Shown piece after piece: positions 1 through 64,000 of a DNA stretch of 64,000 nt (position 1 is its first letter; every line of letters starts with the position of its first letter). The DNA is taken from positions 62,001-126,000 of the forward strand of contig PKYK01000023.1 of NCBI GenBank assembly GCA_003133665.1, written 5' to 3'. Under the pieces are notes generated by a model. The model did no database searches. It saw nothing but the letters and a program-made list of their open reading frames with translations, and was not told the origin of the DNA. The position numbers were made by a program, and so were the translations under genes. This DNA comes from Acidimicrobiaceae bacterium. Its GTDB lineage: Bacteria > Actinomycetota > Acidimicrobiia > Acidimicrobiales > RAAP-2.

Positions 1-862
1 CCATCTGGTTGCCGGAGACTCCGATGCGGTGGATAGCCTCGTCGCGCTCCTCGCCATTCCTCAACTCGCCCTGGCGCCACAACTCGGTGATGCCGAGGAT
101 GACCGAGACGGGGGTGCGAAGTTCGTGCGACGCGTCCGCTACGAACTGGCGAAGTTGAGCTTCGAGCGAGAGTTGCTCGTCGAGCATCACGTTGAACGCC
201 TGCGCCAACTTGCCTGCCTCTGTCCTTCTTCGCACCATCGTTACTCGACGCGTCCGGTCACCCGCGGTGATGGCGTCGGCCACCTCCGTGACCTCGGCAA
301 TCGGGCGCAGACCAAGTCGGGCGATCCAGAAGCCCGTGGCGGCGACAACCGCGAGGACCACGAGCCCGGCCAGAAGGAATGCGAGTCGGAAGAAACTCAT
401 CGTCGCGTCAATCTGCGCGAGCGAGACGGCTACGAGCATGTCAGTGTGCGAGTGCGGTAGTGCGAAGAGGACAGCGCGCCAGCGAAGGGAGTCGGAGATT
501 GAGCCAACTGAGAAGATCTTGATATCACGCACTGACGTGGACGCGGCGCGAGGAATCTGTGGGGACGCTCGCCCCGCGTCGAGCGGTCTTGAGATGACGT
601 TACGTTGTCCGTTAGTAATGGCAGCGATGTAGTACGCGCTGATCTTGTTGGTGTTGAACGTCTGCGGCAAGGAGCCGACCGGATGAAACGAAAAGGGAGC
701 TGGGGCACCAATTGTCCGGGCAATCGGCAACGCGCTCTTCAACTGCTGGTCGACCTGCTGGAGTTCTGAACTTCCGACTGAGTGAACCAGAAGAACGCCA
801 AGGAGCGAGATAAGCGCGAGAAGGAGTGTCGCCGCGAATGTGAGTCTGAGACGAAGGCTCAC
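1..862 (-). CDS. Sensor histidine kinase, partial (C-terminus outside window)
   Basis: Membrane sensor kinase that would phosphorylate the response regulator encoded just upstream. Read on the reverse strand, the GTG start is at 862 and is followed by a hydrophobic signal-anchor (LLLALISLLGVLLVH). An extracytoplasmic region of roughly 110 residues, a second membrane segment (LAFLLAGLVVLAVVAA) and a HAMP-like linker (GLRPIAEVTEVADAI) follow. The DHp helix carries the phospho-acceptor motif SHELRTPVSVI. The catalytic ATPase domain lies beyond position 1. The gap to the regulator stop is 7 bp, so the two genes form an operon. Family assignment is firm from the H-box; the stimulus is unknown. Confidence 0.9.
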   Translation of the reverse strand, partial: MSLRLRLTFAATLLLALISLLGVLLVHSVGSSELQQVDQQLKSALPIARTIGAPAPFSFHPVGSLPQTFNTNKISAYYIAAITNGQRNVISRPLDAGRASPQIPRAASTSVRDIKIFSVGSISDSLRWRAVLFALPHSHTDMLVAVSLAQIDATMSFFRLAFLLAGLVVLAVVAATGFWIARLGLRPIAEVTEVADAITAGDRTRRVTMVRRRTEAGKLAQAFNVMLDEQLSLEAQLRQFVADASHELRTPVSVILGITELWRQGELRNGEERDEAIHRIGVSGNQM

Positions 863-869
863 CGGGACG

Positions 870-1550
870 TTACTGTCGCTCGAGTCGGTAGCCGACGCTT
901 CGGACTGTTCGGATCATCGTTGGCGGTGACGTGTCGATCTTTCTTCGCAGCTGAGAAACGTACGATTCAACGATGGTCGGTTCGCCATCGAAGCTGTAGT
1001 CCCAGACGTGGTCGAGTATCTGCCAGCGAGTCAGGACCTTTCCGGCATTCTTCATCAGGAAGAGTAGGAGACGATATTCTGTCGGCGACAATTCGACGGG
1101 AGTGCCGTTCTTGGCGACCGTGTGGGCGTCTTCGTCAATGATGACACCGCCACACGAGGTCAGCTCACGTTCGGAGACCTTGCCGGTGCGTCGCAAGAGG
1201 GCCCTCACTCGGGCCACGAGTTCTTCGACGCTGAACGGTTTGGCGAGGTAGTCGTCGCCACCGATTATCAATCCTCTGACCTTGTCGCCAACGGAGTCAG
1301 CCGCAGTGAGGAATATCACTGGGATATTGGCGCCAGCCTCTCTCAGCCGTTGGCAGACTTCGAAGCCGTTGAGATCTGGGAGCATCACGTCGAGGATGAT
1401 CAGGTCGGGTCGGTTGCCTTCGAGGGCCAGTCGAAGACCCTCGTGACCGTTCTTCGCACGCGTCACGCTGAACCCCCTCAGTTGAAGGGTCGTCGTGATG
1501 ACGTACGCGACGTTGTCGTCGTCTTCAACCGACAGAATCTCGATGCTCAC
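870..1550 (-). CDS. OmpR/PhoB-family response regulator
   Basis: DNA-binding regulator of 226 aa with a GTG start at 1550. The receiver domain spans about residues 1-118, with the acidic pocket EDDD at 10-13, phospho-acceptor D54 in ILDVMLPD, T82 and K104 in YLAKPF. A winged-helix C-terminal domain occupies about 128-226 (SPTEYRLLLFLMKNAGKV and RTVRSVGYRL). It is co-transcribed with the downstream kinase. It is divergent from the secreted protein/ABC exporter genes starting at 1758, so that exporter is the likely target. A degenerate copy of this gene and its divergent promoter lies at 7.96-8.3 kb. Confidence 0.96.
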   Translation of the reverse strand: MSIEILSVEDDDNVAYVITTTLQLRGFSVTRAKNGHEGLRLALEGNRPDLIILDVMLPDLNGFEVCQRLREAGANIPVIFLTAADSVGDKVRGLIIGGDDYLAKPFSVEELVARVRALLRRTGKVSERELTSCGGVIIDEDAHTVAKNGTPVELSPTEYRLLLFLMKNAGKVLTRWQILDHVWDYSFDGEPTIVESYVSQLRRKIDTSPPTMIRTVRSVGYRLERQ

Positions 1551-1757
1551 CGACCAAGTGTGCCATCACATCATAAGAATTCCCTGAGGGTCCACTGACT
1601 GAATTAATAAGGTTGTCATCGCCGAGCCATACGAATGCCTGCGTAAGACCATGGAGTCCCCGTGTTGCCTTGGGTGGCGTCGTCGTGTCGGCCAGCGTCC
1701 ATAAAAGATTTACTTCGTCCTCATCTGTTGTCCAGATTCGCTCTCCATACTGTCGCT
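1551..1757. promoter_or_regulatory. Divergent promoter region between two-component genes and exporter operon
   Basis: This 207-bp spacer separates the response regulator (reverse) from the secreted-protein gene (forward) and must hold both promoters. No clear -35/-10 pair was identified by eye. Much of the spacer is recognisably repeated at 8250-8428 between the decayed copies of the same two genes, for example GCGTCCATAAAAG against GCGTCCATGAAAG. Confidence 0.5.
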
Positions 1758-2321
1758 GTGACCAAAAAATCAGACTCAATTAGGCAATGCGCCAGATACC
1801 GCTCCACCTCTGGAGTGTTGCTCGCTCTGGCCCTCTCGGGAGGGGTGTTGGCGGCGGGCGGGGGTGTTGCCTCGGCGTCGTCCAAATCCCCTACTAAGAA
1901 ATCGACGACGTCGTCAATCAAGAAGTTCGACAGTTGTCTGAAGAAGCACGGCGTGGCCGTCTCCACCTTCGGACTAGGAGCACCGCCGAAGGGAAGTCCG
2001 GGCGGGTCGAATCCGCCGAGAGGCTTCTCCGGCAGTTCCAACATTTCCGGTAACCCTAAGACAAGGGCGGCGTTCCAAGCCTGTTCGAGCTTGCTACCAA
2101 AGGGCTCGCAATTCGGAGGTGCTGCGGGGACAACCTCGACGGCATTCGCTGCCTACCGCAATTGCATGACGCTCCATCACGTCACGCTGCCGAAGGGAGC
2201 CTCCGGGAGCGCACCGTCAACGGGTTCTACCGTCACCTCAAACCCGAACTTCAAGAAGGCGAACGCGGCATGCTCGGCGCTACTGCCGACGACGACCACC
2301 AAGACCACACCGAAGAGTTGA
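1758..2321 (+). CDS. Secreted protein with repeated Cys-Leu-x-x-His-Gly-type motifs
   Basis: Exported protein of about 187 aa of unknown function. GTG 1758 is preferred over longer in-frame starts because it places a positively charged N-terminus directly before a signal peptide (GVLLALALSGGVLAAGG, cleavage near ASA-SS). The mature part is Ser/Thr/Gly/Pro-rich and has four Cys-centred repeats: FDSCLKKHGV, FQACSSLLPKG, YRNCMTLHHVTLPKG and NAACSALLPT. It lies just upstream of a MacA/MacB-like exporter and may be its cargo or partner, which is inference. Its N-terminal part is duplicated as a remnant at 8.43 kb. Confidence 0.75.
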   Translation: MTKKSDSIRQCARYRSTSGVLLALALSGGVLAAGGGVASASSKSPTKKSTTSSIKKFDSCLKKHGVAVSTFGLGAPPKGSPGGSNPPRGFSGSSNISGNPKTRAAFQACSSLLPKGSQFGGAAGTTSTAFAAYRNCMTLHHVTLPKGASGSAPSTGSTVTSNPNFKKANAACSALLPTTTTKTTPKS

Positions 2322-2378
2322 CCGTTGCCGCGAATCAACTGGCGGCGCTTCAGCATTCACCCATACGGAGACACTGAC

Positions 2379-4328
2379 ATGAGAATCACGACATCCTCGC
2401 GCGTGTCGCGCAAGCGAATTGGCTACTCCGCCCTCGGGCTCGCCGTCGCGGTCGTAGCGGCATTCGCCTTTGCCTCGATCTACCACACGACCTCGTCCTC
2501 AAGCACCGGCGTCGCGCGCACCGTCAAGGTGACGAGGGGCACCGTGCAGTCGAGTGTCTCGGCGTCGGGCAATCTCTCAACCGTGTCCACCGCCAACGAG
2601 AACTTCGTCGCGGGTGGCACTCTGACGACACTCCACGCGTCGGTTGGTGAGAAGGTTGCGGCTGGTCAAGTCTTGGCAACAATTGACTCGAGTCAGGAGA
2701 ATTCGGCTCTTCAAGCGGCCCGAACGACACTCGCGGTGGCGACGATGAACTACGCGAACGCGCAGACGTCGAGCGCGACCCTGCAGAAGTCGCTAGTGAA
2801 CGCGCGGTCGACCCTCGCGACCGACGAGTCTGGTGGCACAGCAGTGCAAAAGTATCAGAATCAGTCCACTCTCGATACCGCGCAGCAGCAACTGACGAAC
2901 GACCAGAATCAGCTCGCCTCGGACCAGACGCTGCTGGCCACGGATGAGAGCAATCTGGCGACGGCACAGTCCACGCTCTCCTCTGACGAATCACTCGGGT
3001 GCCCCGCCTCGGCGACGAGTTCGGGTTCTTCAGGACCCTCCGCGGGTCCCGTCACGGTATCGACGGGCTCAGCACCGTCAGTGGGCACCGATTCGGCGAC
3101 CAACATCTCCACCACGTCGGCCGTGCTCAACGCCACCGTGAATCCGAACGGAGCGGGCACCACGTACTACTTCCAGTACGGCACGTCCACGGCGTACGGT
3201 CTGTCGACGGCCAGTACATCGCTCCCGGCGAGTTCGACCTCGTCGCAGGTTTCAGCGGCGGTCACCGGGCTCAGCCCCAGCACCACGTACCTGTTTCGTG
3301 TAGTGGCGACCAATAGCGTCGGTACGACCACGGGTGAAGGGGTAACTCTGACTACACCCACGACGTCGTGCACCGTTGACTCCCAGGCGGCGTCCACGGA
3401 CCAATCGAAGGTTTCGTCCGACCAGAACCAAATCTCCAAGGACGACTCGGCGATCACCGTGCAGGAACTGTCGGTTCAGATTGCCCAAGCGAACGTGAAG
3501 GTCTCGCCATCAGTCATCAATTCGGACCAGTCAGCAATCACCCAAGACCAGGCCTCCATCGCCCAAAGCAGGGTCAGTCTCTTGCAAGACCAAGAGACCA
3601 TCGCTCAGGACCAGGTGTCCGTTGACCAGGCCGAGAAGTCGCTGCAGGAGACACAGCTGGTCGCTCTCATCAGTGGCACCGTGACCGCGGTGAACGGCAC
3701 GGTGGGCCAGGTGGTGAGCGGTGGTGGCTCGTCGACGTCCAGTGGGTCCTCCTCCACGTCGACGAGTTCGGGATCGAGTTCGTCGCTCGTCACCATCCAA
3801 AGTCTGCGATCTCTCGAAGTGGTCGCCAGCTTCGCAGAGGCCGACGCGATCAAGATCGCGGTGCACCAGACGGCGACGATCTCGCTCGCCTCACTATCGA
3901 ACACCGAGGTGAAAGGCGTTGTAACCGCGGTCGCCCCGGTGTCCACCGTCGTGAACAACGTCGTGACGTATCCAGTCACCATCGCATTGATCGACCCGCC
4001 GGCAACGCTCAGGGACGGCATGACCACACAGGTGTCGGTGATTGTGCAGACGGCGTCGAATGTCCTGGAGCTGCCTAGCGCGGCCATCACGACAACGGGA
4101 AGTCTCTCCACGGTGAAGGTCCTCGTCAAGGGCGTACAGAAGGTCACCCCGGTGACGCTGGGTCTCGTGGGCAGTTCCTACACGCAGATCAGCAGCGGAG
4201 TGACCGAAGGCGAGACCGTCATTGAGCCGACGGCCACGGTCAGTGCCGCGACGTCTTCCGGATCTACCTTAGGCGGCGGCGGCTTTGGCGGCGGCGGCGG
4301 TGGCGGCTTCGGCGGTGGAGCACCATGA
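2379..4328 (+). CDS. HlyD/MacA-type membrane-fusion protein with inserted FnIII-like domain
   Basis: Periplasmic-adaptor-like subunit of a MacB-type ABC system, about 649 aa. ATG 2379 follows GGAGA at a normal distance and precedes a single membrane segment (LGLAVAVVAAFAFAS). A biotinyl-lipoyl-like half is at about 75-105. Long Gln/Asp/Ser-rich coiled-coil arms lie at about 110-205 and 335-425, the second lipoyl half at 430-447, a beta-barrel domain after that, and a Gly-rich tail at the C-terminus. Between the coiled-coil arms is an FnIII-like domain (about 233-326, with YYFQYGTS and LSPSTTYLFRVVATN) bracketed by C208 and C331. The stop overlaps the ATPase start (ATGA). Confidence 0.88.
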   Translation: MRITTSSRVSRKRIGYSALGLAVAVVAAFAFASIYHTTSSSSTGVARTVKVTRGTVQSSVSASGNLSTVSTANENFVAGGTLTTLHASVGEKVAAGQVLATIDSSQENSALQAARTTLAVATMNYANAQTSSATLQKSLVNARSTLATDESGGTAVQKYQNQSTLDTAQQQLTNDQNQLASDQTLLATDESNLATAQSTLSSDESLGCPASATSSGSSGPSAGPVTVSTGSAPSVGTDSATNISTTSAVLNATVNPNGAGTTYYFQYGTSTAYGLSTASTSLPASSTSSQVSAAVTGLSPSTTYLFRVVATNSVGTTTGEGVTLTTPTTSCTVDSQAASTDQSKVSSDQNQISKDDSAITVQELSVQIAQANVKVSPSVINSDQSAITQDQASIAQSRVSLLQDQETIAQDQVSVDQAEKSLQETQLVALISGTVTAVNGTVGQVVSGGGSSTSSGSSSTSTSSGSSSSLVTIQSLRSLEVVASFAEADAIKIAVHQTATISLASLSNTEVKGVVTAVAPVSTVVNNVVTYPVTIALIDPPATLRDGMTTQVSVIVQTASNVLELPSAAITTTGSLSTVKVLVKGVQKVTPVTLGLVGSSYTQISSGVTEGETVIEPTATVSAATSSGSTLGGGGFGGGGGGGFGGGAP

Positions 4329-5148
4329 CCTTGACAAGGGATACGGCGCGACACGCCGCGAGGAGCGACGAGTCACTTGGTTCAACGGGCGAGCCACCCA
4401 TCATTGCTCTGTCGAACATTGTCAAGAGCTACAGGATGGGTGGCGTAGACGTCATGGCGGCGCAAGGTATCTCGCTCACCGTAGCGAAGGGAGAGTTCGT
4501 CGCGATCATGGGTGCGTCAGGTTCGGGCAAGTCAACGTTGATGAACATCATCGGCTGTCTGGACGTCCCCACTAGCGGTCACTATCACCTCGACGGCGTC
4601 AACATCCGCAGCCTTGACGACCGGGCGCTTTCGCGTATCAGGAATCGCAAGATCGGGTTTGTGTTTCAGGGGTTCAATCTGATCCCTCGGATGTCGGCGC
4701 TTCAGAACGTGGAGTTGCCGATGGCCTACGCAGGCATCAAGCCCGCAGAGCGTCGACAGCGCGCCGTGGTTGCGCTCAGCCTGGTGGGATTGAGCGACCG
4801 TCTCGAACACTTCTCCAGTGAGCTGTCGGGTGGCCAACAGCAAAGGGTCGCCATCGCTCGAGCCGTCAGTACCAACCCTGCGCTCATTCTGGCCGATGAA
4901 CCGACTGGCAACCTCGACACGAAGTCATCGGCCGAGTTGATGACAATCTTCACCAATCTTCACGCGCACGGTCGCACGATCGTGATGATCACTCACGAGC
5001 ACGACGTCGCCGAGTACGCCTCTCGTGTCGTTGAGTTACGAGACGGGATGATCATCAGTGACCACGTTCAGCGCGCGTTTGTCCCGGCGTCGTCTCGGCT
5101 TGAGCGATCCGGCACTACCATGATCGACGCCAACGGATCCGGGGACTG

Positions 5149-5149
<1 letters not shown>
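4325..5149 (+). CDS. ABC transporter ATPase, MacB/LolD-like
   Basis: Nucleotide-binding subunit (274 aa) energising the permease encoded next. Walker [10 protein letters not shown] is at about 63-71, the Q-loop is in [10 protein letters not shown], signature [14 protein letters not shown], Walker [13 protein letters not shown], and H-loop in MITHEHD. The TGNLD variant after Walker B is typical of the MacB/FtsE/LolD group. An extra 25-residue polar N-terminus and a short C-terminal tail flank the core. Start and stop overlap both neighbours, indicating translational coupling within the operon. Confidence 0.95.
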
Positions 5150-6366
<1,217 letters not shown>

Positions 6367-6385
6367 GTGTGAAAGGCAGACCAAC

Positions 6386-7069
6386 ATGACAAACAGATCG
6401 ACGGGCACCAATGACGGTGGCCACTCGACAGGCGAATTCGACGGTGACGCGGTGACGAAACCAGAAGTGGACGTCGAGGGTCCGGACGGCGTTGAAGGCG
6501 AGGGGTTCGAGACATTGTTTGGCGACGAATTGTTCGGTGACGAAAGCGAAGAGTGGACCGAGCACGCCTCGTCAAAGGTTTTTCGAGCGTCATGGTTCGT
6601 CACCACGCTCTCGGCACTGCTCTTGATGCTGGGCGGAATTTGGCTCGGCGCATTCTTGCAACGCCACCAGTCGTCCTCGACAGCATCAGCGTCGCCGGCG
6701 TTCAGTGGGTTGATCCCGTCAGGCTTGCGCGGCACGAGCGGGACGGGTTCTAGCGCGTCGTCGAACATAACGTCGGGCACGGTAACGGACATCATTGGTA
6801 GGACCCTGTACGTGACTGACTCCAGTGGAGCCCTCATTTCGGTAAAGGTGAGTTCGACGACGACCGTCGATCGGAACGCCGAGTCGTCGCTTTCCGCGCT
6901 GAAGCCGGGCGATACCGTCACCGTCCAAGGCGCAACCGAGAAGAATGGCTCCGTCGATGCTGCGACGATTTCGGCTACCGCCAAAGGCGTCTCGGCATCC
7001 GGGTTCGGCGGCGTTGGCTCGTTCCCCAGTGGGGTTAGTGGCGGGTCCGGTGCGAGCTCCGGAGGTTAA
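6386..7069 (+). CDS. Single-pass membrane protein with DUF5666-like domain
   Basis: Protein of 227 aa. ATG 6386 follows a GAAAGGC ribosome site 20 bp after the permease stop. The N-terminal 70 residues are acidic and cytoplasmic, followed by one membrane segment (TTLSALLLMLGGIWLGAFL). The outside portion contains a DUF5666-type beta domain (GTVTDIIGRTLYVTD, LKPGDTVTVQG) and a Ser/Gly-rich end. The same kind of domain occurs in the secreted protein at 40.5 kb. It sits in the exporter operon and may be an accessory or cargo-interacting factor. The domain call is by motif reading only. Confidence 0.7.
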   Translation: MTNRSTGTNDGGHSTGEFDGDAVTKPEVDVEGPDGVEGEGFETLFGDELFGDESEEWTEHASSKVFRASWFVTTLSALLLMLGGIWLGAFLQRHQSSSTASASPAFSGLIPSGLRGTSGTGSSASSNITSGTVTDIIGRTLYVTDSSGALISVKVSSTTTVDRNAESSLSALKPGDTVTVQGATEKNGSVDAATISATAKGVSASGFGGVGSFPSGVSGGSGASSGG

Positions 7070-7112
7070 TCTCGCTGGCTCCGGCCGAACACGAAACACT
7101 CGCCGGCTCCCA

Positions 7113-7790
7113 ATGCGGCATGACGTCGTGCAACGTTGGTTGGTCACATTCGTACCGGCGGCGGTCCTCAGCGGATTGGCAGTCACGCAAGCGAGCTGGG
7201 CCATTCGAGACTCGATTCGCTTCGCCGAAGATCCGAATTGGATGATGGCCACGGAGTTCGCGCGAAGCGCTCTGTACGCGACGTTCGTCTTCGGCTGTGC
7301 GGTCACCCTTTTATCGAACAGGGTTCCTCGGATGCGCGACGGTCGTGCACTGGTCGCGGCCGCCGCGCTGACCGCCAGCTTCTTGATGCTCGGGTTCGAC
7401 GTTCTGCCGACCGGCCCCATCTTGTGGAACGCTCCGGTCCACGTGGCAGAGGGTGGCCTGGTGCTCACGATGATCGGCGCGGCTCTCGCCCTCACGGCGC
7501 TCGGGAGTATTGGGTCGAGCTTCTCGATCGTGCCCGAGGCTCGCACGCTCGTGGTCACCGGTCCCTATCGGTTGTTGCGCCATCCGATGTACCTCGCGGA
7601 GTTGCTCATGCTATTCGGGGTCGTCGTTGGATCTGTTCGGCTCACCACGCTCGTCGGAGCATTGGGCGTGGTGGGGCTTCAGATCTACCGAATCCGCACA
7701 GAAGAGAAACTTCTACAGGGAGCTTTTCCCGCGACCTTCGCAGACTTCTCCACGCGTACTCGTTTTCGACTCATCCCTCTTCTCTGGTAG
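7113..7790 (+). CDS. Isoprenylcysteine carboxyl methyltransferase-like membrane protein
   Basis: Polytopic protein of 225 aa with about five hydrophobic segments. The C-terminal ICMT/PEMT signature is clear: VTGPYRLLRHPMYLAELLM followed by a helix and RIRTEEKLL. These proteins are SAM-dependent membrane methyltransferases, but bacterial members mostly lack known substrates. ATG 7113 is the first start giving a hydrophobic N-terminus; longer in-frame readings run through the preceding gene. It lies 43 bp after the DUF5666 gene and may be the last gene of the exporter operon. Confidence 0.85.
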   Translation: MRHDVVQRWLVTFVPAAVLSGLAVTQASWAIRDSIRFAEDPNWMMATEFARSALYATFVFGCAVTLLSNRVPRMRDGRALVAAAALTASFLMLGFDVLPTGPILWNAPVHVAEGGLVLTMIGAALALTALGSIGSSFSIVPEARTLVVTGPYRLLRHPMYLAELLMLFGVVVGSVRLTTLVGALGVVGLQIYRIRTEEKLLQGAFPATFADFSTRTRFRLIPLLW

Positions 7791-7960
7791 CGGTCTGCTC
7801 TCCAGTCCCCGACGGTCGAGCGCGAGTGGCACCAACAAAGCTGTGCTCTCGCTTCTCGGCGGCCAACCGCCATGGTGAGTCCGCCCGGCTACATCCATCA
7901 ACGTCAACCTGGGAGATTCGTCAGGTCTCACATCCATCGACGGCACCCAAGTAGCTTCGC

Positions 7961-8250
7961 AATGGTCGGCTCGCTCCCGAAACTGCAGTTCCAGAGGTGG
8001 TCGAGTATCTGTCAGTGAATCAGGACCCTTCCAGCATTCTTCATTGGGAAGAGAACGAGCCGATGCTCCCTCGGCGACAAGTCAAGGAGAGCATTGCTCT
8101 TGGCGACCTCGCAACCATCCTTCGAGCGCGCCACACGGAACCACTCCAGATGAAGGTTCGCTGCGATGACGTTCACGACGTTGCCGTCGTCTTCAACCGA
8201 CAAGATCTCGATCCTCGTCGACCAAGTGTGGCCTTGCGTCATGAGATTTC
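7961..8250 (-). pseudogene. Decayed, internally deleted copy of the response-regulator gene
   Basis: Reverse-strand reading gives IEILSVEDDGNVVNVIAANL, close to the start of the regulator at 870-1550. It then jumps to LSPREHRLVLFPMKNAGRV, matching that gene's DNA-binding domain. Roughly 300 bp covering most of the receiver domain, including the phospho-acceptor Asp, is missing; the junction lies near 8110. The product cannot be a functional regulator. The orientation and the divergent arrangement with the following remnant match the original locus. Confidence 0.8.
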
Positions 8251-8428
8251 CCTGAGGGTCCACCGACTGATTCCATGAAGTTGTCTTCGCCGAGTCCAAC
8301 CAATTTCTTGTGGAAGACCATCAAGCAACCGCGTCGAGTCGAATCCTGCGCGTCGCAGTCAACCAGCGTCCATGAAAGTATTACTCGATCCTCACCAATC
8401 GTCCAGATTCACTCCCCATACTGTCACT

Positions 8429-8800
8429 GTGACTAAGACGTCAAACTCAGCTGGATGCCCAGCCACCCGTGGGGTGCTAGGCGCTTCGGTCCTCTCAGGA
8501 GCGGCGCTCGCCACGAGCGGTGGCTTGGCCTCGGCCGCGTCCGAGGCCTCCGCCAAGAAATCGACCGCGTCAAAGCTTCCGGACGACGAGCAACAGCGCG
8601 GAGCGACTGCTCGAACCTTCGCCGTCCAAGCGCGTCTAATCATCGACGAAGATCAACCGGGAATTCCTACCATTCCGCTGATCAGAAGACTGTCGAGCCC
8701 TAGCGGCCGATGGCAACCTAATTGCAGGCCGTCGTGCTGGCTACCGGACGTGACGTACGGGTGGCCCGAAATCGGTCCGCCTCCTCGAGATCGAAGATGA
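8429..8800 (+). pseudogene. Truncated copy of the secreted Cys-motif protein gene
   Basis: From GTG 8429 the reading VTKTSNSAG, RGVLGASVLSGAAL and AKKSTASK parallels the signal peptide and early mature region of the protein encoded at 1758-2321. Similarity fades near 8577. The rest of the frame (to 8800) has none of the Cys repeats and looks like unrelated or drifted sequence. With the regulator remnant it marks a segmental duplication of the divergent locus that has since decayed. Confidence 0.75.
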
Positions 8801-8856
8801 CGTGCTGAAGGAGTTGACCCAGTCCAGTGGGCATTCCTCAACGCCATTCTCACCAA

Positions 8857-8929
8857 CGACACCGACCATTCCAGCCCGAGTTGCGTGTGCTCTCCCTTCG
8901 CCTCACTCGGCGGTAATGGTCGGTGTCGT
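8857..8929. repeat. 15-bp perfect inverted repeat in non-coding DNA
   Basis: ACGACACCGACCATT (8857-8871) is matched by its exact reverse complement at 8915-8929, with a 43-nt spacer. No T-tract follows and no gene is adjacent, so it is not an obvious terminator. It could be a remnant mobile-element end or a regulatory stem. The surrounding 8580-9109 interval has no supportable gene. Confidence 0.6.
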
Positions 8930-9109
8930 CCAAGTCCGTCTTTCGTCGCGAGAACATTGGTCACCTTGAGAAGTTGGTACAACCAAGCACGCGTCCCGAA
9001 GATTGGCATCACCGGAACTTCATGTCACGCTGACGAGCATTTCAGCCATCTCGCCGGGCGCATTTCGAACACAAGTACACTCCTGCGATTCCAGAAGGGC
9101 TTTTCAACT

Positions 9110-9835
9110 ATGGCCTGTTTACGACGTCATCGGCTTCGCCTGACCTCCCTCGCCCTCGCCACCATGGCCATGGTGGCCGCCGCGCCCGCCGCCGCCCAGG
9201 CTTCCGTGAAGGACCCATCCGCGAGCTCCGTGATCAGCACCACGAAGGCCACGATCGCCAACGAGTCGGGCGTTCACGTACTGTTCGTCTCCAAGACTTC
9301 CACATCTTCGATCAAGGTCGCAGCTGATATCGGGACAACGAGTGGCGTAGAGACCATCACCGAAGGATCCGACCAGGTCACGATCAGGGTGACACCCACG
9401 TATGCCTACCTCAGCGGAAACGCTGCCGGCCTCATCTCACTCATGGGGTTGAGTGCCAAGGAACAGAAGAAGGTCGGTAGCGACGTAATCTCCATGAAGG
9501 CCGGAACGACCCCCTACAAGAGTCTCAAGTCGAGCATCACGATTCCCATGCTGGCCAACCTGCTGCCCACGGCCAAGGGGACGACCTACTCGACCAAGAG
9601 TATCGACGGCACGTCGTACTACCAGTTGAGTTGGGCCACGAAGGCCACCAGTTCGGCGTCCAAGTCGAAGTCCGTCCTTACCCTCTCCGACGGAGCGGCA
9701 GTCCTGCCCATCCGGGAGGTCAGCACTTCCTCAAGCCGTACCGCCACCACGATCTTTTCCAAGTGGGGCGAGCACGTCAGCGCTTCGGTGCCGTCAACTT
9801 CACAGATCATTCCCTACTCAAAGGTGGTCAGTTGA
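9110..9835 (+). CDS. Secreted protein, LppX/LprG-like fold suspected
   Basis: Exported protein of 241 aa. ATG 9110 precedes a textbook Sec signal (LTSLALATMAMVAAAPAAAQA, cleavage after AQA). No lipobox cysteine is present. The mature chain has an alternating beta pattern with short Thr/Ser strands (GTTSGVETITEGSDQVTIRV, YAYLSGNAAGLISLMGLS), reminiscent of LppX/LprG/LolA-like lipid carriers; that resemblance is impressionistic. It precedes the HtrA-type protease gene by about 170 bp. Confidence 0.7.
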   Translation: MACLRRHRLRLTSLALATMAMVAAAPAAAQASVKDPSASSVISTTKATIANESGVHVLFVSKTSTSSIKVAADIGTTSGVETITEGSDQVTIRVTPTYAYLSGNAAGLISLMGLSAKEQKKVGSDVISMKAGTTPYKSLKSSITIPMLANLLPTAKGTTYSTKSIDGTSYYQLSWATKATSSASKSKSVLTLSDGAAVLPIREVSTSSSRTATTIFSKWGEHVSASVPSTSQIIPYSKVVS

Positions 9836-10002
9836 CAAGCACACCCTTTCACAATCTGCGCACGATTCCATCTCGTCACTCCCGGCGCTCGAGGACAGGA
9901 ACCCCGCGCAGGGATGCACACAGCTCAGGCGGAAGCTGGCTCGCATTGCTTGTCCCGGCAACGCTCACAGCGATGAAGAGACCGTTATCAAAGGAGAATG
10001 AA

Positions 10003-11046
10003 ATGAGCCGGCGCAACCTGAACAGACGTCGCATCTGGATACCGACAACTCTCTCGCTTGTCGTGCTCGTGGTGAACGCCCTCGCACCGGTCTGGGCTGC
10101 CGGGGCAAGCACGAACTCGAGGGTGATAGCTGGCGTCGCGGACGTGAACGTGACCCTCGGATACGAAAATGCCACCGCGGCAGGAACGGGAATGGTCCTC
10201 ACCTCCACCGGTGAAGTGTTGACGAACAACCACGTGATCCGCGGTGCGACGGCCATCAAGGTGCGCGACGTCGGAAACGGCAAGAACTACACCGCGACGG
10301 TCGTCGGTTACGACGTCGCCGACGACGTCGCGGTGCTGCAGTTGAAGGGGGCTACCGGGCTGAAGACCGTGCCGATCGGCAACTCCTCGTCGGTGGGAGT
10401 CGGCGCAAAGGTCACAGGGATTGGCAACGCTGGCGGCACGGGCGGGACGCCGAGTTCGGCGAGCGGGAGGGTGACGGCGCTGAACCAGTCCATCACCGTG
10501 ATCGACGAGGCCACGGGAACGAGTCAGAAGTTGACGGGGCTCATCGAGACAGACGCTCCAATCGGGCCAGGTGATTCGGGTGGGCCACTGGTCAACGCCT
10601 CCGGCAACGTCATCGGCATGGACACCGCCGCGTCGAGCAGCTTTCAGTTCCAGTCCGGCGCCAACGAGGGATTCGCAATACCGATCAACACGGCGGCATC
10701 GATCGCCCGTCGGATCGAGGCCGGGGACTTCACGGGCAACGTCCACCGAGGCGCGACGGCCTTCCTCGGGGTTGAGGTGAGGAACTCGGGCTACTACCAG
10801 AACGGTTCGTTCCTTGCTGGTGTAGTCGTGGTCGGTGTCACGCCCGGATCCCCGGCCGAAAAGGCCGGACTCCGCTACGGCGACGTCATCACCTCGCTCA
10901 ACGCCAAGACCATCACCTCTCCGACGCAACTCGTGAACAAGTTGCTCGCGATTTCGCCCGGCACCAAGGTGACTCTTAACTGGGTTGATCAGTACGGCAC
11001 CGCCCACCGCAAAGTCGTGAAGCTCGCGAGCGGACCACCGCAATGA
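10003..11046 (+). CDS. HtrA/DegP-like trypsin-fold serine protease with PDZ domain
   Basis: Exported or membrane-anchored quality-control protease of 347 aa. ATG 10003 lies 6 nt after AAGGAG (9991-9996). A signal segment (TTLSLVVLVVNALAPVWA) is followed by the protease domain with catalytic triad H77 (TNNHVI), D108 (DDVAVLQ) and S192 (GPGDSGGPL). One PDZ domain (about 255-340) contains FLGVEV, TPGSPAEKAGLRYGDVI and the usual C-terminal beta strands. The domain order and lengths match actinobacterial HtrA/PepD proteins. Confidence 0.95.
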   Translation: MSRRNLNRRRIWIPTTLSLVVLVVNALAPVWAAGASTNSRVIAGVADVNVTLGYENATAAGTGMVLTSTGEVLTNNHVIRGATAIKVRDVGNGKNYTATVVGYDVADDVAVLQLKGATGLKTVPIGNSSSVGVGAKVTGIGNAGGTGGTPSSASGRVTALNQSITVIDEATGTSQKLTGLIETDAPIGPGDSGGPLVNASGNVIGMDTAASSSFQFQSGANEGFAIPINTAASIARRIEAGDFTGNVHRGATAFLGVEVRNSGYYQNGSFLAGVVVVGVTPGSPAEKAGLRYGDVITSLNAKTITSPTQLVNKLLAISPGTKVTLNWVDQYGTAHRKVVKLASGPPQ

Positions 11047-11359
11047 TGACTCACCGATGGTGTCGCGGAATCAGGTCGGTCCAAGCCGGCAAATAACAGC
11101 CAACCGCAAATTCCCATTAATCATCATGTACCAGTTGAATGGTGATCACATCTTCTCGGCTTCTTTGCAACTTGATCCACTCTCACGTACGCAAGGCACT
11201 GTTGAAGTGTCCCAACGAGCGAAGGAGTACACGAGCTTCGAGACATTCGTGACGACAGACGGGACCCGGACCTCACTCTCTCGCGCGATGAAGTGTGGTT
11301 CGGGCCCCGTCGGCAGATGACTAGTTGGTGGTGACGCCAGTATTAGCCGACTGGGTTGC

Positions 11360-11790
11360 AGGACCACTGCCAAAGCCCTGCTCGGTCGAAGTGACCGCGA
11401 AGCTGGAGTCCAGTTTCACGGTCACATAGGTGCTGAATCGCGCCGGAAAAGTTGTAGAGCAAATTCCCTGAGGACCGCACCCTAACAAGGCGGACGCAAG
11501 CGAGGTAGCTGACCTTTCGAAAGTCTCGTTGTGGCGCGACACTGATGCGCCAAGTTGATGTGCAAAGGAACCAGTCGCTCAAAAATCCCACGCAATTTCC
11601 CACGGACCATTCCAACGCCACCAGACGAATCCGACGCCACCGGACAAGATTTCTTTGATTCTCGGACAATTCCGACCTCACCGGACAGATCCGACAGTTC
11701 GTATCCCTCTTTTAATCCCAAGGTGCCGGGATCGAGACCCGGGCGGCCCACCAGTAAAACAAAGGGTTTTCGGGCCCATTTGCTTTTCAG
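11360..11790. repeat. Repeat unit type A around tRNA-like element copy 1; interval 11047-11913 has no gene
   Basis: This gene-free stretch carries a block homologous to 37150-37560 and, in part, 13925-14110. Shared landmarks are GCTGAATCGCGCCG, GGCGGACGCA, AATCCCACG, then roughly 18-bp sub-repeats of the form ATCCGACnCCACCGGAC at 11606-11695 split by GATTTCTTTGATTCTCGGA, then the tRNA-like element. Nothing in 11047-11359 supports a gene. Confidence 0.75.
11708..11753 (+). repeat. tRNA 3'-half-like element, copy 1
   Basis: An anticodon-loop-like CTTTTAA, stem-like TCCCA, T-arm hairpin CCGGG-ATCGAGA-CCCGG, acceptor-like GCGGCCC, then ACCA. No matching 5' tRNA half (GGGCCGC start) exists upstream. 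T54 of a real tRNA is A here. One of ten direct copies; its downstream AGTAAAACAAAGGG is shared with copy 3. Confidence 0.8.
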
Positions 11791-11913
11791 AGACCTCAAA
11801 ACAGGCCTCCAATTTATCCCACGCATTTTGTTGCGATGGAGCGGTCCTGTAGTGCCTGAGGGTCACTCGCTTCCTTGCCCTAGGAACATTTCGTGAATCG
11901 TCGGACTGGAAAG

Positions 11914-12456
11914 TCAGTCTGCGGACGTCGAAGTCTCTTCTTCCGGGCCAACTTGGTCGGCTGCTTCGACCAATGCCGCAAGCGCCTGGTCGGGAAATCG
12001 ATACGACTTTCCCATGATTCCGATCGGAATGCGCGAAAGCATCACCGCCATCGCAACTTCACTCGTCATGTGCTCGCGCCGGCGGGAAATGTCGGCGTGA
12101 AACGCAAGTTCGTTCATGACACCGACCAGCTGGCGACTCTGGGTCTTGGAAACTCCAACCAACTGCATGGCGTCGATCTCAGCGTTGATGAATGACCCAG
12201 GTGCGCCGTGCGCTTCTAACGTCATTGCTAAGACGATAGGAAGACGGCGAAGAAGAGTTGACGCAGGGGCTAGCGGTACGAGGACGGGAAGGAAGGTCCT
12301 TTCGTTAACGAACAGCGCGAACTGCGGCTTCCAGAAAAGGGGCTTGGCGTACCAGTTGCCGAGCTTCGTCGTGGGCTCGGCCACCGGGGCTTCGACGGGT
12401 TCCTTGATTCGATCGAGCAACTTCTTCGTCGCGTGAACGCTGTACACGCCTGCCAT
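11914..12456 (-). CDS. DUF6933-like protein
   Basis: Cytoplasmic protein of 180 aa. The N-terminal pattern (VYSVHATKKLLDRI, KLGNWYAKPLFW, FALFVNERTFLPVLVPLAPA) resembles the DUF6933 family of uncharacterised proteins. ATG 12456 is used because residues before it lack family character; a GTG 54 bp upstream is the alternative. It lies on the same strand as the toxin-antitoxin pair but about 100 bp away, inside the interval between tRNA-like copies 1 and 2. The function is unknown. Confidence 0.65.
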   Translation of the reverse strand: MAGVYSVHATKKLLDRIKEPVEAPVAEPTTKLGNWYAKPLFWKPQFALFVNERTFLPVLVPLAPASTLLRRLPIVLAMTLEAHGAPGSFINAEIDAMQLVGVSKTQSRQLVGVMNELAFHADISRRREHMTSEVAMAVMLSRIPIGIMGKSYRFPDQALAALVEAADQVGPEEETSTSAD

Positions 12457-12564
12457 ATTGCCATTTTCGCCGTCCTGCTGGGAGGACCAAGCGGTCCTGA
12501 CGAACACCACTGTTGGCGCGAACGGGTCAACTCGGGACTGCGACTCGAAACGTGAGTTCGTGGG

Positions 12565-12978
12565 TCAGGGCTCTGGTGCGTGAGGTGGAATGAGATACGT
12601 TCGCAGCCACTCAGCCGTGCGCTCCTCGTTCCACTCCCCCGAAGCGACCGACAGCACTGCTCGCTCAGCTTCGTCGACGAACGGATAGGGATTCCACGAC
12701 CACCCATTCATGTCAATGAAGAGTCGAAGCGTCACCCACGCGGCACGCTTGTTGCCGTCAAGCAGTGAATGGTTCTTCGCCAGCCGCACGAGCAATACTG
12801 CCGCCTTGTCGACGAAGTCTGGGTAGAGGTCCTGTTCCCCAAAACCCGCCGAAGGCGCGTGCAGCGCGGAATCCGCCAGATCCAACTTGGTGGCAGTAAT
12901 CAGCGTTCGGACATCGAGACCGGTGACGGCCGCAGCGACGACCAGATAGTCGGTGAGGTCCGGATAGTGGACGCTCAC
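12565..12978 (-). CDS. doc: Doc-type Fic-fold toxin
   Basis: Toxin of 137 aa. The Fic/Doc core motif appears as HSLLDGNKRAAW, preceded by the Doc-type AVLLVRLAKN helix and followed by RLFIDMNG. Doc proteins phosphorylate EF-Tu and stop translation; the anti-Fic function comes from the partner antitoxin. GTG 12978 overlaps the antitoxin stop by 4 bp (GTGA), the usual antitoxin-first coupling. The motif is intact, so the toxin is probably active. Confidence 0.9.
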   Translation of the reverse strand: MSVHYPDLTDYLVVAAAVTGLDVRTLITATKLDLADSALHAPSAGFGEQDLYPDFVDKAAVLLVRLAKNHSLLDGNKRAAWVTLRLFIDMNGWSWNPYPFVDEAERAVLSVASGEWNEERTAEWLRTYLIPPHAPEP

Positions 12979-13184
12979 TTCGCAAGACGTTCGAGCAGCT
13001 CGCGATCCTCTTCGATAATTTTCTTTAGCCGAGTCTTAAACTCTGGATTTTGCCTGCGTCGCTCGATGGCCTCAACCAGCGACTGCTTGACCGTCTCGTT
13101 AAGGCTCACCCCGTCCACACGAGCAATCGCTTCGGCGTTCGCCGCTACGTCGTCGGGGATTCGAATGGTGAGGTTCTTTGTCAT
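12975..13184 (-). CDS. Ribbon-helix-helix antitoxin of Doc module
   Basis: Antitoxin of 69 aa. N-terminal RHH DNA-binding segment (KNLTIRIPDDVAANAEAIA, then VSLNETVKQSLVEAIERR) and a charged C-terminal helix (RLKKIIEEDRELLERL) that would neutralise Doc. ATG 13184 is chosen over the longer TTG/GTG reading because it starts directly with the RHH strand and sits next to a palindromic operator. Autoregulation is expected for this arrangement. Confidence 0.88.
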   Translation of the reverse strand: MTKNLTIRIPDDVAANAEAIARVDGVSLNETVKQSLVEAIERRRQNPEFKTRLKKIIEEDRELLERLAK

Positions 13185-13185
13185 A

Positions 13186-13197
13186 GTGTCATGATAC
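13186..13197. promoter_or_regulatory. Candidate operator of the antitoxin-toxin operon
   Basis: GTGTCATGATAC is an imperfect palindrome (GTnTCATGAnAC) directly upstream of the antitoxin start. RHH antitoxins usually repress their own operon from such sites. The remainder of 13198-13574 shows no gene; a small hairpin ATCCTCTCAGAGGAT lies near 13280. Confidence 0.5.
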
Positions 13198-13574
13198 CAC
13201 GCCACCTTGACGAGCATACTCGCCCAGCTTGAGTCACGCAGCTCGCGCCAGCAACGGGTTGATCCTGACTGGAAAACATCCTCTCAGAGGATTTAGTCTC
13301 CAACCTTCCCGGCACGATTCACTAACGCAGACCAGTTGAACCGCGCTTTGGCCGGGGCGGTGTCACCCTTGCCCTGATGCCTCGCGAGAAGTGGTTCCAT
13401 GGCGGGATTGTGATTCAAGCATGACATCTCAGTGACGCGATTATCTCGTCACGCAAGATTTGCGCAGCCGTCCCTCGAACGTTAAAGACAGTTCTCGAGC
13501 GGTTCGTTTTCGCTACCTATCATCGCCCTGAGCACTCACAGCGAATCCAACTCAATCCTAGATCGGAGTCAGCG

Positions 13575-13829
13575 ATGGTCTTGATTTCAGTATTACAAGT
13601 CTTCGTTGCAGCCCTCGCCTTGGCAGTCATCTTTGGTCCTTTTGCGATCGCCCTGCGATCGCAAAAAGAAGACGGACGCGACAGAATTCACCGTTCATGC
13701 GAAAAGGATGTGGTGACGGCTAGCGCGAAACAAATCGAACACCTCTCCACCGTCGCGATCAGATGCCCGGTTTGCGGCAATGCTGCTTCCCGCTCAGACC
13801 AAGCAGATGACGCGCTCATCTCTGCGTGA
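13575..13829 (+). CDS. Small membrane protein with CPVCG motif (hypothetical)
   Basis: Possible 84-aa protein. ATG 13575 follows GGAGTCAGCG, an acceptable ribosome site. The N-terminus is one membrane helix (VLQVFVAALALAVIFGPFA). The cytosolic remainder is polar and has a single CPVCGNAAS motif near residue 65. Only one CxxC is present, so it would need a partner to bind zinc. It resembles no family I can name and may be a decayed or spurious frame. Confidence 0.4.
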   Translation: MVLISVLQVFVAALALAVIFGPFAIALRSQKEDGRDRIHRSCEKDVVTASAKQIEHLSTVAIRCPVCGNAASRSDQADDALISA

Positions 13830-13881
13830 CGGCGCATGGCGCAATAAAGCCGCGAGTTCACTGTGGAGTCGGATACTGCTG

Positions 13882-13897
13882 GTGTCGGAGGCCCGAC
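13882..13897. repeat. Short hairpin-forming repeat shared with 30910-30925
   Basis: GTGTCGGAGGCCCGAC occurs here and identically at 30910-30925 (where it extends to a perfect GTGTCGG...CCGACAC arm pair). It lies in gene-poor repeat-containing DNA in both places. Confidence 0.5.
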
Positions 13898-13924
13898 GTG
13901 AACCCGCACGCTGAACGCTCGTAT

Positions 13925-14110
13925 GGATTCAAGAATCCCACGCTTTTTCCCACGGACCATTCCGATACCACCGGACGGATCCGACACCACCGGACAGGAT
14001 TTCTTTGATTCTCGGATGATTCCGACTCCACCGGACCACTCCGACCATATGCATCCCTCCCTTAATCCTCAGGTGCTGGGATCGAGACCCAGGCGGCCCA
14101 CTAGGACTTT
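13925..14110. repeat. Repeat unit type A around tRNA-like copy 2; interval 13830-14423 has no gene
   Basis: The sub-repeats ATTCCGATACCACCGGAC, ATCCGACACCACCGGAC and ATTCCGACTCCACCGGAC, interrupted by GATTTCTTTGATTCTCGGA, match the block before copy 1 closely. Downstream, 14215-14252 contains GAACAGGCCTCATT, which recurs at 19793. No gene is supported between 14111 and 14423. Confidence 0.75.
14058..14103 (+). repeat. tRNA 3'-half-like element, copy 2
   Basis: The T-arm hairpin reads CTGGG-ATCGAGA-CCCAG, a compensated change relative to CCGGG/CCCGG of copy 1, followed by GCGGCCC and ACTA (CCA changed to CTA). The base-pair exchange preserves the stem. Confidence 0.75.
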
Positions 14111-14423
14111 TGGAGCATGGATGCCCAGTATTTGCGGTTAAAGCCTAAACATTATCCCCGGGTGACGAAATAACGTCACGCCTGTACGGCATCGTCCGGG
14201 AGCCCAAAGACGCTGAACAGGCCTCATTCCGGGCCTCGAATTTCCCCAACACAGCGAAAGCGTTTCGGAGAGCAGCAGCACCGTTTTGGAGATGACATGG
14301 CCTCCAACTTTCCCGGCGCGATTCAGATCGTGACCAATATCTACAACGACTACGAGCTCCATTTGTCTACGCAGCGGGCGAAGCCGATATGGCCGTCGTC
14401 ATTGAACGTGAACCTCGTGACGT

Positions 14424-15080
14424 TCACTCAACCGATGATGCGACACCCAGAGTGGTCATGAGCGCTTCGACCCGACCGCGAATTTCATCACGGATGACTC
14501 GAACTGCGCTGACGTCCTTGCCTTCGGGATCATCAAGGTCCCAGTCGACGTAACGCTTACCCGGATAGATAGGACAAACGTCGCCACAGCCCATCGCGAT
14601 CACGATGTCAACGGCCCGAACAATTTCGTCGGTCCACGGCTTTGGGAATTCTTCGTGGATATCAACTCCGGCTTCAGCCATCGCGTCGACGACCATCGGG
14701 TTTAGCTCCGCGCCTGGTTCTGAGCCTCCCGTGTACACGTTCACCCGATCGCCCGCGATGGTACGAAGCCATCCAGCCGCCATCTGGCTGCGCCCGGCGT
14801 TGTGGACGCACAGGAACAGCACACCCGGCTTGCCGGGCACCGAACTCTCAATCTGGGCCATTGCTTGAAGTCGTTGGCGAGCGAAGCGCTCGGCGAGCAC
14901 TCCAATGAAGGTCTTCACCTTGGCCTTGGCGGCGAGCCGCTCGTAGGAGTCGACGACGAAGTGCTCGATCGTCTCGTCGTCGAAGGTTCCGTGGAACTCG
15001 CGCTGGAGCTCTTGGAGCGATCGCCCGATCAGGCGCTTCTCGTCTGGTGGCAGGTCTCGGAATTGACGCGGGTCGGGCAT
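14424..15080 (-). CDS. arsC: Arsenate reductase (LMW-phosphatase type) with N-terminal helical domain
   Basis: Cytosolic reductase of 218 aa. The C-terminal 135 residues are an ArsC/low-molecular-weight phosphatase domain with the Cys-loop LCVHNAGRSQMAAG and downstream MGCGDVCPIYPGKRYVDW. The N-terminal 80 residues form a charged helical domain (RQFRDLPPDEKRLIGRSLQE) seen in some actinobacterial ArsC proteins. ATG 15080 is chosen because GGAG lies 6 nt upstream; an ATG 12 bp earlier is too close to its AGGA. Last gene of the arsR-aqpS-arsC-arsC operon, 15 bp after the second arsC. Confidence 0.9.
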   Translation of the reverse strand: MPDPRQFRDLPPDEKRLIGRSLQELQREFHGTFDDETIEHFVVDSYERLAAKAKVKTFIGVLAERFARQRLQAMAQIESSVPGKPGVLFLCVHNAGRSQMAAGWLRTIAGDRVNVYTGGSEPGAELNPMVVDAMAEAGVDIHEEFPKPWTDEIVRAVDIVIAMGCGDVCPIYPGKRYVDWDLDDPEGKDVSAVRVIRDEIRGRVEALMTTLGVASSVE

Positions 15081-15095
15081 GGCGTGCTCCATTTC

Positions 15096-15509
15096 CTAGG
15101 AATTCGGCTCAAGAAGAGTGCCGACGAGGTCTCGGACGCGTCGTTCAATGTCATCGCGGATCGGGCGGACTTCGTCGATCCGTTTGCCCGCCGGGTCGGT
15201 CAGTTCCCAGTCAACGTAACGCTTCCCCGGATAAACCGGACAGGCATCACCGCAACCCATCGTGACGACGATGTCAGCGCTCCGACCCATCTCCTCGGTC
15301 AACTTTCGAGGTGACTCACCTGAGATGTCAATGCCTTTCTCGCGCATCACCTCGACAACGGCGGGGTTGAGAGTCTCACCCGGCGCGGAACCGGCCGAGT
15401 GAACGACGACGCGGCCGGCGCCGATCTCGCGCGCGAATGCCGCGGCCATCTGGGACCTGCCGGCGTTGTGCATGCACAAGAAAAGGACTTCGGGACGGTT
15501 GACGCTCAT
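15096..15509 (-). CDS. arsC: Arsenate reductase, LMW-phosphatase type
   Basis: Single-domain ArsC of 137 aa converting arsenate to arsenite. The P-loop-like LCMHNAGRSQ (Cys12 to Arg18) and the MGCGDACPVYPGKRYVDWEL stretch with later Cys residues identify the family. The protein is about 50-60% similar by eye to the reductase domain of the next gene, so the pair probably arose by duplication. ATG 15509 overlaps the aquaporin stop by 4 bp. Confidence 0.94.
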   Translation of the reverse strand: MSVNRPEVLFLCMHNAGRSQMAAAFAREIGAGRVVVHSAGSAPGETLNPAVVEVMREKGIDISGESPRKLTEEMGRSADIVVTMGCGDACPVYPGKRYVDWELTDPAGKRIDEVRPIRDDIERRVRDLVGTLLEPNS

Positions 15510-16255
15510 GGGGCCTCCGAGTGGTTGTGCGGGAAGATGAAGCGGATCAGTGCGTACGCAATGAGGGCCCCGATGACCTCCATTGCGACGAACATCGGCA
15601 CTGAGCTCGGCATTATTCCCGCGAACGAGTTCGAAAGGGATCGGCCGATTACGGCTGCGGGATTGGCGAAACTCGTCGATGACGTAAAGAAGTACGCACC
15701 GCCGATCCAGATTCCGACCGCGAAAGGAACGGCGTTGGCCCGTCCGGTACGGACGCAGCCGTGGATCACGAGGAGGAGCCCGATGGTCGCGAGCACCTCA
15801 GAAAACCAAAACGCGCCCGACGAGCGAACCTTGGTCGAAAGGGCGACGACGGGGAGCGAAAACATCACGTTCGCGCAAATGGTGCCAAGACAGCCGCCCG
15901 CGATCTGGGCGACCACGTAGAGCAGAGCGTCCCGGGTTCTGATGGTCCCGAGCAATCGGTCGACGAGAGTAACGACGGGATTGAAATGGGCTCCCGAGAC
16001 CGCCCCGAACATGAGGATCAGCCCAATCAGCGCCGCAGCGGTCGCCGCCGCGTTCTCGAGCAACTGGATGCCCGTGTCACTCGGAGACAGGCGGCTCGCC
16101 ATGATTCCCGATCCGACCACTGCAATCAACAAGAAAGCCGTGCCCAGGGCTTCGGCGATCAGTCGTCGAGTCAGGTTGAGCCGGAGCTGGCCCGTGCCGG
16201 TCTCTGGCAGTACACCGAGTTGCTTGATCGCATTCTCAGCGTCGCGGCTGCTCAT
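15506..16255 (-). CDS. MIP-family aquaglyceroporin-like channel in arsenic operon
   Basis: Membrane channel of 249 aa with six predicted helices and both MIP half-helix motifs: HFNPVVT and, in the second half, SFANPAAVIGR. In ars operons such channels (AqpS type) let arsenite, formed by ArsC, leave down its gradient. The gene sits between the ArsR-ArsC fusion gene and arsC with 4-bp overlaps on both sides, supporting that role. Substrate assignment is from context. Confidence 0.88.
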   Translation of the reverse strand: MSSRDAENAIKQLGVLPETGTGQLRLNLTRRLIAEALGTAFLLIAVVGSGIMASRLSPSDTGIQLLENAAATAAALIGLILMFGAVSGAHFNPVVTLVDRLLGTIRTRDALLYVVAQIAGGCLGTICANVMFSLPVVALSTKVRSSGAFWFSEVLATIGLLLVIHGCVRTGRANAVPFAVGIWIGGAYFFTSSTSFANPAAVIGRSLSNSFAGIMPSSVPMFVAMEVIGALIAYALIRFIFPHNHSEAP

Positions 16256-16926
16256 GGAAGTCTTTCTGCTACCTCGAAAACCGCTTCGATTCGCCCTCGC
16301 AGATCAGCGACGGTCGCGTCAAACGCGCGCTTCGTTGCTCGCTGCAACGGGTCGGGCACCGACCAGTGCCACCATCCCTGATCCGAGCCAATCTCCTCAT
16401 GTGCCCGGTCGCACACGGTGATCACCAGCGGTGGCACGACCGCAACTTCGTCAAACCGGCGCGGAATCGCGTCGTGGAGGTCGAGCCCCGAACGCTCTGC
16501 GGCCGCGATGGCGCCGGGGTGCACTCTCTGCGCCGGATGGGTTCCCGCGGACTGGGCACCATTTCCGGTGATCTCTCTCCACAACGCTGCAGCGAGCTGG
16601 CTGCGCGCAGAGTTCTTCGTGCAGATGAAGAGGACATCATTCGGCGTCTTATCGGCTGAGAACTTGAGTTCGCCGAGGGCGTCACGGACGAGGCGAACGT
16701 AACGGCGTCGGGCGTCACCGCTCGAATGGGAGCGGACGATGAGACCGGCCTCTTCGAGCGTGTCGAGGTGGTGGGCAAGCAGATTCGACTCCAGGCCGGT
16801 CAGAGCCTGGAGCTCAACTGGCGCACGGTCCGAGACCATGAGTTCGTCGACAATCAAAAGACGGACCGGATCGCCAAGCGCGGCGTGCAGGACTGCCCGA
16901 TGTTCCACCATTGGATACTGAATCAC
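16252..16926 (-). CDS. ArsR-type regulator fused to ArsC-like phosphatase domain
   Basis: Fusion of 224 aa. Residues 1-85 are a winged-helix ArsR/SmtB domain (HAALGDPVRLLIVDELM, LEEAGLIVRSHSSGDARRRY). Residues 95-222 are a low-molecular-weight phosphatase/ArsC domain with FICTKNSARSQLAAALW. It may sense arsenic and reduce arsenate, or use the second domain only as a sensor. GTG 16926 starts the frame; ATG 16911 is an alternative. First gene of the reverse-strand ars operon, divergent from a second arsR gene, with its own palindrome upstream. Confidence 0.88.
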   Translation of the reverse strand: MIQYPMVEHRAVLHAALGDPVRLLIVDELMVSDRAPVELQALTGLESNLLAHHLDTLEEAGLIVRSHSSGDARRRYVRLVRDALGELKFSADKTPNDVLFICTKNSARSQLAAALWREITGNGAQSAGTHPAQRVHPGAIAAAERSGLDLHDAIPRRFDEVAVVPPLVITVCDRAHEEIGSDQGWWHWSVPDPLQRATKRAFDATVADLRGRIEAVFEVAERLP

Positions 16927-16940
16927 GAAGTGACATTATC

Positions 16941-16958
16941 ACTCAATATTTCTTGAGT
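16941..16958. promoter_or_regulatory. Candidate operator for the ArsR-ArsC fusion operon
   Basis: ACTCAA-TATTTC-TTGAGT is a perfect 6-6-6 inverted repeat 15 bp upstream of the fusion gene start. It fits ArsR-family operator geometry and differs in sequence from the sites of the second ArsR. Confidence 0.55.
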
Positions 16959-17027
16959 TAATCTCATCCCGGGCAATTCTGCCGACTCCTTGCTCCCTTG
17001 GGCAAGAACTGGGCGACACCAATGAGT

Positions 17028-17045
17028 TATCGTCGTAGAACGATG
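17028..17045. promoter_or_regulatory. Candidate ArsR operator 1 (overlaps arsR start)
   Basis: TATCGT-CGTAGA-ACGATG is a 6-6-6 inverted repeat with one mismatch. Its last three bases are the ATG of the arsR gene. The same half-sites recur upstream of arsD at 17430-17447, so both promoters are probably controlled by one regulator. Confidence 0.6.
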
Positions 17046-17387
17046 ACGGTACGACCTGGACCCGCCGTGAACTCGCCGGAGTGCTGCGACGTAGATGCCA
17101 CTTCGCCCGTGGTGGAGGCACCAGACGACGACACCCTGGCGGTCATGGCCAAGGCGATTGCGCATCCGACTCGAGTAAGGATCCTTCGGGTTCTCGATGC
17201 CCATCGGACCTGCGTCACCGGTGACGTTGTTGCCGAACTGGCGCTAGCCCAATCGACAGTGTCCGAACACCTGCGAATCTTGCGCGAGGCGGGCCTGATC
17301 CAAAGCGAGATCGAGGGCCCCCGTACCCGTTACTGCGTGAGTGCCACGGGCCTCGCCGCACTCAAGGCTGGCGTCGCGGCGCTCTGA
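17043..17387 (+). CDS. arsR: ArsR/SmtB-family repressor
   Basis: Metalloid-responsive repressor of 114 aa. Winged-helix core: AKAIAHPTRVRILRVLDAHR, AQSTVSEHLRILREAGLI and EGPRTRYCVS. An N-terminal Cys pair (SPECCDVD) and a Cys in HRTCVTGDV are plausible As(III) ligands. ATG 17043 is preferred over upstream in-frame starts because the operator lies over it and family members start about 30 residues before the core. It precedes arsD and arsA on the same strand. Confidence 0.9.
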   Translation: MTVRPGPAVNSPECCDVDATSPVVEAPDDDTLAVMAKAIAHPTRVRILRVLDAHRTCVTGDVVAELALAQSTVSEHLRILREAGLIQSEIEGPRTRYCVSATGLAALKAGVAAL

Positions 17388-17429
17388 ACTAGGTCCTCGG
17401 AACTGATTGACGTACGTGAATCTATCGGC

Positions 17430-17447
17430 TATCGTCGATTAACGATA
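17430..17447. promoter_or_regulatory. Candidate ArsR operator 2 (upstream of arsD)
   Basis: TATCGT-CGATTA-ACGATA is a perfect 6-6-6 inverted repeat. It lies 20 bp before the arsD start, with GAGGAG as ribosome site between. It shares half-sites with the operator at 17028. Confidence 0.65.
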
Positions 17448-17466
17448 AGAATCCAGAGGAGCAGTC

Positions 17467-17940
17467 GTGCAGATTGAAGTCTTTGACCCCGCCATGTGTT
17501 GCTCGACCGGAGTGTGCGGCCCGAGTGTCGATCCCGCCCTCGCGAAGTTCGCCGCCGACCTCGACTGGTTGACGTCGACCGGAGCGACCGTCCGACGCTT
17601 CAACCTCGGCCAAGAGCCAGTAGCTTTTGCCGAGAACGAGCAGGTACGAGCACTCCTGACCGAGAAGGGTGAAGCAGCACTCCCAGTCATCTTCGCCGAT
17701 GGCGAGTTGCGCGCCACCGGTCGATTCCCAGTCCGTGGGGAGTTGGCCGCGTGGGCCTCAGCCGAAGTTCCGGTACTACCCGCCGACCAACTCTCGGTCA
17801 ACGTCAAGGAACTCATTGGCTCAACCACCAACGAAGTATGTGGCGAACTGGCGAGTGAGCCGCCGACCGCGTCGTGCTGTGCGCCGTCCGAGTCGGTTGC
17901 ACTAGGTGCAAAGCCGACCGGCGCACCCAGCTGTTGCTGA
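17467..17940 (+). CDS. arsD: ArsD arsenic metallochaperone
   Basis: Chaperone of 157 aa that passes As(III) to the ArsA ATPase. GTG 17467 lies behind GAGGAG. The N-terminus FDPAMCCSTGVCGPSVDP has the three family cysteines (Cys 11, 12 and 17 by count). The C-terminal tail adds vicinal pairs (SCCAPSE and the terminal SCC) like those in plasmid R773 ArsD. The fold core TSTGATVRRFNLGQEPVAFA is typical. The arsA start follows 13 bp later. Confidence 0.94.
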   Translation: MQIEVFDPAMCCSTGVCGPSVDPALAKFAADLDWLTSTGATVRRFNLGQEPVAFAENEQVRALLTEKGEAALPVIFADGELRATGRFPVRGELAAWASAEVPVLPADQLSVNVKELIGSTTNEVCGELASEPPTASCCAPSESVALGAKPTGAPSCC

Positions 17941-17953
17941 GGGTGGCGCTCTG

Positions 17954-19738
17954 ATGCTCGAAGGTCTATTGGCTGCACCGACCCGGTTCATGTTCTTCAC
18001 CGGCAAGGGGGGTGTCGGCAAGACCTCACTTTCGTCGGCCACGGCGATTGCCCTCGCCGGAATGGGTCACCGAGTGCTGCTCGTGTCGACCGATCCGGCG
18101 TCGAACCTCTCTGAGGTCCTCGCAACTCCAATTGGACGCACCGCGAACCCGGTCAGCGACGTCTCGGGACTCGACGCACTCGACATCGATCCCGACGCCG
18201 CTGCCGCAGCGTACCGGGACCGGGTCGTCGGCCCGATTCGAGGTGTGCTCCCAGACTCGATCGTGAGTGGCATTGAAGAGCAACTCTCTGGCGCGTGCAC
18301 CGTGGAAATTGCCGCCTTCGACGAATTCACCTCGTTACTGGCTGATCCCGGGGCCACCGCCGACTACGACCACGTCATCTTCGACACCGCGCCGACTGGG
18401 CACACCCTGAGACTTCTCGCCCTCCCGGCGGCATGGACGGGATTCCTCGACACGAGCGCGGTGGGTGCCACCTGCATCGGTCCCCTCTCGGGGCTCACCC
18501 AAGCACAGGACCGCTACCGCGTCGCCCTCGAAGCCCTTGCCGATCCGACGATTACTACCCTCGTGCTCGTCACTCGTCCCGATCGCGCAGCAATCAACGA
18601 GGCTGATCGTGCCCGTGTTGAACTCGAGACTTTGGGGCTTACGAACCAGTACCTCCTAGTCAACGGTGTCTTCAGGGCGCAAAACGCTCAGGATCCAACC
18701 GCCCGTGCGCTCGAGGCGCGCCACCGCGAAGCGCTCGAGGCGCTGCCCGCGTCCCTATCGGGCCTCCGGTGCGAAACCCTGCCTCTGCTCGCTGGTGCTC
18801 CCATTGGTGCGAACGCGCTACGAGATCTTCTTCAGGGCCGCAGCCCTAATGGCGTCGCCGTTGATGAATTCGATGCGGCCAACACGACCCTGGCCGACAT
18901 CGCTGACGACATCGCGACAAGAGGTCACGGACTCGTTATGACAATGGGCAAGGGTGGCGTTGGCAAGACCACGATTGCCGCGGCGCTTGCGGTCGACCTC
19001 GCACGTCGTGGACTACCGGTCACTTTATCGACGACTGACCCCGCCGCGCACCTCCAAGATGCGCTCGGCGAGGGACGGGCTTGGCCCGCGGGGCTGCTGG
19101 TCGAGCGAGTCAACCCGGACGCGGCGACGACCGCGTATATCGCGGACGTGCTCGCCACGGCTGGCGCCAATCTCGACGTCGCCAGCCGGGCCGTGTTGGA
19201 AGAGGACCTTCGTTCCCCGTGTACCGCAGAGATTGCTGTCTTCAAGGCTTTCGCCGCCACCGTGGCATGTGCGACCGACCGAATCGTCGTGCTCGACACT
19301 GCACCCACGGGTCATACCTTGTTGCTACTCGACGCAGCGGAGAGCTACAGCCGCGAGGTCAACCGCCTACAAGACCAACTGCCGAGCGATGTCACGGAAC
19401 TCCTCGGTCGGTTACGAGACCCGGAGTTCACTTCAATCCTGCTCATCACCATTCCAGAGCCGACTCCCGTCCACGAAGCGATGGCCCTTCAGGAGGATCT
19501 CGGACGCGCAGGAATTCGCCCCGCAGCATGGATTGTCAACCAGAGCCTCTCGGCCTCCGGCACGGACGACCCAATATTGGCCGCACGCGCCTTTCATGAA
19601 ACTCGATGGCTTAGAGAAGTCCTCAGCCACCATCCTCGTGTCGCACTGGTCTCCTGGCAGCCGACGTCGCCTGCCGGGCCAGACTCGCTCGCGTCCCTCG
19701 TGAATTCCGATCGCCGAGCAGCCGTTCTGATCCATTAA
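17954..19738 (+). CDS. arsA: ArsA arsenite-stimulated ATPase (two-domain)
   Basis: Duplicated P-loop ATPase of 594 aa. Walker A motifs FTGKGGVGKTS (about 16) and MGKGGVGKTT (about 331) start the A1 and A2 halves. FDTAPTGHTLRLL and LDTAPTGHTLLLL are the signal-transduction DTAP motifs of each half. The three metalloid-binding cysteines align with R773 Cys113/172/422: C114 (SGACTVEIA), C174 (GATCIGPL) and C423 (SPCTAEIA). ATG 17954 follows GAGGGTGG after arsD. ArsA normally energises ArsB or Acr3; neither is encoded in this window. Confidence 0.95.
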   Translation: MLEGLLAAPTRFMFFTGKGGVGKTSLSSATAIALAGMGHRVLLVSTDPASNLSEVLATPIGRTANPVSDVSGLDALDIDPDAAAAAYRDRVVGPIRGVLPDSIVSGIEEQLSGACTVEIAAFDEFTSLLADPGATADYDHVIFDTAPTGHTLRLLALPAAWTGFLDTSAVGATCIGPLSGLTQAQDRYRVALEALADPTITTLVLVTRPDRAAINEADRARVELETLGLTNQYLLVNGVFRAQNAQDPTARALEARHREALEALPASLSGLRCETLPLLAGAPIGANALRDLLQGRSPNGVAVDEFDAANTTLADIADDIATRGHGLVMTMGKGGVGKTTIAAALAVDLARRGLPVTLSTTDPAAHLQDALGEGRAWPAGLLVERVNPDAATTAYIADVLATAGANLDVASRAVLEEDLRSPCTAEIAVFKAFAATVACATDRIVVLDTAPTGHTLLLLDAAESYSREVNRLQDQLPSDVTELLGRLRDPEFTSILLITIPEPTPVHEAMALQEDLGRAGIRPAAWIVNQSLSASGTDDPILAARAFHETRWLREVLSHHPRVALVSWQPTSPAGPDSLASLVNSDRRAAVLIH

Positions 19739-19792
19739 CGAGAACTTCGGAAGTGCGCGGTGTCAATGACACGTGGTCGATGCCACGGACCC

Positions 19793-19830
19793 GAACAGGC
19801 CTCATTTTAGGCCTCATATTTCCGCAACAC
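19793..19830. repeat. Short repeat also present at 14215-14252
   Basis: GAACAGGCCTCATT followed by GGCCTC and ATTTCC-CAACAC is shared between 14215 and 19793, and a reduced form (AACAGGCCTC) occurs at 11809. All three lie within about 130 bp of a tRNA-like element. The rest of 19739-20333 holds only repeat DNA and no supportable gene. Confidence 0.55.
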
Positions 19831-19920
19831 TACGAGACGAGACCGACAAGGGACAACGCGTTTCCTTGAGGACTAACGACTTACGCAACCAGATCGACAC
19901 ATCGCAACCATTCGCAACTC

Positions 19921-19966
19921 CCTTTTAATCCCAAGGTGCCGGGATCGAGACCCGGGCGGCCCACCA
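19921..19966 (+). repeat. tRNA 3'-half-like element, copy 3
   Basis: Essentially identical to copy 1 from CTTTTAATCCCA through CCGGG-ATCGAGA-CCCGG, GCGGCCC and ACCA, with the same downstream AGTAAAACAA. AATCCCACGCCTTATCCC follows about 60 bp later, as after copy 7. It is among the least decayed copies. Confidence 0.8.
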
Positions 19967-20333
19967 GTAAAACAAGGGGTGTTGGAACTGTTAGTGGTTC
20001 TGTGTTGGGACAAATCCCACGCCTTATCCCACGCCTTATCCCATGCCTGACCCCATAGATGAGTCCCCACGCGCCTCGTGGTGCACGGACCAAGCGAAAC
20101 TGGCGCCACGCTTGGATGTCACGAATTCCATCTTGCTCAAACCTCCTCAGTGATCCGCAACGGTCGCGGCGTTAGGTAACCGGACAGAGATTCCGAAAAG
20201 AACATCGGATTTCTCAGGTAGCGAGCGTCGAACGAGACAGTTCCCGTAACGGTCTGATCCTGTGGATATTGGCACTGGCCTCAGAGAAGCAAAGTCCCCG
20301 CTTCCCTATCGGCTCAAGCCCTAACATTTTGGC

Positions 20334-20672
20334 GTGACGAAGATCTCAGACTCCGATCTCGCTCTGGTTCATCAGTACTGCGCTGAACGAATTCCGGCCG
20401 AGTTTCAGGACCGAATCCGCTTGGAGGTCGTGGTCCGGGGAACGTCAATCACTATCGTCGAATGCCGTCCACCGTGGACTGCCGATCTTGGAACAGAATG
20501 GACTCGACATGACGTCGCGCAGTTGCGTTACGCCGGTGTGCATGATCGCTGGACGCTCTACTGGGCCGATCGCAACGGAAGATGGAATATCTTCGCTGCC
20601 ATCGAATCGGGTCCGGTCAGTGAACTTCTGGGCGAGATCGAACTTGACAGCAGCGGCATCTTCTGGGGCTGA
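20334..20672 (+). CDS. DUF3024 family protein
   Basis: Small cytosolic protein of 112 aa of unknown function. The order CAERIPAEFQDRIRLEV, RPPWTADLGTEWTRHDVAQLRY, WTLYWADRNGRW and terminal SGIFWG matches DUF3024. GTG 20334 is the first start; no strong ribosome site is visible. It is convergent with the sugar-transport operon, whose ATPase gene ends 124 bp downstream. Confidence 0.75.
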   Translation: MTKISDSDLALVHQYCAERIPAEFQDRIRLEVVVRGTSITIVECRPPWTADLGTEWTRHDVAQLRYAGVHDRWTLYWADRNGRWNIFAAIESGPVSELLGEIELDSSGIFWG

Positions 20673-20796
20673 CCATGCTCGAGGCAAATCGTCCTCAAGC
20701 CTCAGGTGTCAACTAGACCTTCAGCAGTTCCATCACTCTAACCATTGCCAGTTTCTCTGGGCTGCCTCAGCAGTCGAATTCTACTCTGGTGTGCGA

Positions 20797-21972
20797 TCAG
20801 TCCAAGATCGCGACACCCGAGGTCGGGTCAAAGAATTCGAAGCGGTCAGGGGAAACTGAGAACTTGAATTGGTCGCCGGTACGCACTGGATGTCCCGGCT
20901 CGATGCGCGCCACACAGTCGGCTGTGGATCCCGAAGCCGGCATACGAGGCTCCTCTTCACCACTAGTTCTCTCCGAACTCGCCGATTGCACGACTCGGGC
21001 ATCGGTGGAGAAATGAACGAGTAGTTCGGCTCCGAGCGCTTCAACTAGTTCGACCTCGCCAGTGATAACTGACGTGAAGCTACCGCCGCTGGATGCATGC
21101 AGGTCCTCGGGTCGAATCCCAACGACGACTTCCTTTCCGCCATAGCGCCTCAAACCGGGGTGCCGGCGAATCGCATCCGACGACAACGCTATTCGTTGGC
21201 TCCCGAGGGAAAGAGATCCGAATTCAGCTGAGATTCCTGCTTCGAATAAATTCATCGCCGGCGATCCAATGAATCCGGCTACAAAAACATTCGTTGGATG
21301 GTCGTAGAGCGCCTGGGGAGTGTCACATTGCTGGAGAACGCCATCACGAAGGACAGCGACCCGATGTCCCAACGTCATAGCCTCGATCTGGTCGTGTGTG
21401 ACGTAGAGAGTGGCGACTCCAATGCGCTTCTGGACCCGGGCCACTTCGGCACGCATCTGGACACGGAGTTTGGCGTCGAGATTGGAAAGCGGTTCATCCA
21501 TCAGAAACGCGCTGGGCTCGCGAACAATCGCCCGACCCATCGCCACTCGCTGTCGTTGACCGCCGGAAAGTTGCGTGGGCTTGCGGTCAAGCCAATCACT
21601 GATCCCGAGAACCGCGGCCGCTTCCTTGACCCGTTGTTCAATCTCGTGTTTCGGCATCTTCTTCATTCGAAGGGCAAAGCCGATGTTCTGGGCCACCGTC
21701 ATCTGGGGGTAAAGCGCATAACTCTGAAAGACCATCGCAATGTCGCGATCTCTCGGGGCCACGTCGTTCACCACTTGATCACCAACGCGAATCGTCCCTG
21801 CAGTGATGTCTTCGAGCCCAGCAATCATCCGCAGTACCGACGTCTTGCCGCAGCCCGACGGGCCCACGACAACCATGAATTCGCCGTCCGATATATGCAG
21901 GTCAAGTCCGTGAACAGCCTCGAAGCCGTTCGGATAGACCTTGGTAACCCCCTCGAGAGTGATCGAAGCCAT
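20797..21972 (-). CDS. Sugar ABC transporter ATPase, MalK/UgpC/MsmX type
   Basis: Cytosolic ATPase of 391 aa powering the oligosaccharide importer. Walker A GPSGCGKTS, Q-loop AMVFQSYALYPQM, signature LSGGQRQRVAMGRAI, Walker B AFLMDEPLSNLD and H-loop YVTHDQIEAM. A C-terminal MalK-type OB/TOBE extension (GIRPEDLHASSGG, and the last 90 residues) is present. Last gene of the reverse-strand dextran operon, 140 bp after the GH66 gene. Having its own ATPase gene suggests a dedicated transporter. Confidence 0.94.
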   Translation of the reverse strand: MASITLEGVTKVYPNGFEAVHGLDLHISDGEFMVVVGPSGCGKTSVLRMIAGLEDITAGTIRVGDQVVNDVAPRDRDIAMVFQSYALYPQMTVAQNIGFALRMKKMPKHEIEQRVKEAAAVLGISDWLDRKPTQLSGGQRQRVAMGRAIVREPSAFLMDEPLSNLDAKLRVQMRAEVARVQKRIGVATLYVTHDQIEAMTLGHRVAVLRDGVLQQCDTPQALYDHPTNVFVAGFIGSPAMNLFEAGISAEFGSLSLGSQRIALSSDAIRRHPGLRRYGGKEVVVGIRPEDLHASSGGSFTSVITGEVELVEALGAELLVHFSTDARVVQSASSERTSGEEEPRMPASGSTADCVARIEPGHPVRTGDQFKFSVSPDRFEFFDPTSGVAILD

Positions 21973-22112
21973 GTCTTCCTCCTCAGCCCAGTCCTACCGA
22001 GCACTCGCAAATACTTCTCGGGGATGAACCCACTCCCGATGCTCTTCGTGCACAGTCCCGCAGAACGTCAGTCTGATGCCGCACCGACCAACCGCTACGG
22101 ATTTCGCAGTGA

Positions 22113-23813
22113 TCACTCGGCACTATTGGCCTCCCGCATCTGAAGGCGCAGAACAGACCAGCCGCTCACGAGGGGGAGTTCCACCTCGACGGCGCGGCCC
22201 TGACGGTGAGCCACCTCCTTGCCAGGAATCGGGGCGAAGCGATCGCCCTGGTCACCGAGAACCGCGGCGGTGACCTGCCAGTCCTCCGGGTGATCCAGCA
22301 GCACCCGGATTACCACTGAGGAGACGCTTCCCTTGGCCGTCGGCTCGGACCATCGCCCGTTCTCGCTCCCGGTCAGATCGACCACACCCACCGTCACCCG
22401 GCCCTTGGCGTGAAACACCCGCGCGAAGACGGATCCGCCGACGGGCTCTGGGCGCACCGGCGCCAAGGCTTCCACGCTGACCGAACCGTTCTCGTCACCG
22501 ATCTCGTACCAACTGGTGTCCTCACCCTCGAGGAACAGGTCACGACACCGGAGGGCGAAGCGGCGCCAGGCGACCACGGTGACCGCCTCATCCTCAGTGA
22601 GGCGCGAGTGCTTCGGATAGTAGGGGTCGCAGAGCGCCGCGGTCTTGTCGCCGTAGATCAGCGCGCTCGCCCCGAGCAGAGTGACGATCGCCTCGGTCGA
22701 GACGTCCGTGCGCAGGGACGCCTCGCGCGCCACACCTTCGACCAGGCCGGTGGGGCTGTCGATCCCCCACACGGGCGGGTAGCACGCGATGGAGCCGCGC
22801 ATCAACTCGTCTCGCGACGCCTCCGGGCCAAGGAGGCCCGCCCGGCCTGCGGTTCGATCCAACAGACCTTCGAAGTGGCGCCAACCATCGTTTGGGGGCC
22901 ACACCTCGCAGTAGCGAAAGCCCGGTCCGCCGGGCAGGTTCGTCGCCGAGGGAACACCGTTCACCTGATTGAAGCTGATCAACTCCGAGGGCCGCGCGGC
23001 GCGCAGGAACCTCAGGAATGATTCGTACGCGAGTCGCAGGTCGATGGGGTTCCCGTCTGCGTCATTGGCGATTCGCGGATATCCGTAGGTATCGATGTGG
23101 AACCCATCGAATCCGACCGCATCGGCCGCAGCTCCGTAGGTAGTCACGAAGTGGCGCTGCCACTCCACGTTGGCGGGATTAGCCAGCACAATCTGATCGA
23201 GGAACCGAATGGCCTCACCGTCGCCTTGGTACATGAGCATTTCGGGGTGTTCCAGAGCGAACTGGTTGCCGACCGCGTACACCGGCGCGTAGGCGTGCAT
23301 GACCGCACCGAGCTCTCGGAGCCCCGTGGCCAGTGCGCGTAGCGCCTGGAGGGAGACCGGGCGGTGCGACGGATCCTCCCAGCCGCCTTCGGGACCGAGC
23401 GGCTCGGTGTAACTCGCCATCCAGTCGTAGACCTGGACCACCGTGGAACGCAGTGCCCGATGCCATTCGATCACCGCTGGAATGTCTTCGTCGCCGAACG
23501 ACGTCGCAAAGCCATGCACCGGGCGCTCGCCCGGATGGGCGCCGACCGTCGTCAACTCCTCGGCGAGCAAGATCCCTGAAGCGTCGAACGCCTCAATGGC
23601 GTACGTCCCGGTGGGCAGCTGCGCAAAGCGGGCGTCACCTTCCAGTTGGGCCTCGACCACGTCGCCAGTGGCCCGACTCGCTTGCACGCGAATCGTTCCT
23701 GCGGGCAACATCGCAACGACAATCTCCTCGCCGCTCCGATAGAAGGCCCGTACATCGCGCAGTGGATGCAGTCCACCGTTACCTTCCCTGTCCTGCATCT
23801 CGTGGTTGCTCAT
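22113..23813 (-). CDS. GH66 family enzyme (dextranase/cycloisomaltooligosaccharide type), cytosolic
   Basis: Protein of 566 aa that would cut alpha-1,6-glucan. The (beta/alpha)8 core shows VVQVYDWMASYTEP, VGFDGFHIDTYGYPR with candidate nucleophile D241, and FRYCEVWPPNDGW with candidate acid/base E303. N- and C-terminal beta-sandwich regions flank it. No signal peptide is present, unlike most known GH66 dextranases, implying action on imported oligosaccharides. It lies between the permease and ATPase genes of the same operon. Confidence 0.85.
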   Translation of the reverse strand: MSNHEMQDREGNGGLHPLRDVRAFYRSGEEIVVAMLPAGTIRVQASRATGDVVEAQLEGDARFAQLPTGTYAIEAFDASGILLAEELTTVGAHPGERPVHGFATSFGDEDIPAVIEWHRALRSTVVQVYDWMASYTEPLGPEGGWEDPSHRPVSLQALRALATGLRELGAVMHAYAPVYAVGNQFALEHPEMLMYQGDGEAIRFLDQIVLANPANVEWQRHFVTTYGAAADAVGFDGFHIDTYGYPRIANDADGNPIDLRLAYESFLRFLRAARPSELISFNQVNGVPSATNLPGGPGFRYCEVWPPNDGWRHFEGLLDRTAGRAGLLGPEASRDELMRGSIACYPPVWGIDSPTGLVEGVAREASLRTDVSTEAIVTLLGASALIYGDKTAALCDPYYPKHSRLTEDEAVTVVAWRRFALRCRDLFLEGEDTSWYEIGDENGSVSVEALAPVRPEPVGGSVFARVFHAKGRVTVGVVDLTGSENGRWSEPTAKGSVSSVVIRVLLDHPEDWQVTAAVLGDQGDRFAPIPGKEVAHRQGRAVEVELPLVSGWSVLRLQMREANSAE

Positions 23814-23929
23814 TTCAGACTCCTTCTGTTTCCCAGGCGCGGTTGGCGTGGTTTGTGCTTGTCGTCTTCTGCGGGTTCACGACGACCAAGGAACTGGACG
23901 TCGGGTGGCCAGGTCCTTCGTGCTCTTCG

Positions 23930-24820
23930 TCAGCGAATTGCACCGAGGGACACTCCCGAACGGAACCAACGCAGCGATATGAGGAAGACCACGATCACCG
24001 GAACCGTGGCAATCACTGATGCCGCGAAGAACGGGCCCCAGGCAACCGTGTGCACGCCGATGAAGTCGGCCAAGCCAACCGGGAGCGTGTAGTGCGATCC
24101 CGAGTTGATCATCGTCAACGCCACGGGGAACTCATCCCAAGCCGCGCTGAAGATGAACATCGACACGACGGCGACCGCCGGGAGCGAAAGCGGCACGATC
24201 AGGCTGACCAGCACTCGCAGCGTCCCGGCCCCGTCCAGACGGAACGATTCCTCATACTCACGAGGGATCGCCTCGAAGAAGCCACGAAGCAGAAAGATCG
24301 TGAACGGCAGGTTCGATGCGACATAGAGAAGGACGAGCCCAAAGAGCGAATCAAGCAAGTGGAGCCGGTCCATCAGCAGGAACTGGGGGATCAGGAGCAG
24401 GAGATTCGGTACCGCGAGACTCGCCAGGAAGACGTAGAAGATCAGCTCCTTCAGTGGGAACTTGTAGCGTGCGAAGGCGAAGGCGGCGAGCGAGGCGAAG
24501 ACCACCGTAATGACGACAGTCGCGACTGAAACGATAAGGCTGTTGACAAAGTAGCGGCTGAAGCTGTTCTCGGTCCACGCCTGCACGTAGTTCTGGACCG
24601 TCGGATGGGTGGGGATGAGCACGGTTGCCCCGAGGAGACCGCCATTGGGCTGGAACGAAAGCGACAGCATGTAGAGGAGAGGGCCGAGGGAGACCAGCGA
24701 CAGGAGCACCGCGATGACGAGACGTGACCGGTTCCGCCGGCGAATACCAAAGAGTCCGGGGCCAGTCCCCTTCATGGGGATGGCGGGCTTGGTCTGGTCA
24801 GGTCGAGTCGCGAGTGCCAC
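23930..24820 (-). CDS. Carbohydrate ABC transporter permease, MalG type
   Basis: Inner-membrane permease of 296 aa with about six helices. The cytoplasmic EAA-type loop reads YEESFRLDGAGTLRVLVSLI, contacting the MalK-like ATPase. The N-terminus is a long charged stretch before the first helix (LVIAVLLSLVSLGPLLYML). GTG 24820 begins 11 bp after the MalF-type gene. Typical of CUT1 importers. Confidence 0.94.
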   Translation of the reverse strand: MALATRPDQTKPAIPMKGTGPGLFGIRRRNRSRLVIAVLLSLVSLGPLLYMLSLSFQPNGGLLGATVLIPTHPTVQNYVQAWTENSFSRYFVNSLIVSVATVVITVVFASLAAFAFARYKFPLKELIFYVFLASLAVPNLLLLIPQFLLMDRLHLLDSLFGLVLLYVASNLPFTIFLLRGFFEAIPREYEESFRLDGAGTLRVLVSLIVPLSLPAVAVVSMFIFSAAWDEFPVALTMINSGSHYTLPVGLADFIGVHTVAWGPFFAASVIATVPVIVVFLISLRWFRSGVSLGAIR

Positions 24821-24831
24821 TATCTGATTCC

Positions 24832-25785
24832 CTACACATCCTGCTGGCGGAGAATACGTATCTCGGCCGCACTGAAGCCGAACAGCACGACGGCGAGCAG
24901 CGACGCCAGGGCGGCCGCGTAGCCGAAGGCGAAGTTGGAGAAGGCTTGCTGGTACATGTAGGTCATCAAAGATTGCGTCGAGTTGTACGGGCCACCCTTG
25001 GTGATCTCGAAGATCTGGGTGAACACCTGCGCCGCGCCGATGACGAGCAGCACGGTCACGAAGGTGACCGCCCCACGAATCGACGGCAGGACGACGTGGC
25101 GCCAGACCCGGATCTCCGAGGCGCCGTCGATTCGGGCCGACTCGAGAAGCTGGCGCGGGATTCCATCGAGGGCTGCGAGAAAGATGATGAACGACCAGCC
25201 GACGCCCTTCCAGATACTGAGAATCCAGATGACGGCATCTGCCGTCCAGGTCTGTGCGGTCCAGTGGATACTAACGGTGTGACCGGCGAACAGGCCGACG
25301 ACGGCGTTCATGACGCCGCCCTGCGAAGCGAAGATGTAGGAGAAGACCCAGCTCACGACCACCCACGAAGTGACGACCGGAATGTAGACGGCCGCCCTCC
25401 AGAACATCGAACCGGGCAGGTGGTCGGTGAGGACAGCTGCCGCGAACAGTCCGAGCGCCATCTGGATGGGCACTGTGATGACGATGAAGAGGAACGAGTT
25501 GAGACTCGCGGTGCGCACTACGGGGTCGTGGAAGATCGCAATGTAATTCGACCAGCCCATGAAGGGATTGTCTGCGCCAGGAAAGATATGCCAGTCATAG
25601 AAGCTGATGTTGAATTGGCGAAAGATCGGATAGACGGTAAACGTCAAGTAGATAAGGACCGCCGGCACGAGCAGGAGGTAGGGCGTCGCAAACCGCAGCA
25701 CGCGGTGCCCCCGCGTGCTGCGCCGCGAGGCGGCACCCGGCGAGATTGTCGCCGGGTGCCGCTCGAGGTTCCCTGCAGTACTCAC
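24832..25785 (-). CDS. Carbohydrate ABC transporter permease, MalF type
   Basis: Permease of 317 aa, partner of the MalG-like protein. Hydrophobic helices start at YLLLVPAVLIYLTFTVYPI. The EAA loop is LLESARIDGASEIRVWRHVV. GTG 25785 lies 4 bp after the stop of the binding-protein gene, so translation is tightly coupled. Confidence 0.94.
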   Translation of the reverse strand: MSTAGNLERHPATISPGAASRRSTRGHRVLRFATPYLLLVPAVLIYLTFTVYPIFRQFNISFYDWHIFPGADNPFMGWSNYIAIFHDPVVRTASLNSFLFIVITVPIQMALGLFAAAVLTDHLPGSMFWRAAVYIPVVTSWVVVSWVFSYIFASQGGVMNAVVGLFAGHTVSIHWTAQTWTADAVIWILSIWKGVGWSFIIFLAALDGIPRQLLESARIDGASEIRVWRHVVLPSIRGAVTFVTVLLVIGAAQVFTQIFEITKGGPYNSTQSLMTYMYQQAFSNFAFGYAAALASLLAVVLFGFSAAEIRILRQQDV

Positions 25786-25789
25786 TGCT

Positions 25790-27079
25790 CTACTTCAGCG
25801 CCGCATTTGCTGCCTGGGTGGCGGTCTCCAGCCCTTGGGCCACAGTGACCTTCCCAGCGAGCATCAGAGCCAACTCGTTGGAGAAGGCCGTGTCAAGCGC
25901 CGCGTAGCCCTTGGTTACGGGCCGGGCCCTTGCGGTCAAGAGCTGCCTAGCAAAGACCTGGAGTGCCGGGTTCACCTTGGCTTCGGCCGCGTTGTTCGTC
26001 TTGTAGGCCGTCATGTTGCCGGCACTCGCCATCGCAAGTTGCGCAACCGGTGACTGGAGGAACTTGACGAACGTGATCACATCGGCCATGTTCTTGGCAT
26101 TCTTCGGGATGACGAGGTCCTCACCGCCGACGACCGAGATTGAGCCGCCAGGACCGGTGGGGATTGTTGCGGTACCGTAGCCGGTGAAACCCGCTGCCTT
26201 GTAGCTTGTCGGAGCCCACGGCCCGTCGAAGTACATCGCGTACTGGCCAGTCGGGAAGCCCGTTTCACCGCTGATCGAGCCTGAGCCGCCAGCCATGTCG
26301 CTGCCGATGACCCCGCTCTGCTCGTAAGTCACGAGTTGCTGAACACATGCGTTCATCGTTGGACTGTCCATGTAACCAGTCGCCGTCGTCAACTTCTTGT
26401 TCGTGAAGTTGGCGCCGCACGTCCACGCAAACGGTCCCACGTTCCAGATGTCAGTACTGTCCACGCCAAGGCCGTGTTGGCCCTTCGCGGGAATGGTCAG
26501 TATCTGGGCGTCAGCCATCATTTGGGCGTACGTCGTCGGTGGCGTGAGATTGGCCGCAGCGAAATCCGCCTTGTTGTAGAAGAACACCTGGGTATTCGTG
26601 TCGTCGGGGAGCCCGTAGTAGTTGCCCCTGTAGAGGTTGGTTGAGAGCGGTCCCGGATCAGCTTGGGCCAGGACCTTCTTGAACCACGGCTGCTTTGAGG
26701 TTTCCAACAGCACGCCCTCCGAGGCCAACTGGGGAACCCAGGCGATGTCGGAACGCATGAGGCTGGGCGGGTTTCCCGCCGCCGCCGCCGCAATGAACTT
26801 GTTCAACATTCCGTCATACGGAAGGGTGTCGTCAATGACCTTGATGCCTGGGTGCAGAGACTCGAATGCTGGAATGACGACGCCATTCATCACCGGTGTC
26901 TCTGTTACATCGTTGTACGCGTTCCAGAAGTGGAGCGTCACTGTCTTGTGATGGGTTGCCGCCGACGCCACACCCGGTCCAACGCCATAAATGGCACCGG
27001 TGGCTACGAGCGCGATGAACGCGACGAGCAGTCGTGACGTCGTTCCAGTCCTTCCCCTTATCATTCGGTACAAACTCAT
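25790..27079 (-). CDS. Extracellular sugar-binding protein (SBP family 1) without lipobox
   Basis: Substrate-binding protein of 429 aa. The signal peptide (LLVAFIALVATGAIYGVGPG, cleavage after ASA) ends without the Cys of a lipoprotein, unusual for a Gram-positive importer. The mature chain opens VTLHFWNAYND, typical of CUT1 binding proteins, and contains GQYAMYFDGPWAPTSY. ATG 27079 has GAGGAG at good spacing. The likely ligand is an isomalto-oligosaccharide, inferred from GH66 and GH15 neighbours. Confidence 0.92.
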   Translation of the reverse strand: MSLYRMIRGRTGTTSRLLVAFIALVATGAIYGVGPGVASAATHHKTVTLHFWNAYNDVTETPVMNGVVIPAFESLHPGIKVIDDTLPYDGMLNKFIAAAAAGNPPSLMRSDIAWVPQLASEGVLLETSKQPWFKKVLAQADPGPLSTNLYRGNYYGLPDDTNTQVFFYNKADFAAANLTPPTTYAQMMADAQILTIPAKGQHGLGVDSTDIWNVGPFAWTCGANFTNKKLTTATGYMDSPTMNACVQQLVTYEQSGVIGSDMAGGSGSISGETGFPTGQYAMYFDGPWAPTSYKAAGFTGYGTATIPTGPGGSISVVGGEDLVIPKNAKNMADVITFVKFLQSPVAQLAMASAGNMTAYKTNNAAEAKVNPALQVFARQLLTARARPVTKGYAALDTAFSNELALMLAGKVTVAQGLETATQAANAALK

Positions 27080-27189
27080 AGTAATTCTCCTCTGTCTGTC
27101 TTCTAATTGGACCGTGTGGCCCGGTTTCCTAGTTGTTGCAGTGACCCTCTGGGCTGAGTGCCCCCCTACCTCTCCCCCTTTACCTGGAT

Positions 27190-27218
27190 TGCCTACAGAA
27201 AGAGTTGGGACTCGTCAA
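27190..27218 (-). promoter_or_regulatory. Candidate promoter for the binding-protein gene
   Basis: On the reverse strand TTGACG (27213-27218) and TAGGCA (27190-27195) are separated by 17 nt, about 110 bp before the SBP start, inside the only sizeable gap (174 bp) of the operon. The -10 match is weak. Confidence 0.35.
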
Positions 27219-27253
27219 CACTCTCCGTTCGATCTCACGACACGCTGCGCAGA

Positions 27254-28426
27254 TCACGACGTGCCTTCCTCGCGACTCGTCAGTTTCGAATCCATTGCCG
27301 GGAGAGATTGCTTCCCTTCATCCGAGTCTTCGAAACTCTCGAGTGCGATCGATAGAACGACGTACATCGCGTGCGACCAGGTCAGGTCTTGAGCCGGGGG
27401 ACCCCACAGCTCGATCCATTCATGAAAGTGCTTCGGATCTCTGACTTCTCCACCAAACTGTTCGCCGAGTCGGCCCGATTGATCGATGTGGTCCGATATC
27501 CAGTCCTTACATCGTCGAGCTCCTTGCGGATCACCAAGAGCGAGGTAGTGCAAGCCAAGCGAACCGGTGAGGACTGGCCACGCTCCGCTGCCGAAGTAGA
27601 CGTCAGCGGTATAGCGACGGATTCCCCCATCGAGACCAAGGCGATCCTCGATGAGGGTGACCGTCGCAGCGAAAGAGCGATCGGCCGGGTGAACCACCCC
27701 AAAGGGCACAGAGAGCCAGAGCAGGCTTCCATCGACGTCGTCGTTCGCACTCGACTTGACGAAATGACCCACCCGAGCGGCGTCATCAAAGACGCGCGCT
27801 CGAACCCTTTCGGCCGACGTCTGGTAGTCGATGTTGCCCAGCAGTCGATGTGCGGCAACGAGTCCGCCGTAGACGCAGGCAAGCGTCGAAGTGTGCACAT
27901 CGTCGCCGCTCTCTTCCCACACGTCATAGCAAGGGCTGAGGGCAAAAGCCGACAGGTACCGAGCCACTCGATTTACCGACCCGAATAGGTGCTCGGGAAC
28001 GCCCGCGGCTCCCGCAAGTTCCAAGTGTTGACCCAGCGACCAGAGCCACGTCCCGTAACCATCAATCTGAAAGTTCGGCCAGTCGTCGACCACGATCGAA
28101 CCGTCGAGGTCGAATCGCGCTGGTGGCATATGCAAGCGGTCCGGCGCTTCACCGCGCTCGTGCTGTGCAATGACGCCGTCGATGTCGTCGGCGATACCAG
28201 CCACTGCGTCGTTCACCCACGAGTGATACCGAGCAGATGCTTCATGTTCACCGGCGAGATCGAGTGCGTACGCGCAGAACGACCCGTCGCGTAGCCAGCA
28301 GTAGTGATACTGAGCAAAGTCGGGCGAGGCGATGATTGCCCCGTTCGCCTCTTGATTGTGGAGGATGGACTGGACGCTTCTCTCCACCCTGAAGGCGTTG
28401 TCTTCTGATACCAACTCATCAACCAT
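27254..28426 (-). CDS. GH15-family glucoamylase/glucodextranase-like hydrolase, cytosolic
   Basis: Compact alpha/alpha-toroid hydrolase of 390 aa. QYHYCWLRDGSFCAYAL, DGYGTWLWSLGQH, YDVWEESGDDVHTSTLA (acid-like Glu) and FHEWIELWGPPAQDLTWSHA are GH15 hallmarks. It lacks the N-terminal beta domain of longer GH15 enzymes and any signal peptide. With GH66 it would release glucose from imported alpha-1,6 oligosaccharides. The start overlaps the ROK gene stop by 8 bp. Confidence 0.88.
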   Translation of the reverse strand: MVDELVSEDNAFRVERSVQSILHNQEANGAIIASPDFAQYHYCWLRDGSFCAYALDLAGEHEASARYHSWVNDAVAGIADDIDGVIAQHERGEAPDRLHMPPARFDLDGSIVVDDWPNFQIDGYGTWLWSLGQHLELAGAAGVPEHLFGSVNRVARYLSAFALSPCYDVWEESGDDVHTSTLACVYGGLVAAHRLLGNIDYQTSAERVRARVFDDAARVGHFVKSSANDDVDGSLLWLSVPFGVVHPADRSFAATVTLIEDRLGLDGGIRRYTADVYFGSGAWPVLTGSLGLHYLALGDPQGARRCKDWISDHIDQSGRLGEQFGGEVRDPKHFHEWIELWGPPAQDLTWSHAMYVVLSIALESFEDSDEGKQSLPAMDSKLTSREEGTS

Positions 28427-29762
28427 TCACGAAACTCGCTTCACTGGTGGTTGCAGACGAAGATGAGCCCGAGCGATGCCAGATTGCCTGACTTCGGTCA
28501 TCGGCACCGGGCAGATTGAATGACTCGCGAAGGACCAGCGTCGCTGCTCCGACGGCCCACGCTTCGTCACCCCAGTCCTGCACCTTTATTTCGAGATCAC
28601 GGCCGAGATCTGCGAAGGTCTGCTCTCGAACAGCACTCACGATGGGATCTATGAAGACTGATCCGAGCGAAGTGCCCTCACCACAGATGATGAGAAGTTC
28701 GGGATTGAGCAGCGTGATGACATTGGCGACGGCGAGACCGAGCTTTCGTCCCGCGCTATCGATCACTTCAAGCGCAGCGCTGTCGCCTAGCTCCACGAGA
28801 GTCAGGAGTTCGTCACGCGAAACCTCATGACCCTTCCGCTCCCCGACACGACGACGCAATGCACCCTCACCGACCATTGCCTCGAGGCAACCGAATCGAC
28901 CGCATTCACACTTCGGTCCACCCGGTTCAACGATCATGTGCCCGAATTCGCCGCCCGCTCCGCGGGCACCGCGATAGAGTGAGCGATTAATCACAATGCC
29001 GAGACCGATGCCGCGTCCCACGCTCAAGGTGAGGAAGTCCTGAGCGGTTGAGGCGTCGCCAGCCCATTTCTCAGCAATCGCCAGCGTATTGACGTCGTTT
29101 TCGACCCAGACGGGGAGACCCATTCGACGACGAAGCGGCTCCGCAAGTTCCACGTCTCGCCACTGAAGGAGATGCGAGAACTTGCACACGCCACTGCTCG
29201 TTTCGATGATGCCCGAGAGACCGATGCCCACACCCAGAACCTTGGAGGGGGGCACAGCAGCGGCGCGAAGTACTCGACGAGTCTCATGTTCGATGGCGGC
29301 AATCGCCGCAACCGGATCACCCACTAGTGGAACGTAGTAGTCCTGGCTTGCGATGATCTCAGCGTCGATATCGCAGACAACGGTGGTAAGTCCGTCCCCT
29401 CGAAGTTTGATACCAACGACGTACCCCGCCTTCGGATCAACGCTCAAGAGCACTGGCGGACGACCACCACTCGAGGGCGCGGTTGTCGTTTCAATGACTA
29501 TTCCGCGCTCGAGTAGATGCTCAACGATTGCCGACACTGTTGGTGCGCTCAACTGACTCTGTCGGGCCAGCTCGGCTCTCGAGATCGAGCCCGCTTGACG
29601 AACCAGTTCAATGAGCAACCCGACATTGATGTCCCGAAGCAATGAACGGGAAGCCCGGGGCGGGCTGGGGCGGGCCCCGAGCTCCCGCTCATTTTTCGCG
29701 TCAAGAGCCTCGTTTGAGGAACGCTCCGGTTGATCTGAAGCGCTGGATTGGTTTCGTGTCAT
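28419..29762 (-). CDS. ROK-family transcriptional regulator (XylR/NagC type)
   Basis: Sugar-responsive repressor of 447 aa. The N-terminal winged helix (ISRAELARQSQLSAPTVSAI) is followed by a ROK sugar-binding/kinase-like domain with LGVGIGLSGIIETSSG, GAGGEFGHMIVEPGG and the zinc motif CECGRFGCLEAM. First gene of the operon, so it probably autoregulates and controls the GH15, transporter and GH66 genes. A palindrome lies about 40 bp upstream. Confidence 0.94.
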   Translation of the reverse strand: MTRNQSSASDQPERSSNEALDAKNERELGARPSPPRASRSLLRDINVGLLIELVRQAGSISRAELARQSQLSAPTVSAIVEHLLERGIVIETTTAPSSGGRPPVLLSVDPKAGYVVGIKLRGDGLTTVVCDIDAEIIASQDYYVPLVGDPVAAIAAIEHETRRVLRAAAVPPSKVLGVGIGLSGIIETSSGVCKFSHLLQWRDVELAEPLRRRMGLPVWVENDVNTLAIAEKWAGDASTAQDFLTLSVGRGIGLGIVINRSLYRGARGAGGEFGHMIVEPGGPKCECGRFGCLEAMVGEGALRRRVGERKGHEVSRDELLTLVELGDSAALEVIDSAGRKLGLAVANVITLLNPELLIICGEGTSLGSVFIDPIVSAVREQTFADLGRDLEIKVQDWGDEAWAVGAATLVLRESFNLPGADDRSQAIWHRSGSSSSATTSEASFVNG

Positions 29763-29799
29763 CTTCCTCCATCGACGAATCCTTAAGAAGTTTTAACTT

Positions 29800-29811
29800 A
29801 CTTAATTAAGT
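29800..29811. promoter_or_regulatory. Candidate ROK operator
   Basis: ACTTAATTAAGT is a perfect 12-bp palindrome in an AT-rich patch 38 bp upstream of the ROK start. NagC/XylR-type repressors bind AT-rich palindromes, so this is the best operator candidate for the dextran operon. Confidence 0.5.
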
Positions 29812-30500
29812 GAAGATACTAAGTGCCACGAAGACTGAAGTCAACTCGGAGTCAGAAAACTTGGTGCGGATTAAGTCATCAAAACTCCTGGTGAAGGCGG
29901 CTACGGTGATTGTTCCTGACTTGACTAGCGCCAAGAATGAGGAGATTCCGGCCCCGGTTGCTGCCCACACATGCGAGAGCCCCTTCTACGTTGCTGTCGC
30001 TGTGCGGCCAACTGCGCCGAATCCCACACCGAATCGGTGGCAGTAATCGTGCCCCAATGGGCCTCGAGTCTGCCGAAGAGGAATCCGTTTTGGCCTCTTC
30101 ACCGAACACCTGTAAGTACCTCGATCTGACTCCGAAATTCACGTTCCGTGTGATGAGAACCTGAACTGCCCCTGGCTAGTTCAAGGAATGACTTCCGGGG
30201 TACGCGCGAGCCAGCTTCCACAAGCCTCAGTTGAACACTGCGCCCACCTCACCGAGGGTAAGCCGAGGCCGCTTCGTTCCTTCTGCGAACTCTCTTGGAC
30301 TGTCCTTACAGGACTGTGGGTTCGGTTCGGAGCTCCAACGCAACAGACACCATGCGCTGGCGACCCGTGCCTCCTATGGCTTGATTGGCTTCGGTGGGCC
30401 AACTTCAACAATCGACTGGCGCGTTGTGGCTTGGAGAACGACGAATCCTTGACCTGATGAATTCATTGACAGGTTGGCGGCGCAAGACAGCACATGTTTT
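29812..30500. other. Gene-poor stretch, nothing recognised
   Basis: About 690 bp with only short open frames on both strands, none with a plausible start, composition or known motif. I see no repeat of the tRNA-like family here. Confidence 0.5.
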
Positions 30501-30758
30501 CTATGTCAGTTTCTTGTTACCCTTTCGCCCGCGAGCGGTTGAGACAACGACGAAATCACACGTCTTGCATCGAGTTGCATCAGCTGACCAGAACGGCCAC
30601 CTCGTTCTTCCGAAGTTCCTCTTGGTTTGGGGAATGTACTTGATCATCGTCCAGCGAAATGGCGCATTGGCCGGAATCCAAGTGAACTGAGAACCGCCGA
30701 CTGAACCTTGGTCCATTTGGCCGCCGCACACTGGGCAGATTGAGAATAAGGGCTTCAT
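30501..30758 (-). CDS. Small zinc-ribbon protein, DUF6487-like
   Basis: Protein of 85 aa. An N-terminal knuckle ICPVCGGQMDQGSVGG and a C-terminal knuckle TRCKTCDFVVV enclose a Trp-rich middle (FTWIPANAPFRWTM). This CPxCG...CxxC arrangement is that of the DUF6487 putative zinc-binding family. ATG 30758 is used because the frame upstream lacks family character and may be chance. No strong ribosome site is visible. Confidence 0.55.
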   Translation of the reverse strand: MKPLFSICPVCGGQMDQGSVGGSQFTWIPANAPFRWTMIKYIPQTKRNFGRTRWPFWSADATRCKTCDFVVVSTARGRKGNKKLT

Positions 30759-30909
30759 CAGTCGTATGGTAGATGGCCGCTCGTATGCGCCTTCGCGCTG
30801 GAATGCGGTTACGCTCTCTAATGTCACAACACCCGCTGACTGCAACTGGTGAAGCCTGTCGTCGAATGACCAAGTAAGTACCCGCGACGCACCATGTCGG
30901 AAATCGCTT

Positions 30910-30927
30910 GTGTCGGAGGCCCGACAC
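30910..30927. repeat. Hairpin repeat shared with 13882-13897
   Basis: GTGTCGGAGGCCCGACAC forms a 7-bp stem with a 4-nt loop. The first 16 bases are identical to 13882-13897. It could act as a small terminator, but no T-run follows. Confidence 0.45.
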
Positions 30928-31057
30928 AAAAGGACCTTCAAGGTATTTTAGAGCATTCTCGCCCCATATAACCGGATAAGACCCGCACCTCATCCGACGG
31001 CCCAGCCAAGATGCACAGCCAATCCAATCGAAGTTGCGGGCTACTGGCGGTGATACC

Positions 31058-31174
31058 TCACTCGACGTGGAGACCCTTCTTCGATTCCTTCTTAGCGTGC
31101 TTCTCGTTGCGCTTTTCCTTCAGCGACTTACCGACCTTCTTGGCATTGTGTTGGCTCGGTGATTTATCTGCCAC
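31058..31174 (-). CDS. 38-residue Lys-rich basic protein
   Basis: Very small gene. GTG 31174 follows AGGAG by 5 nt. The product is strongly basic (KKVGKSLKEKRNEKHAKKES) and helical, with an acidic-polar N-terminus (VADKSPSQHN). Similar tiny Lys-rich proteins occur in many actinobacteria, but the function is unknown. Its ribosome site overlaps the stop of the upstream reverse-strand frame (31185-31394), hinting at a short operon. Confidence 0.55.
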   Translation of the reverse strand: MADKSPSQHNAKKVGKSLKEKRNEKHAKKESKKGLHVE

Positions 31175-31184
31175 GGTGACTCCT

Positions 31185-31394
31185 CTAGTTGGCGACGTCA
31201 TTGTTGGCGGCGTCGAGATCGCGCTCAGTGAGCGACCACCGATCAGGTCGTTTGACTTCGAGGGGCAGCTCTCCCATTTGGAATCTCATCACCGACCTTA
31301 ACCACTGCCCGCACTGTCGGGTCCCTTCGGCGCGATTCAGACGATTCACGGTCCGCGTTGAGAATGGCGAAGCCTCAGTTGGCAATGCGATCAA
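31185..31394 (-). CDS. Hypothetical 69-aa protein (TTG start)
   Basis: Weakly supported frame. TTG 31394 overlaps the stop of the next upstream frame (TTGA), and its own stop lies 10 bp before the 38-aa gene. The product is polar, with a charged C-terminus (KRPDRWSLTERDLD). No family is recognised. The coupling on both sides is the main argument for it. Confidence 0.3.
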   Translation of the reverse strand: MIALPTEASPFSTRTVNRLNRAEGTRQCGQWLRSVMRFQMGELPLEVKRPDRWSLTERDLDAANNDVAN

Positions 31395-31603
31395 CCTTCA
31401 ATTCGCAATTCGAACGACGCGCCATCCGAGTTTTCAAATTGCATAACCCCGAGGGTGCCAGAACCGAGTTCATGTAGCCAATTCTGTAGCCTAAGTCCCA
31501 GATTCGACAGGACTTCTTCGGACGTCAGCGGACGGACCGACCCCTCTGACCAGGAGATATGGACGACAAGGGACGCGCTCGGATGACCTTTTTTTGATCC
31601 CAA
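31391..31603 (-). CDS. Small ORF of the type-B repeat flank, possibly immunity-like
   Basis: Reverse-strand frame reading VHISWSEGSVRPLTSEEVL, LQNWLHELGSG and SDGASFELRIEG. Degenerate versions of the same peptide flank tRNA-like copies 6, 8, 9 and 10, usually broken by stops or shifts, and this is the most intact. The W-x-E-G opening and later beta strands vaguely recall Imm1-type immunity proteins, with low certainty. The start is uncertain (TTG 31603 or GTG 31633 inside the tRNA-like element). Confidence 0.35.
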   Translation of the reverse strand: MGSKKGHPSASLVVHISWSEGSVRPLTSEEVLSNLGLRLQNWLHELGSGTLGVMQFENSDGASFELRIEG

Positions 31604-31635
31604 GGTGCCGGGATGGAGACCCGGGCGGCCCACCA
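31590..31635 (+). repeat. tRNA 3'-half-like element, copy 4
   Basis: A T-run and GATCCCAAGGTG precede CCGGG-ATGGAGA-CCCGG (C56-equivalent changed to G), then GCGGCCC and ACCA. Confidence 0.75.
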
Positions 31636-31781
31636 GGCCTACCAGTACCCGAAGGAGTTCGAGCTTCGAGTGATGCGAGGATCTTCAACTGACGATCAAC
31701 TAGAAACCCTGTCGATCTTCGACGGTTGGTCCGATTTCGAACAAGACTTGCAAAAAGGCTCATCCCTCAAAGGAGTAGAAG

Positions 31782-33203
31782 GTGCACTACGGATTCTCAC
31801 GTCGCGCGACTCGCGCAGTGCCCGTAAGACGTGCGCATGTCGCCGGCCTCCGTTGCCTCCTCATCACTCTTTCTATCGGCGTACTTTCGCCGATCACGTC
31901 AGCGGGGGCTGCGATCCGACTTTCGTCGACGTTGGCTGCCTTCGATGCTCCATACCTGGGATCCCCCTCGGCCACAAACCCGGCCGTCGTCGCCGTTGTC
32001 GCCGGCGCAGACGGTAATGGTTACTACGTTCTTCGTTCGAACGGCGAAGTCGACGCTTACGGCGAACCCAGTTACGGCGCGCCAGCTCCTGAGAGTCTCC
32101 CCCTCGGCACCACCGCGACGGGCATCGCGCTCGACTCTGCGACTGGGGGTTACTGGGTCGTGAGCTCCAACGGCAAGGTCCAGGGATTCAACGCTCCGTT
32201 CCTCGGCCAGCCGCACATCCCACCGCGAGGGTGGGGGCAGCATCCGGCCGCCGTCGCCATCGCGGCAGCGCCCGATGGAACGGGCTACTACGTGTTGAGG
32301 GCGAACGGAGCCATCGGCGCGTACGGGGTCAAAGGACACGGCTCGCTCGGCGGTCACCTCCACTACGGAACCACGGCCCCCGTGGTCGCAGTCGCCTTGG
32401 CGGTCGATCCCGTGACGGGTGGTTACTGGATTGCGACCTCAACGGGCGACGTCGTCAACTTCGACGCACCCGGTGACGGATCGCCCTTGGCCAGTTCTCG
32501 CGGCCGGTACGACGGCGTGCCCGTCACCGCCATTGCGGCCGCGACCGGCGGAACGGGCTACTACGTGTTGAGGGCGAACGGCGTGATCGACAGTTACGGC
32601 GCCACGTTGCACGGTTCGCTCGCCGCGTCGAAGGCGCTGCCGGAGGGCGGTTTCGCGAGCGCGATCGCGGTCGATCCCACGACCGACGGCTACTACGTGG
32701 CGATCGACGTGGCGCCGCTCGACGGTTACCTCAACCCTCTGCGAGCACTCACGTCGCTCGTTCCCCAAGAAATCGACCAAGGCGTGGACTACTGCGCGTC
32801 GGGACCGATCTACGCCATCGGCGACGCAATAGTAGAGAATCTCTACGATCCGGGCTGGCCGAGCGGCGTGTTCATCTCCTATCGATTGACGGGTGGTCCC
32901 GCGAAGGGTCTTTACGTCTTCGTCGCGGAGAACGTCACCCCGAAAGTGGCAATTGGTGAACACGTCACGGCGGCGACGGTCGTCGGCGTATTGCATGACG
33001 CGAAGACCTGCCTCGAAACTGGCTGGGCGGATCGTCCGGCGTCCCCGGAACGCGCCGCTGGCCACTTGGAGTACAACGGGAAGAACTCAACCGCCTACGG
33101 GCTGAACTTCAGTTCACTGCTCCAGGCCCTCGGAGCACGACCCGGTCTCCCGCAGCCCTTCGGGCCACCGGGCCCCCTACCCTCCGGTTGGCCCACGTGG
33201 TAA
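31782..33203 (+). CDS. Secreted propeller-like repeat protein with M23-like C-terminal domain
   Basis: Exported protein of 473 aa. GTG 31782 lies behind AAAGGAG. The signal peptide is CLLITLSIGVLSPITSAGA. Alternating repeats such as GYYVLRSNGEVDAYG, GYWVVSSNGKVQGFN, GYYVLRANGAIGAYG and GYYVLRANGVIDSYG suggest a beta-propeller-like half. The C-terminal part (DQGVDYCASGPIYAIGDAIV, VFVAENVTPKVAIGEHV, ETGWADRP) resembles lysostaphin/M23-type domains, possibly non-catalytic. Its TAA stop (33201-33203) is the first three bases of tRNA-like copy 5. Confidence 0.8.
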   Translation: MHYGFSRRATRAVPVRRAHVAGLRCLLITLSIGVLSPITSAGAAIRLSSTLAAFDAPYLGSPSATNPAVVAVVAGADGNGYYVLRSNGEVDAYGEPSYGAPAPESLPLGTTATGIALDSATGGYWVVSSNGKVQGFNAPFLGQPHIPPRGWGQHPAAVAIAAAPDGTGYYVLRANGAIGAYGVKGHGSLGGHLHYGTTAPVVAVALAVDPVTGGYWIATSTGDVVNFDAPGDGSPLASSRGRYDGVPVTAIAAATGGTGYYVLRANGVIDSYGATLHGSLAASKALPEGGFASAIAVDPTTDGYYVAIDVAPLDGYLNPLRALTSLVPQEIDQGVDYCASGPIYAIGDAIVENLYDPGWPSGVFISYRLTGGPAKGLYVFVAENVTPKVAIGEHVTAATVVGVLHDAKTCLETGWADRPASPERAAGHLEYNGKNSTAYGLNFSSLLQALGARPGLPQPFGPPGPLPSGWPTW

Positions 33204-33241
33204 TCCAAAGGTGGCGGGATCGAGACCCGGGCGGCCCACCG
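33201..33241 (+). repeat. tRNA 3'-half-like element, copy 5
   Basis: TAATCCAAAGGTGG then CGGG-ATCGAGA-CCCG, GGCGGCCC and ACCG. It directly follows, and supplies the stop codon of, the propeller gene. The downstream GAATCCCTGATCACG resembles sequence after copies 8 and 9. The remaining 33242-33580 stretch has no gene. Confidence 0.75.
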
Positions 33242-33580
33242 AATCCCTGATCACGTCAGACTCAACTGTTCTGGCCGACGTTCTGTACGCCAATTCGTCT
33301 GCCACCAGGTTCTGGTCATGCCATACAGTCAACAGGATCGACCGCAGGACCGCTTGACGAAATCAGGTCTCTCACAAGACTGGCATGCGAATCGTTTGTC
33401 GACAAGGACTGTCTTTCGCAGCCGAAGTCAGTGGCCTCGCTCGCCGCTATCAGTTCAACCTTCAAGGTTAGATAGTACGTATAGGACTTGTTCGTATCGA
33501 GTGAACAGTGAGACTAATCGTTGTGATTGGTGGCATAAGACATTATTTGTGGCCCCGAATGTGGCAAAGGGGAGGGAAAA

Positions 33581-34693
33581 GTGAGCCTCTTCACAATGAA
33601 GCCGCTCAATCTCGTCATTGAGCCCGAACTAGACAACCCACACGAGGTCGAAGGGATCCTCAATCCCGCGGCCGCCCGTGGTCCTGACGGAGAGCTCTAC
33701 TTGTTACCAAGGCTCGTTGGAGCCGGCAACTTCTCCCGCATTGGTATCCTCAGGGTCCTCTTCGACCAAGCCGGTGACCCGTGCGGCGTCGAACGGCTCG
33801 GCATTGCCCTCGAGCCTGAGATGGCATACGAGTTGCGACCTAACGGCGAGGGTGGCTGCGAGGATCCAAGGGTCACGTACGTTGAGCCGCTGGAAAGCTA
33901 CGTGATGACCTACACCGCGTTTTCACCCGTTGGACCACGAATCGCCTTGGCTATTTCGAAGGATCTGCTCAGCTGGGAACGTTTAGGACTCGCCACGTTC
34001 CTGCCCTACGAAGGCATTGAGTTCAACGGCATCGATAACAAGGACGCGTCCGGTTTCCCCGTTGCCATTCCCAATCCCTCGGGCCAGCTCGAACTGGCGA
34101 TACTCCATCGACCCCTCTTCCCCGGCACCCTGCCAGAAGAGACGATTGCTGTGGGCCAGGACCGCGAAGTGGACCTGCATCGAGAGAGCATATGGATCTC
34201 CTACAGCTCGATGGTCTTGGCGGGAGTAGACCCACACCAATTGAGCAACTTCACGTCGCACCACCGGCTGGCGGCGCCGGTGTCGCCATGGGAGACCCTC
34301 AAGATCGGCGCTGGCACACCGCCGATCATGACGCGCCACGGCTGGCTGATCATCTACCACGGCGTGAGCGAAGCCGTGCAACCCGAGAACGAAGAACACC
34401 GATTGACCTACTCAGCCGGGGTAATGGTGCTCTCGAGGGAGTACCCACATCAGCTCCTCTACCGTTCAACCGAGCCGGTCCTCGTCCCGGTGCCCTCGCA
34501 GCAACGCCCTGGGACCTTCGCGAATGTGGTATTTCCCACCGGCATCGACCGGCGCGACGACATTGGCCAGCCGCACCGTCACGACGTCTACTACGGAATG
34601 AACGACTTTCGTATCGGGGTGGCACGCCTGGACATCCCACCCGCCATTCCATTCACCGGCATCGCTGACCCGCCATCGATCGGCAGTGTTTGA
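33581..34693 (+). CDS. GH130-family glycoside phosphorylase/hydrolase
   Basis: Five-bladed-propeller enzyme of 370 aa acting on beta-mannosides. GTG 33581 follows GGGGAGGG. Family marks are LNPAAARGPDGELYLLPRL, GCEDPRVTYVEPL, SKDLLSWERLG, KIGAGTPPIMTRHGWLIIYHG and DVYYGMNDFRIGVARL. GH130 includes 4-O-beta-mannosyl-glucose phosphorylases and beta-1,2-mannosidases; the subgroup cannot be set by eye. No signal peptide. Only gene between tRNA-like copies 5 and 6. Confidence 0.88.
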   Translation: MSLFTMKPLNLVIEPELDNPHEVEGILNPAAARGPDGELYLLPRLVGAGNFSRIGILRVLFDQAGDPCGVERLGIALEPEMAYELRPNGEGGCEDPRVTYVEPLESYVMTYTAFSPVGPRIALAISKDLLSWERLGLATFLPYEGIEFNGIDNKDASGFPVAIPNPSGQLELAILHRPLFPGTLPEETIAVGQDREVDLHRESIWISYSSMVLAGVDPHQLSNFTSHHRLAAPVSPWETLKIGAGTPPIMTRHGWLIIYHGVSEAVQPENEEHRLTYSAGVMVLSREYPHQLLYRSTEPVLVPVPSQQRPGTFANVVFPTGIDRRDDIGQPHRHDVYYGMNDFRIGVARLDIPPAIPFTGIADPPSIGSV

Positions 34694-34859
34694 ATCTCGC
34701 TCACCGAGGCGACGCTGACCGAGCCACACGGCGCCAGCGATGCTGCACCGTTCAGCCAACAAGCAAGGTCCAACAAAGGGGGATGAGCAGTCGCCGAAAG
34801 CAGACCTCAGTTGTTTCTCGGACCATCGACAACATCTCAACGACACTAGATCCAGCATC

Positions 34860-35080
34860 ACATCACGTGCCCCTCGAAACTGACTATTGGCCAATCCCGA
34901 AAATGGGCCTTTGCCTAGCCAATCTTCTCGCCACGGGACCAGATCTCAGAGGACTTCGAAAGGAGTGGGCGAACGATCCGCCTCTTCCGACCAGCAGATT
35001 CGGACGCTGAGCGACGGCCCCGAACACTAATGAAGGACTCCCAAGGCGCCGGGATCGAGACCCGGGCGGCCCACTGAATC
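34860..35080. repeat. Type-B flank plus tRNA-like element, copy 6 (element 35036-35076)
   Basis: CTAGCCAATC-TCTCGCCACG, AGATTCGGACGCTGAGCGAC and CCCCGAACACT are shared with the flanks of copies 8-10. The element reads GGACTCCCAAGGCG, CCGGG-ATCGAGA-CCCGG, GCGGCCC and ACTG. On the reverse strand the flank encodes a broken version of the small ORF seen at 31.4 kb, with an in-frame stop. No other gene is supported in 34694-35215. Confidence 0.75.
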
Positions 35081-35215
35081 CGCATCTGAACAATCATTCA
35101 GTACGCTGAGACACGATCTGGGAGTCGGGGCAATCGATGACGCACACTCGTCTTCGCACGAACAACCAGTCCATCTCTGGCTTCGCTGATTCGAATTGCT
35201 CTTGAGCGCTTGTGG

Positions 35216-37090
35216 CTATCTCTGGATATATCGCACCACGCACAGTCTCCCATCGGCCAGAGCGATGGTGAAAGTGAAGAGGCCGTTGCGCGACCGCGGC
35301 TTTACCGTCACTTTCAAGGAAAGCATCGTGCCGTTGTCCTTCGTCACCAGAGCGACTGTGCCGTTATGGCTCGTGACCAATGGTCGTCCAAAGAAGCCCG
35401 CGCCCGCGATCCTCATTGCCACCGTCTTGCCAGCTACGGCGTGGCCAACAGCTCGGTACGCCACCGGGAGAGCAACGCTCAGAGTTGGGGTCGGGGCGGC
35501 CCCACTGACTCGGAGGTTGAAGAAGAACGTCCCCGTGTCGCCGCTCGCGTCGCTCATGGTGCCGCGCACTACATACGAGCCCAGCGCCACGGTGCCGCTC
35601 GTCGCGATCAGGCCCGTCGGCGAAACCGTCAGATACGGCGCACCGGTCGTCTGCACGAAGGTCACTGGTCCGCCGCTTCCGGTGACGGCGAGTTGACTAG
35701 TGAAGGTGGCAAATGCAGCGGTCGATGTTGATGCCGAGTTAGGGGAGCTTTGGGTCATCGTGCCGACCTTGAGGTTGAAGAAGAACGTCCCCATGTCGCC
35801 GCTCGCGTCACTCATCGTGCCGCGCACTACATACGAGCCCAGCGCCAGGGTGCCGCTCGTCGCGATCAGGCCCGTCGGCGAAACGGTCATGGTTGGAGCA
35901 CCGGTGGTCTGTACGAAGGTCACTGGTCCGCTGCTACCGGTGACGGCGAGCTGATTGGTGAAGGTGGCTGATGCCGGCACCGTCACCGATGCCGAGGTAT
36001 GAGCGTTTTGCGTCAGAGTGCCGACGGCAAGGGTGAAGGCAAACGTCCCGCTGTCGCCATTCGTGTCGCTCGTCGTGCCGCTCGCCGTGTAGGTCCCTGC
36101 CGTCAACGTGCCGTCCGTCGCGATCAGGCCCGTCGGCGAGACAGTCAGATACGGCGCGCCGGTTGTCTGCACGTACGCGACCGTTGCGGCGTCGCCTGCG
36201 ACAGCGAGCTGTTGGGTGAACGTAACCGCAGTTGCGACCGACACCGGCATTGAAATTGGCGTACTCAACAACGGACACACGTAGTCACCATCCAATCCGT
36301 TCAATGGATACTGGATCATGGCCACCCGACCGCCGGTGAACGAGGCCGAAGCGCAGGCCGCCTGCGCCGCGGTCAACGTTGCGTAACCAGGCATCCACCC
36401 TTGTGTCGCCGCGAAGGTCGAACCCGTTGCCCCCATGATGGCTCTGAACTGCGGGACATTGCTGTAGATGCCGACGAACGCAACACCGACACTCTTGAAG
36501 TACGCAAGTTCACCGGACAAAACTGCTTGATCATTCGCGTACGACGCACTCGTCGGCCCAGTATTCGTTCGCAAGGATTCCCAAGCGTTGCCGGTTTCGA
36601 CGTCTAACCACCATCGCGCTCCCTTCGCGGCGGCCAAGGGCGAAGGTGATCCGATCTGGGTTTCGGCGGCGACCGCACCGTGAAGCGATCCCTGCGCCGC
36701 GTTCCAGCCGTAGTCGAATGAGCACGCTTCCGAGTCCGCCCCGGAACAGAGATGCGGAGCCTGCTGATTGATTGGCCAGCTTGGATTATTGGCCGGTCCC
36801 GGATTATCGACATTGGAGTAGAACTGGGGAGACGCCGTCAGGGCCCCCTTGGCCCACTGGAGTTCGCTCGCCAAGCACGGGTTGGTGGAAAATGAATGCC
36901 CGTCGTTGACCCCGATGACGCCAAAGCCGGGCGGCGCTGGAAAGTGACCTCCGCATTGCGGCCAACTGATGTCAAAGCCAATCGACGTCGAGGGCGTGGG
37001 CGAACTCGCCCCCGCCAAATTGGGAGCCGCGACCAGTCCTGTGAAGGCGAGCACTGCGGCGACGAGAACTCTCGTCGAATGAGGATGCAC
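35216..37090 (-). CDS. Secreted GH25-like (DUF1906-type) protein with tandem Ig-like repeats
   Basis: Exported protein of 624 aa. GTG 37090 precedes a signal peptide (VLVAAVLAFTGLVAAPNLAG). Residues about 35-275 form a lysozyme-like/DUF1906 TIM-barrel domain (IGFDISWPQCGG, ARWWLDVETGNAW, GVAFVGIYSNVPQF, MIQYPLNGLDGDYVCP). Three tandem 86-residue repeats follow, each with TTGAP-TVSPTGLIAT and DTGTFFF-like segments. A C-terminal adhesion-like domain ends the chain. The last two repeats are nearly identical at DNA level, implying recent duplication. Only gene between tRNA-like copies 6 and 7. Confidence 0.82.
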   Translation of the reverse strand: MHPHSTRVLVAAVLAFTGLVAAPNLAGASSPTPSTSIGFDISWPQCGGHFPAPPGFGVIGVNDGHSFSTNPCLASELQWAKGALTASPQFYSNVDNPGPANNPSWPINQQAPHLCSGADSEACSFDYGWNAAQGSLHGAVAAETQIGSPSPLAAAKGARWWLDVETGNAWESLRTNTGPTSASYANDQAVLSGELAYFKSVGVAFVGIYSNVPQFRAIMGATGSTFAATQGWMPGYATLTAAQAACASASFTGGRVAMIQYPLNGLDGDYVCPLLSTPISMPVSVATAVTFTQQLAVAGDAATVAYVQTTGAPYLTVSPTGLIATDGTLTAGTYTASGTTSDTNGDSGTFAFTLAVGTLTQNAHTSASVTVPASATFTNQLAVTGSSGPVTFVQTTGAPTMTVSPTGLIATSGTLALGSYVVRGTMSDASGDMGTFFFNLKVGTMTQSSPNSASTSTAAFATFTSQLAVTGSGGPVTFVQTTGAPYLTVSPTGLIATSGTVALGSYVVRGTMSDASGDTGTFFFNLRVSGAAPTPTLSVALPVAYRAVGHAVAGKTVAMRIAGAGFFGRPLVTSHNGTVALVTKDNGTMLSLKVTVKPRSRNGLFTFTIALADGRLCVVRYIQR

Positions 37091-37149
37091 GTCAGTAAAG
37101 GCTAGACCGCTGAAGCTCGATCATCGCCAGTTTCTGAGAAGTTCATCTC

Positions 37150-37560
37150 TTCGCAATGATGAAGTCCGAGTCTCTTCCATTCGTCAGTACACGTATGGTC
37201 TCAAGCGAGATGGCGACGTTGCGTCCGGGCTGAATCGCGCCGAAGAAGTGAGACACGAGAATCCCTGAGATTCGGGCGCTGGCAGGGCGGACGCACATGA
37301 CGTCACCGGCATCTCGGAAGGAACAAAAGGAGTGCCTTGTGCGCCAGCGCAAATGGTGCTCGATTGAATCAGCTGCCAGTGAATCCCACGGTTTGTCCCA
37401 CCGACCAGTCCAACGCCACCGGACGAATCCGATCGTCCGCGTCCCTCTTTCATTTCCAAGGCGCCGGGATCGAGACGCAGGCGGCCACCAGCAATGCAAA
37501 GGGCTTTGGAACGTCGTCAACCATTCACTTCGAACAAATCCCACGATTCATCCCAAGCCT
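37150..37560. repeat. Repeat unit type A around tRNA-like copy 7; interval 37091-37802 has no gene
   Basis: Homologous to 11360-11790: GCTGAATCGCGCCG, GGCGGACGCA, GAATCCCACGG, CCAACGCCACCGGACGAATCCGA, then the element, then CAAAGGG-TTTGGAAC and AAATCCCACG. Nothing convincing is encoded; 37561-37802 shows no gene either. Confidence 0.7.
37447..37490 (+). repeat. tRNA 3'-half-like element, copy 7 (decayed)
   Basis: Reads CCAAGGCG, CCGGG-ATCGAGA-CGCAG (stem broken), GCGGCC and ACCA with one acceptor base lost. It is more decayed than copies 1-6. Confidence 0.65.
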
Positions 37561-37802
37561 TGAGACCACGGGTCGTTTCTTTCACAAGAAGGTCGCGAAT
37601 CGACCTGACTGTTTGGTCGCCACGATTCATTGACACATCTCCAACATCATTCGACCTCCACGTGAATCTCAACGGTCGCATCGTTGAGAAGTTGAATCAA
37701 AACTCTCCGCCTTCGGAAGGATTTCTGTCAACGCAGAACCCGGGGCGAATCGGACTTCCCCTTCTCTCGAAAATGATCACCACCGGAGAGAGCCACCAAC
37801 TC

Positions 37803-38153
37803 CTACCTCTTTAGCTGCAACCACACGGCGACGAGAGCGATGACGAGAATGAAGAATGCCGGTGCAAAGACCTTGAACTTGTCATTCACTCGGAGGTGTG
37901 AGACTGCGGCTCCTACGAAGTAGGCCGCTAGGCAGATTGCCGAAACTCGGCCGAGGGACTTGTTCGCCAGACCAATTAGCAATCCAAGCCCACCCGCTAT
38001 CTCGAGTACGGCCAGAATCGGAATTTGGGAGTCCTTAACTCCAACATGTCTCATTCTGTCGATGACTTGAGGCGACTTTCTCAACTTTCCAGTTCCCGAT
38101 GCCAACACAATCAACGCCAGCACCACGGAAAGGACGATCATTGCAGTTTTCAC
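37803..38153 (-). CDS. DoxX-family membrane protein
   Basis: Four-helix membrane protein of 116 aa. GTG 38153 follows AGGA by 7 nt. The family pattern is seen in VLALIVLASGTGKL, VLEIAGGLGLLIGL and FILVIALVAVWL. DoxX-like proteins are linked to redox stress and thiol or quinone metabolism. The azoreductase-like gene upstream on the same strand fits such a role, but the 94-bp gap leaves operon status open. Confidence 0.85.
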   Translation of the reverse strand: MKTAMIVLSVVLALIVLASGTGKLRKSPQVIDRMRHVGVKDSQIPILAVLEIAGGLGLLIGLANKSLGRVSAICLAAYFVGAAVSHLRVNDKFKVFAPAFFILVIALVAVWLQLKR

Positions 38154-38247
38154 TCAGGATTCCTCGTCTATTTGTGTTCCCTTATTGGGCCAACATCCAA
38201 TCCCGCTGGATCGAGGTGAGGCGCACTTCGACCCAATCGGTTGATTC

Positions 38248-38898
38248 CTACCGCCCAGAGACGCCCGACAGGTGACGTCCGTGATCGGCCGCCAGACGCT
38301 CCGCGTCACGACGCATCTGCGCTGCGAGATCGATGAACTGGTCCAGCGCCGGATTCACCCCGGCCAACGTGAACTCCGCCTCGACCACTCGTAGATCAAG
38401 TCCCCAGACGTCTTCAAGAATGCGACGGATCCAACCAGAAGCGTGGTCCCAGCCTTCCCTCGGCGTGCCGGGTCCGTACGCGCCGCCGCGCACCACAGCG
38501 AGTACCGCTGGCTTGCCATTCAGTGGCCGCGCTGCGCCGCTGGCCAAGCGGGGATCGGTCAGAGCGATGTCGACCCACGCCTTGAAGTGCTGCGAGACGC
38601 CGAAGTTGTAGAGGGGAATAGCGAACAGCAGGGCTTCCGCAGCGAGAAGTTCGTCGACGAGAGTCGCGGCCAACGTGACAGCCACTCGCTGTTCGGGGCT
38701 TTGAGCACTCGGCTCCATTCCACTCGCCGAGACTGCGAGCGCCCAGGCGTTCGAGGGGAGTGGCTCGAGCCCGACGTGGCGGCGAGTGATATCAGCGTCA
38801 GGGTCACCTGCGCGCCATGAATCCTCGACGAGGTCGGCGATTGCTCGGCTGACCGAGCCTTCAGCACGGATGCTGGCGTCGAGTCGGTATAAAGACAT
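38248..38898 (-). CDS. FMN-dependent NADH-azoreductase-like flavoprotein
   Basis: Flavodoxin-fold quinone/azo reductase of 216 aa. The N-terminal phosphate loop is LDASIRAEGSVSRAIAD. AIPLYNFGVSQHFKAWVDI and VRGGAYGPGTPREGWDHA are AzoR family marks, and FTLAGVNPALD is the usual C-terminal element. It is divergent from an HxlR-type regulator, the common arrangement for regulated azoreductases and quinone reductases. Confidence 0.9.
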   Translation of the reverse strand: MSLYRLDASIRAEGSVSRAIADLVEDSWRAGDPDADITRRHVGLEPLPSNAWALAVSASGMEPSAQSPEQRVAVTLAATLVDELLAAEALLFAIPLYNFGVSQHFKAWVDIALTDPRLASGAARPLNGKPAVLAVVRGGAYGPGTPREGWDHASGWIRRILEDVWGLDLRVVEAEFTLAGVNPALDQFIDLAAQMRRDAERLAADHGRHLSGVSGR

Positions 38899-38935
38899 TG
38901 ATGGCTCCTAGTCGGTGAGGGACGTTTGGACTTTC

Positions 38936-38956
38936 ATAATACATGGTGCTTGTAAT
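38936..38956. promoter_or_regulatory. Candidate HxlR operator between azoreductase and regulator genes
   Basis: The AT-rich stretch ATACATGGTGCTTGTAAT contains imperfect inverted half-sites (TACATG and CTTGTA) centred between the two divergent genes. HxlR proteins bind similar dyads. Confidence 0.4.
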
Positions 38957-38980
38957 AACAAAGCCGCTTGTCTTGATGAA

Positions 38981-39397
38981 GTGGGTAGTAGCGTTGGCTC
39001 AGTGGGAACCAGCGAGACGATCAAGAGCCAGTCAACCGGTCCGGGCACTCAAGGGTCTGGCGCGGAGCTGCCGAAGTCCTGCGACGCCGCGCTGGCTCAA
39101 GCATTCAAGTTCCTCGGCAAGCGCTGGAGCGGCGTGATTCTTGGAACGCTTACCAACGGGCCGGCTGGCTTCGCCGAGCTCAAGCGCAGCGTCAGTGGGA
39201 TCAGCGACTCGGTCTTGTCGGAGCGCCTGACTGAGCTCCAGGGCGCCGGTCTCGTCATCCGCTCGGTCGAACCCGGTCCGCCGGTCTCGGTTTCCTACGG
39301 CTTGTCCGAGGCCGGGGCGGCGCTCATCCCGGCGATGCATGCGCTCAGCGCATGGGCTTCCGAGAATCTGCCCGACGCAAGTCCGGTTTCGCGATAG
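38981..39397 (+). CDS. HxlR-family transcriptional regulator
   Basis: Winged-helix regulator of 138 aa. Core motifs are CDAALAQAFKFLGKRWSGVIL, GPAGFAELKRSVSGISDSVL and LTELQGAGLVIRSVEPGPPVS. GTG 38981 is preferred because a longer start at 38915 would put the operator-like dyad inside the coding region. The sensing Cys is probably the one before DAALAQ. Likely controls the divergent azoreductase gene and itself. Confidence 0.9.
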   Translation: MGSSVGSVGTSETIKSQSTGPGTQGSGAELPKSCDAALAQAFKFLGKRWSGVILGTLTNGPAGFAELKRSVSGISDSVLSERLTELQGAGLVIRSVEPGPPVSVSYGLSEAGAALIPAMHALSAWASENLPDASPVSR

Positions 39398-39411
39398 GAA
39401 AGAAGACATTG

Positions 39412-40167
39412 ATGGGTAGACAGTTAGAGGCGCTTCGTTCCTCGGTGGAACACTTGCGCGCCGTCGTTCAACGAATCGATCCCACGAGATTCGATTCACC
39501 GGCCTATCCAACCAAGTGGTCAATCGCCGACGTCCTTTCGCACATCGGCTCTGGCGCCGTCATCCTGACGCGACGATTCGACGATATCGTCGAAGGCCGA
39601 GCGACCGACGAGAACTTCAATCAGTCGGTCTGGGACGAGTGGAACGCGAAGCCGCCTTCGGCGCTGGTCGCCGATGCGCTCATTGCAGACGACGCGCTGC
39701 TTGAACGTCTCGAATCGCTCCAGAACGATCGACGAGACCAGTTCCAGTTCCCGATGGGTCCGATGAACTTGGACTTCGCGGGCTTTGTGGGGCTCCGTCT
39801 CAACGAGCATGTGCTTCACACCTGGGACGTCGAGGTCGCGCTTGATCCCGCGGCAACCCTTCCGAGCGAAGCGACCGGCGCGGTAATCGACAACCTAGAG
39901 ATGATCGTTCGGTTCGCCGGCAAGCCGTCTGGCGAAGGGCACGTCTTGCACGTGCACGCGATCGATCCATCTCGCAACTTCAAACTCACTTTCGGCGCGG
40001 ACTCGGTAGATCTCTCCTCGAGCGAGCCAGACGGCGACGTGGATCTGGAGATCCCGGCCGAGTCATTTGTGCGCTTGATCTACGGCCGCCTCGACCCGAG
40101 CCACACACCATCTGCTGTCAATGACCGTCACCTTGATGAGCTAAGGCGGGCCTTCCCCGGAATATAG
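39412..40167 (+). CDS. Mycothiol-dependent maleylpyruvate isomerase/DinB-like protein
   Basis: Four-helix-bundle metal-binding protein of 251 aa. WSIADVLSHIGSGAVILTRR provides the first His, and RLNEHVLHTWDVEVAL the Glu/His pair typical of the MDMPI-N fold (TIGR03083-type). The C-terminal half is an SCP2-like domain (FKLTFGADSVDL, ESFVRLIYGRLD). ATG 39412 follows AGGAAAGAAG, 14 bp after the regulator stop, so the genes are co-transcribed. Presence of this family suggests a mycothiol-using organism. Confidence 0.85.
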   Translation: MGRQLEALRSSVEHLRAVVQRIDPTRFDSPAYPTKWSIADVLSHIGSGAVILTRRFDDIVEGRATDENFNQSVWDEWNAKPPSALVADALIADDALLERLESLQNDRRDQFQFPMGPMNLDFAGFVGLRLNEHVLHTWDVEVALDPAATLPSEATGAVIDNLEMIVRFAGKPSGEGHVLHVHAIDPSRNFKLTFGADSVDLSSSEPDGDVDLEIPAESFVRLIYGRLDPSHTPSAVNDRHLDELRRAFPGI

Positions 40168-40260
40168 ACGTCAGTGCTAATGATGAGAATGACGATGACT
40201 ACGCCAAGAACTACGTGGCAAGCGACGCAAGATGCGACTGACGGCCAGAAGGGCTGAGCA

Positions 40261-40441
40261 ATGGAGATCGGCGTCTACAGTTTCCAACGTGCAGCGGAAC
40301 GCCGGCGGCACTCTGGGATCGACGGCGCAAGCTATTCGCAACCTCCTCGAGGCGATTTGCCTGGCCGACGAAGTTGGACTCGACTACTTCGGAGTCGGTG
40401 AACACCACACGCAAACGATGCCCGTGAATAAGTCACAATGA
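40261..40441 (+). pseudogene. Frameshifted N-terminal fragment of a luciferase-like (LLM) monooxygenase
   Basis: ATG 40261 starts MEIGVYSF, then the frame shifts and continues [20 protein letters not shown] and [17 protein letters not shown], ending at a stop after about 60 residues. This is the start of a flavin-dependent LLM-class oxidoreductase (normally about 340 aa). The rest of the gene is absent, so it is a recent truncation with near-consensus residues left. Confidence 0.8.
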
Positions 40442-40530
40442 TGTGTTGTTTCACAGGCCATTCACATTTTCGACCGTAAGACTTGGTGTCGTTCGAGAAC
40501 ATCTCGAACGAACGCAACGAAGGGATCACA

Positions 40531-41151
40531 ATGTACAAGAACAAAACGAAAGCCGTCCGTCGCGTAGCCGTGGCCGCCACCCTCAGTTTGGGGCTTGCGG
40601 CAAGCGCAGTCAGTATCGCAGCAGCCCACGGCTCGAATCACTCGGGTCATGGCAACAGCAGCCTCTCGTTGACCATGTCGAACCGGGTCGAGGGCGTCGT
40701 TCAGGCCTACGCCGCCGGTACGTCGATCTCAGTGTTGACCAAGGGCAGCACAACCCCGACGCTGTACGCGCTTGACGCCACCACGACCATCGCTGGTCTG
40801 GCGACGGGCGCTACCGCTCCGGCCGTGAACGACAACGTCGACCTGGTGCTATCAACCACGACCCCCGTCATCGTGACCTCGATCAAGGTCGACGCCGCAC
40901 AGCTGATCAGCGACGAAGCACAAGGCAACGAAGAGCCCGGCGACCACGGTTTCTCAAACGCCCGTAGCCATTCCGGGGACGAGGGTTCCACCAGTCTCGG
41001 TTTCGGTCACGGTGAGTCCAGCGACCAGGGTTTTGTCGGTGTCGAATTCGCCAACGGCGATTCCAGCCACCAGGGTGCCAACGGTACCGGTTTCGAGAAC
41101 AGCGGTTCGAACAACGGCAGTTGGTCAATGAACGGGAACTTCCGCAACTAG
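40531..41151 (+). CDS. Secreted protein with DUF5666-like domain and Gly/Ser/His tail
   Basis: Exported protein of 206 aa. ATG 40531 follows GAAGGGATC and precedes a signal peptide (VAVAATLSLGLAASAVSIAAA). A short DUF5666-like beta domain (VEGVVQAYAAGTSISVLTKG to IVTSIKVD) is followed by imperfect 13-15-residue repeats rich in Gly, Ser, His and Asn (GFGHGESSDQGF, EFANGDSSHQGA). The domain resembles that of the exporter-operon protein at 6.4 kb. A strong inverted repeat follows the gene. Confidence 0.7.
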   Translation: MYKNKTKAVRRVAVAATLSLGLAASAVSIAAAHGSNHSGHGNSSLSLTMSNRVEGVVQAYAAGTSISVLTKGSTTPTLYALDATTTIAGLATGATAPAVNDNVDLVLSTTTPVIVTSIKVDAAQLISDEAQGNEEPGDHGFSNARSHSGDEGSTSLGFGHGESSDQGFVGVEFANGDSSHQGANGTGFENSGSNNGSWSMNGNFRN

Positions 41152-41167
41152 GGCAGTTCGGTCGTAG

Positions 41168-41230
41168 ACAGCGCATCCAGTCACCCTTCGATACCGAACA
41201 GTGGTACCGCCGGGTGACTGGATGCGCTGT
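41168..41230 (+). terminator. 19-bp perfect stem-loop after the DUF5666-type gene
   Basis: ACAGCGCATCCAGTCACCC (41168-41186) pairs exactly with 41212-41230, with a 25-nt loop, 17 bp after the stop codon. Only TTT follows, so it may terminate or protect the mRNA. Such a long perfect stem is unusual in this window. The region 41231-41499 has no supportable gene. Confidence 0.65.
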
Positions 41231-41499
41231 TTGTGCGGAGGAATCATGATCCCACCCTGGGCAGTCGGTGCGTTGAAGCCGAAGTGACGCCGAGTACCCA
41301 CGTGCCGCATCGGGGCACGATTTCGTCAAGGACCCGCACTCGGACCCTGCGGAGCAAGCAGCCCTTTGAGACTCGCCGTCGGCTCGGCAAGGTACCAGCG
41401 TCTATTGCGCTGACGCGCTGGACCACACCGAGTTTCCGGGAGGCAAGATCGTCCGAAAGACCATCTGCTCCTCCCCCAGACGCAAGTCAAACACCTCGC

Positions 41500-41715
41500 C
41501 GCCAGCCCATCGAAACTGAATACTGCCTACACCTCGAAATGAACCTCCGTGACTAGCCAATCGTCTCGCCACGAATTCAAACCGGAGCGGACTTCAGCGA
41601 AGGTTGGCAGGCAATCCACTTGTTCTGGCCAGGATTTTTGAACCTTGAGCGACATCCCGGAACACTGGTGAGTAACTCCCAAGTTCCCGGGATCGAGACC
41701 CGGGCGGCCCGCCGG
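41500..41715. repeat. Type-B flank plus tRNA-like element, copy 8 (element 41675-41715)
   Basis: CGAAACTGAATACTG, CTAGCCAATCGTCTCGCCACG and TTGAGCGACATCCCGGAACACT match the flank of copy 6. The element reads CTCCCAAGTTC, CCGGG-ATCGAGA-CCCGG, GCGGCCC and GCCG. Reverse-strand reading shows a frame-shifted version of the small ORF at 31.4 kb (for example GLNSWRDDWL). No gene in 41716-41994. Confidence 0.7.
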
Positions 41716-41994
41716 ATCCCTGTGATAGTTCGGGTCATCTTGGACGAGTCACCTCCGAGACACCCGCTGCCCACCTTCGACCGATGCTTGACACGGTCTC
41801 GGGCGTCCCTTGACACCAGGTTCGCCACCGACATCTGCTCCAAGGGTGCCGGAGGTGGCCAGATGCTTTGGGAGTCAAGCGGAACGGAGCAGCGTTGGGC
41901 GCTGCTGAGCGATGAATCAATCGCCCGGTAGTCCAGTTTCTCGGTAGTCTCACAGAGAAGATTGAACGACAGACCACGAAAAGGGGGACGGCAG

Positions 41995-43212
41995 ATGCCA
42001 GGAAACCGCGCCGTTGCATACGTCGGGCCGAACGAGGTGGAGGTCCAGTCGATTGACTATCCAAAACTGGAACTGACGGGTGGCCCAGGAGTCAACCCGG
42101 CGAACGTGGGGCGAAAGTGCCCCCACGGTGTGATCCTGAAGGTGGTTGCAACCAACATCTGCGGGAGCGACCAGCACATGGTGAGGGGTCGGACCACGGC
42201 GCCGGCTGGTCTCGTCCTCGGACACGAGATCACCGGGGAAGTAGTTGAGGCTGGACCGGGCGTGGAGTTCATCAAGGTCGGTGACATCGTTTCCGCGCCG
42301 TTCAACATCGCGTGCGGAAGGTGCCGCTTCTGCAAGGAAGGCAAGACCGGCATCTGCCTCAACGTCAACCCGGATCGCCCTGGCTCGGCCTACGGGTACG
42401 TCGACATGGGCGGTTGGGTCGGCGGCCAGGCTCAGTACGTCATGGTGCCCTACGCGGACTTCAACCTTCTGAAGTTCCCCGACAAGGACCAGGCGATGGA
42501 GAAGATCCTCGACCTGACGATGCTGTCGGACATCTTCCCAACCGGCTACCACGGTGCCTATACGGCCGGCGTCACCACCGGGTCGACCGTCTACATTGCG
42601 GGAGCGGGCCCGGTTGGGCTCGCCTCTGCGTACTCCTCGCTGCTCCTCGGTGCGGCCGTCGTCATCGTGGGTGACATGAATCCCGATCGCCTCGCCCAAG
42701 CGCGTAGTTTCGGCTGCGAGACCGTCGACCTGAGTGGCGACACACCACTCATCGACATGGTGGCCGAGATCCTGGGCGTCCCGGAAGTGGACTCGGCCGT
42801 CGACTGCGTCGGTTTCGAGGCGCGCGGGCACGGTGCCGGAGCCGGGGAAGCGCCGGCCACGGTGTTGAACGACATCATGACGGTCGCGGCCGCGGGTGCG
42901 AGTCTGGGGATTCCCGGGCTCTACGTCACCGGCGACCCGGGGGGGGTTGACGAGGACGCCAAGGTCGGCTCGCTCCGCGTGCGACTCGGCCTCGGTTGGG
43001 CCAAGTCCCATTCGTTCACGACGGGCCAGTGCCCCGTGATGAAGTACAACCATCGGCTGATGATGGCAATTCTCCACGACCGAGCCCACATCGCCAAAGC
43101 GGTCAACGCGACGGTGATCCCGCTCGAGAAGGCGGCCGAGGGATACCGGGATTTTGACAAGGGCGTGGCCCGGAAGTTCGTCCTGGACCCCAACAACCTC
43201 CTTGGTGGATGA
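41995..43212 (+). CDS. Zn-dependent alcohol dehydrogenase, glutathione-independent formaldehyde dehydrogenase type
   Basis: Oxidoreductase of 405 aa resembling Pseudomonas PFDH/formaldehyde dismutase. ATG 41995 follows AAGGGGGA. Catalytic zinc site: NICGSDQHM and GHEITGEV; structural zinc Cys cluster: CGRCRFCKEGKTGIC. NAD-binding Gly motif: GAGPVGLASAYSS. The extra GGPGVNPANVGRKCPHG near the start and the SDIFPTGYHGAY stretch are typical of this subgroup. It would oxidise or dismutate formaldehyde. Only gene between tRNA-like copies 8 and 9. Confidence 0.9.
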   Translation: MPGNRAVAYVGPNEVEVQSIDYPKLELTGGPGVNPANVGRKCPHGVILKVVATNICGSDQHMVRGRTTAPAGLVLGHEITGEVVEAGPGVEFIKVGDIVSAPFNIACGRCRFCKEGKTGICLNVNPDRPGSAYGYVDMGGWVGGQAQYVMVPYADFNLLKFPDKDQAMEKILDLTMLSDIFPTGYHGAYTAGVTTGSTVYIAGAGPVGLASAYSSLLLGAAVVIVGDMNPDRLAQARSFGCETVDLSGDTPLIDMVAEILGVPEVDSAVDCVGFEARGHGAGAGEAPATVLNDIMTVAAAGASLGIPGLYVTGDPGGVDEDAKVGSLRVRLGLGWAKSHSFTTGQCPVMKYNHRLMMAILHDRAHIAKAVNATVIPLEKAAEGYRDFDKGVARKFVLDPNNLLGG

Positions 43213-43220
43213 GGGTGGCT

Positions 43221-43676
43221 CTAGTTACGTGCTGAGCGGACTGGGGTAGTTGCAACATGAGGGTCACGGTCCCGCAGCGCGAATACGGTCTGGCCCGACG
43301 AATGCTCACCGCACACCGATTCGGCGATCCACCTCAGCAGCGTCTGCGCCTCCTCAAGAGTCACCACTCCGCCAGACCGGTGAATCACCCGGGCTCTGAG
43401 GTCGCTTCTCTTCGCCCAGGGCCTCTCCTTCGTGGAGTTCCACTCCTCACCGTCACTCCATCGAAGGCGGTGGGTGGCAGCACCTCCCCGCGAATTCTCT
43501 GACAGCTGATCGGTCAGCCACGAAACCAGATCTGGGAGAACTCCCGGAGGCGTCGATGAAGGACCTACTTCGCTGGACCGGCAGATCTGGATGTTGAGCG
43601 GCAACACCGGACGCTTGTGCAGGACTCCCGAGGTGCGGGGAGCGAGACCCGGGCGGCCCCCTGATCCCGCGATCAC
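43221..43676 (-). pseudogene. Extended version of type-B small ORF (decayed, starts in tRNA-like element)
   Basis: Open reverse frame of 151 codons. LNIQICRSSEVGPSSTPPGVL, LVSWLTDQLSENS and RLRWSDGEEW parallel the 31.4-kb ORF, while the distal part (VVTLEEAQTLLRWIAES) is unique here. Its apparent start lies in the tRNA-like copy 9, whose reverse strand gives spurious GRPGLxP-type residues. Probably a decayed gene fragment. No other gene is seen in 43213-43945. Confidence 0.3.
43624..43663 (+). repeat. tRNA 3'-half-like element, copy 9 (decayed)
   Basis: GGACTCCCGAGGTG, CGGGG-AGCGAGA-CCCGG, GCGGCCC and CCTG. Flanked upstream (43500-43620) by type-B sequence: GGACCGGCAGATCTGGAT and TTGAGCGGCAACACCGGA. 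Confidence 0.65.
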
Positions 43677-43945
43677 GCCCCATCGACTATCCGAGTTCGG
43701 GCAGTGTCAAGCTCAGCGCCAGCATCGAGCTTCGAGTCGGGCCGAGCCACGGTTGTTGGATTTGAGACCCCTACCTGGCGTTGAACGCCGCCGAGCCTTT
43801 GAACCGTATGGTGTGGGCCGAGCGTCGGCAGTCCCCGTTCAGACTCTCGCTTCCCCGGATCATCAAGGCAACCGTGACCGCAACGAGCCGGTGTCACCGG
43901 GAGCCACAGGGATTGACCCCGCTTCTTTGACGAGCGAGTCTCACA

Positions 43946-45154
43946 CTAGGACAGTTCGACGGCCGATCTGTCGGCAAAGGCCACCGTGAGCAGGGCCAGT
44001 GAGGCAAAGAGTATCGCGTTTCGAGCAGTGAATGAGTAGGTGATTTCCCAGAATGTCGACGAAATTGGTCTTCGGAAATGAAACCATGGAAAGGTCATTA
44101 TCGCGGCCGCTCCGATGGCGATTCGACCTAGGGGGCTCTTCCAGCCGACCTCAAGGGGCGTGAGGAGCAGGAGCGGCGCGAAGATGAAGTAGTGGTCCCA
44201 CGCCAACGGTGCTCCGATCGCGCTCGTCACCAGGACGAGGGTCATCGCATTCAATTCGAGGTTGCGACGCCATAGCCGCTGAGCTCCGAACAGACCGGCA
44301 GCCACGACGACAACCGAAATCGCGATAGTCCCGACGTCATTGAGCAAGTCAGGCCTGAACGGCGGGCGGCTGAACAGCGCCGCAAAACTCGAACTCGCCG
44401 TCATCGCCTGAAAGGTTGAAAAGTGAGCCAGTTCGGAACCACCCAAAACCAACTTCGAGACATAGGCCGATGCACTCTCGGGCCAGAGAAGCCACGCCAG
44501 TCCGGTAACGATACAAAAAGTGACGATCGCGGTGAATGCGGCGCGCCATTGGCGGCGCATCATCCAGACAACGATGAAGAGACACGGATAGATCTTGAAC
44601 GCGGTCGCCAGGCCAACGAGAATTCCGTTGGCGGGGCCACGTAGCACCAAGTAGTCAACAACAATAAGAGCAAGAAGAAGGGTGCCGGTCTGGCCCCAGG
44701 TGAGACATTCGGTCACCGGAGGGAAGGCGAATGCCGCAATCACGGCAGCCCAACACGCCACTGCAGCAGTGACCGCACGACTCTTGTGAAGATGGCGGCT
44801 GAGCACGACCGCAAAGACGACAACTAGTGCGAGGAGGCTCACGAGGGTCCAAAGGAATGGAAGCAAACCCATCGGTATCCATAGGATCGGCAAGAACAGA
44901 AGAATTGCCCCTGGCGGATAAGTGAATGCCTCCACGCCGAATGGGGAGTAGATGTTTCCTGACGTCCTGAGCGTTTCAAGATTCGTCAGTCGACCCAATA
45001 GGTCATGGTTGGCGCCAAGGTGGGGCGCCACCGAGTTGGTCATTACGAAAGCGGTCGTCAGAAGAGCGAGGACGCCCAGTCCCATGACGAAGCCAACAGA
45101 CCTCTTTGAAAGCGCAATGCTCGAAATGCCAATCACGAACCAACCACATATCAA
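43946..45154 (-). CDS. GT87 (DUF2029) family polytopic glycosyltransferase
   Basis: Membrane protein of about 402 aa with around ten helices. YSPFGVEAFTYPPGAILLFL provides the family's conserved acidic/aromatic loop, and LVGLATAFKIYPCLFIVVWM and APLAWDHYFIFAPLLLL are further GT87 hallmarks. These GT-C enzymes transfer sugars from polyprenyl phosphates to cell-wall glycans in actinobacteria. The start is uncertain: TTG 45154 gives a short extra helix, and GTG 45136 is possible. Only gene between tRNA-like copies 9 and 10. Confidence 0.85.
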   Translation of the reverse strand: MICGWFVIGISSIALSKRSVGFVMGLGVLALLTTAFVMTNSVAPHLGANHDLLGRLTNLETLRTSGNIYSPFGVEAFTYPPGAILLFLPILWIPMGLLPFLWTLVSLLALVVVFAVVLSRHLHKSRAVTAAVACWAAVIAAFAFPPVTECLTWGQTGTLLLALIVVDYLVLRGPANGILVGLATAFKIYPCLFIVVWMMRRQWRAAFTAIVTFCIVTGLAWLLWPESASAYVSKLVLGGSELAHFSTFQAMTASSSFAALFSRPPFRPDLLNDVGTIAISVVVVAAGLFGAQRLWRRNLELNAMTLVLVTSAIGAPLAWDHYFIFAPLLLLTPLEVGWKSPLGRIAIGAAAIMTFPWFHFRRPISSTFWEITYSFTARNAILFASLALLTVAFADRSAVELS

Positions 45155-45199
45155 TGATATCGGTCAGAACACGCGGGGACCATAGCGGCCTCGCACTGG

Positions 45200-45493
45200 G
45201 CGAAGCAGTGCCACTGCCCAGATTGGAGTAGCTGCCAGTCCGATTCAGTCACTGCCAAGTCCTCTTCGGGTGGGACCGTCATCGTTTCCATTGAGGAATC
45301 TGTTACGCCAACGAAGTCAATCGAATCGACTGTCAGCCATCTACTCAGCGGCGAGATCAAGCTTGACCGGATCTCTGAAGACGTCCGCGGACAACCCACT
45401 CCGTCTGACCGGCAAACTCGAATACTAAGCGACAGCCCCAAACGCCGACGAAAGGCTCCCCCGGTGCCGAGGTCGTGATCCGGGCGTCATCCG
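45200..45493. repeat. Type-B flank plus most decayed tRNA-like element, copy 10 (45455-45493)
   Basis: TCTGACCGGCAAACTCGAATA, AAGCGACAGCCCC and AACGCCGACGAAAGGCTCCC align with the flanks of copies 6 and 9. The element is eroded to GGTGCCGAGGTCGTGATCC and GGGCGTCATCCG, with the stem partly lost. The reverse strand still reads LSLSIRVCRSDGVG and SPLSRWLTVDS, akin to the small ORF. No gene between 45494 and 45639. Confidence 0.6.
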
Positions 45494-45639
45494 CTGGCCA
45501 CCCCAGTCGTCAAAGGAGTCAATTGATACGAATTCAGTCTCAAGGGTCGTGGTTAAGGTACTAGTAGAGGTATTTCAAACGCCAGGTTCACTTCAGACTT
45601 GGGTTGTACGTGCCCGAAGGTTATGCCAAAGGTGGCCAC

Positions 45640-47733
45640 GTGACGCCAGAATCCAAACACTCATCAGATCCATTAGAGGACCAAGCCCGCCAGCAGTCCG
45701 CGCGGCGACCGCAGCCCTTCATAGCTTCGCGCCTCGGGGAGGCTGGCTGGTCGGGTCCACCAAGTCAGGATGCTCTGGCAACGATCTTTCCACCAATTGC
45801 CGACTACGCATTTCTCTCCGACTGCGAGAACAGTTGTCTTGTCGCACCAACGGGCGCGATCGAGTGGCTTTGTCTTTCCAAGCCGCATGATCCAAGCGTC
45901 TTTGGAACCATTCTCGACCGCGCTGCTGGTTCATTCCGTTTGGCACCGGTCGACAGCGCGGTCCCTGCTCACCGTCAGTACGTTCCGGGAACGATGGTGT
46001 TGGCCACCACCTGGCAGACCCGCAGTGGCTGGCTAGTGGTGAGCGACTTCTTGGCGGTTTCCCCCTGGTATCGAACTGGGGATCGTTCCGATCTCCATAG
46101 ACGTACGCCCGGGGACTTCGATGCCCGACACATACTCGTACGCTCGGCCGTGTGCCTGCACGGCAATGTCGACATTCTGCTCAGTTGCGAGCCATCGTTT
46201 GACTACGGCCGCTCCGATGCCCAGTGGGAGTACACCGGTCCTTCCTACGACCAGGTGGCGACGACCAATCCCGATTTCGATCGTCTGACCTTGACCGGTG
46301 ACATGAGGTTTGGAATCGAGGGCCGAGCAGTTCGGGCACGTCACCGGCTAACCGAAGGCGAGTCGACGTTCGTCGTGTTGGGGTGGACTGACGAGACGCC
46401 CCCGTCGACTCGAGCAGAAGTTGATGTGTGTCGGGCTGAGACCAGTCGCTTCTGGCGAGACTGGATCGATGGCGGCAAGTTTCCCGATCACCCGTGGCGA
46501 GAGCTCCTCCAACGCAGCGCCCTCACGCTCAAGGGGCTCACCTACGCGCCAACCGGGGCAATGCTTGCGGCACCCACAACCTCACTACCCGAACAACCCG
46601 GGGGTCAGCGGAACTGGGACTATCGCTACACGTGGATCCGCGATGCTGCATTCACGTTACGCGCGCTGCACGTTCTCGGATTCGATACCGAGGCGGACGA
46701 CTTCTTGGCCTTCCTTGGTGACGTTCTCGAGCCGAGGGGCCAGGCCGTTGGCGGCACCGCTCAGTCGAGGGGGAACCTTCAGGTGCTCTATCCCGTTGAC
46801 GGCACGACCGCAGTGTCAGAATCGGAACTTGATCATCTCACGGGCTACTTCGGAAGCCGACCCGTGCGAATCGGGAATGCGGCCTATAACCAAACTCAGT
46901 TCGACATACTCGGAGCGATTGTTGACTGCGTCTTCGAGCACACCCGATCCCGGGATTCTCTGAGTGAACGTGCGTGGCGCATCGTCGTGCAAGCTGTCGA
47001 GACCGCACTTCGATGCTGGGGCGAGACCGATCGGGGCATTTGGGAGATGCGCGGTGAGCCCAAACACTTCACGTTCTCAAAAGTCATGTGCTGGGTCGCC
47101 GCGGATCGCGGCGCACGCCTCGCGGCACTACGGGGGGAAAAGGAACGAGCGGACCTCTGGTGGAACGCCGCCCAGAAGATCCATGAAGATATCTGCGACA
47201 ACGCTCTTAGCGACAAAGGATGCTTCACTCAGTCGTACGGTTCCGATGAACTAGATGCGTCTCTCTTGTTGTTGCCGATGCTCGGCTTTCTGCCACCGCA
47301 GGATGAACGAATTCGAGCAACCGTATTGGCCATCGCCGACGAACTCAGCGATGGTGCTTTTGTCTACCGTTATCGCACGGAGACGACCGACGACGGACTC
47401 GAAGGTCAACCCGAGGGGAGTTTCACCGCATGCTCGTTCTGGCTCGTTTCGGCACTGGTCGAAATCGGCGAACTCGAACGGGCGCGAACCCAATGTGAGA
47501 AGTTGGTCGGCGCCGCGAGCACGCTTGGGCTCTACGGCGAAGAGATCGATCCAACCACCGCTCGACACCTTGGGAATTTCCCTCAGGCGTTGACTCACCT
47601 CGCTCTCATCAATGCGGTGCTGCACGTGATCGAGGCGGAACAGCGACCGACCGGGGCGTCAATCGGGCCTGCGGGGTCGCCTAGTTGGTGGAACGCGGCG
47701 GGACAGGACGGCCGCCCCAACACGATTCCGTAG
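45640..47733 (+). CDS. GH15-family trehalase/glucoamylase-like hydrolase
   Basis: Cytosolic hydrolase of about 697 aa. An N-terminal beta domain (IADYAFLSDCENSCLVAPTG, GAIEWLCLSKPHDPSVFG) precedes the alpha/alpha barrel with QRNWDYRYTWIRDAAFTLRAL, GIWEMRGEPKHFTFSKVMCW (acid Glu) and LYGEEIDPTTARHLGNFPQA (base Glu). Mycobacterial trehalase belongs to this GH15 group, and the otsA gene lies 290 bp downstream, so trehalose is a likely substrate. GTG 45640 has a weak AAAGGTGG site; TTG 45604 and GTG 45610 are alternatives. Confidence 0.85.
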   Translation: MTPESKHSSDPLEDQARQQSARRPQPFIASRLGEAGWSGPPSQDALATIFPPIADYAFLSDCENSCLVAPTGAIEWLCLSKPHDPSVFGTILDRAAGSFRLAPVDSAVPAHRQYVPGTMVLATTWQTRSGWLVVSDFLAVSPWYRTGDRSDLHRRTPGDFDARHILVRSAVCLHGNVDILLSCEPSFDYGRSDAQWEYTGPSYDQVATTNPDFDRLTLTGDMRFGIEGRAVRARHRLTEGESTFVVLGWTDETPPSTRAEVDVCRAETSRFWRDWIDGGKFPDHPWRELLQRSALTLKGLTYAPTGAMLAAPTTSLPEQPGGQRNWDYRYTWIRDAAFTLRALHVLGFDTEADDFLAFLGDVLEPRGQAVGGTAQSRGNLQVLYPVDGTTAVSESELDHLTGYFGSRPVRIGNAAYNQTQFDILGAIVDCVFEHTRSRDSLSERAWRIVVQAVETALRCWGETDRGIWEMRGEPKHFTFSKVMCWVAADRGARLAALRGEKERADLWWNAAQKIHEDICDNALSDKGCFTQSYGSDELDASLLLLPMLGFLPPQDERIRATVLAIADELSDGAFVYRYRTETTDDGLEGQPEGSFTACSFWLVSALVEIGELERARTQCEKLVGAASTLGLYGEEIDPTTARHLGNFPQALTHLALINAVLHVIEAEQRPTGASIGPAGSPSWWNAAGQDGRPNTIP

Positions 47734-47739
47734 CGGCGC

Positions 47740-47775
47740 GTCGGACTTCGACTGGCTCGCGAGCCGAAGTCCGAC
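47740..47775 (+). terminator. Stem-loop terminator after GH15 gene
   Basis: GTCGGACTTCG (47740-47750) pairs perfectly with 47765-47775, and an inner palindrome GGCTCGCGAGCC lengthens the structure. It starts 6 bp after the stop codon. No T-run follows, as is usual in high-GC actinobacteria. Confidence 0.65.
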
Positions 47776-48022
47776 CTCCACCGGTCGTGAGCGCCAACGA
47801 GATTCACACTCCGCCGCAATCTGATGGTCACGGCGGGCCACGTTTGACCTGGAATACCTCGCGGCCAACCGATGACGAGAGCTCTGCGGGGACTTGCTTC
47901 GTTCGTGCGTGGGTTCCGTGGGTCGCCAGTGAGGAGGAGTGAAACGTCGTCATCTGTCCGCAATTGAGTGACCCCGAGTCATGTGGCGAAGTCAACGTTA
48001 GGCTTCCTCTCAAGTACGAGCC

Positions 48023-49483
48023 ATGTTGCAACAAGCCAGCGATCCCGTTGAACCGACCTTGACCGAGGGACGGATATCAAAGTCCGACCCTAGTAGGGCC
48101 GATTTCGTCGTCGTCGCAAACCGCCTGCCGGTGCAACATTCGATGTCCCAGGGCAACGAAGAGTGGCGGCCCAGCCCGGGAGGCCTGGTCTCGGCGCTGA
48201 CGTCGGTCCTGCAAAGTCGTAACGGACTATGGATTGGCTGGCTCGGCGTCTCCGAACACGGAGAGCCCCCTCCCACCTACGAGGGAATACGGCTCAAGGC
48301 AGTCGACATCAGTCGTGAGGAGTACGACGACTTCTACCTCGGATTCTCAAACGCCACTCTGTGGCCCCTGTACCACGACGCCATTCGCGCCCCGACGTTT
48401 CACCGTAATTGGTGGCACACCTACCAAGAAATCAACATGCGCTACGCGGCGGCGGCCGCGGAGGCGGTCACTCCGGGCGGGACGGTGTGGATCCACGATT
48501 ATCAACTCCAACTCGTCCCCAGCATGCTCCGTCAGCTCCGGCCGGACGTTCGAATTGGTTTCTTTCTGCACATCCCCTTTCCACCTAGTGAACTGTTCAT
48601 GCAGTTGCCGTGGCGACGCGAGATCCTGGCCGGTCTGCTCGGTGCTGACCTGATCGGCTTTCAGGTTCACCACGCCGCATCAAACTTCTCTCGCACCGCG
48701 CGCCGTTTGTTGGGAGCAACTGGGACTGACGCGGCGCTCAACTACGACGGTCGCGCCATTCGCGTCGGAGCATTTCCCATCTCGGTTGACAGTGCACAGA
48801 TCATTGCGCTGGCGTCGGATCCGGCGATTCGTGAGCGGGCGCGCGAAATCAGGCGGGATCTGGGCAACCCCGAGATCGTGCTTCTTGGCGTGGACCGCCT
48901 CGATTACACCAAGGGCATCCAGCAGAGAATCAAAGCCCTCACCGAGCTATACGCCGACGGTTCGCTCAGTGGTGGGAAGCACGTGGTGGTCCAGGTTGCC
49001 GTCCCCAGCCGTGAATCCGACGCGCACTACGACCTCGAACGCCACAACCTTGAGCAGGTCGTCAGCGAGATGAACGGAGACTACGGTCTCGTCGGTAGCC
49101 CCGTGATCCATTACCTTCACCAGAACCTCCCCTTCAATGAGTTGCTGGCGCTCTACCTCGCAGCCGACATCATGCTCGTGACACCCTTCAGGGACGGAAT
49201 GAACCTGGTGGCCAAGGAGTACGTCACGTCCCGAACCGATCTGACCGGAAGATTGGTGCTGAGCGAGTTTGCGGGAGCCGCCGCAGAGTTGCGTGGCGCG
49301 TTCATGGTGAACCCACACGATCTCGACGGAATCAAAGAAGGAATCAGACTCGCATTGAAGGCCGGACCTAAGGAGGCCAAGGCGCGGATGTCACGGATGC
49401 GTCGCAAGACGTTGCGCCGCGACGTCTACGACTGGGCCCAGTCGTTCCTGGCAGCGCTGCAACAAGGCAACCCGGACCGATGA
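48023..49483 (+). CDS. otsA: Trehalose-6-phosphate synthase (GT20)
   Basis: Cytosolic GT-B enzyme of 486 aa making trehalose-6-phosphate from UDP-glucose and glucose-6-phosphate. Marks: VVVANRLPVQ, WRPSPGGLVSAL, GLWIGWLG, VWIHDYQLQLVPSML, GFFLHIPFPPSELF, GVDRLDYTKGIQQRIKAL and VTPFRDGMNLVAKEYV. The length is normal for OtsA without a phosphatase domain. The HAD enzyme encoded next on the opposite strand is NagD-like and not a clear OtsB. Confidence 0.95.
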   Translation: MLQQASDPVEPTLTEGRISKSDPSRADFVVVANRLPVQHSMSQGNEEWRPSPGGLVSALTSVLQSRNGLWIGWLGVSEHGEPPPTYEGIRLKAVDISREEYDDFYLGFSNATLWPLYHDAIRAPTFHRNWWHTYQEINMRYAAAAAEAVTPGGTVWIHDYQLQLVPSMLRQLRPDVRIGFFLHIPFPPSELFMQLPWRREILAGLLGADLIGFQVHHAASNFSRTARRLLGATGTDAALNYDGRAIRVGAFPISVDSAQIIALASDPAIRERAREIRRDLGNPEIVLLGVDRLDYTKGIQQRIKALTELYADGSLSGGKHVVVQVAVPSRESDAHYDLERHNLEQVVSEMNGDYGLVGSPVIHYLHQNLPFNELLALYLAADIMLVTPFRDGMNLVAKEYVTSRTDLTGRLVLSEFAGAAAELRGAFMVNPHDLDGIKEGIRLALKAGPKEAKARMSRMRRKTLRRDVYDWAQSFLAALQQGNPDR

Positions 49484-49685
49484 TCACCGGAGCGATGGTT
49501 CATCTTACTAGGCCTGGTTGAAAGACGTGAGAGGCCTCCGCGGTGCCGTCGGGCGACGCAAACCTTCGACGACGAATGGCTTGACCAGAGCGGTCTGAGG
49601 ATCGACACGCACTGTTCTCGTTGATGCGTACGAGGACTGTGGTTCCACGCCCTGGACAAGTGGAACGCCATCTTCGTTACTGACC

Positions 49686-50465
49686 CTAGAGTTCGTCAAT
49701 CAGATCCGCGACCGAGCCAACTACTCTCGAAGGCCGATACGGGAAGCGATCGACGTCGCCTTCGCCGGCGACACCCGACAGAACCAGAATCGTTTCGAGA
49801 CCGGCCTCCGTACCGGCCCGGATGTCGGTCTCCACGCGATCACCGATCATTACGGTGGTGGTGGAGTGCGCCTCCAGAATCCTCAACGCCTCGCGAATCA
49901 TCACTGAATTGGGCTTACCCACGAAATACGGAACAACACCGGTCGCGCGTTCAATCAGGGCGGCCATTGCTCCGCACCCCGGAAGCGATCCGTCGGGTGA
50001 CGGGCCGGTGGGCTCTGGATTGGTGGCCACGAAATGACTTCCGGCTTCAATGAGCCTGGTCGCGGTGGCGAAGTCGTCGAAGGAGTAGTCCTGCGTCTCG
50101 CCGAGCACGACGTAGTCGGGATTCTGAGAGTCTTCGTGGTAGCCAACATCATGAAGAGCGACGTGAAGACTGGTCTCCCCGATGACAAATGCCCTTCCTT
50201 CAGGTCGCTGGGTGTGAACGAATTGGGCGGTGGCCAGGGCTGAGGTCCACAGCTGTTTCTCATCGACCTCCAGACCCATCGACGACAATTGGTCGCAGAT
50301 TTCGCGAGGTGTGAACAAGGAGTTGTTCGTTAGGACCAAGAACGTTCGACCCGTTGATCGAAGGCGCTCCAGGAATCGGTCTGCGCCTTCGACCATCGAT
50401 CCCTCTGCAATGAGAACGCCGTCCATATCGCAGAGCCAACTCTGAGCCCAGCTGTCGTCGTCCAT
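49686..50465 (-). CDS. HAD-IIA family phosphatase, NagD-like
   Basis: Phosphatase of 259 aa. Motif I WLCDMDGVLIAEG (DxD), motif II LVLTNNSLFTPREI, Lys in YFVGKPNSVMIREAL, and motif IV MIGDRVETDIRAGTEAG. The cap is C2-type, as in NagD/PNPase-like enzymes acting on sugar or nucleotide phosphates. ATG 50465 is preferred; the longer frame upstream has no family similarity. The substrate is unknown, and a role in trehalose-phosphate turnover would be speculation. Confidence 0.88.
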   Translation of the reverse strand: MDDDSWAQSWLCDMDGVLIAEGSMVEGADRFLERLRSTGRTFLVLTNNSLFTPREICDQLSSMGLEVDEKQLWTSALATAQFVHTQRPEGRAFVIGETSLHVALHDVGYHEDSQNPDYVVLGETQDYSFDDFATATRLIEAGSHFVATNPEPTGPSPDGSLPGCGAMAALIERATGVVPYFVGKPNSVMIREALRILEAHSTTTVMIGDRVETDIRAGTEAGLETILVLSGVAGEGDVDRFPYRPSRVVGSVADLIDEL

Positions 50466-50960
50466 CCCACCATTATGAACACATAATCTGACTCGCCCGG
50501 ACTCTTGCGAAGTCCCGGAGAGATCGGAGGCGATTCGACGCTGAATCGACGATAGTCCCTGACTACCGCACAACTTCTGGATGGAAAGCTGAACCTGGAC
50601 GTCGGTGCGGAACGTCTCTTCATCCTTCGTTGATGGATTCGACGATTCTCCGTGAACACTGAGGCCGCCAAGAGCCGATTGCCGGAACGAAATCTCGACG
50701 TCGACAATGTCCTAGGCGGTGAGCCGCCAGCGCCTGGTATCAGACCTGCGATGTCTCCCCACCGAGGTGAACCCCGTCTGCCCGTATCCCGTCACCACGT
50801 CTTTCGAAGTCGCGTCCACTCTTCCCGCTCTCGTGGCGAGCCTGCCGTTCGTGGTGAGGAGACGGGAAAGCTCAAGTGCGGCGCACCGTTGCACGCACGC
50901 CGCGACCAGAATCACATTCTCGAACGCACGACCGGTGGCCACCCGCACAATGGAACGGAA
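50466..50960. other. Gene-free stretch between HAD gene and coxE
   Basis: About 495 bp holding only short overlapping frames in several phases. None has a convincing start or motif. No tRNA-like repeat is present. Confidence 0.5.
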
Positions 50961-52178
50961 CTAGGACTCTTCGATTATCGCTCGCACGACATCGGCCAGC
51001 CCGCGCAGTGTGTCTGCCGGAAGGAACCGGTCGCAGTAGGGCAGGGCGGCGGCCATCGACCCGACAAGGGGTTCATAACCCGGGGCGGCCGCCCTGGGGT
51101 TCAGCCAGATCACCCGGTGCGCGCGTCGACGCAGTCGCGACATCGCCTCAGTCATCGCCTCGGGAGGTTCCGAATCCCATCCGTCGGACGCCACCAGCAC
51201 GATTGCCCCGCGAAGCCGATCACCAAAACGCGAGCGCAGTAGCGCTCGAAGATTCGAGGCGATCTTGGTTCCGCCAAAGCGGTCGCTCACCGTTGCGGTC
51301 GCTTTGTCAATGGCCACTTCAGGCGATTTGTGGGCCAGGACCGATGTCAAACGGGTCAGTGTCGTGGCGAAGGCGAACACCTCTGCCTGCGTCGCGAGCG
51401 CGGCCGCGCGCATCAGGTGGAGATACGCCGTGGCATAGCTCTCCATGGACTGACTGACGTCGCAGAGCATCACGACACGACGAGGCTTGGGGACTTGGGC
51501 CACGTAGACCAGATCGATCGGCTCGAATCCCGTGCGCCTGGCCCGTGCCAGCGTGGGTCGCAGCGCTATGCGTCGCCCCGCATGGTGCGGGACTTCCCGA
51601 CGAGAGCGTCGGGTTGGCCAATCCTTCAGCGCGTCGTTGAGCCACGTTGACAAGAGAGCGAGGTCCGCCGCATCAAAGTCAGGAAACGGAGTATCGACAA
51701 GGCCGGCGATCTCGCTCGGAAGTCGTTCGGGGAACACGAGCCCGTCATCATCGTCCTGCTGTTCTCCAGCGATGGTTCGTGGGGAGGTGGTCCACGAAGT
51801 CCCGGTGCCTTCGTCGTCGATGCTGTCATCACCGCCGGGAATCGGTGTATAGGCATCGTCGTCGTTCTTGGGGGTCGGAAGCGCCTGGCGTCGAGCGTGG
51901 GGATCGGTTTGAGTGTGGACCTCGTCAAAGACCGCGCTGAAGACCTCGTCGAAGACCGCGAGGTCACTGGCGCGCTTTAGCAGGCTGATCCGTGCGGTCC
52001 AGTACAGGGCCGCAAGGGCGTCGGGCGGAACCTGCTCCAGCGCCGCGCTGAAGGTTTCCATGTTCGAGAAGCCAACCGGTATGCCGGCCGCGCGGAGACG
52101 CTCAACGAACGACACGGTCAGCGCGGCGCGGTCTACGCCGCGAAGTATGACCGGAGCGTGAAGTGAGTTACCCGACAA
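50961..52178 (-). CDS. coxE: CoxE-like VWA-domain protein
   Basis: Maturation factor of 405 aa. A C-terminal von Willebrand A domain has the MIDAS motif MLCDVSQSMESY, later FGGTKIASNL and VASDGWDSEPP. The N-terminal half is a CoxE-type helical region (FVERLRAAGIPVGFSNMETF) with an acidic linker. With the MoxR ATPase CoxD it helps install the Mo-S-Cu site of CO dehydrogenase. The start overlaps the coxG stop by 11 bp. Confidence 0.92.
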   Translation of the reverse strand: MSGNSLHAPVILRGVDRAALTVSFVERLRAAGIPVGFSNMETFSAALEQVPPDALAALYWTARISLLKRASDLAVFDEVFSAVFDEVHTQTDPHARRQALPTPKNDDDAYTPIPGGDDSIDDEGTGTSWTTSPRTIAGEQQDDDDGLVFPERLPSEIAGLVDTPFPDFDAADLALLSTWLNDALKDWPTRRSRREVPHHAGRRIALRPTLARARRTGFEPIDLVYVAQVPKPRRVVMLCDVSQSMESYATAYLHLMRAAALATQAEVFAFATTLTRLTSVLAHKSPEVAIDKATATVSDRFGGTKIASNLRALLRSRFGDRLRGAIVLVASDGWDSEPPEAMTEAMSRLRRRAHRVIWLNPRAAAPGYEPLVGSMAAALPYCDRFLPADTLRGLADVVRAIIEES

Positions 52179-52815
52179 GGGCGAAGATCACCACCGCTAT
52201 GACGACCACGGCGACGACGACCACCGGAATCAGCCGCTTATACACCGCGCCTCCGGCAATGCTCATGAGGTCGAGCGCTTCGGGCTCCGCCTGCGGTTCC
52301 GGTGGAGCGCTGGGCGCACTTGGCGTCGCCGATCCGGCACCCTCCGGGGTCTCGCTCGTCGGTGCCGTCTGACCGGCAATCAACTTGGCTTCGAGGCAGT
52401 CGACGAACTGTCCGAGCAGCTTCTCCGAGACCTCGATGATGGCCGACTTGCCGAACTGCGCGATCTTGCCCGAGATACTCAAGTCGGTGTCTACCGAGAC
52501 CACCGTGCGATCCCCGTCGGGACGAAGCCCGGCGGTGATCTTGGCCGATGCGTTGCCGGACCCTCGACGGTCGCTCCCCTTGGCCTCGATCACTGCGTGG
52601 TAGTTGGCGTCGTCCTTCTCGATGAATGCCGCCGTACCCGCAAACTCGGAGATGACCGGGCCGACCTTGATCTTCACCTTGCCCATGTAGGTCTCACCCT
52701 CTCGCCCGGTCAACTGGGCGCCGGGAAGGCACGGCGCGATTCCGGCAAGATCGGTGAGCACGGCCCACGCTTCGTTGATTGGAACGCCAACGGTGAATTC
52801 GTTCTTGATCTCCAT
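52168..52815 (-). CDS. coxG: CoxG-like SRPBCC protein with C-terminal membrane anchor
   Basis: Protein of 215 aa that recruits CO dehydrogenase to the membrane. The SRPBCC domain spans residues 1-145 (FTVGVPINEAWAVLTDLAGI, PCLPGAQL, VKIKVGPVISEF). A Pro/Ala/Glu-rich linker and a terminal membrane helix (LIPVVVVAVVVIAVVIFALVG, split by one Lys-Arg before it) follow. ATG 52815 follows AGAGGAA. In mycobacteria and others CoxG binds quinone or lipid; that detail comes from the family. Confidence 0.92.
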   Translation of the reverse strand: MEIKNEFTVGVPINEAWAVLTDLAGIAPCLPGAQLTGREGETYMGKVKIKVGPVISEFAGTAAFIEKDDANYHAVIEAKGSDRRGSGNASAKITAGLRPDGDRTVVSVDTDLSISGKIAQFGKSAIIEVSEKLLGQFVDCLEAKLIAGQTAPTSETPEGAGSATPSAPSAPPEPQAEPEALDLMSIAGGAVYKRLIPVVVVAVVVIAVVIFALVG

Positions 52816-52857
52816 GTTGATTTTCCTCTTCTCAAATGACGGCACCCGCCGTCGGAA

Positions 52858-53754
52858 CTACTGGTGACTTTTCTGGGCTACTTCGTCGTAGCCCATGGCC
52901 CCGAGTGCAGCGATCACGCTTTCGCGGTCATCTGGTGTTTTGACGATAGCACCGAGCGTTCGGATGATGTCGCTGCGCACCAGCGAGGAGGCCCCGAGAA
53001 CCGTGAGCGCGGAGACCCAGTCGATCGTCTCGGACAGGCCCGGTGGTTTGTCGAGGTCCAACGTTCGCACGCGGCCGACGAAATCAGTTGCGGAGGTCAG
53101 TAGGACCTCATTGGATTCGGGAACCGTCCGACGCAGGATCTCGGCGGCCCGCACCGGCCCCGGGAACTCGATCCAGTGGTAGAGGCAGCGCCTCCGAAGC
53201 GCGTCGTGCAGCTCACGACTCCGGTTCGACGTCAGGATCACGACCGGGGACCGCTCGGCGCGAAACGTTCCGAGCTCTGGAACCGTGACGGACGCTTCGC
53301 CGAGGAACTCGAAGAGCAGTGCCTCGAATTCATCATCGGCCCGGTCGATCTCGTCGATCAACAGGACCGGGACCACCGGTCCCTGGTGCCGAATGCTCGC
53401 GAGGATCGGGCGCTCCTGCAAGAACTCTTCGGTGAACAGGTCAGCGTCGTCAACCGAGGTGTTGCGCGACTCCGCCAGGCGGATGGCGAGGAGTTGACGT
53501 TGGTAGTTCCACTCGTAGAGAGCCTCGGACGCCGTAAGGCCGCCGTAGCACTGCAAGCGCAGAAACGGCGCTCCCAGCATCTCTGCGATGGCCTTGGCCG
53601 CGGTCGTCTTGCCAACTCCTGGCTCCCCCTCCAACAAGAGAGGCTGGCCGAGCGTCAGCGAGAGAAACAGCGCCGTGGACAACCCTTCGTCAGCCAAGTA
53701 GTCGATGGCGTCAAGCCTGGCCATCAGCTCTGACGGGCTCTGGACAGCACTCAC
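52858..53754 (-). CDS. coxD: CoxD-like MoxR AAA+ ATPase
   Basis: ATPase of 298 aa. Walker A LLEGEPGVGKTTAAKAI, Walker B VLLIDEIDRADDEF, sensor 1 PVVILTSNRSRELHDAL and the MoxR arginine-finger region LRRRCLYHWIEFP. GTG 53754 overlaps the previous stop by 4 bp (GTGA), favoured over a longer frame. CoxD partners CoxE in assembling the copper-sulfide part of the active site. Confidence 0.93.
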   Translation of the reverse strand: MSAVQSPSELMARLDAIDYLADEGLSTALFLSLTLGQPLLLEGEPGVGKTTAAKAIAEMLGAPFLRLQCYGGLTASEALYEWNYQRQLLAIRLAESRNTSVDDADLFTEEFLQERPILASIRHQGPVVPVLLIDEIDRADDEFEALLFEFLGEASVTVPELGTFRAERSPVVILTSNRSRELHDALRRRCLYHWIEFPGPVRAAEILRRTVPESNEVLLTSATDFVGRVRTLDLDKPPGLSETIDWVSALTVLGASSLVRSDIIRTLGAIVKTPDDRESVIAALGAMGYDEVAQKSHQ

Positions 53755-54347
53755 GAGGGGAGCCTTGCTCCGCGTTGGGCCAGCAGCTGCTCGTAGTCGT
53801 CCCACGTGTCGACGTCGAGAGGAACCGGACCCACCTGGTGAACCTCGGTCACGTCGTAGCGTCCCGACTCCAGGACCTTCCAGACGGCCTTGTCGCCGTG
53901 CAAGGTCTCCAACTCACCAAAGAGCTCGCGGGAGAACCAGAAGGGGTGACCGCGTCCATTCTCGTAGAGGCAGACCCCGAGACGAGATCCCTCGACGCCT
54001 TCGAGAAACGACGTCACAATCGCCGGCGTCACGTCGGGTTGATCGCCCAGCATCAGAACGATGCCGTCAGAGCGCGGATCGACCGCGCCCAGTGCAGCGC
54101 TTATTGACGATGAGCATCCGGTCGTATAGTCACGGTTCTCGACGACTTCGAATCCACTGAGATCAATCGTGTCGCGGATCTCTTGGGATGCGCCGCCCAG
54201 GGTGACGATGATCTGGTCGAAGCCGCAACCCTTGGCTACGTTCAAGGTCGTGCCAAGAATCGTTATCTCTTGATAGGCCAGCAACTGCTTGGGCTGGCCC
54301 AAGCGCCGAGAAGCGCCCGCTGCCAGGACTAGACCGGTGGTGTACAT
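53751..54347 (-). CDS. MocA-like molybdenum-cofactor nucleotidyltransferase
   Basis: Nucleotidyltransferase of 198 aa. GLVLAAGASRRLGQPKQLL is the CTP/GTP-binding signature, and MLGDQPDVTPAIVTSF and GRGHPFWFSRELFGEL are further MocA/MobA-like marks. MocA makes the cytosine dinucleotide form of the cofactor used by CO dehydrogenase, fitting its place inside the cox operon. ATG 54347 is preferred over an upstream TTG. Confidence 0.9.
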   Translation of the reverse strand: MYTTGLVLAAGASRRLGQPKQLLAYQEITILGTTLNVAKGCGFDQIIVTLGGASQEIRDTIDLSGFEVVENRDYTTGCSSSISAALGAVDPRSDGIVLMLGDQPDVTPAIVTSFLEGVEGSRLGVCLYENGRGHPFWFSRELFGELETLHGDKAVWKVLESGRYDVTEVHQVGPVPLDVDTWDDYEQLLAQRGARLPS

Positions 54348-54368
54348 CGAAGCATTCCCCAACTCGGC

Positions 54369-55241
54369 TTATCGGTCTCGACAGCCAGTGCAGCAATACC
54401 AGTAGTCAACTCCGTCGACAACCTTGTGCGGCGTCTCGGGCCTCACGATGACAGTCATGCCACAGACGGGATCGATGGCTTCGCGCACCACGGTCGGCAC
54501 GGCTGATCGATCGGCACCGAGGCCGCCGCTTCGATATGCCTCAACGACACTGCCCATGATCGACAGCGCGATTTCCTCGGGTGTCTTGGCACCAATCTCC
54601 ACGCCCACGGGTGTATGCACCCGCGCCCGTTCCTCTCCATGAAGGTCCATGGCGTCGAGCACGGCGCCGCCGCGCTTCGCGCTGGCGACCAGTCCAATGA
54701 ACGTCACGCCCGCATCGAGAGCGGCCCGAATCGCCTCCGGTTCGTCATGCCCGTGGGTCGCCAGAATCACCGCGGACGCGTCCGCAAGGTCCGCCTCGCC
54801 CAACGAAGACGCTGCGGCGCTGCGATAGTGGACCGCCTCGGTGATACGCGCAAGCGCCGCCGCGATGGGCGTGGAGCCGACGACCAGAACCAGCGGCATC
54901 GGAACGTGTGGTTCAAGGAATATCTCCAATGCGCCCCCCGACAGACATGGGTTGACCGCGACTTGCGCCCCCGGGACATTCGGGAACTCAGCGTCACTCT
55001 CGGGCAGCACCCGCAGCAACAACGACTCGCCGCTCTCCAACGCATTCAGAGCCGCGCGACGAACCGACTCCTCGGCGCACTGGCCACCAACGAAGCCTTC
55101 GATGGAGCCATCGCCCAGGATGATGGCGTCGTCGCCCGGTCGCGACGAAGTTGGCGACTGGGCACGGACCACCGTGGCGTGCACATAGGGAATCCTTGCG
55201 TCTTGAAGCTCAGTCTCCCGAGTCGAGAGGCGTGAAGTCAT
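54369..55241 (-). CDS. XdhC/CoxF-like maturation protein with C-terminal YHS domain
   Basis: Protein of 290 aa. XdhC N-terminal domain (DGSIEGFVGGQCAEESVRRA), Rossmann-like XdhC C-terminal domain (LVLVVGSTPIAAALARI, ATHGHDEPEAI, GVEIGAKTPEEIALSIM), then a YHS metal-binding tail (IDPVCGMTVIVRPETPHKV, YWYCCTGCRDR). XdhC proteins hold and sulfurate the Mo cofactor before insertion. The YHS domain suggests copper or other metal handling, relevant to the Mo-Cu active site. Confidence 0.88.
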   Translation of the reverse strand: MTSRLSTRETELQDARIPYVHATVVRAQSPTSSRPGDDAIILGDGSIEGFVGGQCAEESVRRAALNALESGESLLLRVLPESDAEFPNVPGAQVAVNPCLSGGALEIFLEPHVPMPLVLVVGSTPIAAALARITEAVHYRSAAASSLGEADLADASAVILATHGHDEPEAIRAALDAGVTFIGLVASAKRGGAVLDAMDLHGEERARVHTPVGVEIGAKTPEEIALSIMGSVVEAYRSGGLGADRSAVPTVVREAIDPVCGMTVIVRPETPHKVVDGVDYWYCCTGCRDR

Positions 55242-55302
55242 AGGCCCATTCTAATCTCGACTCTTCGCGAGTCGTCCCAGGACTTTTCGTTGATGACCGA
55301 GG

Positions 55303-57693
55303 TCAGATGGAAGGAACGTGACGCCCCTGCATCGTCTCCCATACTCGTGACGGCGTCAGCGGCATGTCGGCGTGGCGGATACCAAAGGGTTTGAGAGCGT
55401 CCACCACGGCGTTGACGATCGCCGGCGGCGACCCCACCGTGGCCGACTCACCGATTCCCTTGGCCCCGATGGGGTGATGCGGCGACGGGGTCACCGTGTG
55501 ACCGGTCTCCCAGTCAGGAACCTCCAAGGCCGTCGGGATCAGGTAGTCCATCAGCGACGCCCCGAGACAGTTGCCGTCCTCATCGAAGGCGATCATCTCC
55601 ATCAGCGCCATCCCCACGCCGTCAGTAAGGCCGCCGTGGACCTGGCCCTCGATGATCATCTCGTTGATACGAGTCCCGCAGTCGTCAACCGCGATGAAGC
55701 GACGGACCTTCACTTGCGCGGTGCCGGGGTCGATGTCGACGACGCAGATGTAGGCGCCAAACGGGTACGTCAGGTTCGACGGGTTGTAGCAGATCTGCGC
55801 CTCAAGTCCGCCCTCGATGCCCTCAGGCAGGTCCCCCGCTCCGTACGACTTGAAGGCGATCTCCTGGATCGTCACGGACTTCGACGGATCGCCCTTGACG
55901 TGGAACGAGCCCTTCTCCCACTCGAGGTCCGCGACCGACACTTCGAGCATGCCCGAGGCGATGATCTGCGCCTTGTCGCGCACCTTGCGGGCAACGAGCG
56001 CCGCGGCGGCGCCCGAAACCGGAGTAGATCGACTTCCGTAGGTGCCCAGACCAAACGGCGTGTTATCGGTGTCACCCTCGAGGACCTGAATGTCCGACGG
56101 CGGAATGCCGATCTCTTCGGCGACAATCTGGGCAAACGTGGTCTCATGACCTTGGCCCTGGGACTTGACCGACAGACGGAGCACGGCTTTGCCGGTCGGG
56201 TGGATCCGAAGCTCGCAGCCGTCGGCCATGCCGAGCCCGAGGATGTCCATGTCCTTCCTCGGACCGGCGCCCACGGCTTCGGTGAAGAACGAGATGCCAA
56301 TGCCCATCAGTTCACCACGGGCGCGCTTCTCCTCCTGCTCCTTGCGAAGCTCGTCGTAGCCAGCGAGTTCCATGGCCAGACGCATTCCACGCTCGTACTC
56401 CCCCGAGTCGTAGACCCATCCGGTCTTGGTCGTGTAGGGGAACTGCTCGGGCTTGATGAAGTTCTTCAATCGCAACTCTGCGGGGTCCATCTTGAGGTCG
56501 TACGCCAGACAGTCGACCATCCGCTCAATCAGGTACACCGCCTCGGTGATCCGGAACGAGCACGCGTAGGCCACGCCACCCGGTGCCTTGTTGGTGTAGA
56601 CGGCGGTCATTGAACAGTAGGCCGCCTCAAGGTCGTAGCTTCCGGTGAACACGCCGAAGAAGCCCGCCGGATACTTCACCGGAGCCGCAGTCCCGTTGAA
56701 GGCACCGTGGTCCGCGAGCACGTGGGTACGGACAGCCAGGATCTTTCCATCCTTCGTGGCCGCGATTTCGCCCTTCATGATGTAGTCACGCGCGAAACCC
56801 GTGCTGGACAGATTCTCCGAGCGGTCTTCCATCCACTTGACCGGCTTGCCGGTGACGAGAGCGGCGACGATGGCGCAGACGTACCCCGGGTAGATGGGTA
56901 CCTTGTTGCCGAATCCGCCACCGATGTCTGGAGAAATAACTCGAATCTTGTGCTCCGGCAGACCAGACACCAGCGCGTAGACCGTGCGGTGCGCGTGCGG
57001 GGCCTGCGTCGTCGACCACAAGGTGAGCTGACCTTCGACGGCGTCGAAGAGCGCCACTGCGCCGCAGGTCTCCATCGGAGCCGGGTGCACCCGTGGGTAG
57101 ACGATCTCTTCGCTGACCACCACATCGGCCCGGTCAAAGACCGCTTGGGTCGCCGCGGCGTCACCGGTCTCCCAGTCGAAGCAGTGGTTGTTGGTCTTGC
57201 CCTTGAGGTCGTCACGAATCACCGCGGCGTCGGGATCGAGGGCCTTGCGCACGTCGACCACCGGGGGCAGGATCTCGTAGTCGACATTGATCAGCTCAAT
57301 GGCGTCGCGAGCGATGTACCGGCTCTTGGCGATGGCAAAGGCCACCTCTTGACCCTGGAATCGCACCTTGTCCGTAGCGAGCACGGCTTGGACGTCGTTC
57401 GACAGCGTTGGCATCCACGCCAGGCCCTTTTCGGCCAGATCGGCGCCGGTGACGATCGCCACGACTCCCTCCAGCGCGGCCGCGGCCGTCGTGTCGATGC
57501 TCTTGATGCGGGCGTGGGCCACGGGCGAACGAAGGATCGCCAGGTGCAGCATGCCCGGAAGGTTGAGGTCGTCGACGTAGTTCCCCTGCCCTCGAATGAG
57601 GCGAGGGTCTTCCTTTCGAAGCATTCGGCCGTAGCCGACCGGCTTCTCGTTGTTGTCTGCGAATTCCGTCAGGCGAGTTTCGACGGTGGTCAT
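55303..57693 (-). CDS. coxL: Aerobic CO dehydrogenase large subunit, form I
   Basis: Molybdenum catalytic subunit of 796 aa oxidising CO to CO2. The form I active-site loop AYXCSFR appears as AYACSFR at residues 375-381, with C378 the copper/sulfido ligand position. Mo-cofactor contacts include SPDIGGGFGNKVPIYPG, and the catalytic Glu is E749 in GAKGIGESATVG. ATG 57693 has GGGAG upstream and overlaps the coxS stop (ATGA). The intact motif distinguishes it from form II and from other xanthine-dehydrogenase relatives. Confidence 0.96.
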   Translation of the reverse strand: MTTVETRLTEFADNNEKPVGYGRMLRKEDPRLIRGQGNYVDDLNLPGMLHLAILRSPVAHARIKSIDTTAAAALEGVVAIVTGADLAEKGLAWMPTLSNDVQAVLATDKVRFQGQEVAFAIAKSRYIARDAIELINVDYEILPPVVDVRKALDPDAAVIRDDLKGKTNNHCFDWETGDAAATQAVFDRADVVVSEEIVYPRVHPAPMETCGAVALFDAVEGQLTLWSTTQAPHAHRTVYALVSGLPEHKIRVISPDIGGGFGNKVPIYPGYVCAIVAALVTGKPVKWMEDRSENLSSTGFARDYIMKGEIAATKDGKILAVRTHVLADHGAFNGTAAPVKYPAGFFGVFTGSYDLEAAYCSMTAVYTNKAPGGVAYACSFRITEAVYLIERMVDCLAYDLKMDPAELRLKNFIKPEQFPYTTKTGWVYDSGEYERGMRLAMELAGYDELRKEQEEKRARGELMGIGISFFTEAVGAGPRKDMDILGLGMADGCELRIHPTGKAVLRLSVKSQGQGHETTFAQIVAEEIGIPPSDIQVLEGDTDNTPFGLGTYGSRSTPVSGAAAALVARKVRDKAQIIASGMLEVSVADLEWEKGSFHVKGDPSKSVTIQEIAFKSYGAGDLPEGIEGGLEAQICYNPSNLTYPFGAYICVVDIDPGTAQVKVRRFIAVDDCGTRINEMIIEGQVHGGLTDGVGMALMEMIAFDEDGNCLGASLMDYLIPTALEVPDWETGHTVTPSPHHPIGAKGIGESATVGSPPAIVNAVVDALKPFGIRHADMPLTPSRVWETMQGRHVPSI

Positions 57694-58175
57694 GAGTTGC
57701 TCCCTTGCTTTGCGCTTGCTTCGTGGACTGCAGCCCAGCGAATTGAACGGACAATTGTTGCGTAACCGGTGCATCGGCAGATCTGCCCGGAGATCGCTTC
57801 GCGAATCTCCTCTTCACTCGGGTCGGGGTTGCGGTCCAACAGCGCACGCGCCGTCATCATCATGCCCGGCGTGCAGAAACCGCACTGGAGACCGTGGCAC
57901 TCCATGAAGCCCTGCTGAACCGGATCGAGTTGACCATTCTGCTCAAGGCCCTCGACGGTACGAATCTCGTGTCCGTCAGCCATTGCGGCCAGCACCGTGC
58001 ATGACTTGACGGGCTCGCCGTCCATCCACACGACACATGTCCCGCAGTTGCTGGTGTCACAGCCCCAGTGGGTACCACGCAGCAACAGCTGGTCGCGCAG
58101 GAAGTGCACCAAGAGTGTGCGGTCTTCGATCTCCTCGTTGACCTGATTCCCGTTGACGTTGATCGATACCTGCAT
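57690..58175 (-). CDS. coxS: CO dehydrogenase small [2Fe-2S] subunit
   Basis: Electron-transfer subunit of 161 aa with two [2Fe-2S] clusters. N-terminal plant-ferredoxin-type ligands: GCDTSNCGTCVVWMDGEPVK; C-terminal domain: CGFCTPGMMM and GQICRCTGYATI. ATG 58175 follows AGGGGG by 7 nt and lies 1 bp after the coxM stop. Confidence 0.96.
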   Translation of the reverse strand: MQVSINVNGNQVNEEIEDRTLLVHFLRDQLLLRGTHWGCDTSNCGTCVVWMDGEPVKSCTVLAAMADGHEIRTVEGLEQNGQLDPVQQGFMECHGLQCGFCTPGMMMTARALLDRNPDPSEEEIREAISGQICRCTGYATIVRSIRWAAVHEASAKQGSNS

Positions 58176-58176
58176 G

Positions 58177-59055
58177 TCAGGCCCCCTGTCCATTGATTCG
58201 TTCTACCGACTTGCGCAGCGCCCTGCGCGTGAGTTCGTCCGCCAAGTGGCGCTTGTACGCAACCGTGCCGCGCAAGTCCACGGCCGGGCTGCAGGCCTGA
58301 GCGGCGAGTGCGCCCGCTTGCGCAAAGAGCTCCTCGGAAGGAGTCTGGCCGCGAAGCGCTTCCGAGATCGCGGGAATGCCGGTGGTGTTGGGACCCACGG
58401 CCGCGAGACCGACCCGGGCATCAGTGATGACGCCGCCGGACATCCACACCGCTGCGCCGCTCGACGCCACTGCCCAGTCACCGGCGCGGCGCTCGACCTT
58501 GAAGTACGCGCTCGATCCGCCGGGACGTACCGGAATGCGAATCTCAACGAGGATCTCCGCGTCGCCAACCGCCGTCTCGTAGGGTCCGCGGTGGAAATCC
58601 TCCATCGACACCACCCGCTCGCCGTCACGCCCTCGGATCACGCAACTGGCGTCCAGTGTCGTGCACACCGCGGAAAGGTCCTCCGACGGGTCGGCCTGGC
58701 ACAGTGAGCCCCCCAACGTGCCCCGGTTGCGGACTATGGGGTCAGCGATGACGTGCTCGGCATCTCGAAAGATCGGGAACGCCGTTGCCAGAAGGTCTGA
58801 TTCGAGCAGTTCGCGGTGGCGAGTCATGGCCCCGATGCGGATCTCGCTACCTTCTTGGCGAACGTAGCCCAACTCATCGTGGAGGCCGTTGATGTCGATC
58901 AACGTGTCGAAGTTGGCCAGGCGAAGCTTCATCATCGGCAGAAGACTGTGTCCCCCAGCAACGATGCGTGCGCTATCACCGCCTTCATTCAGCAGCTCAA
59001 TCGCATGATCAACCGTTGTCGCTCGCGCGTACTGAAATGGTGCCGGTACTTGCAT
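58177..59055 (-). CDS. coxM: CO dehydrogenase medium FAD subunit
   Basis: Flavoprotein subunit of 292 aa. FAD-binding motifs IVAGGHSLLPMMKLRLA and RNRGTLGGSLCQADPSEDL are clear. C-terminal CO_deh_flav_C domain follows (GGSSAYFKVERRAGDWAVAS). ATG 59055 sits behind AAGGGGG. First gene of the reverse-strand cox operon, order M-S-L as in other form I clusters. Confidence 0.95.
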   Translation of the reverse strand: MQVPAPFQYARATTVDHAIELLNEGGDSARIVAGGHSLLPMMKLRLANFDTLIDINGLHDELGYVRQEGSEIRIGAMTRHRELLESDLLATAFPIFRDAEHVIADPIVRNRGTLGGSLCQADPSEDLSAVCTTLDASCVIRGRDGERVVSMEDFHRGPYETAVGDAEILVEIRIPVRPGGSSAYFKVERRAGDWAVASSGAAVWMSGGVITDARVGLAAVGPNTTGIPAISEALRGQTPSEELFAQAGALAAQACSPAVDLRGTVAYKRHLADELTRRALRKSVERINGQGA

Positions 59056-59522
59056 GACATCCCCCTTATCGAATCATGTGGATATTAGGCCCACACATCA
59101 ATCACTTCTCAAGCCGAACTGAACTACTTCACTGCCCACCACTGTTCCGACAACCCCTGGCCCCCAACGGTATTAGAAAAGATGTTGCGCCCGGAACCAA
59201 ACTGATTCGGCCGTGACGTCGGAGTATATGCGTACCTGAGGACCTCTTTCTATCAGATGAAACCCGATCTCACCGAATGGATCGGTGGCTGCCCTCGGGG
59301 TGGTCGCGGCGGCCTCACCTTCAAGGCGTGTGGAGCCCCACCGTTGGTTCGACCTACCGTCACCCCTCGTGCCCGCCCTGATCACGATCTCCGTATTGCC
59401 CTGGGGCGCTCGGGGATTCCCGTGGTGGTGAGTGAATTTATACTGACCGTCACTAGTCTTGAATTCCCACCGACTTGACAAACCATCCAGAAGATCGACG
59501 GCAGAGGCGAGGGTCCAGGCAG
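59056..59522. promoter_or_regulatory. Divergent promoter region between cox and molybdenum-cofactor operons
   Basis: This 467-bp gap must carry promoters for coxM (reverse) and the xdhC/moa operon (forward). No confident -35/-10 or regulator site was found by eye. Two overlapping open frames here lack family features and are not called. Confidence 0.5.
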
Positions 59523-59834
59523 ATGAAAGATCTCATCGAAGACATCGAGCGTTGGCAGGCCGCCGGCCAGCGGGTGGCCCTGGCCCGCGTGGTCGCGGTC
59601 GTCGGCTCGGGGCCCAGGGACCCCGGCGCGGCCATGGCGATCAACGAGGCGAGTGAGGTCGTCGGCTCGGTCTCTGGCGGATGCGTCGAAGGCGCGGTGG
59701 TCACCGAGGCGCTCGGCGTCATCGAGTCGGGCGAGCCGCGCCTCTGCACCTTTGGCTACTCGGACGACGAAGCCTTCGCGGTTGGCTTGACCTGTGGCGG
59801 GACCATTCGGATCTTCATCGAGCCGCTCAACTGA
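59523..59834 (+). CDS. XdhC/CoxI N-terminal-domain protein
   Basis: Stand-alone XdhC N-terminal domain of 103 aa: RWQAAGQRVALARVVAVVG, GSVSGGCVEGAVVTEALG and FGYSDDEAFAVGLTCGGTI with the conserved Cys residues thought to bind the cofactor. ATG 59523 is preferred as it begins the domain. Its stop overlaps the next gene's ATG by 1 bp; together the two genes make a split XdhC. Confidence 0.9.
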   Translation: MKDLIEDIERWQAAGQRVALARVVAVVGSGPRDPGAAMAINEASEVVGSVSGGCVEGAVVTEALGVIESGEPRLCTFGYSDDEAFAVGLTCGGTIRIFIEPLN

Positions 59835-60661
59835 TGGACCGGCTCTTCACCACGCTGGCCCAGTGCATCAGCGATGAAGATCCCGTTGCCCTCGCCACGG
59901 TGATCGAACGGGCCGACGCCGTCGAGGGACAGAATCCGTCACTCCCGGAGCTGGGCGCGACACTGCTCGTCAGCCACGCCCACGGCGTTCAGGGATCACT
60001 CGGCCACGACAAGCTCGACGCCGTTGTCGCCGGCGACGTCAGTGCGGTGCTCTCGAGCGGCCGTAGCGTGGCTCGCCACTACGGCTCCGCGGGCGAATCT
60101 CGCCTCAACGACGTCACGGTGTTCATTGACGTCTTCGCACCGCCGCCGCGCATGATCATCTTCGGTGCCGTCGATTTCTCCGCGGCCCTCGTCCGGGTGG
60201 CGAAAATCCTCGGCTACCACGTCACGGTCTGTGACGCGCGCGAGGTCTTCGCCACCAAGCGACGCTTCCCCGAAGCAGACGAGGTGGTCGTGGCGTGGCC
60301 GAACGCCTATCTGGAGACGGTGGCCGACCGCCTCGGCGCGCTCGATGCAGTATGCGTTCTCACCCACGATCACAAATTCGACATTCCCGCCATCGTCGCG
60401 GCGCTCTCCACCAAGGTCGGATACCTTGGCGCCATGGGATCGCGCAAGACTCACGCGGAGCGTGTAAAACGGCTGATTGAGGCCGGTGCCGATCCATCTC
60501 GACTCAGCGAGATCATGGCGCCGATCGGCCTGGCCATCGGCGCTCGCACTCCCGAAGAGACGGCAGTGGCGATCTGCGCCGAGATCATCGCCCGTCGCGC
60601 CCACGCGGAGGTTCGCTCGCTGCGCGACGACACCGGACCAATCCATCGGGTGGCCTCGTGA
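59834..60661 (+). CDS. XdhC C-terminal (Rossmann) domain protein
   Basis: Protein of 275 aa. The N-terminal third is an XdhC-associated domain (HAHGVQGSLGHDKLDAVVAG). The Rossmann half shows MIIFGAVDFSAALVRVAKIL, VLTHDHKFDIPAIVAAL, GYLGAMGSRKTHAERVKRL and GLAIGARTPEETAVAI. It complements the preceding N-terminal-domain protein. Stop and the next GTG overlap (GTGA). Confidence 0.9.
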   Translation: MDRLFTTLAQCISDEDPVALATVIERADAVEGQNPSLPELGATLLVSHAHGVQGSLGHDKLDAVVAGDVSAVLSSGRSVARHYGSAGESRLNDVTVFIDVFAPPPRMIIFGAVDFSAALVRVAKILGYHVTVCDAREVFATKRRFPEADEVVVAWPNAYLETVADRLGALDAVCVLTHDHKFDIPAIVAALSTKVGYLGAMGSRKTHAERVKRLIEAGADPSRLSEIMAPIGLAIGARTPEETAVAICAEIIARRAHAEVRSLRDDTGPIHRVAS

Positions 60662-61170
60662 CGCTCCTGCCGCTCTCTCCGCCCCAGGTCGGTGACTGGA
60701 TCGGCGTCTCCGACCAGGCGCTGCCGGTTGACGAAGCGTGGAGGTGGGCGAGCCTTCCCCACTGCGGCGGCATCGTGACGTTCTGCGGCCTGGTGCGCGA
60801 CCACTCCGAAGATCGACCCGGGGTGACGTCCCTCGAGTACGAGGCCTACATCGAGCACGTCGTGCCGCGCCTCGCTGAAGTCGCCGATCAGGCACACGCA
60901 CGCTGGGGTGGGATCGGCCGACTCGTGCTGCTGCACCGTGTCGGCACGCTCAACGTTGGCGATGTTGCGGTGGTCGTCGCCGCGTCGACGCCCCATCGCT
61001 CCGAGTCGTTCGACGCAGCGAGGTTCTGCATCGACACGCTCAAGCACACCGTGCCCATCTGGAAGCACGAGACGTGGGAAGGAGGCTCCGACTGGAGTAC
61101 GTGCGCTCACGACGCGTCGCCCTTTGACGGCAGCATCCCCCCGCCGCCGCGACCCGTGCGATCCACCTAG
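60658..61170 (+). CDS. moaE: Molybdopterin synthase catalytic subunit
   Basis: Large subunit (170 aa) that transfers sulfur from MoaD thiocarboxylate to precursor Z. Marks: GGIVTFCGLVRDHSEDR, LEYEAYIEHVVPRLAEVAD, HRVGTLNVGDVAVVVAAS, HRSESFDAARFCIDTLK and VPIWKHETW. GTG 60658 overlaps the previous stop by 4 bp. Confidence 0.94.
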   Translation: MTLLPLSPPQVGDWIGVSDQALPVDEAWRWASLPHCGGIVTFCGLVRDHSEDRPGVTSLEYEAYIEHVVPRLAEVADQAHARWGGIGRLVLLHRVGTLNVGDVAVVVAASTPHRSESFDAARFCIDTLKHTVPIWKHETWEGGSDWSTCAHDASPFDGSIPPPPRPVRST

Positions 61171-61179
61171 GCAGTCGTG

Positions 61180-62448
61180 ATGATTCAATTGGCCCAAGCG
61201 CAGAGCATCGTGCTCGCGCAAGTCGCGCCGCTGCCCGTTGTCGAGACGCCGATCGATCTGGCGCTCGGCTGCGTCCTCGGCCAAACGGTCCGCGCCGTCA
61301 ACGACGTCCCGTCATTTCGGAACTCCTCGATGGACGGCTACGCGCTGCGAGCGGGCGACACGAAGGGCTCGCCCGTGACCCTGCGAGTCGTTGGATCCGT
61401 CAGCGCCGGACACCTCTTTGAGGGCACCCTTGGACCAGGCGACGCCGTACGAATCATGACGGGCGCACCGATCCCCGACGGCGCGGATGCGGTCTCGATG
61501 GTCGAGCTCTGCGAGGCGAATCACGACGACGGCACCGTGGTCGTCACGACCGAGGTCGCTCCGGGGAACTTCGTTCGCCAGCCCGGCTACGACGTATTGG
61601 CCGGCGACGTTCTCGCCGAGTCCGGCACCCCCCTTCGACCGGCCCACCTCGGCGTCCTCGGGGCCCAGGGGATCAGGATGGTTCCGGTGCACCGCCGACC
61701 GCGCCTCGGCGTGCTCTCGACGGGCGATGAGCTCTTCGTCGATGACGGGCCCCTCCCCCCGGGCAAGATCCGAGACGCCAATCGCCACTCGTTGCTCGGA
61801 CTCATCGGCGAGGAGGGCTGGGAGCCGGTCGACCTCGGTGTCGTCGGCGATGACCGGGAGGCGCTCCTCGACGCGTTTGCTCGAGCCGGCCAGTCGTGCG
61901 ACGCCCTCATCACCAGCGGCGGGGTCAGCGTCGGCGACTTCGACATCGTGCGCATCGTGCTCGACGACGTCAGTGGTAGTTCGATGCGCTGGATGCAGAT
62001 CGCCATTCGCCCGGCGAAACCATTCGCCTTCGGGACACTGGCCGAGACGAACCTTCCAGTCTTCGGACTCCCCGGGAATCCGGTGTCGGCCATGGTGAGC
62101 TTCGAGCTACTCGTGCGTCCGGCCATTCGGCGCATGGCGGGGCACACCAATCTGTCTCGGGCCGTGGTGAGCGCAACGTCCACGGTCGACCTGGCGAGGG
62201 TTCCCGACGGCAAGGTCCACTTCGTTCGGGGCCACGTGTCGCTCGACGGCGAGGGCCGCTACGTCGCCCGTCCCCTCGAGGACCAGGAGTCCCACCAGCT
62301 CAGCGCCATGTCCAACGCCAACGCCCTCCTGATCCTGCCCGATGGTGAGGGCGTAGGCCGGGGCGGCTCAGTCCGAGCACTACTGTTCTACCCAGCCGAT
62401 GTCACCGGGCTGAGTGATGACCTATCAGCCGGAGGGGCGGATCTATGA
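61180..62448 (+). CDS. moeA: Molybdopterin molybdotransferase
   Basis: MoeA of about 422 aa inserting molybdate into adenylated molybdopterin. Marks: VPSFRNSSMDGYALRAGD, IMTGAPIPDGADAVSMVE, VLSTGDELFVDDGPLPPGKI, SCDALITSGGVSVGDFDIV and FGLPGNPVSAMVSFELLV. ATG 61180 (or the adjacent GTG 61177). The stop overlaps moaA by 4 bp. Confidence 0.95.
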   Translation: MIQLAQAQSIVLAQVAPLPVVETPIDLALGCVLGQTVRAVNDVPSFRNSSMDGYALRAGDTKGSPVTLRVVGSVSAGHLFEGTLGPGDAVRIMTGAPIPDGADAVSMVELCEANHDDGTVVVTTEVAPGNFVRQPGYDVLAGDVLAESGTPLRPAHLGVLGAQGIRMVPVHRRPRLGVLSTGDELFVDDGPLPPGKIRDANRHSLLGLIGEEGWEPVDLGVVGDDREALLDAFARAGQSCDALITSGGVSVGDFDIVRIVLDDVSGSSMRWMQIAIRPAKPFAFGTLAETNLPVFGLPGNPVSAMVSFELLVRPAIRRMAGHTNLSRAVVSATSTVDLARVPDGKVHFVRGHVSLDGEGRYVARPLEDQESHQLSAMSNANALLILPDGEGVGRGGSVRALLFYPADVTGLSDDLSAGGADL

Positions 62449-63518
62449 CGACATCAGTACCCGTCGGCATCACTCCGAAGTCGCTACGGGCCATGGAGCC
62501 GGACAAGCTCGTGGTCCAGACCATGCCCACCAGCGGTCCTCTCGTCGACCGCTACGGCCGCGTCCACAATGATCTGCGGATCTCGGTAACCGATCGGTGC
62601 AACCTGCGTTGCGTCTACTGCATGCCCGAGGAGGGCATGACGTTCATGGAGCGCGACGAACTGTTGCGCTTCGACGAGATCCTTCGTTTCGCCGCGGTGG
62701 CCAAGGGCCTCGGGGTCGACGCCGTTCGTCTGACGGGCGGCGAGCCGCTCGTTCGAAAAGGACTGGTGTCCTTGGTGCAGGGCCTGAGCGATCTCGGCTT
62801 CGAGGACATCTCTCTCACCACCAACGGAACCGAGCTCGCGCGCCACGCGGGCAAGCTCGCCGCGGCCGGTCTACGACGAGTGAACATCAGCTGCGACTCG
62901 CTCATCCCGGGGCGCTTCGCCGCGATCCGCCGCCGGGCAACCCTCGACGTCGTGCTGAACGCCATGGACGCGGCAGAGCAGGCCGGCCTGCTGCCGCTGA
63001 AGATCAATGTGGTGCTCCTGCGAGGTCAGAACGACGACGAGATACTGTCGTTCGCCCAGTTCGCACGCGAAACCGGTCGCACCGTTCGCTTCATCGAATT
63101 CATGCCTCTCGATGCCCAAGGCGACTGGGATCGGGCGCAGTTGGTGCCGGGTCGCGAGGTCCACGACGTGATCTCGGCGCGCTGGGAGCTTGAGCCGATC
63201 GAGCGGTCCGCCAGCCCCGCGCCCGCCGAACGGTTCCGCTTCGTCGACGGGGCCGGTGAGATCGGCCTGATCTCGAGCGTCACCGAACCGTTCTGTGGCA
63301 CCTGCAACCGCCTCCGGCTCACCTCGGACGGCGCGATCCGCAACTGCCTGTTCTCCGACAGCGAGACAACCGTGCGCGATCTGCTGCGCAGCGGCGGATC
63401 CGACGACGCGATCGCGCACAGCCTTCGATCGGCGGTCTGGGGAAAATTCCCCGGACACGGTATCAACGAGCCGGGCTTCCTGTCGCCCCAGCGCTCCATG
63501 TCGATGATCGGCGGCTAG
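62445..63518 (+). CDS. moaA: GTP 3',8-cyclase
   Basis: Radical-SAM enzyme of 357 aa starting molybdopterin synthesis. N-terminal cluster: SVTDRCNLRCVYCMPEEG; RLTGGEPLVRKGL binds SAM; C-terminal cluster: FCGTCNRLRLTSDGAIRNCL. The protein ends in a Gly-Gly pair (SMIGG), required in MoaA. ATG 62445 overlaps the moeA stop. Confidence 0.96.
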   Translation: MTTSVPVGITPKSLRAMEPDKLVVQTMPTSGPLVDRYGRVHNDLRISVTDRCNLRCVYCMPEEGMTFMERDELLRFDEILRFAAVAKGLGVDAVRLTGGEPLVRKGLVSLVQGLSDLGFEDISLTTNGTELARHAGKLAAAGLRRVNISCDSLIPGRFAAIRRRATLDVVLNAMDAAEQAGLLPLKINVVLLRGQNDDEILSFAQFARETGRTVRFIEFMPLDAQGDWDRAQLVPGREVHDVISARWELEPIERSASPAPAERFRFVDGAGEIGLISSVTEPFCGTCNRLRLTSDGAIRNCLFSDSETTVRDLLRSGGSDDAIAHSLRSAVWGKFPGHGINEPGFLSPQRSMSMIGG

Positions 63519-63521
63519 AGC

Positions 63522-63764
63522 GTGGCTCGACTGCGGCTCTTCGGGCCGGCCCGCGAAGCCGCCGGCGTCTCCCAAGTCCTGCTCACCGGGCGCAGCGTCG
63601 GCGACGTCGTCGCAGCGGCCGAAGAACGCTTCGGCGCCGACTTCTCTCGCGTACTCGAGGTATCTCGCATCTGGGTCAACGGCGACGACGCTGGCCCCGA
63701 CACGCTCGTGAACGACAACGACGAGATCGCCGTCGTCCCGCCTGTCTCTGGCGGCTGCGCGTAG
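63522..63764 (+). CDS. moaD: MoaD-like sulfur carrier with GGCA C-terminus
   Basis: Ubiquitin-like sulfur carrier of 80 aa (ARLRLFGPAREAAGVSQ, VWVNGDD-like RIWVNGDDAGPDT, DNDEIAVVPPVSGG). MoaD normally ends exactly in GG, which is adenylated and thiocarboxylated. Here two residues, Cys-Ala, follow the GG before TAG, so the carrier would need trimming. GTG 63522 lies 3 bp after the moaA stop. Confidence 0.9.
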   Translation: MARLRLFGPAREAAGVSQVLLTGRSVGDVVAAAEERFGADFSRVLEVSRIWVNGDDAGPDTLVNDNDEIAVVPPVSGGCA

Positions 63765-63805
63765 TCCCCTCGCCGAGGTGGGGGCTGAACCCGTACAATC
63801 CGGAC

Positions 63806-63916
63806 ATGGAACCAGCCCCAACGTGTTTCGGATGTCCGCTGGGCGCCTCGCTTGAATCGCGGCCACGCCGGTATGGACGCCCTGACGCCAAGGGTGAACC
63901 GGGAGTGCGCGAATGA
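63806..63916 (+). CDS. Tiny 36-aa ORF with CxxC motif
   Basis: ATG 63806 encodes a short polar peptide beginning MEPAPTCFGCPLGA. Its stop overlaps the next ATG (ATGA at 63913-63916). No family is recognised. Coupling with a following Cys-rich frame suggests both are real, but the evidence is slim. Confidence 0.4.
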   Translation: MEPAPTCFGCPLGASLESRPRRYGRPDAKGEPGVRE

Positions 63917-64000
63917 GGGCGACCACGACGTGCGGCAACCCAATGTGCTCGTGCGATCCCTGCACGTGCGAGAACTGCACCTGCGGCGTGGCGAGACTGG
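63913..64000 (+). CDS. Cys-rich protein start, partial (runs off window)
   Basis: ATG 63913 starts a frame with seven cysteines in the first 24 residues: TTTCGNPMCSCDPC, then TCENCTCGVARL. This spacing is metallothionein-like or could be an N-terminal metal-binding extension of a larger protein. The frame is still open at 64000. Function cannot be set from the part seen. Confidence 0.5.
   Translation, partial: MRATTTCGNPMCSCDPCTCENCTCGVARL

What the first reader, a model, noticed from the sequence alone, without database searches (positions are those of the whole stretch)
63522..63764. MoaD ends in GGCA, not GG
Sulfur carriers such as QbsE end in GG plus two residues (GG-Cys-x) and are trimmed by a JAMM-type protease before activation. 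This MoaD-like protein has the same kind of tail, next to otherwise normal moaA/moaE/moeA. It suggests regulated activation of molybdopterin synthesis, or a second sulfur-transfer job.
Basis: partly seen in the sequence, partly recalled or inferred. Interest (0 to 1): 0.55.

Follow-up and report, generated by a model that had tools for sequence, protein, structure and literature searches.

The report
MoaD with a trimmed-off tail
A small protein that carries sulfur for making the molybdenum cofactor has two extra residues after its working end, most likely because its stop codon mutated and a protease that the cell already has for cysteine synthesis can cut the extra residues off.

Summary
In detail: the MoaD-like gene at 63522-63764 (+) ends Gly-Gly-Cys-Ala-stop. 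It is the only moaD-type gene found in this 86%-complete genome, in one row with its only moaE. The tail is young: the four closest orthologues (78-86% identical) read GGC GGC TGA where the window reads GGC GGC TGC GCG TAG, so a lost stop is the simplest reading. Tails are common: 106 of 220 MoaD genes sampled have residues after GG, from one residue to whole fused domains. The genome's one JAMM protease hit, Mec, lies on another contig near cysO and cysM; CysO there also ends GG-Ala-Arg. Best explanation: MoaD is made as a precursor and Mec (inferred) trims it to GG, so the stop codon can drift. In genomes at least 97% complete, tails occur in 76 of 119 with a JAMM and 0 of 14 without. Lineage confounds this, and a less complete set (12 of 29 JAMM-less genomes with tails) speaks against a strict rule. 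Regulated activation or a second sulfur job has no support here.

The parts
63522..63764 (+). moaD-like sulfur carrier, 80 aa, ends PPVSGG-CA
   Evidence: PF02597 over cut-off
63750..63755 (+). Gly-Gly codons (GGC GGC), expected mature C-terminus
   Evidence: the same in the four closest orthologues
63756..63764 (+). tail codons TGC GCG and stop TAG; the closest orthologues have TGA at 63756-63758
62445..63518 (+). moaA (GTP 3',8-cyclase)
   Evidence: TIGR02666 368 bits, over cut-off
61177..62448 (+). moeA-like molybdotransferase
   Evidence: TIGR00177 over cut-off; best full-length model PRK10680 under its cut-off
60658..61170 (+). moaE, catalytic subunit of molybdopterin synthase, only copy found
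   Evidence: PF02391 113 bits over cut-off, single match in genome
55303..59055 (-). CO-dehydrogenase/xanthine-dehydrogenase-type molybdoenzyme (large, 2Fe-2S and FAD subunits), a likely user of the cofactor
   Evidence: MoCoBD_1/2, Fer2_2, FAD_binding_5, CO_deh_flav_C

Best explanation
The window's moaD lost its TGA stop by one base change (TGA to TGC), so translation runs on to TAG two codons later and MoaD is made as a GG-Cys-Ala precursor. It still works because a protease removes whatever follows GG. The likeliest protease is the genome's single JAMM enzyme, Mec, which serves the cysteine pathway of the CysO carrier. In mycobacteria the bond that Mec cuts is GG-Cys on CysO, the same bond as GG-Cys in this MoaD. 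The freed GG is then adenylated by the rhodanese-ThiF enzyme and gives sulfur to MoaE. Shown here: the tail; the stop loss, by comparison with orthologues; one MoaD-type gene, one MoaE and one JAMM hit; the CysO tail; the wide spread of tails and fusions. Inferred: the trimming itself, and that Mec does it.
For: Four closest orthologues read GGC GGC TGA. Only moaD-type gene, only moaE hit, one rhodanese-ThiF enzyme (a second ThiF hit lies in a much larger protein) and one JAMM hit in the genome. JAMM residues E23 and HSHTHSEAYPSPTD present. The JAMM gene lies within 1 kb of cysO, with a DoxX-family gene between, and cysM follows cysO. This CysO ends GG-AR and matches the solved CysO 3dwg_C at 2.9e-24. 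Of 20 CysO read near mec, 14 have a tail; of 5 CysO beside cysM without mec in the fetched flanks (one family), none. MoaD has residues after GG in 106 of 220 genes, among them 14 MoaD-MoaE fusions of 18 long forms tested outside the class, where GG is internal and must be freed to function. In genomes at least 97% complete: 76 of 119 with a JAMM hit against 0 of 14 without, nominal p 2.5e-6; by family 31 of 46 against 0 of 7, p 0.0011. The first residue after GG is small (A, C, S, T, G) in 64 of 76, the second in 35 of 68. Precedents: MoaX is cut at Gly82-Ser83 (PMC4326299, passages); a Deinococcus JAMM cuts MoaD-MoaE (PMC8832034, passages); Mec hydrolyses CysO-cysteine (PMC3227635, passages).
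Against: Of 29 MoaD-bearing genomes without a JAMM hit in the less complete sets, 12 have a tailed or fused MoaD. Eight of the 12 have JAMM-bearing congeners and three more have JAMM-bearing families, so assembly gaps are likely but not proven. The twelfth, G408 (family f56), keeps cysO-cysM without mec and has a one-residue MoaD tail: a counterexample unless a JAMM is unassembled or too divergent (its relative G382 has a weak JAMM hit, 3.9e-5). JAB PF01398 gave 0 of 36, though it found only 2 of 14 control genomes. The tail-JAMM link is confounded by lineage and MoaD subfamily (PP[VI]SGG 66 of 100 against 0 of 3; PPFAGG 1 of 7 against 0 of 5), and in family f88 all 11 JAMM-bearing genomes end at GG. 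The tree-based test of independent pairs had 2 supported pairs and p 1. PF14464 counts any JAMM, not Mec alone. Nothing here shows cleavage.
Confidence: 0.55

Rival explanations
1. The tail is trimmed, but by another protease or a general carboxypeptidase, not by Mec.
For: Tails in genomes without a JAMM hit (12 of 29), above all G408, where no mec lies in the flanks of cysO-cysM. The MoaX protease was called unidentified in 2015 (PMC4326299, passages).
Against: The only JAMM hit in the window genome is Mec. In near-complete genomes no JAMM-less genome has a tail (0 of 14). The residue after GG is Ala, Ser or Cys in 59 of 76, in line with the cuts at GG-Cys and GG-Ser reported for CysO and MoaX.
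Confidence: 0.17
2. The tail is not removed. The gene is decaying or inactive, and another MoaD in the unassembled 14% of the genome does the work.
For: Close relatives G005, G028 and G050 each have two moaD hits. The second G028 copy has an in-frame stop (L082). Completeness is 85.8%.
Against: The body of the protein is intact and closely similar to its orthologues. It sits in a compact moaE-moeA-moaA-moaD row near a molybdoenzyme. Tail state changes at least 20 times on a quick tree of 133, so tails are tolerated.
Confidence: 0.14
3. Sequencing or assembly error turned TGA into TGC.
For: One base away from the orthologous stop; draft in 80 contigs; no reads could be examined.
Against: The same kind of tail occurs in 106 of 220 sampled genes, single-contig genomes such as G073 and G102 included.
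Confidence: 0.09
4. One reading: the tail is a conserved QbsE-like device for regulated activation or for a second sulfur-transfer job.
For: GG-Cys-x form; a JAMM exists.
Against: Absent in the closest orthologues, variable elsewhere, JAMM not linked to moaD, no partner gene for another sulfur product seen in the ORFs read beside it.
Confidence: 0.05

Closest known systems
MoaX, fused MoaD-MoaE of Mycobacterium tuberculosis (PMC4326299, passages)
   Same: MoaD GG is not terminal and must be cut (Gly82-Ser83) before the enzyme works; protease reported as unidentified
   Different: There the extension is the whole of MoaE; here two residues from a lost stop
Deinococcus MoaD-MoaE (DR2607) and its JAMM DR0402 (PMC8832034, passages)
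   Same: A bacterial JAMM cuts a MoaD precursor after glycine
   Different: Fusion to MoaE; the JAMM there was shown biochemically, here it is inferred
CysO-Mec-CysM cysteine pathway (PMC3227635, passages)
   Same: The window genome carries the three genes; Mec cuts after GG of a ThiS-fold carrier, GG-Cys being its known bond
   Different: Known substrate is the CysO-cysteine adduct, not a genetically encoded MoaD tail
QbsE with its JAMM (thioquinolobactin; the GG-Cys-x tail and its trimming are recalled, only a one-line mention of QbsE was seen in PMC3053476)
   Same: GG plus two residues, the first Cys
   Different: Different pathway; protease encoded with the carrier and tail functional there (recalled); here the tail is derived and not conserved

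Membership tests
MoaD, small subunit of molybdopterin synthase | ThiS/MoaD fold by profile | tested here: met
   PF02597 55.1 bits against 22.5
MoaD, small subunit of molybdopterin synthase | NCBIfam moaD equivalog TIGR01682 over its cut-off | tested here: not met
   36.5 bits against 66.15; so MoaD by fold and gene context, not by that curated cut-off. CysO and the threonine-synthase-linked carrier did not match TIGR01682 at all
MoaD, small subunit of molybdopterin synthase | Gene row with moaA, moaE, moeA; single moaE in genome | tested here: met
MoaD, small subunit of molybdopterin synthase | Gly-Gly at the very C-terminus of the encoded protein | tested here: not met
   ends GGCA; mature form unknown
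JAMM-matured sulfur carriers (QbsE type) | Residues after GG in the encoded protein | tested here: met
JAMM-matured sulfur carriers (QbsE type) | JAMM protease encoded in the genome with catalytic residues | tested here: met
JAMM-matured sulfur carriers (QbsE type) | JAMM encoded next to the carrier | tested here: not met
   The only hit lies on contig C78 near cysO-cysM; moaD is on C8
JAMM-matured sulfur carriers (QbsE type) | Tail conserved in orthologues | tested here: not met
   the four closest end at GG
JAMM-matured sulfur carriers (QbsE type) | Cleavage after GG by the JAMM | not testable with these tools
   needs protein work
CysO-Mec-CysM system (in the same genome) | mec, cysO and cysM close together on one strand; CysO-like carrier | tested here: met
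   L004: mec 421-819, DoxX-family gene 873-1412, cysO 1489-1770, cysM (PALP family) from 1770; CysO matches 3dwg_C

The most novel reading that the evidence does not exclude
In Actinomycetota with a Mec-type JAMM, MoaD is often a precursor: Mec is a shared maturase for CysO and MoaD, so the position of the moaD stop codon is under little constraint. It drifts by stop loss, moves into overlap with the next gene, or vanishes in fusions to MoaE or to a hydrophobic stretch of about 250 residues. Molybdenum cofactor synthesis would then depend on a cysteine-pathway protease.
Probability: 0.35. Interest if true: 0.6.

Novelty: new variant of a known kind. Interest (0 to 1): 0.4.

Why it matters
The protease that frees MoaD from a mycobacterial fusion was reported as unidentified in 2015 (PMC4326299, passages). 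Lineages in which MoaD carries tails of every length, in genomes with a JAMM, turn that into a direct test: does Mec free MoaD? If so, one enzyme ties cysteine synthesis to molybdenum cofactor synthesis. A 2006 gene-neighbourhood survey noted that JAMM (JAB) genes are absent from the molybdenum cofactor operons (PMC1779556, passages); a shared protease encoded elsewhere would explain that.

Tried and rejected
Idea that tails occur only where a JAMM is present, tested three ways. (1) Relatives, one row per locus: 26 of 76 loci in JAMM-positive genomes have tails, 0 of 6 in JAMM-negative ones. (2) 47 genomes without a JAMM hit: 43 from the class draw at 90% completeness or more plus G048, G060, G075 and G087 (G060 is 71% complete). 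29 of the 47 have MoaD, and 12 of the 29 have tails. The idea fails as a strict rule. (3) Phylum draw at 97% or more, chosen after seeing (2) so that missing contigs matter less: 76 of 119 against 0 of 14. Within subfamilies the contrast rests on few genomes, and the tree-based test lacks power. So: support, not proof.

Rows dropped before counts: L082 (in-frame stop) and L091 (contig end); the four CysO hits L092-L095 from the MoaD counts; second moaD copies; G000 itself from the 97% set (134 genomes matched, 133 counted); the second hit of G574.

JAMM-negative status of genomes not listed was inferred from their absence from the listed matches. G048 is probably a false negative: its CysO begins 398 bases from a contig start, where mec would be cut off (L132).

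Tail as part of a conserved motif: rejected (variable in length and letters). A JAMM beside moaD: rejected, the only hit is on another contig. Structure prediction was not run: a single-chain model cannot show cleavage.

Literature: eight searches listed no paper on short MoaD tails; subscription papers are largely missing from the library. MoaD-MoaE fusions are in print (PMC11237513, passages: 775 of 33957 bacterial genomes).

Full report
What is there. The ORF at 63522-63764 (+) encodes an 80-residue ThiS-family protein ending PPVSGGCA. It follows moaE, moeA and moaA on the same strand and lies near a CO-dehydrogenase/xanthine-dehydrogenase-type molybdoenzyme on the other strand. It is MoaD by fold and gene context; it does not reach NCBI's curated moaD cut-off (36.5 against 66.15 bits).

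The genome. The window lies in a 2.49-Mb draft of 80 contigs, 85.8% complete. The nearest named records are Acidimicrobiaceae metagenome genomes with isolate names bog_576, palsa_657 and fen_670. It holds four ThiS-family genes. MoaD ends GGCA, the ThiS-like gene ends AAAGG, the carrier beside threonine synthase ends AVAGG, and CysO ends AVAGG-AR. There is one moaE hit, one 403-residue enzyme with a rhodanese and a ThiF domain plus a second ThiF hit in a much larger protein, and one JAMM hit. The JAMM has E23 and HxH-x7-S-x2-D. It lies on the same strand as cysO and cysM, less than 1 kb before cysO, with a DoxX-family gene between, so I take it for Mec of the cysteine pathway.

Origin of the tail. 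The four closest orthologues (188 to 206 of 234 coding bases identical) all read GGC GGC TGA; the window reads GGC GGC TGC GCG TAG. A lost stop is the simplest history. Cys as first tail residue then needs no special cause, as TGC and TGT are one step from TGA. Even so, C (19), A (13) and S (8) lead 40 of 57 short tails (26 of these were copied by hand).

How common it is. Over 220 MoaD genes, one per genome, from three overlapping samplings, 106 have residues after GG. They include single residues, pairs such as CA, CR, AR, FR and YA, and long extensions. In the 97% set outside the class, 14 of 18 long forms are MoaD-MoaE fusions by profile, one of them MoaD-MoaE-MoaC; the other four are not. 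Inside the class 27 forms are long, most with a hydrophobic stretch of about 250 residues by eye. Pfam was run on 12 of the 27: CTP_transf_1 was over its cut-off in one (L072) and under it in two (L045, L064); the rest had nothing over a cut-off but ThiS. Tail state changes at least 20 times on a quick tree of 133 short proteins. Some tails bring the stop into overlap with a possible next start, for instance TGATG in L105 and L076 (by eye).

Is a JAMM behind it? For: of 20 CysO read near mec, 14 have tails, while 5 CysO of family f56 that lie beside cysM with no mec in the flanks all end at GG (one clade, so one event; one of the five genomes, G382, has a weak JAMM hit elsewhere). Among genomes at least 97% complete, tailed or fused MoaD is found in 76 of 119 with a JAMM hit and 0 of 14 without. 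The first residue after GG is small in 64 of 76. Against: 12 of 29 MoaD-bearing genomes without a JAMM hit in the less complete sets have tails, G408 among them; subfamily and lineage confound the contrast; all 11 JAMM-bearing genomes of family f88 end at GG; the independent-pairs test is powerless; JAB PF01398 gave 0 of 36, but it also misses most control genomes.

Mechanism. A MoaD with residues after GG cannot be adenylated at glycine (established chemistry of MoeB and MoaD). MoaX must be cut at Gly82-Ser83 to work, by a protease then unidentified (PMC4326299, passages), and MoaX did not complement E. coli (PMC3227635, passages). A JAMM of Deinococcus cuts MoaD-MoaE (PMC8832034, passages). 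Mec hydrolyses CysO-cysteine (PMC3227635), which is a GG-Cys bond. The best reading is therefore a MoaD precursor trimmed by Mec, with a stop codon that can drift. Trimming and the identity of the protease are inferred.

Verdict. The tail itself looks like a recent stop loss of a sort that is common in the phylum, not a conserved switch. What is worth keeping is the wider pattern and the test it offers.

Noticed in passing
L006 3421-4002 and 3906-4253 (-), outside the window, same contig: Two moaC-type genes in tandem downstream of moaD (PF01967, 119 and 132 bits), the second a shorter form near the contig end.
   Followed up: no
L177, L179, L180, L182, L184, L186-L188, L190, L195 and others: MoaD fused in frame to a roughly 250-residue hydrophobic stretch in several families of the class outside the window's order; the GG is internal.
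   Followed up: partly
L225 349-1548 (-): One chain with MoaD, MoaE and MoaC domains (ThiS, MoaE, MoaC all over cut-off).
   Followed up: no
L098-L100, L163, L165, L166, L169-L171: mec with no recognisable cysO in the stretch read (cysM present in seven of nine), in 9 genomes: what does Mec cut there?
   Followed up: no
L133-L136, L138: cysO-cysM without mec in the flanks in family f56; how the CysO-cysteine adduct is opened there is unknown.
   Followed up: partly
L172 1075-2286 (+): Carrier-activating enzyme with rhodanese at residues 35-124 and ThiF at 143-378; in the mycobacterial MoeZR described in PMC3227635 the rhodanese part is C-terminal.
   Followed up: partly
L082 374-601: Second moaD copy of relative G028 with an in-frame TAG near its start and PPICGG at the end, perhaps a decaying copy.
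   Followed up: no
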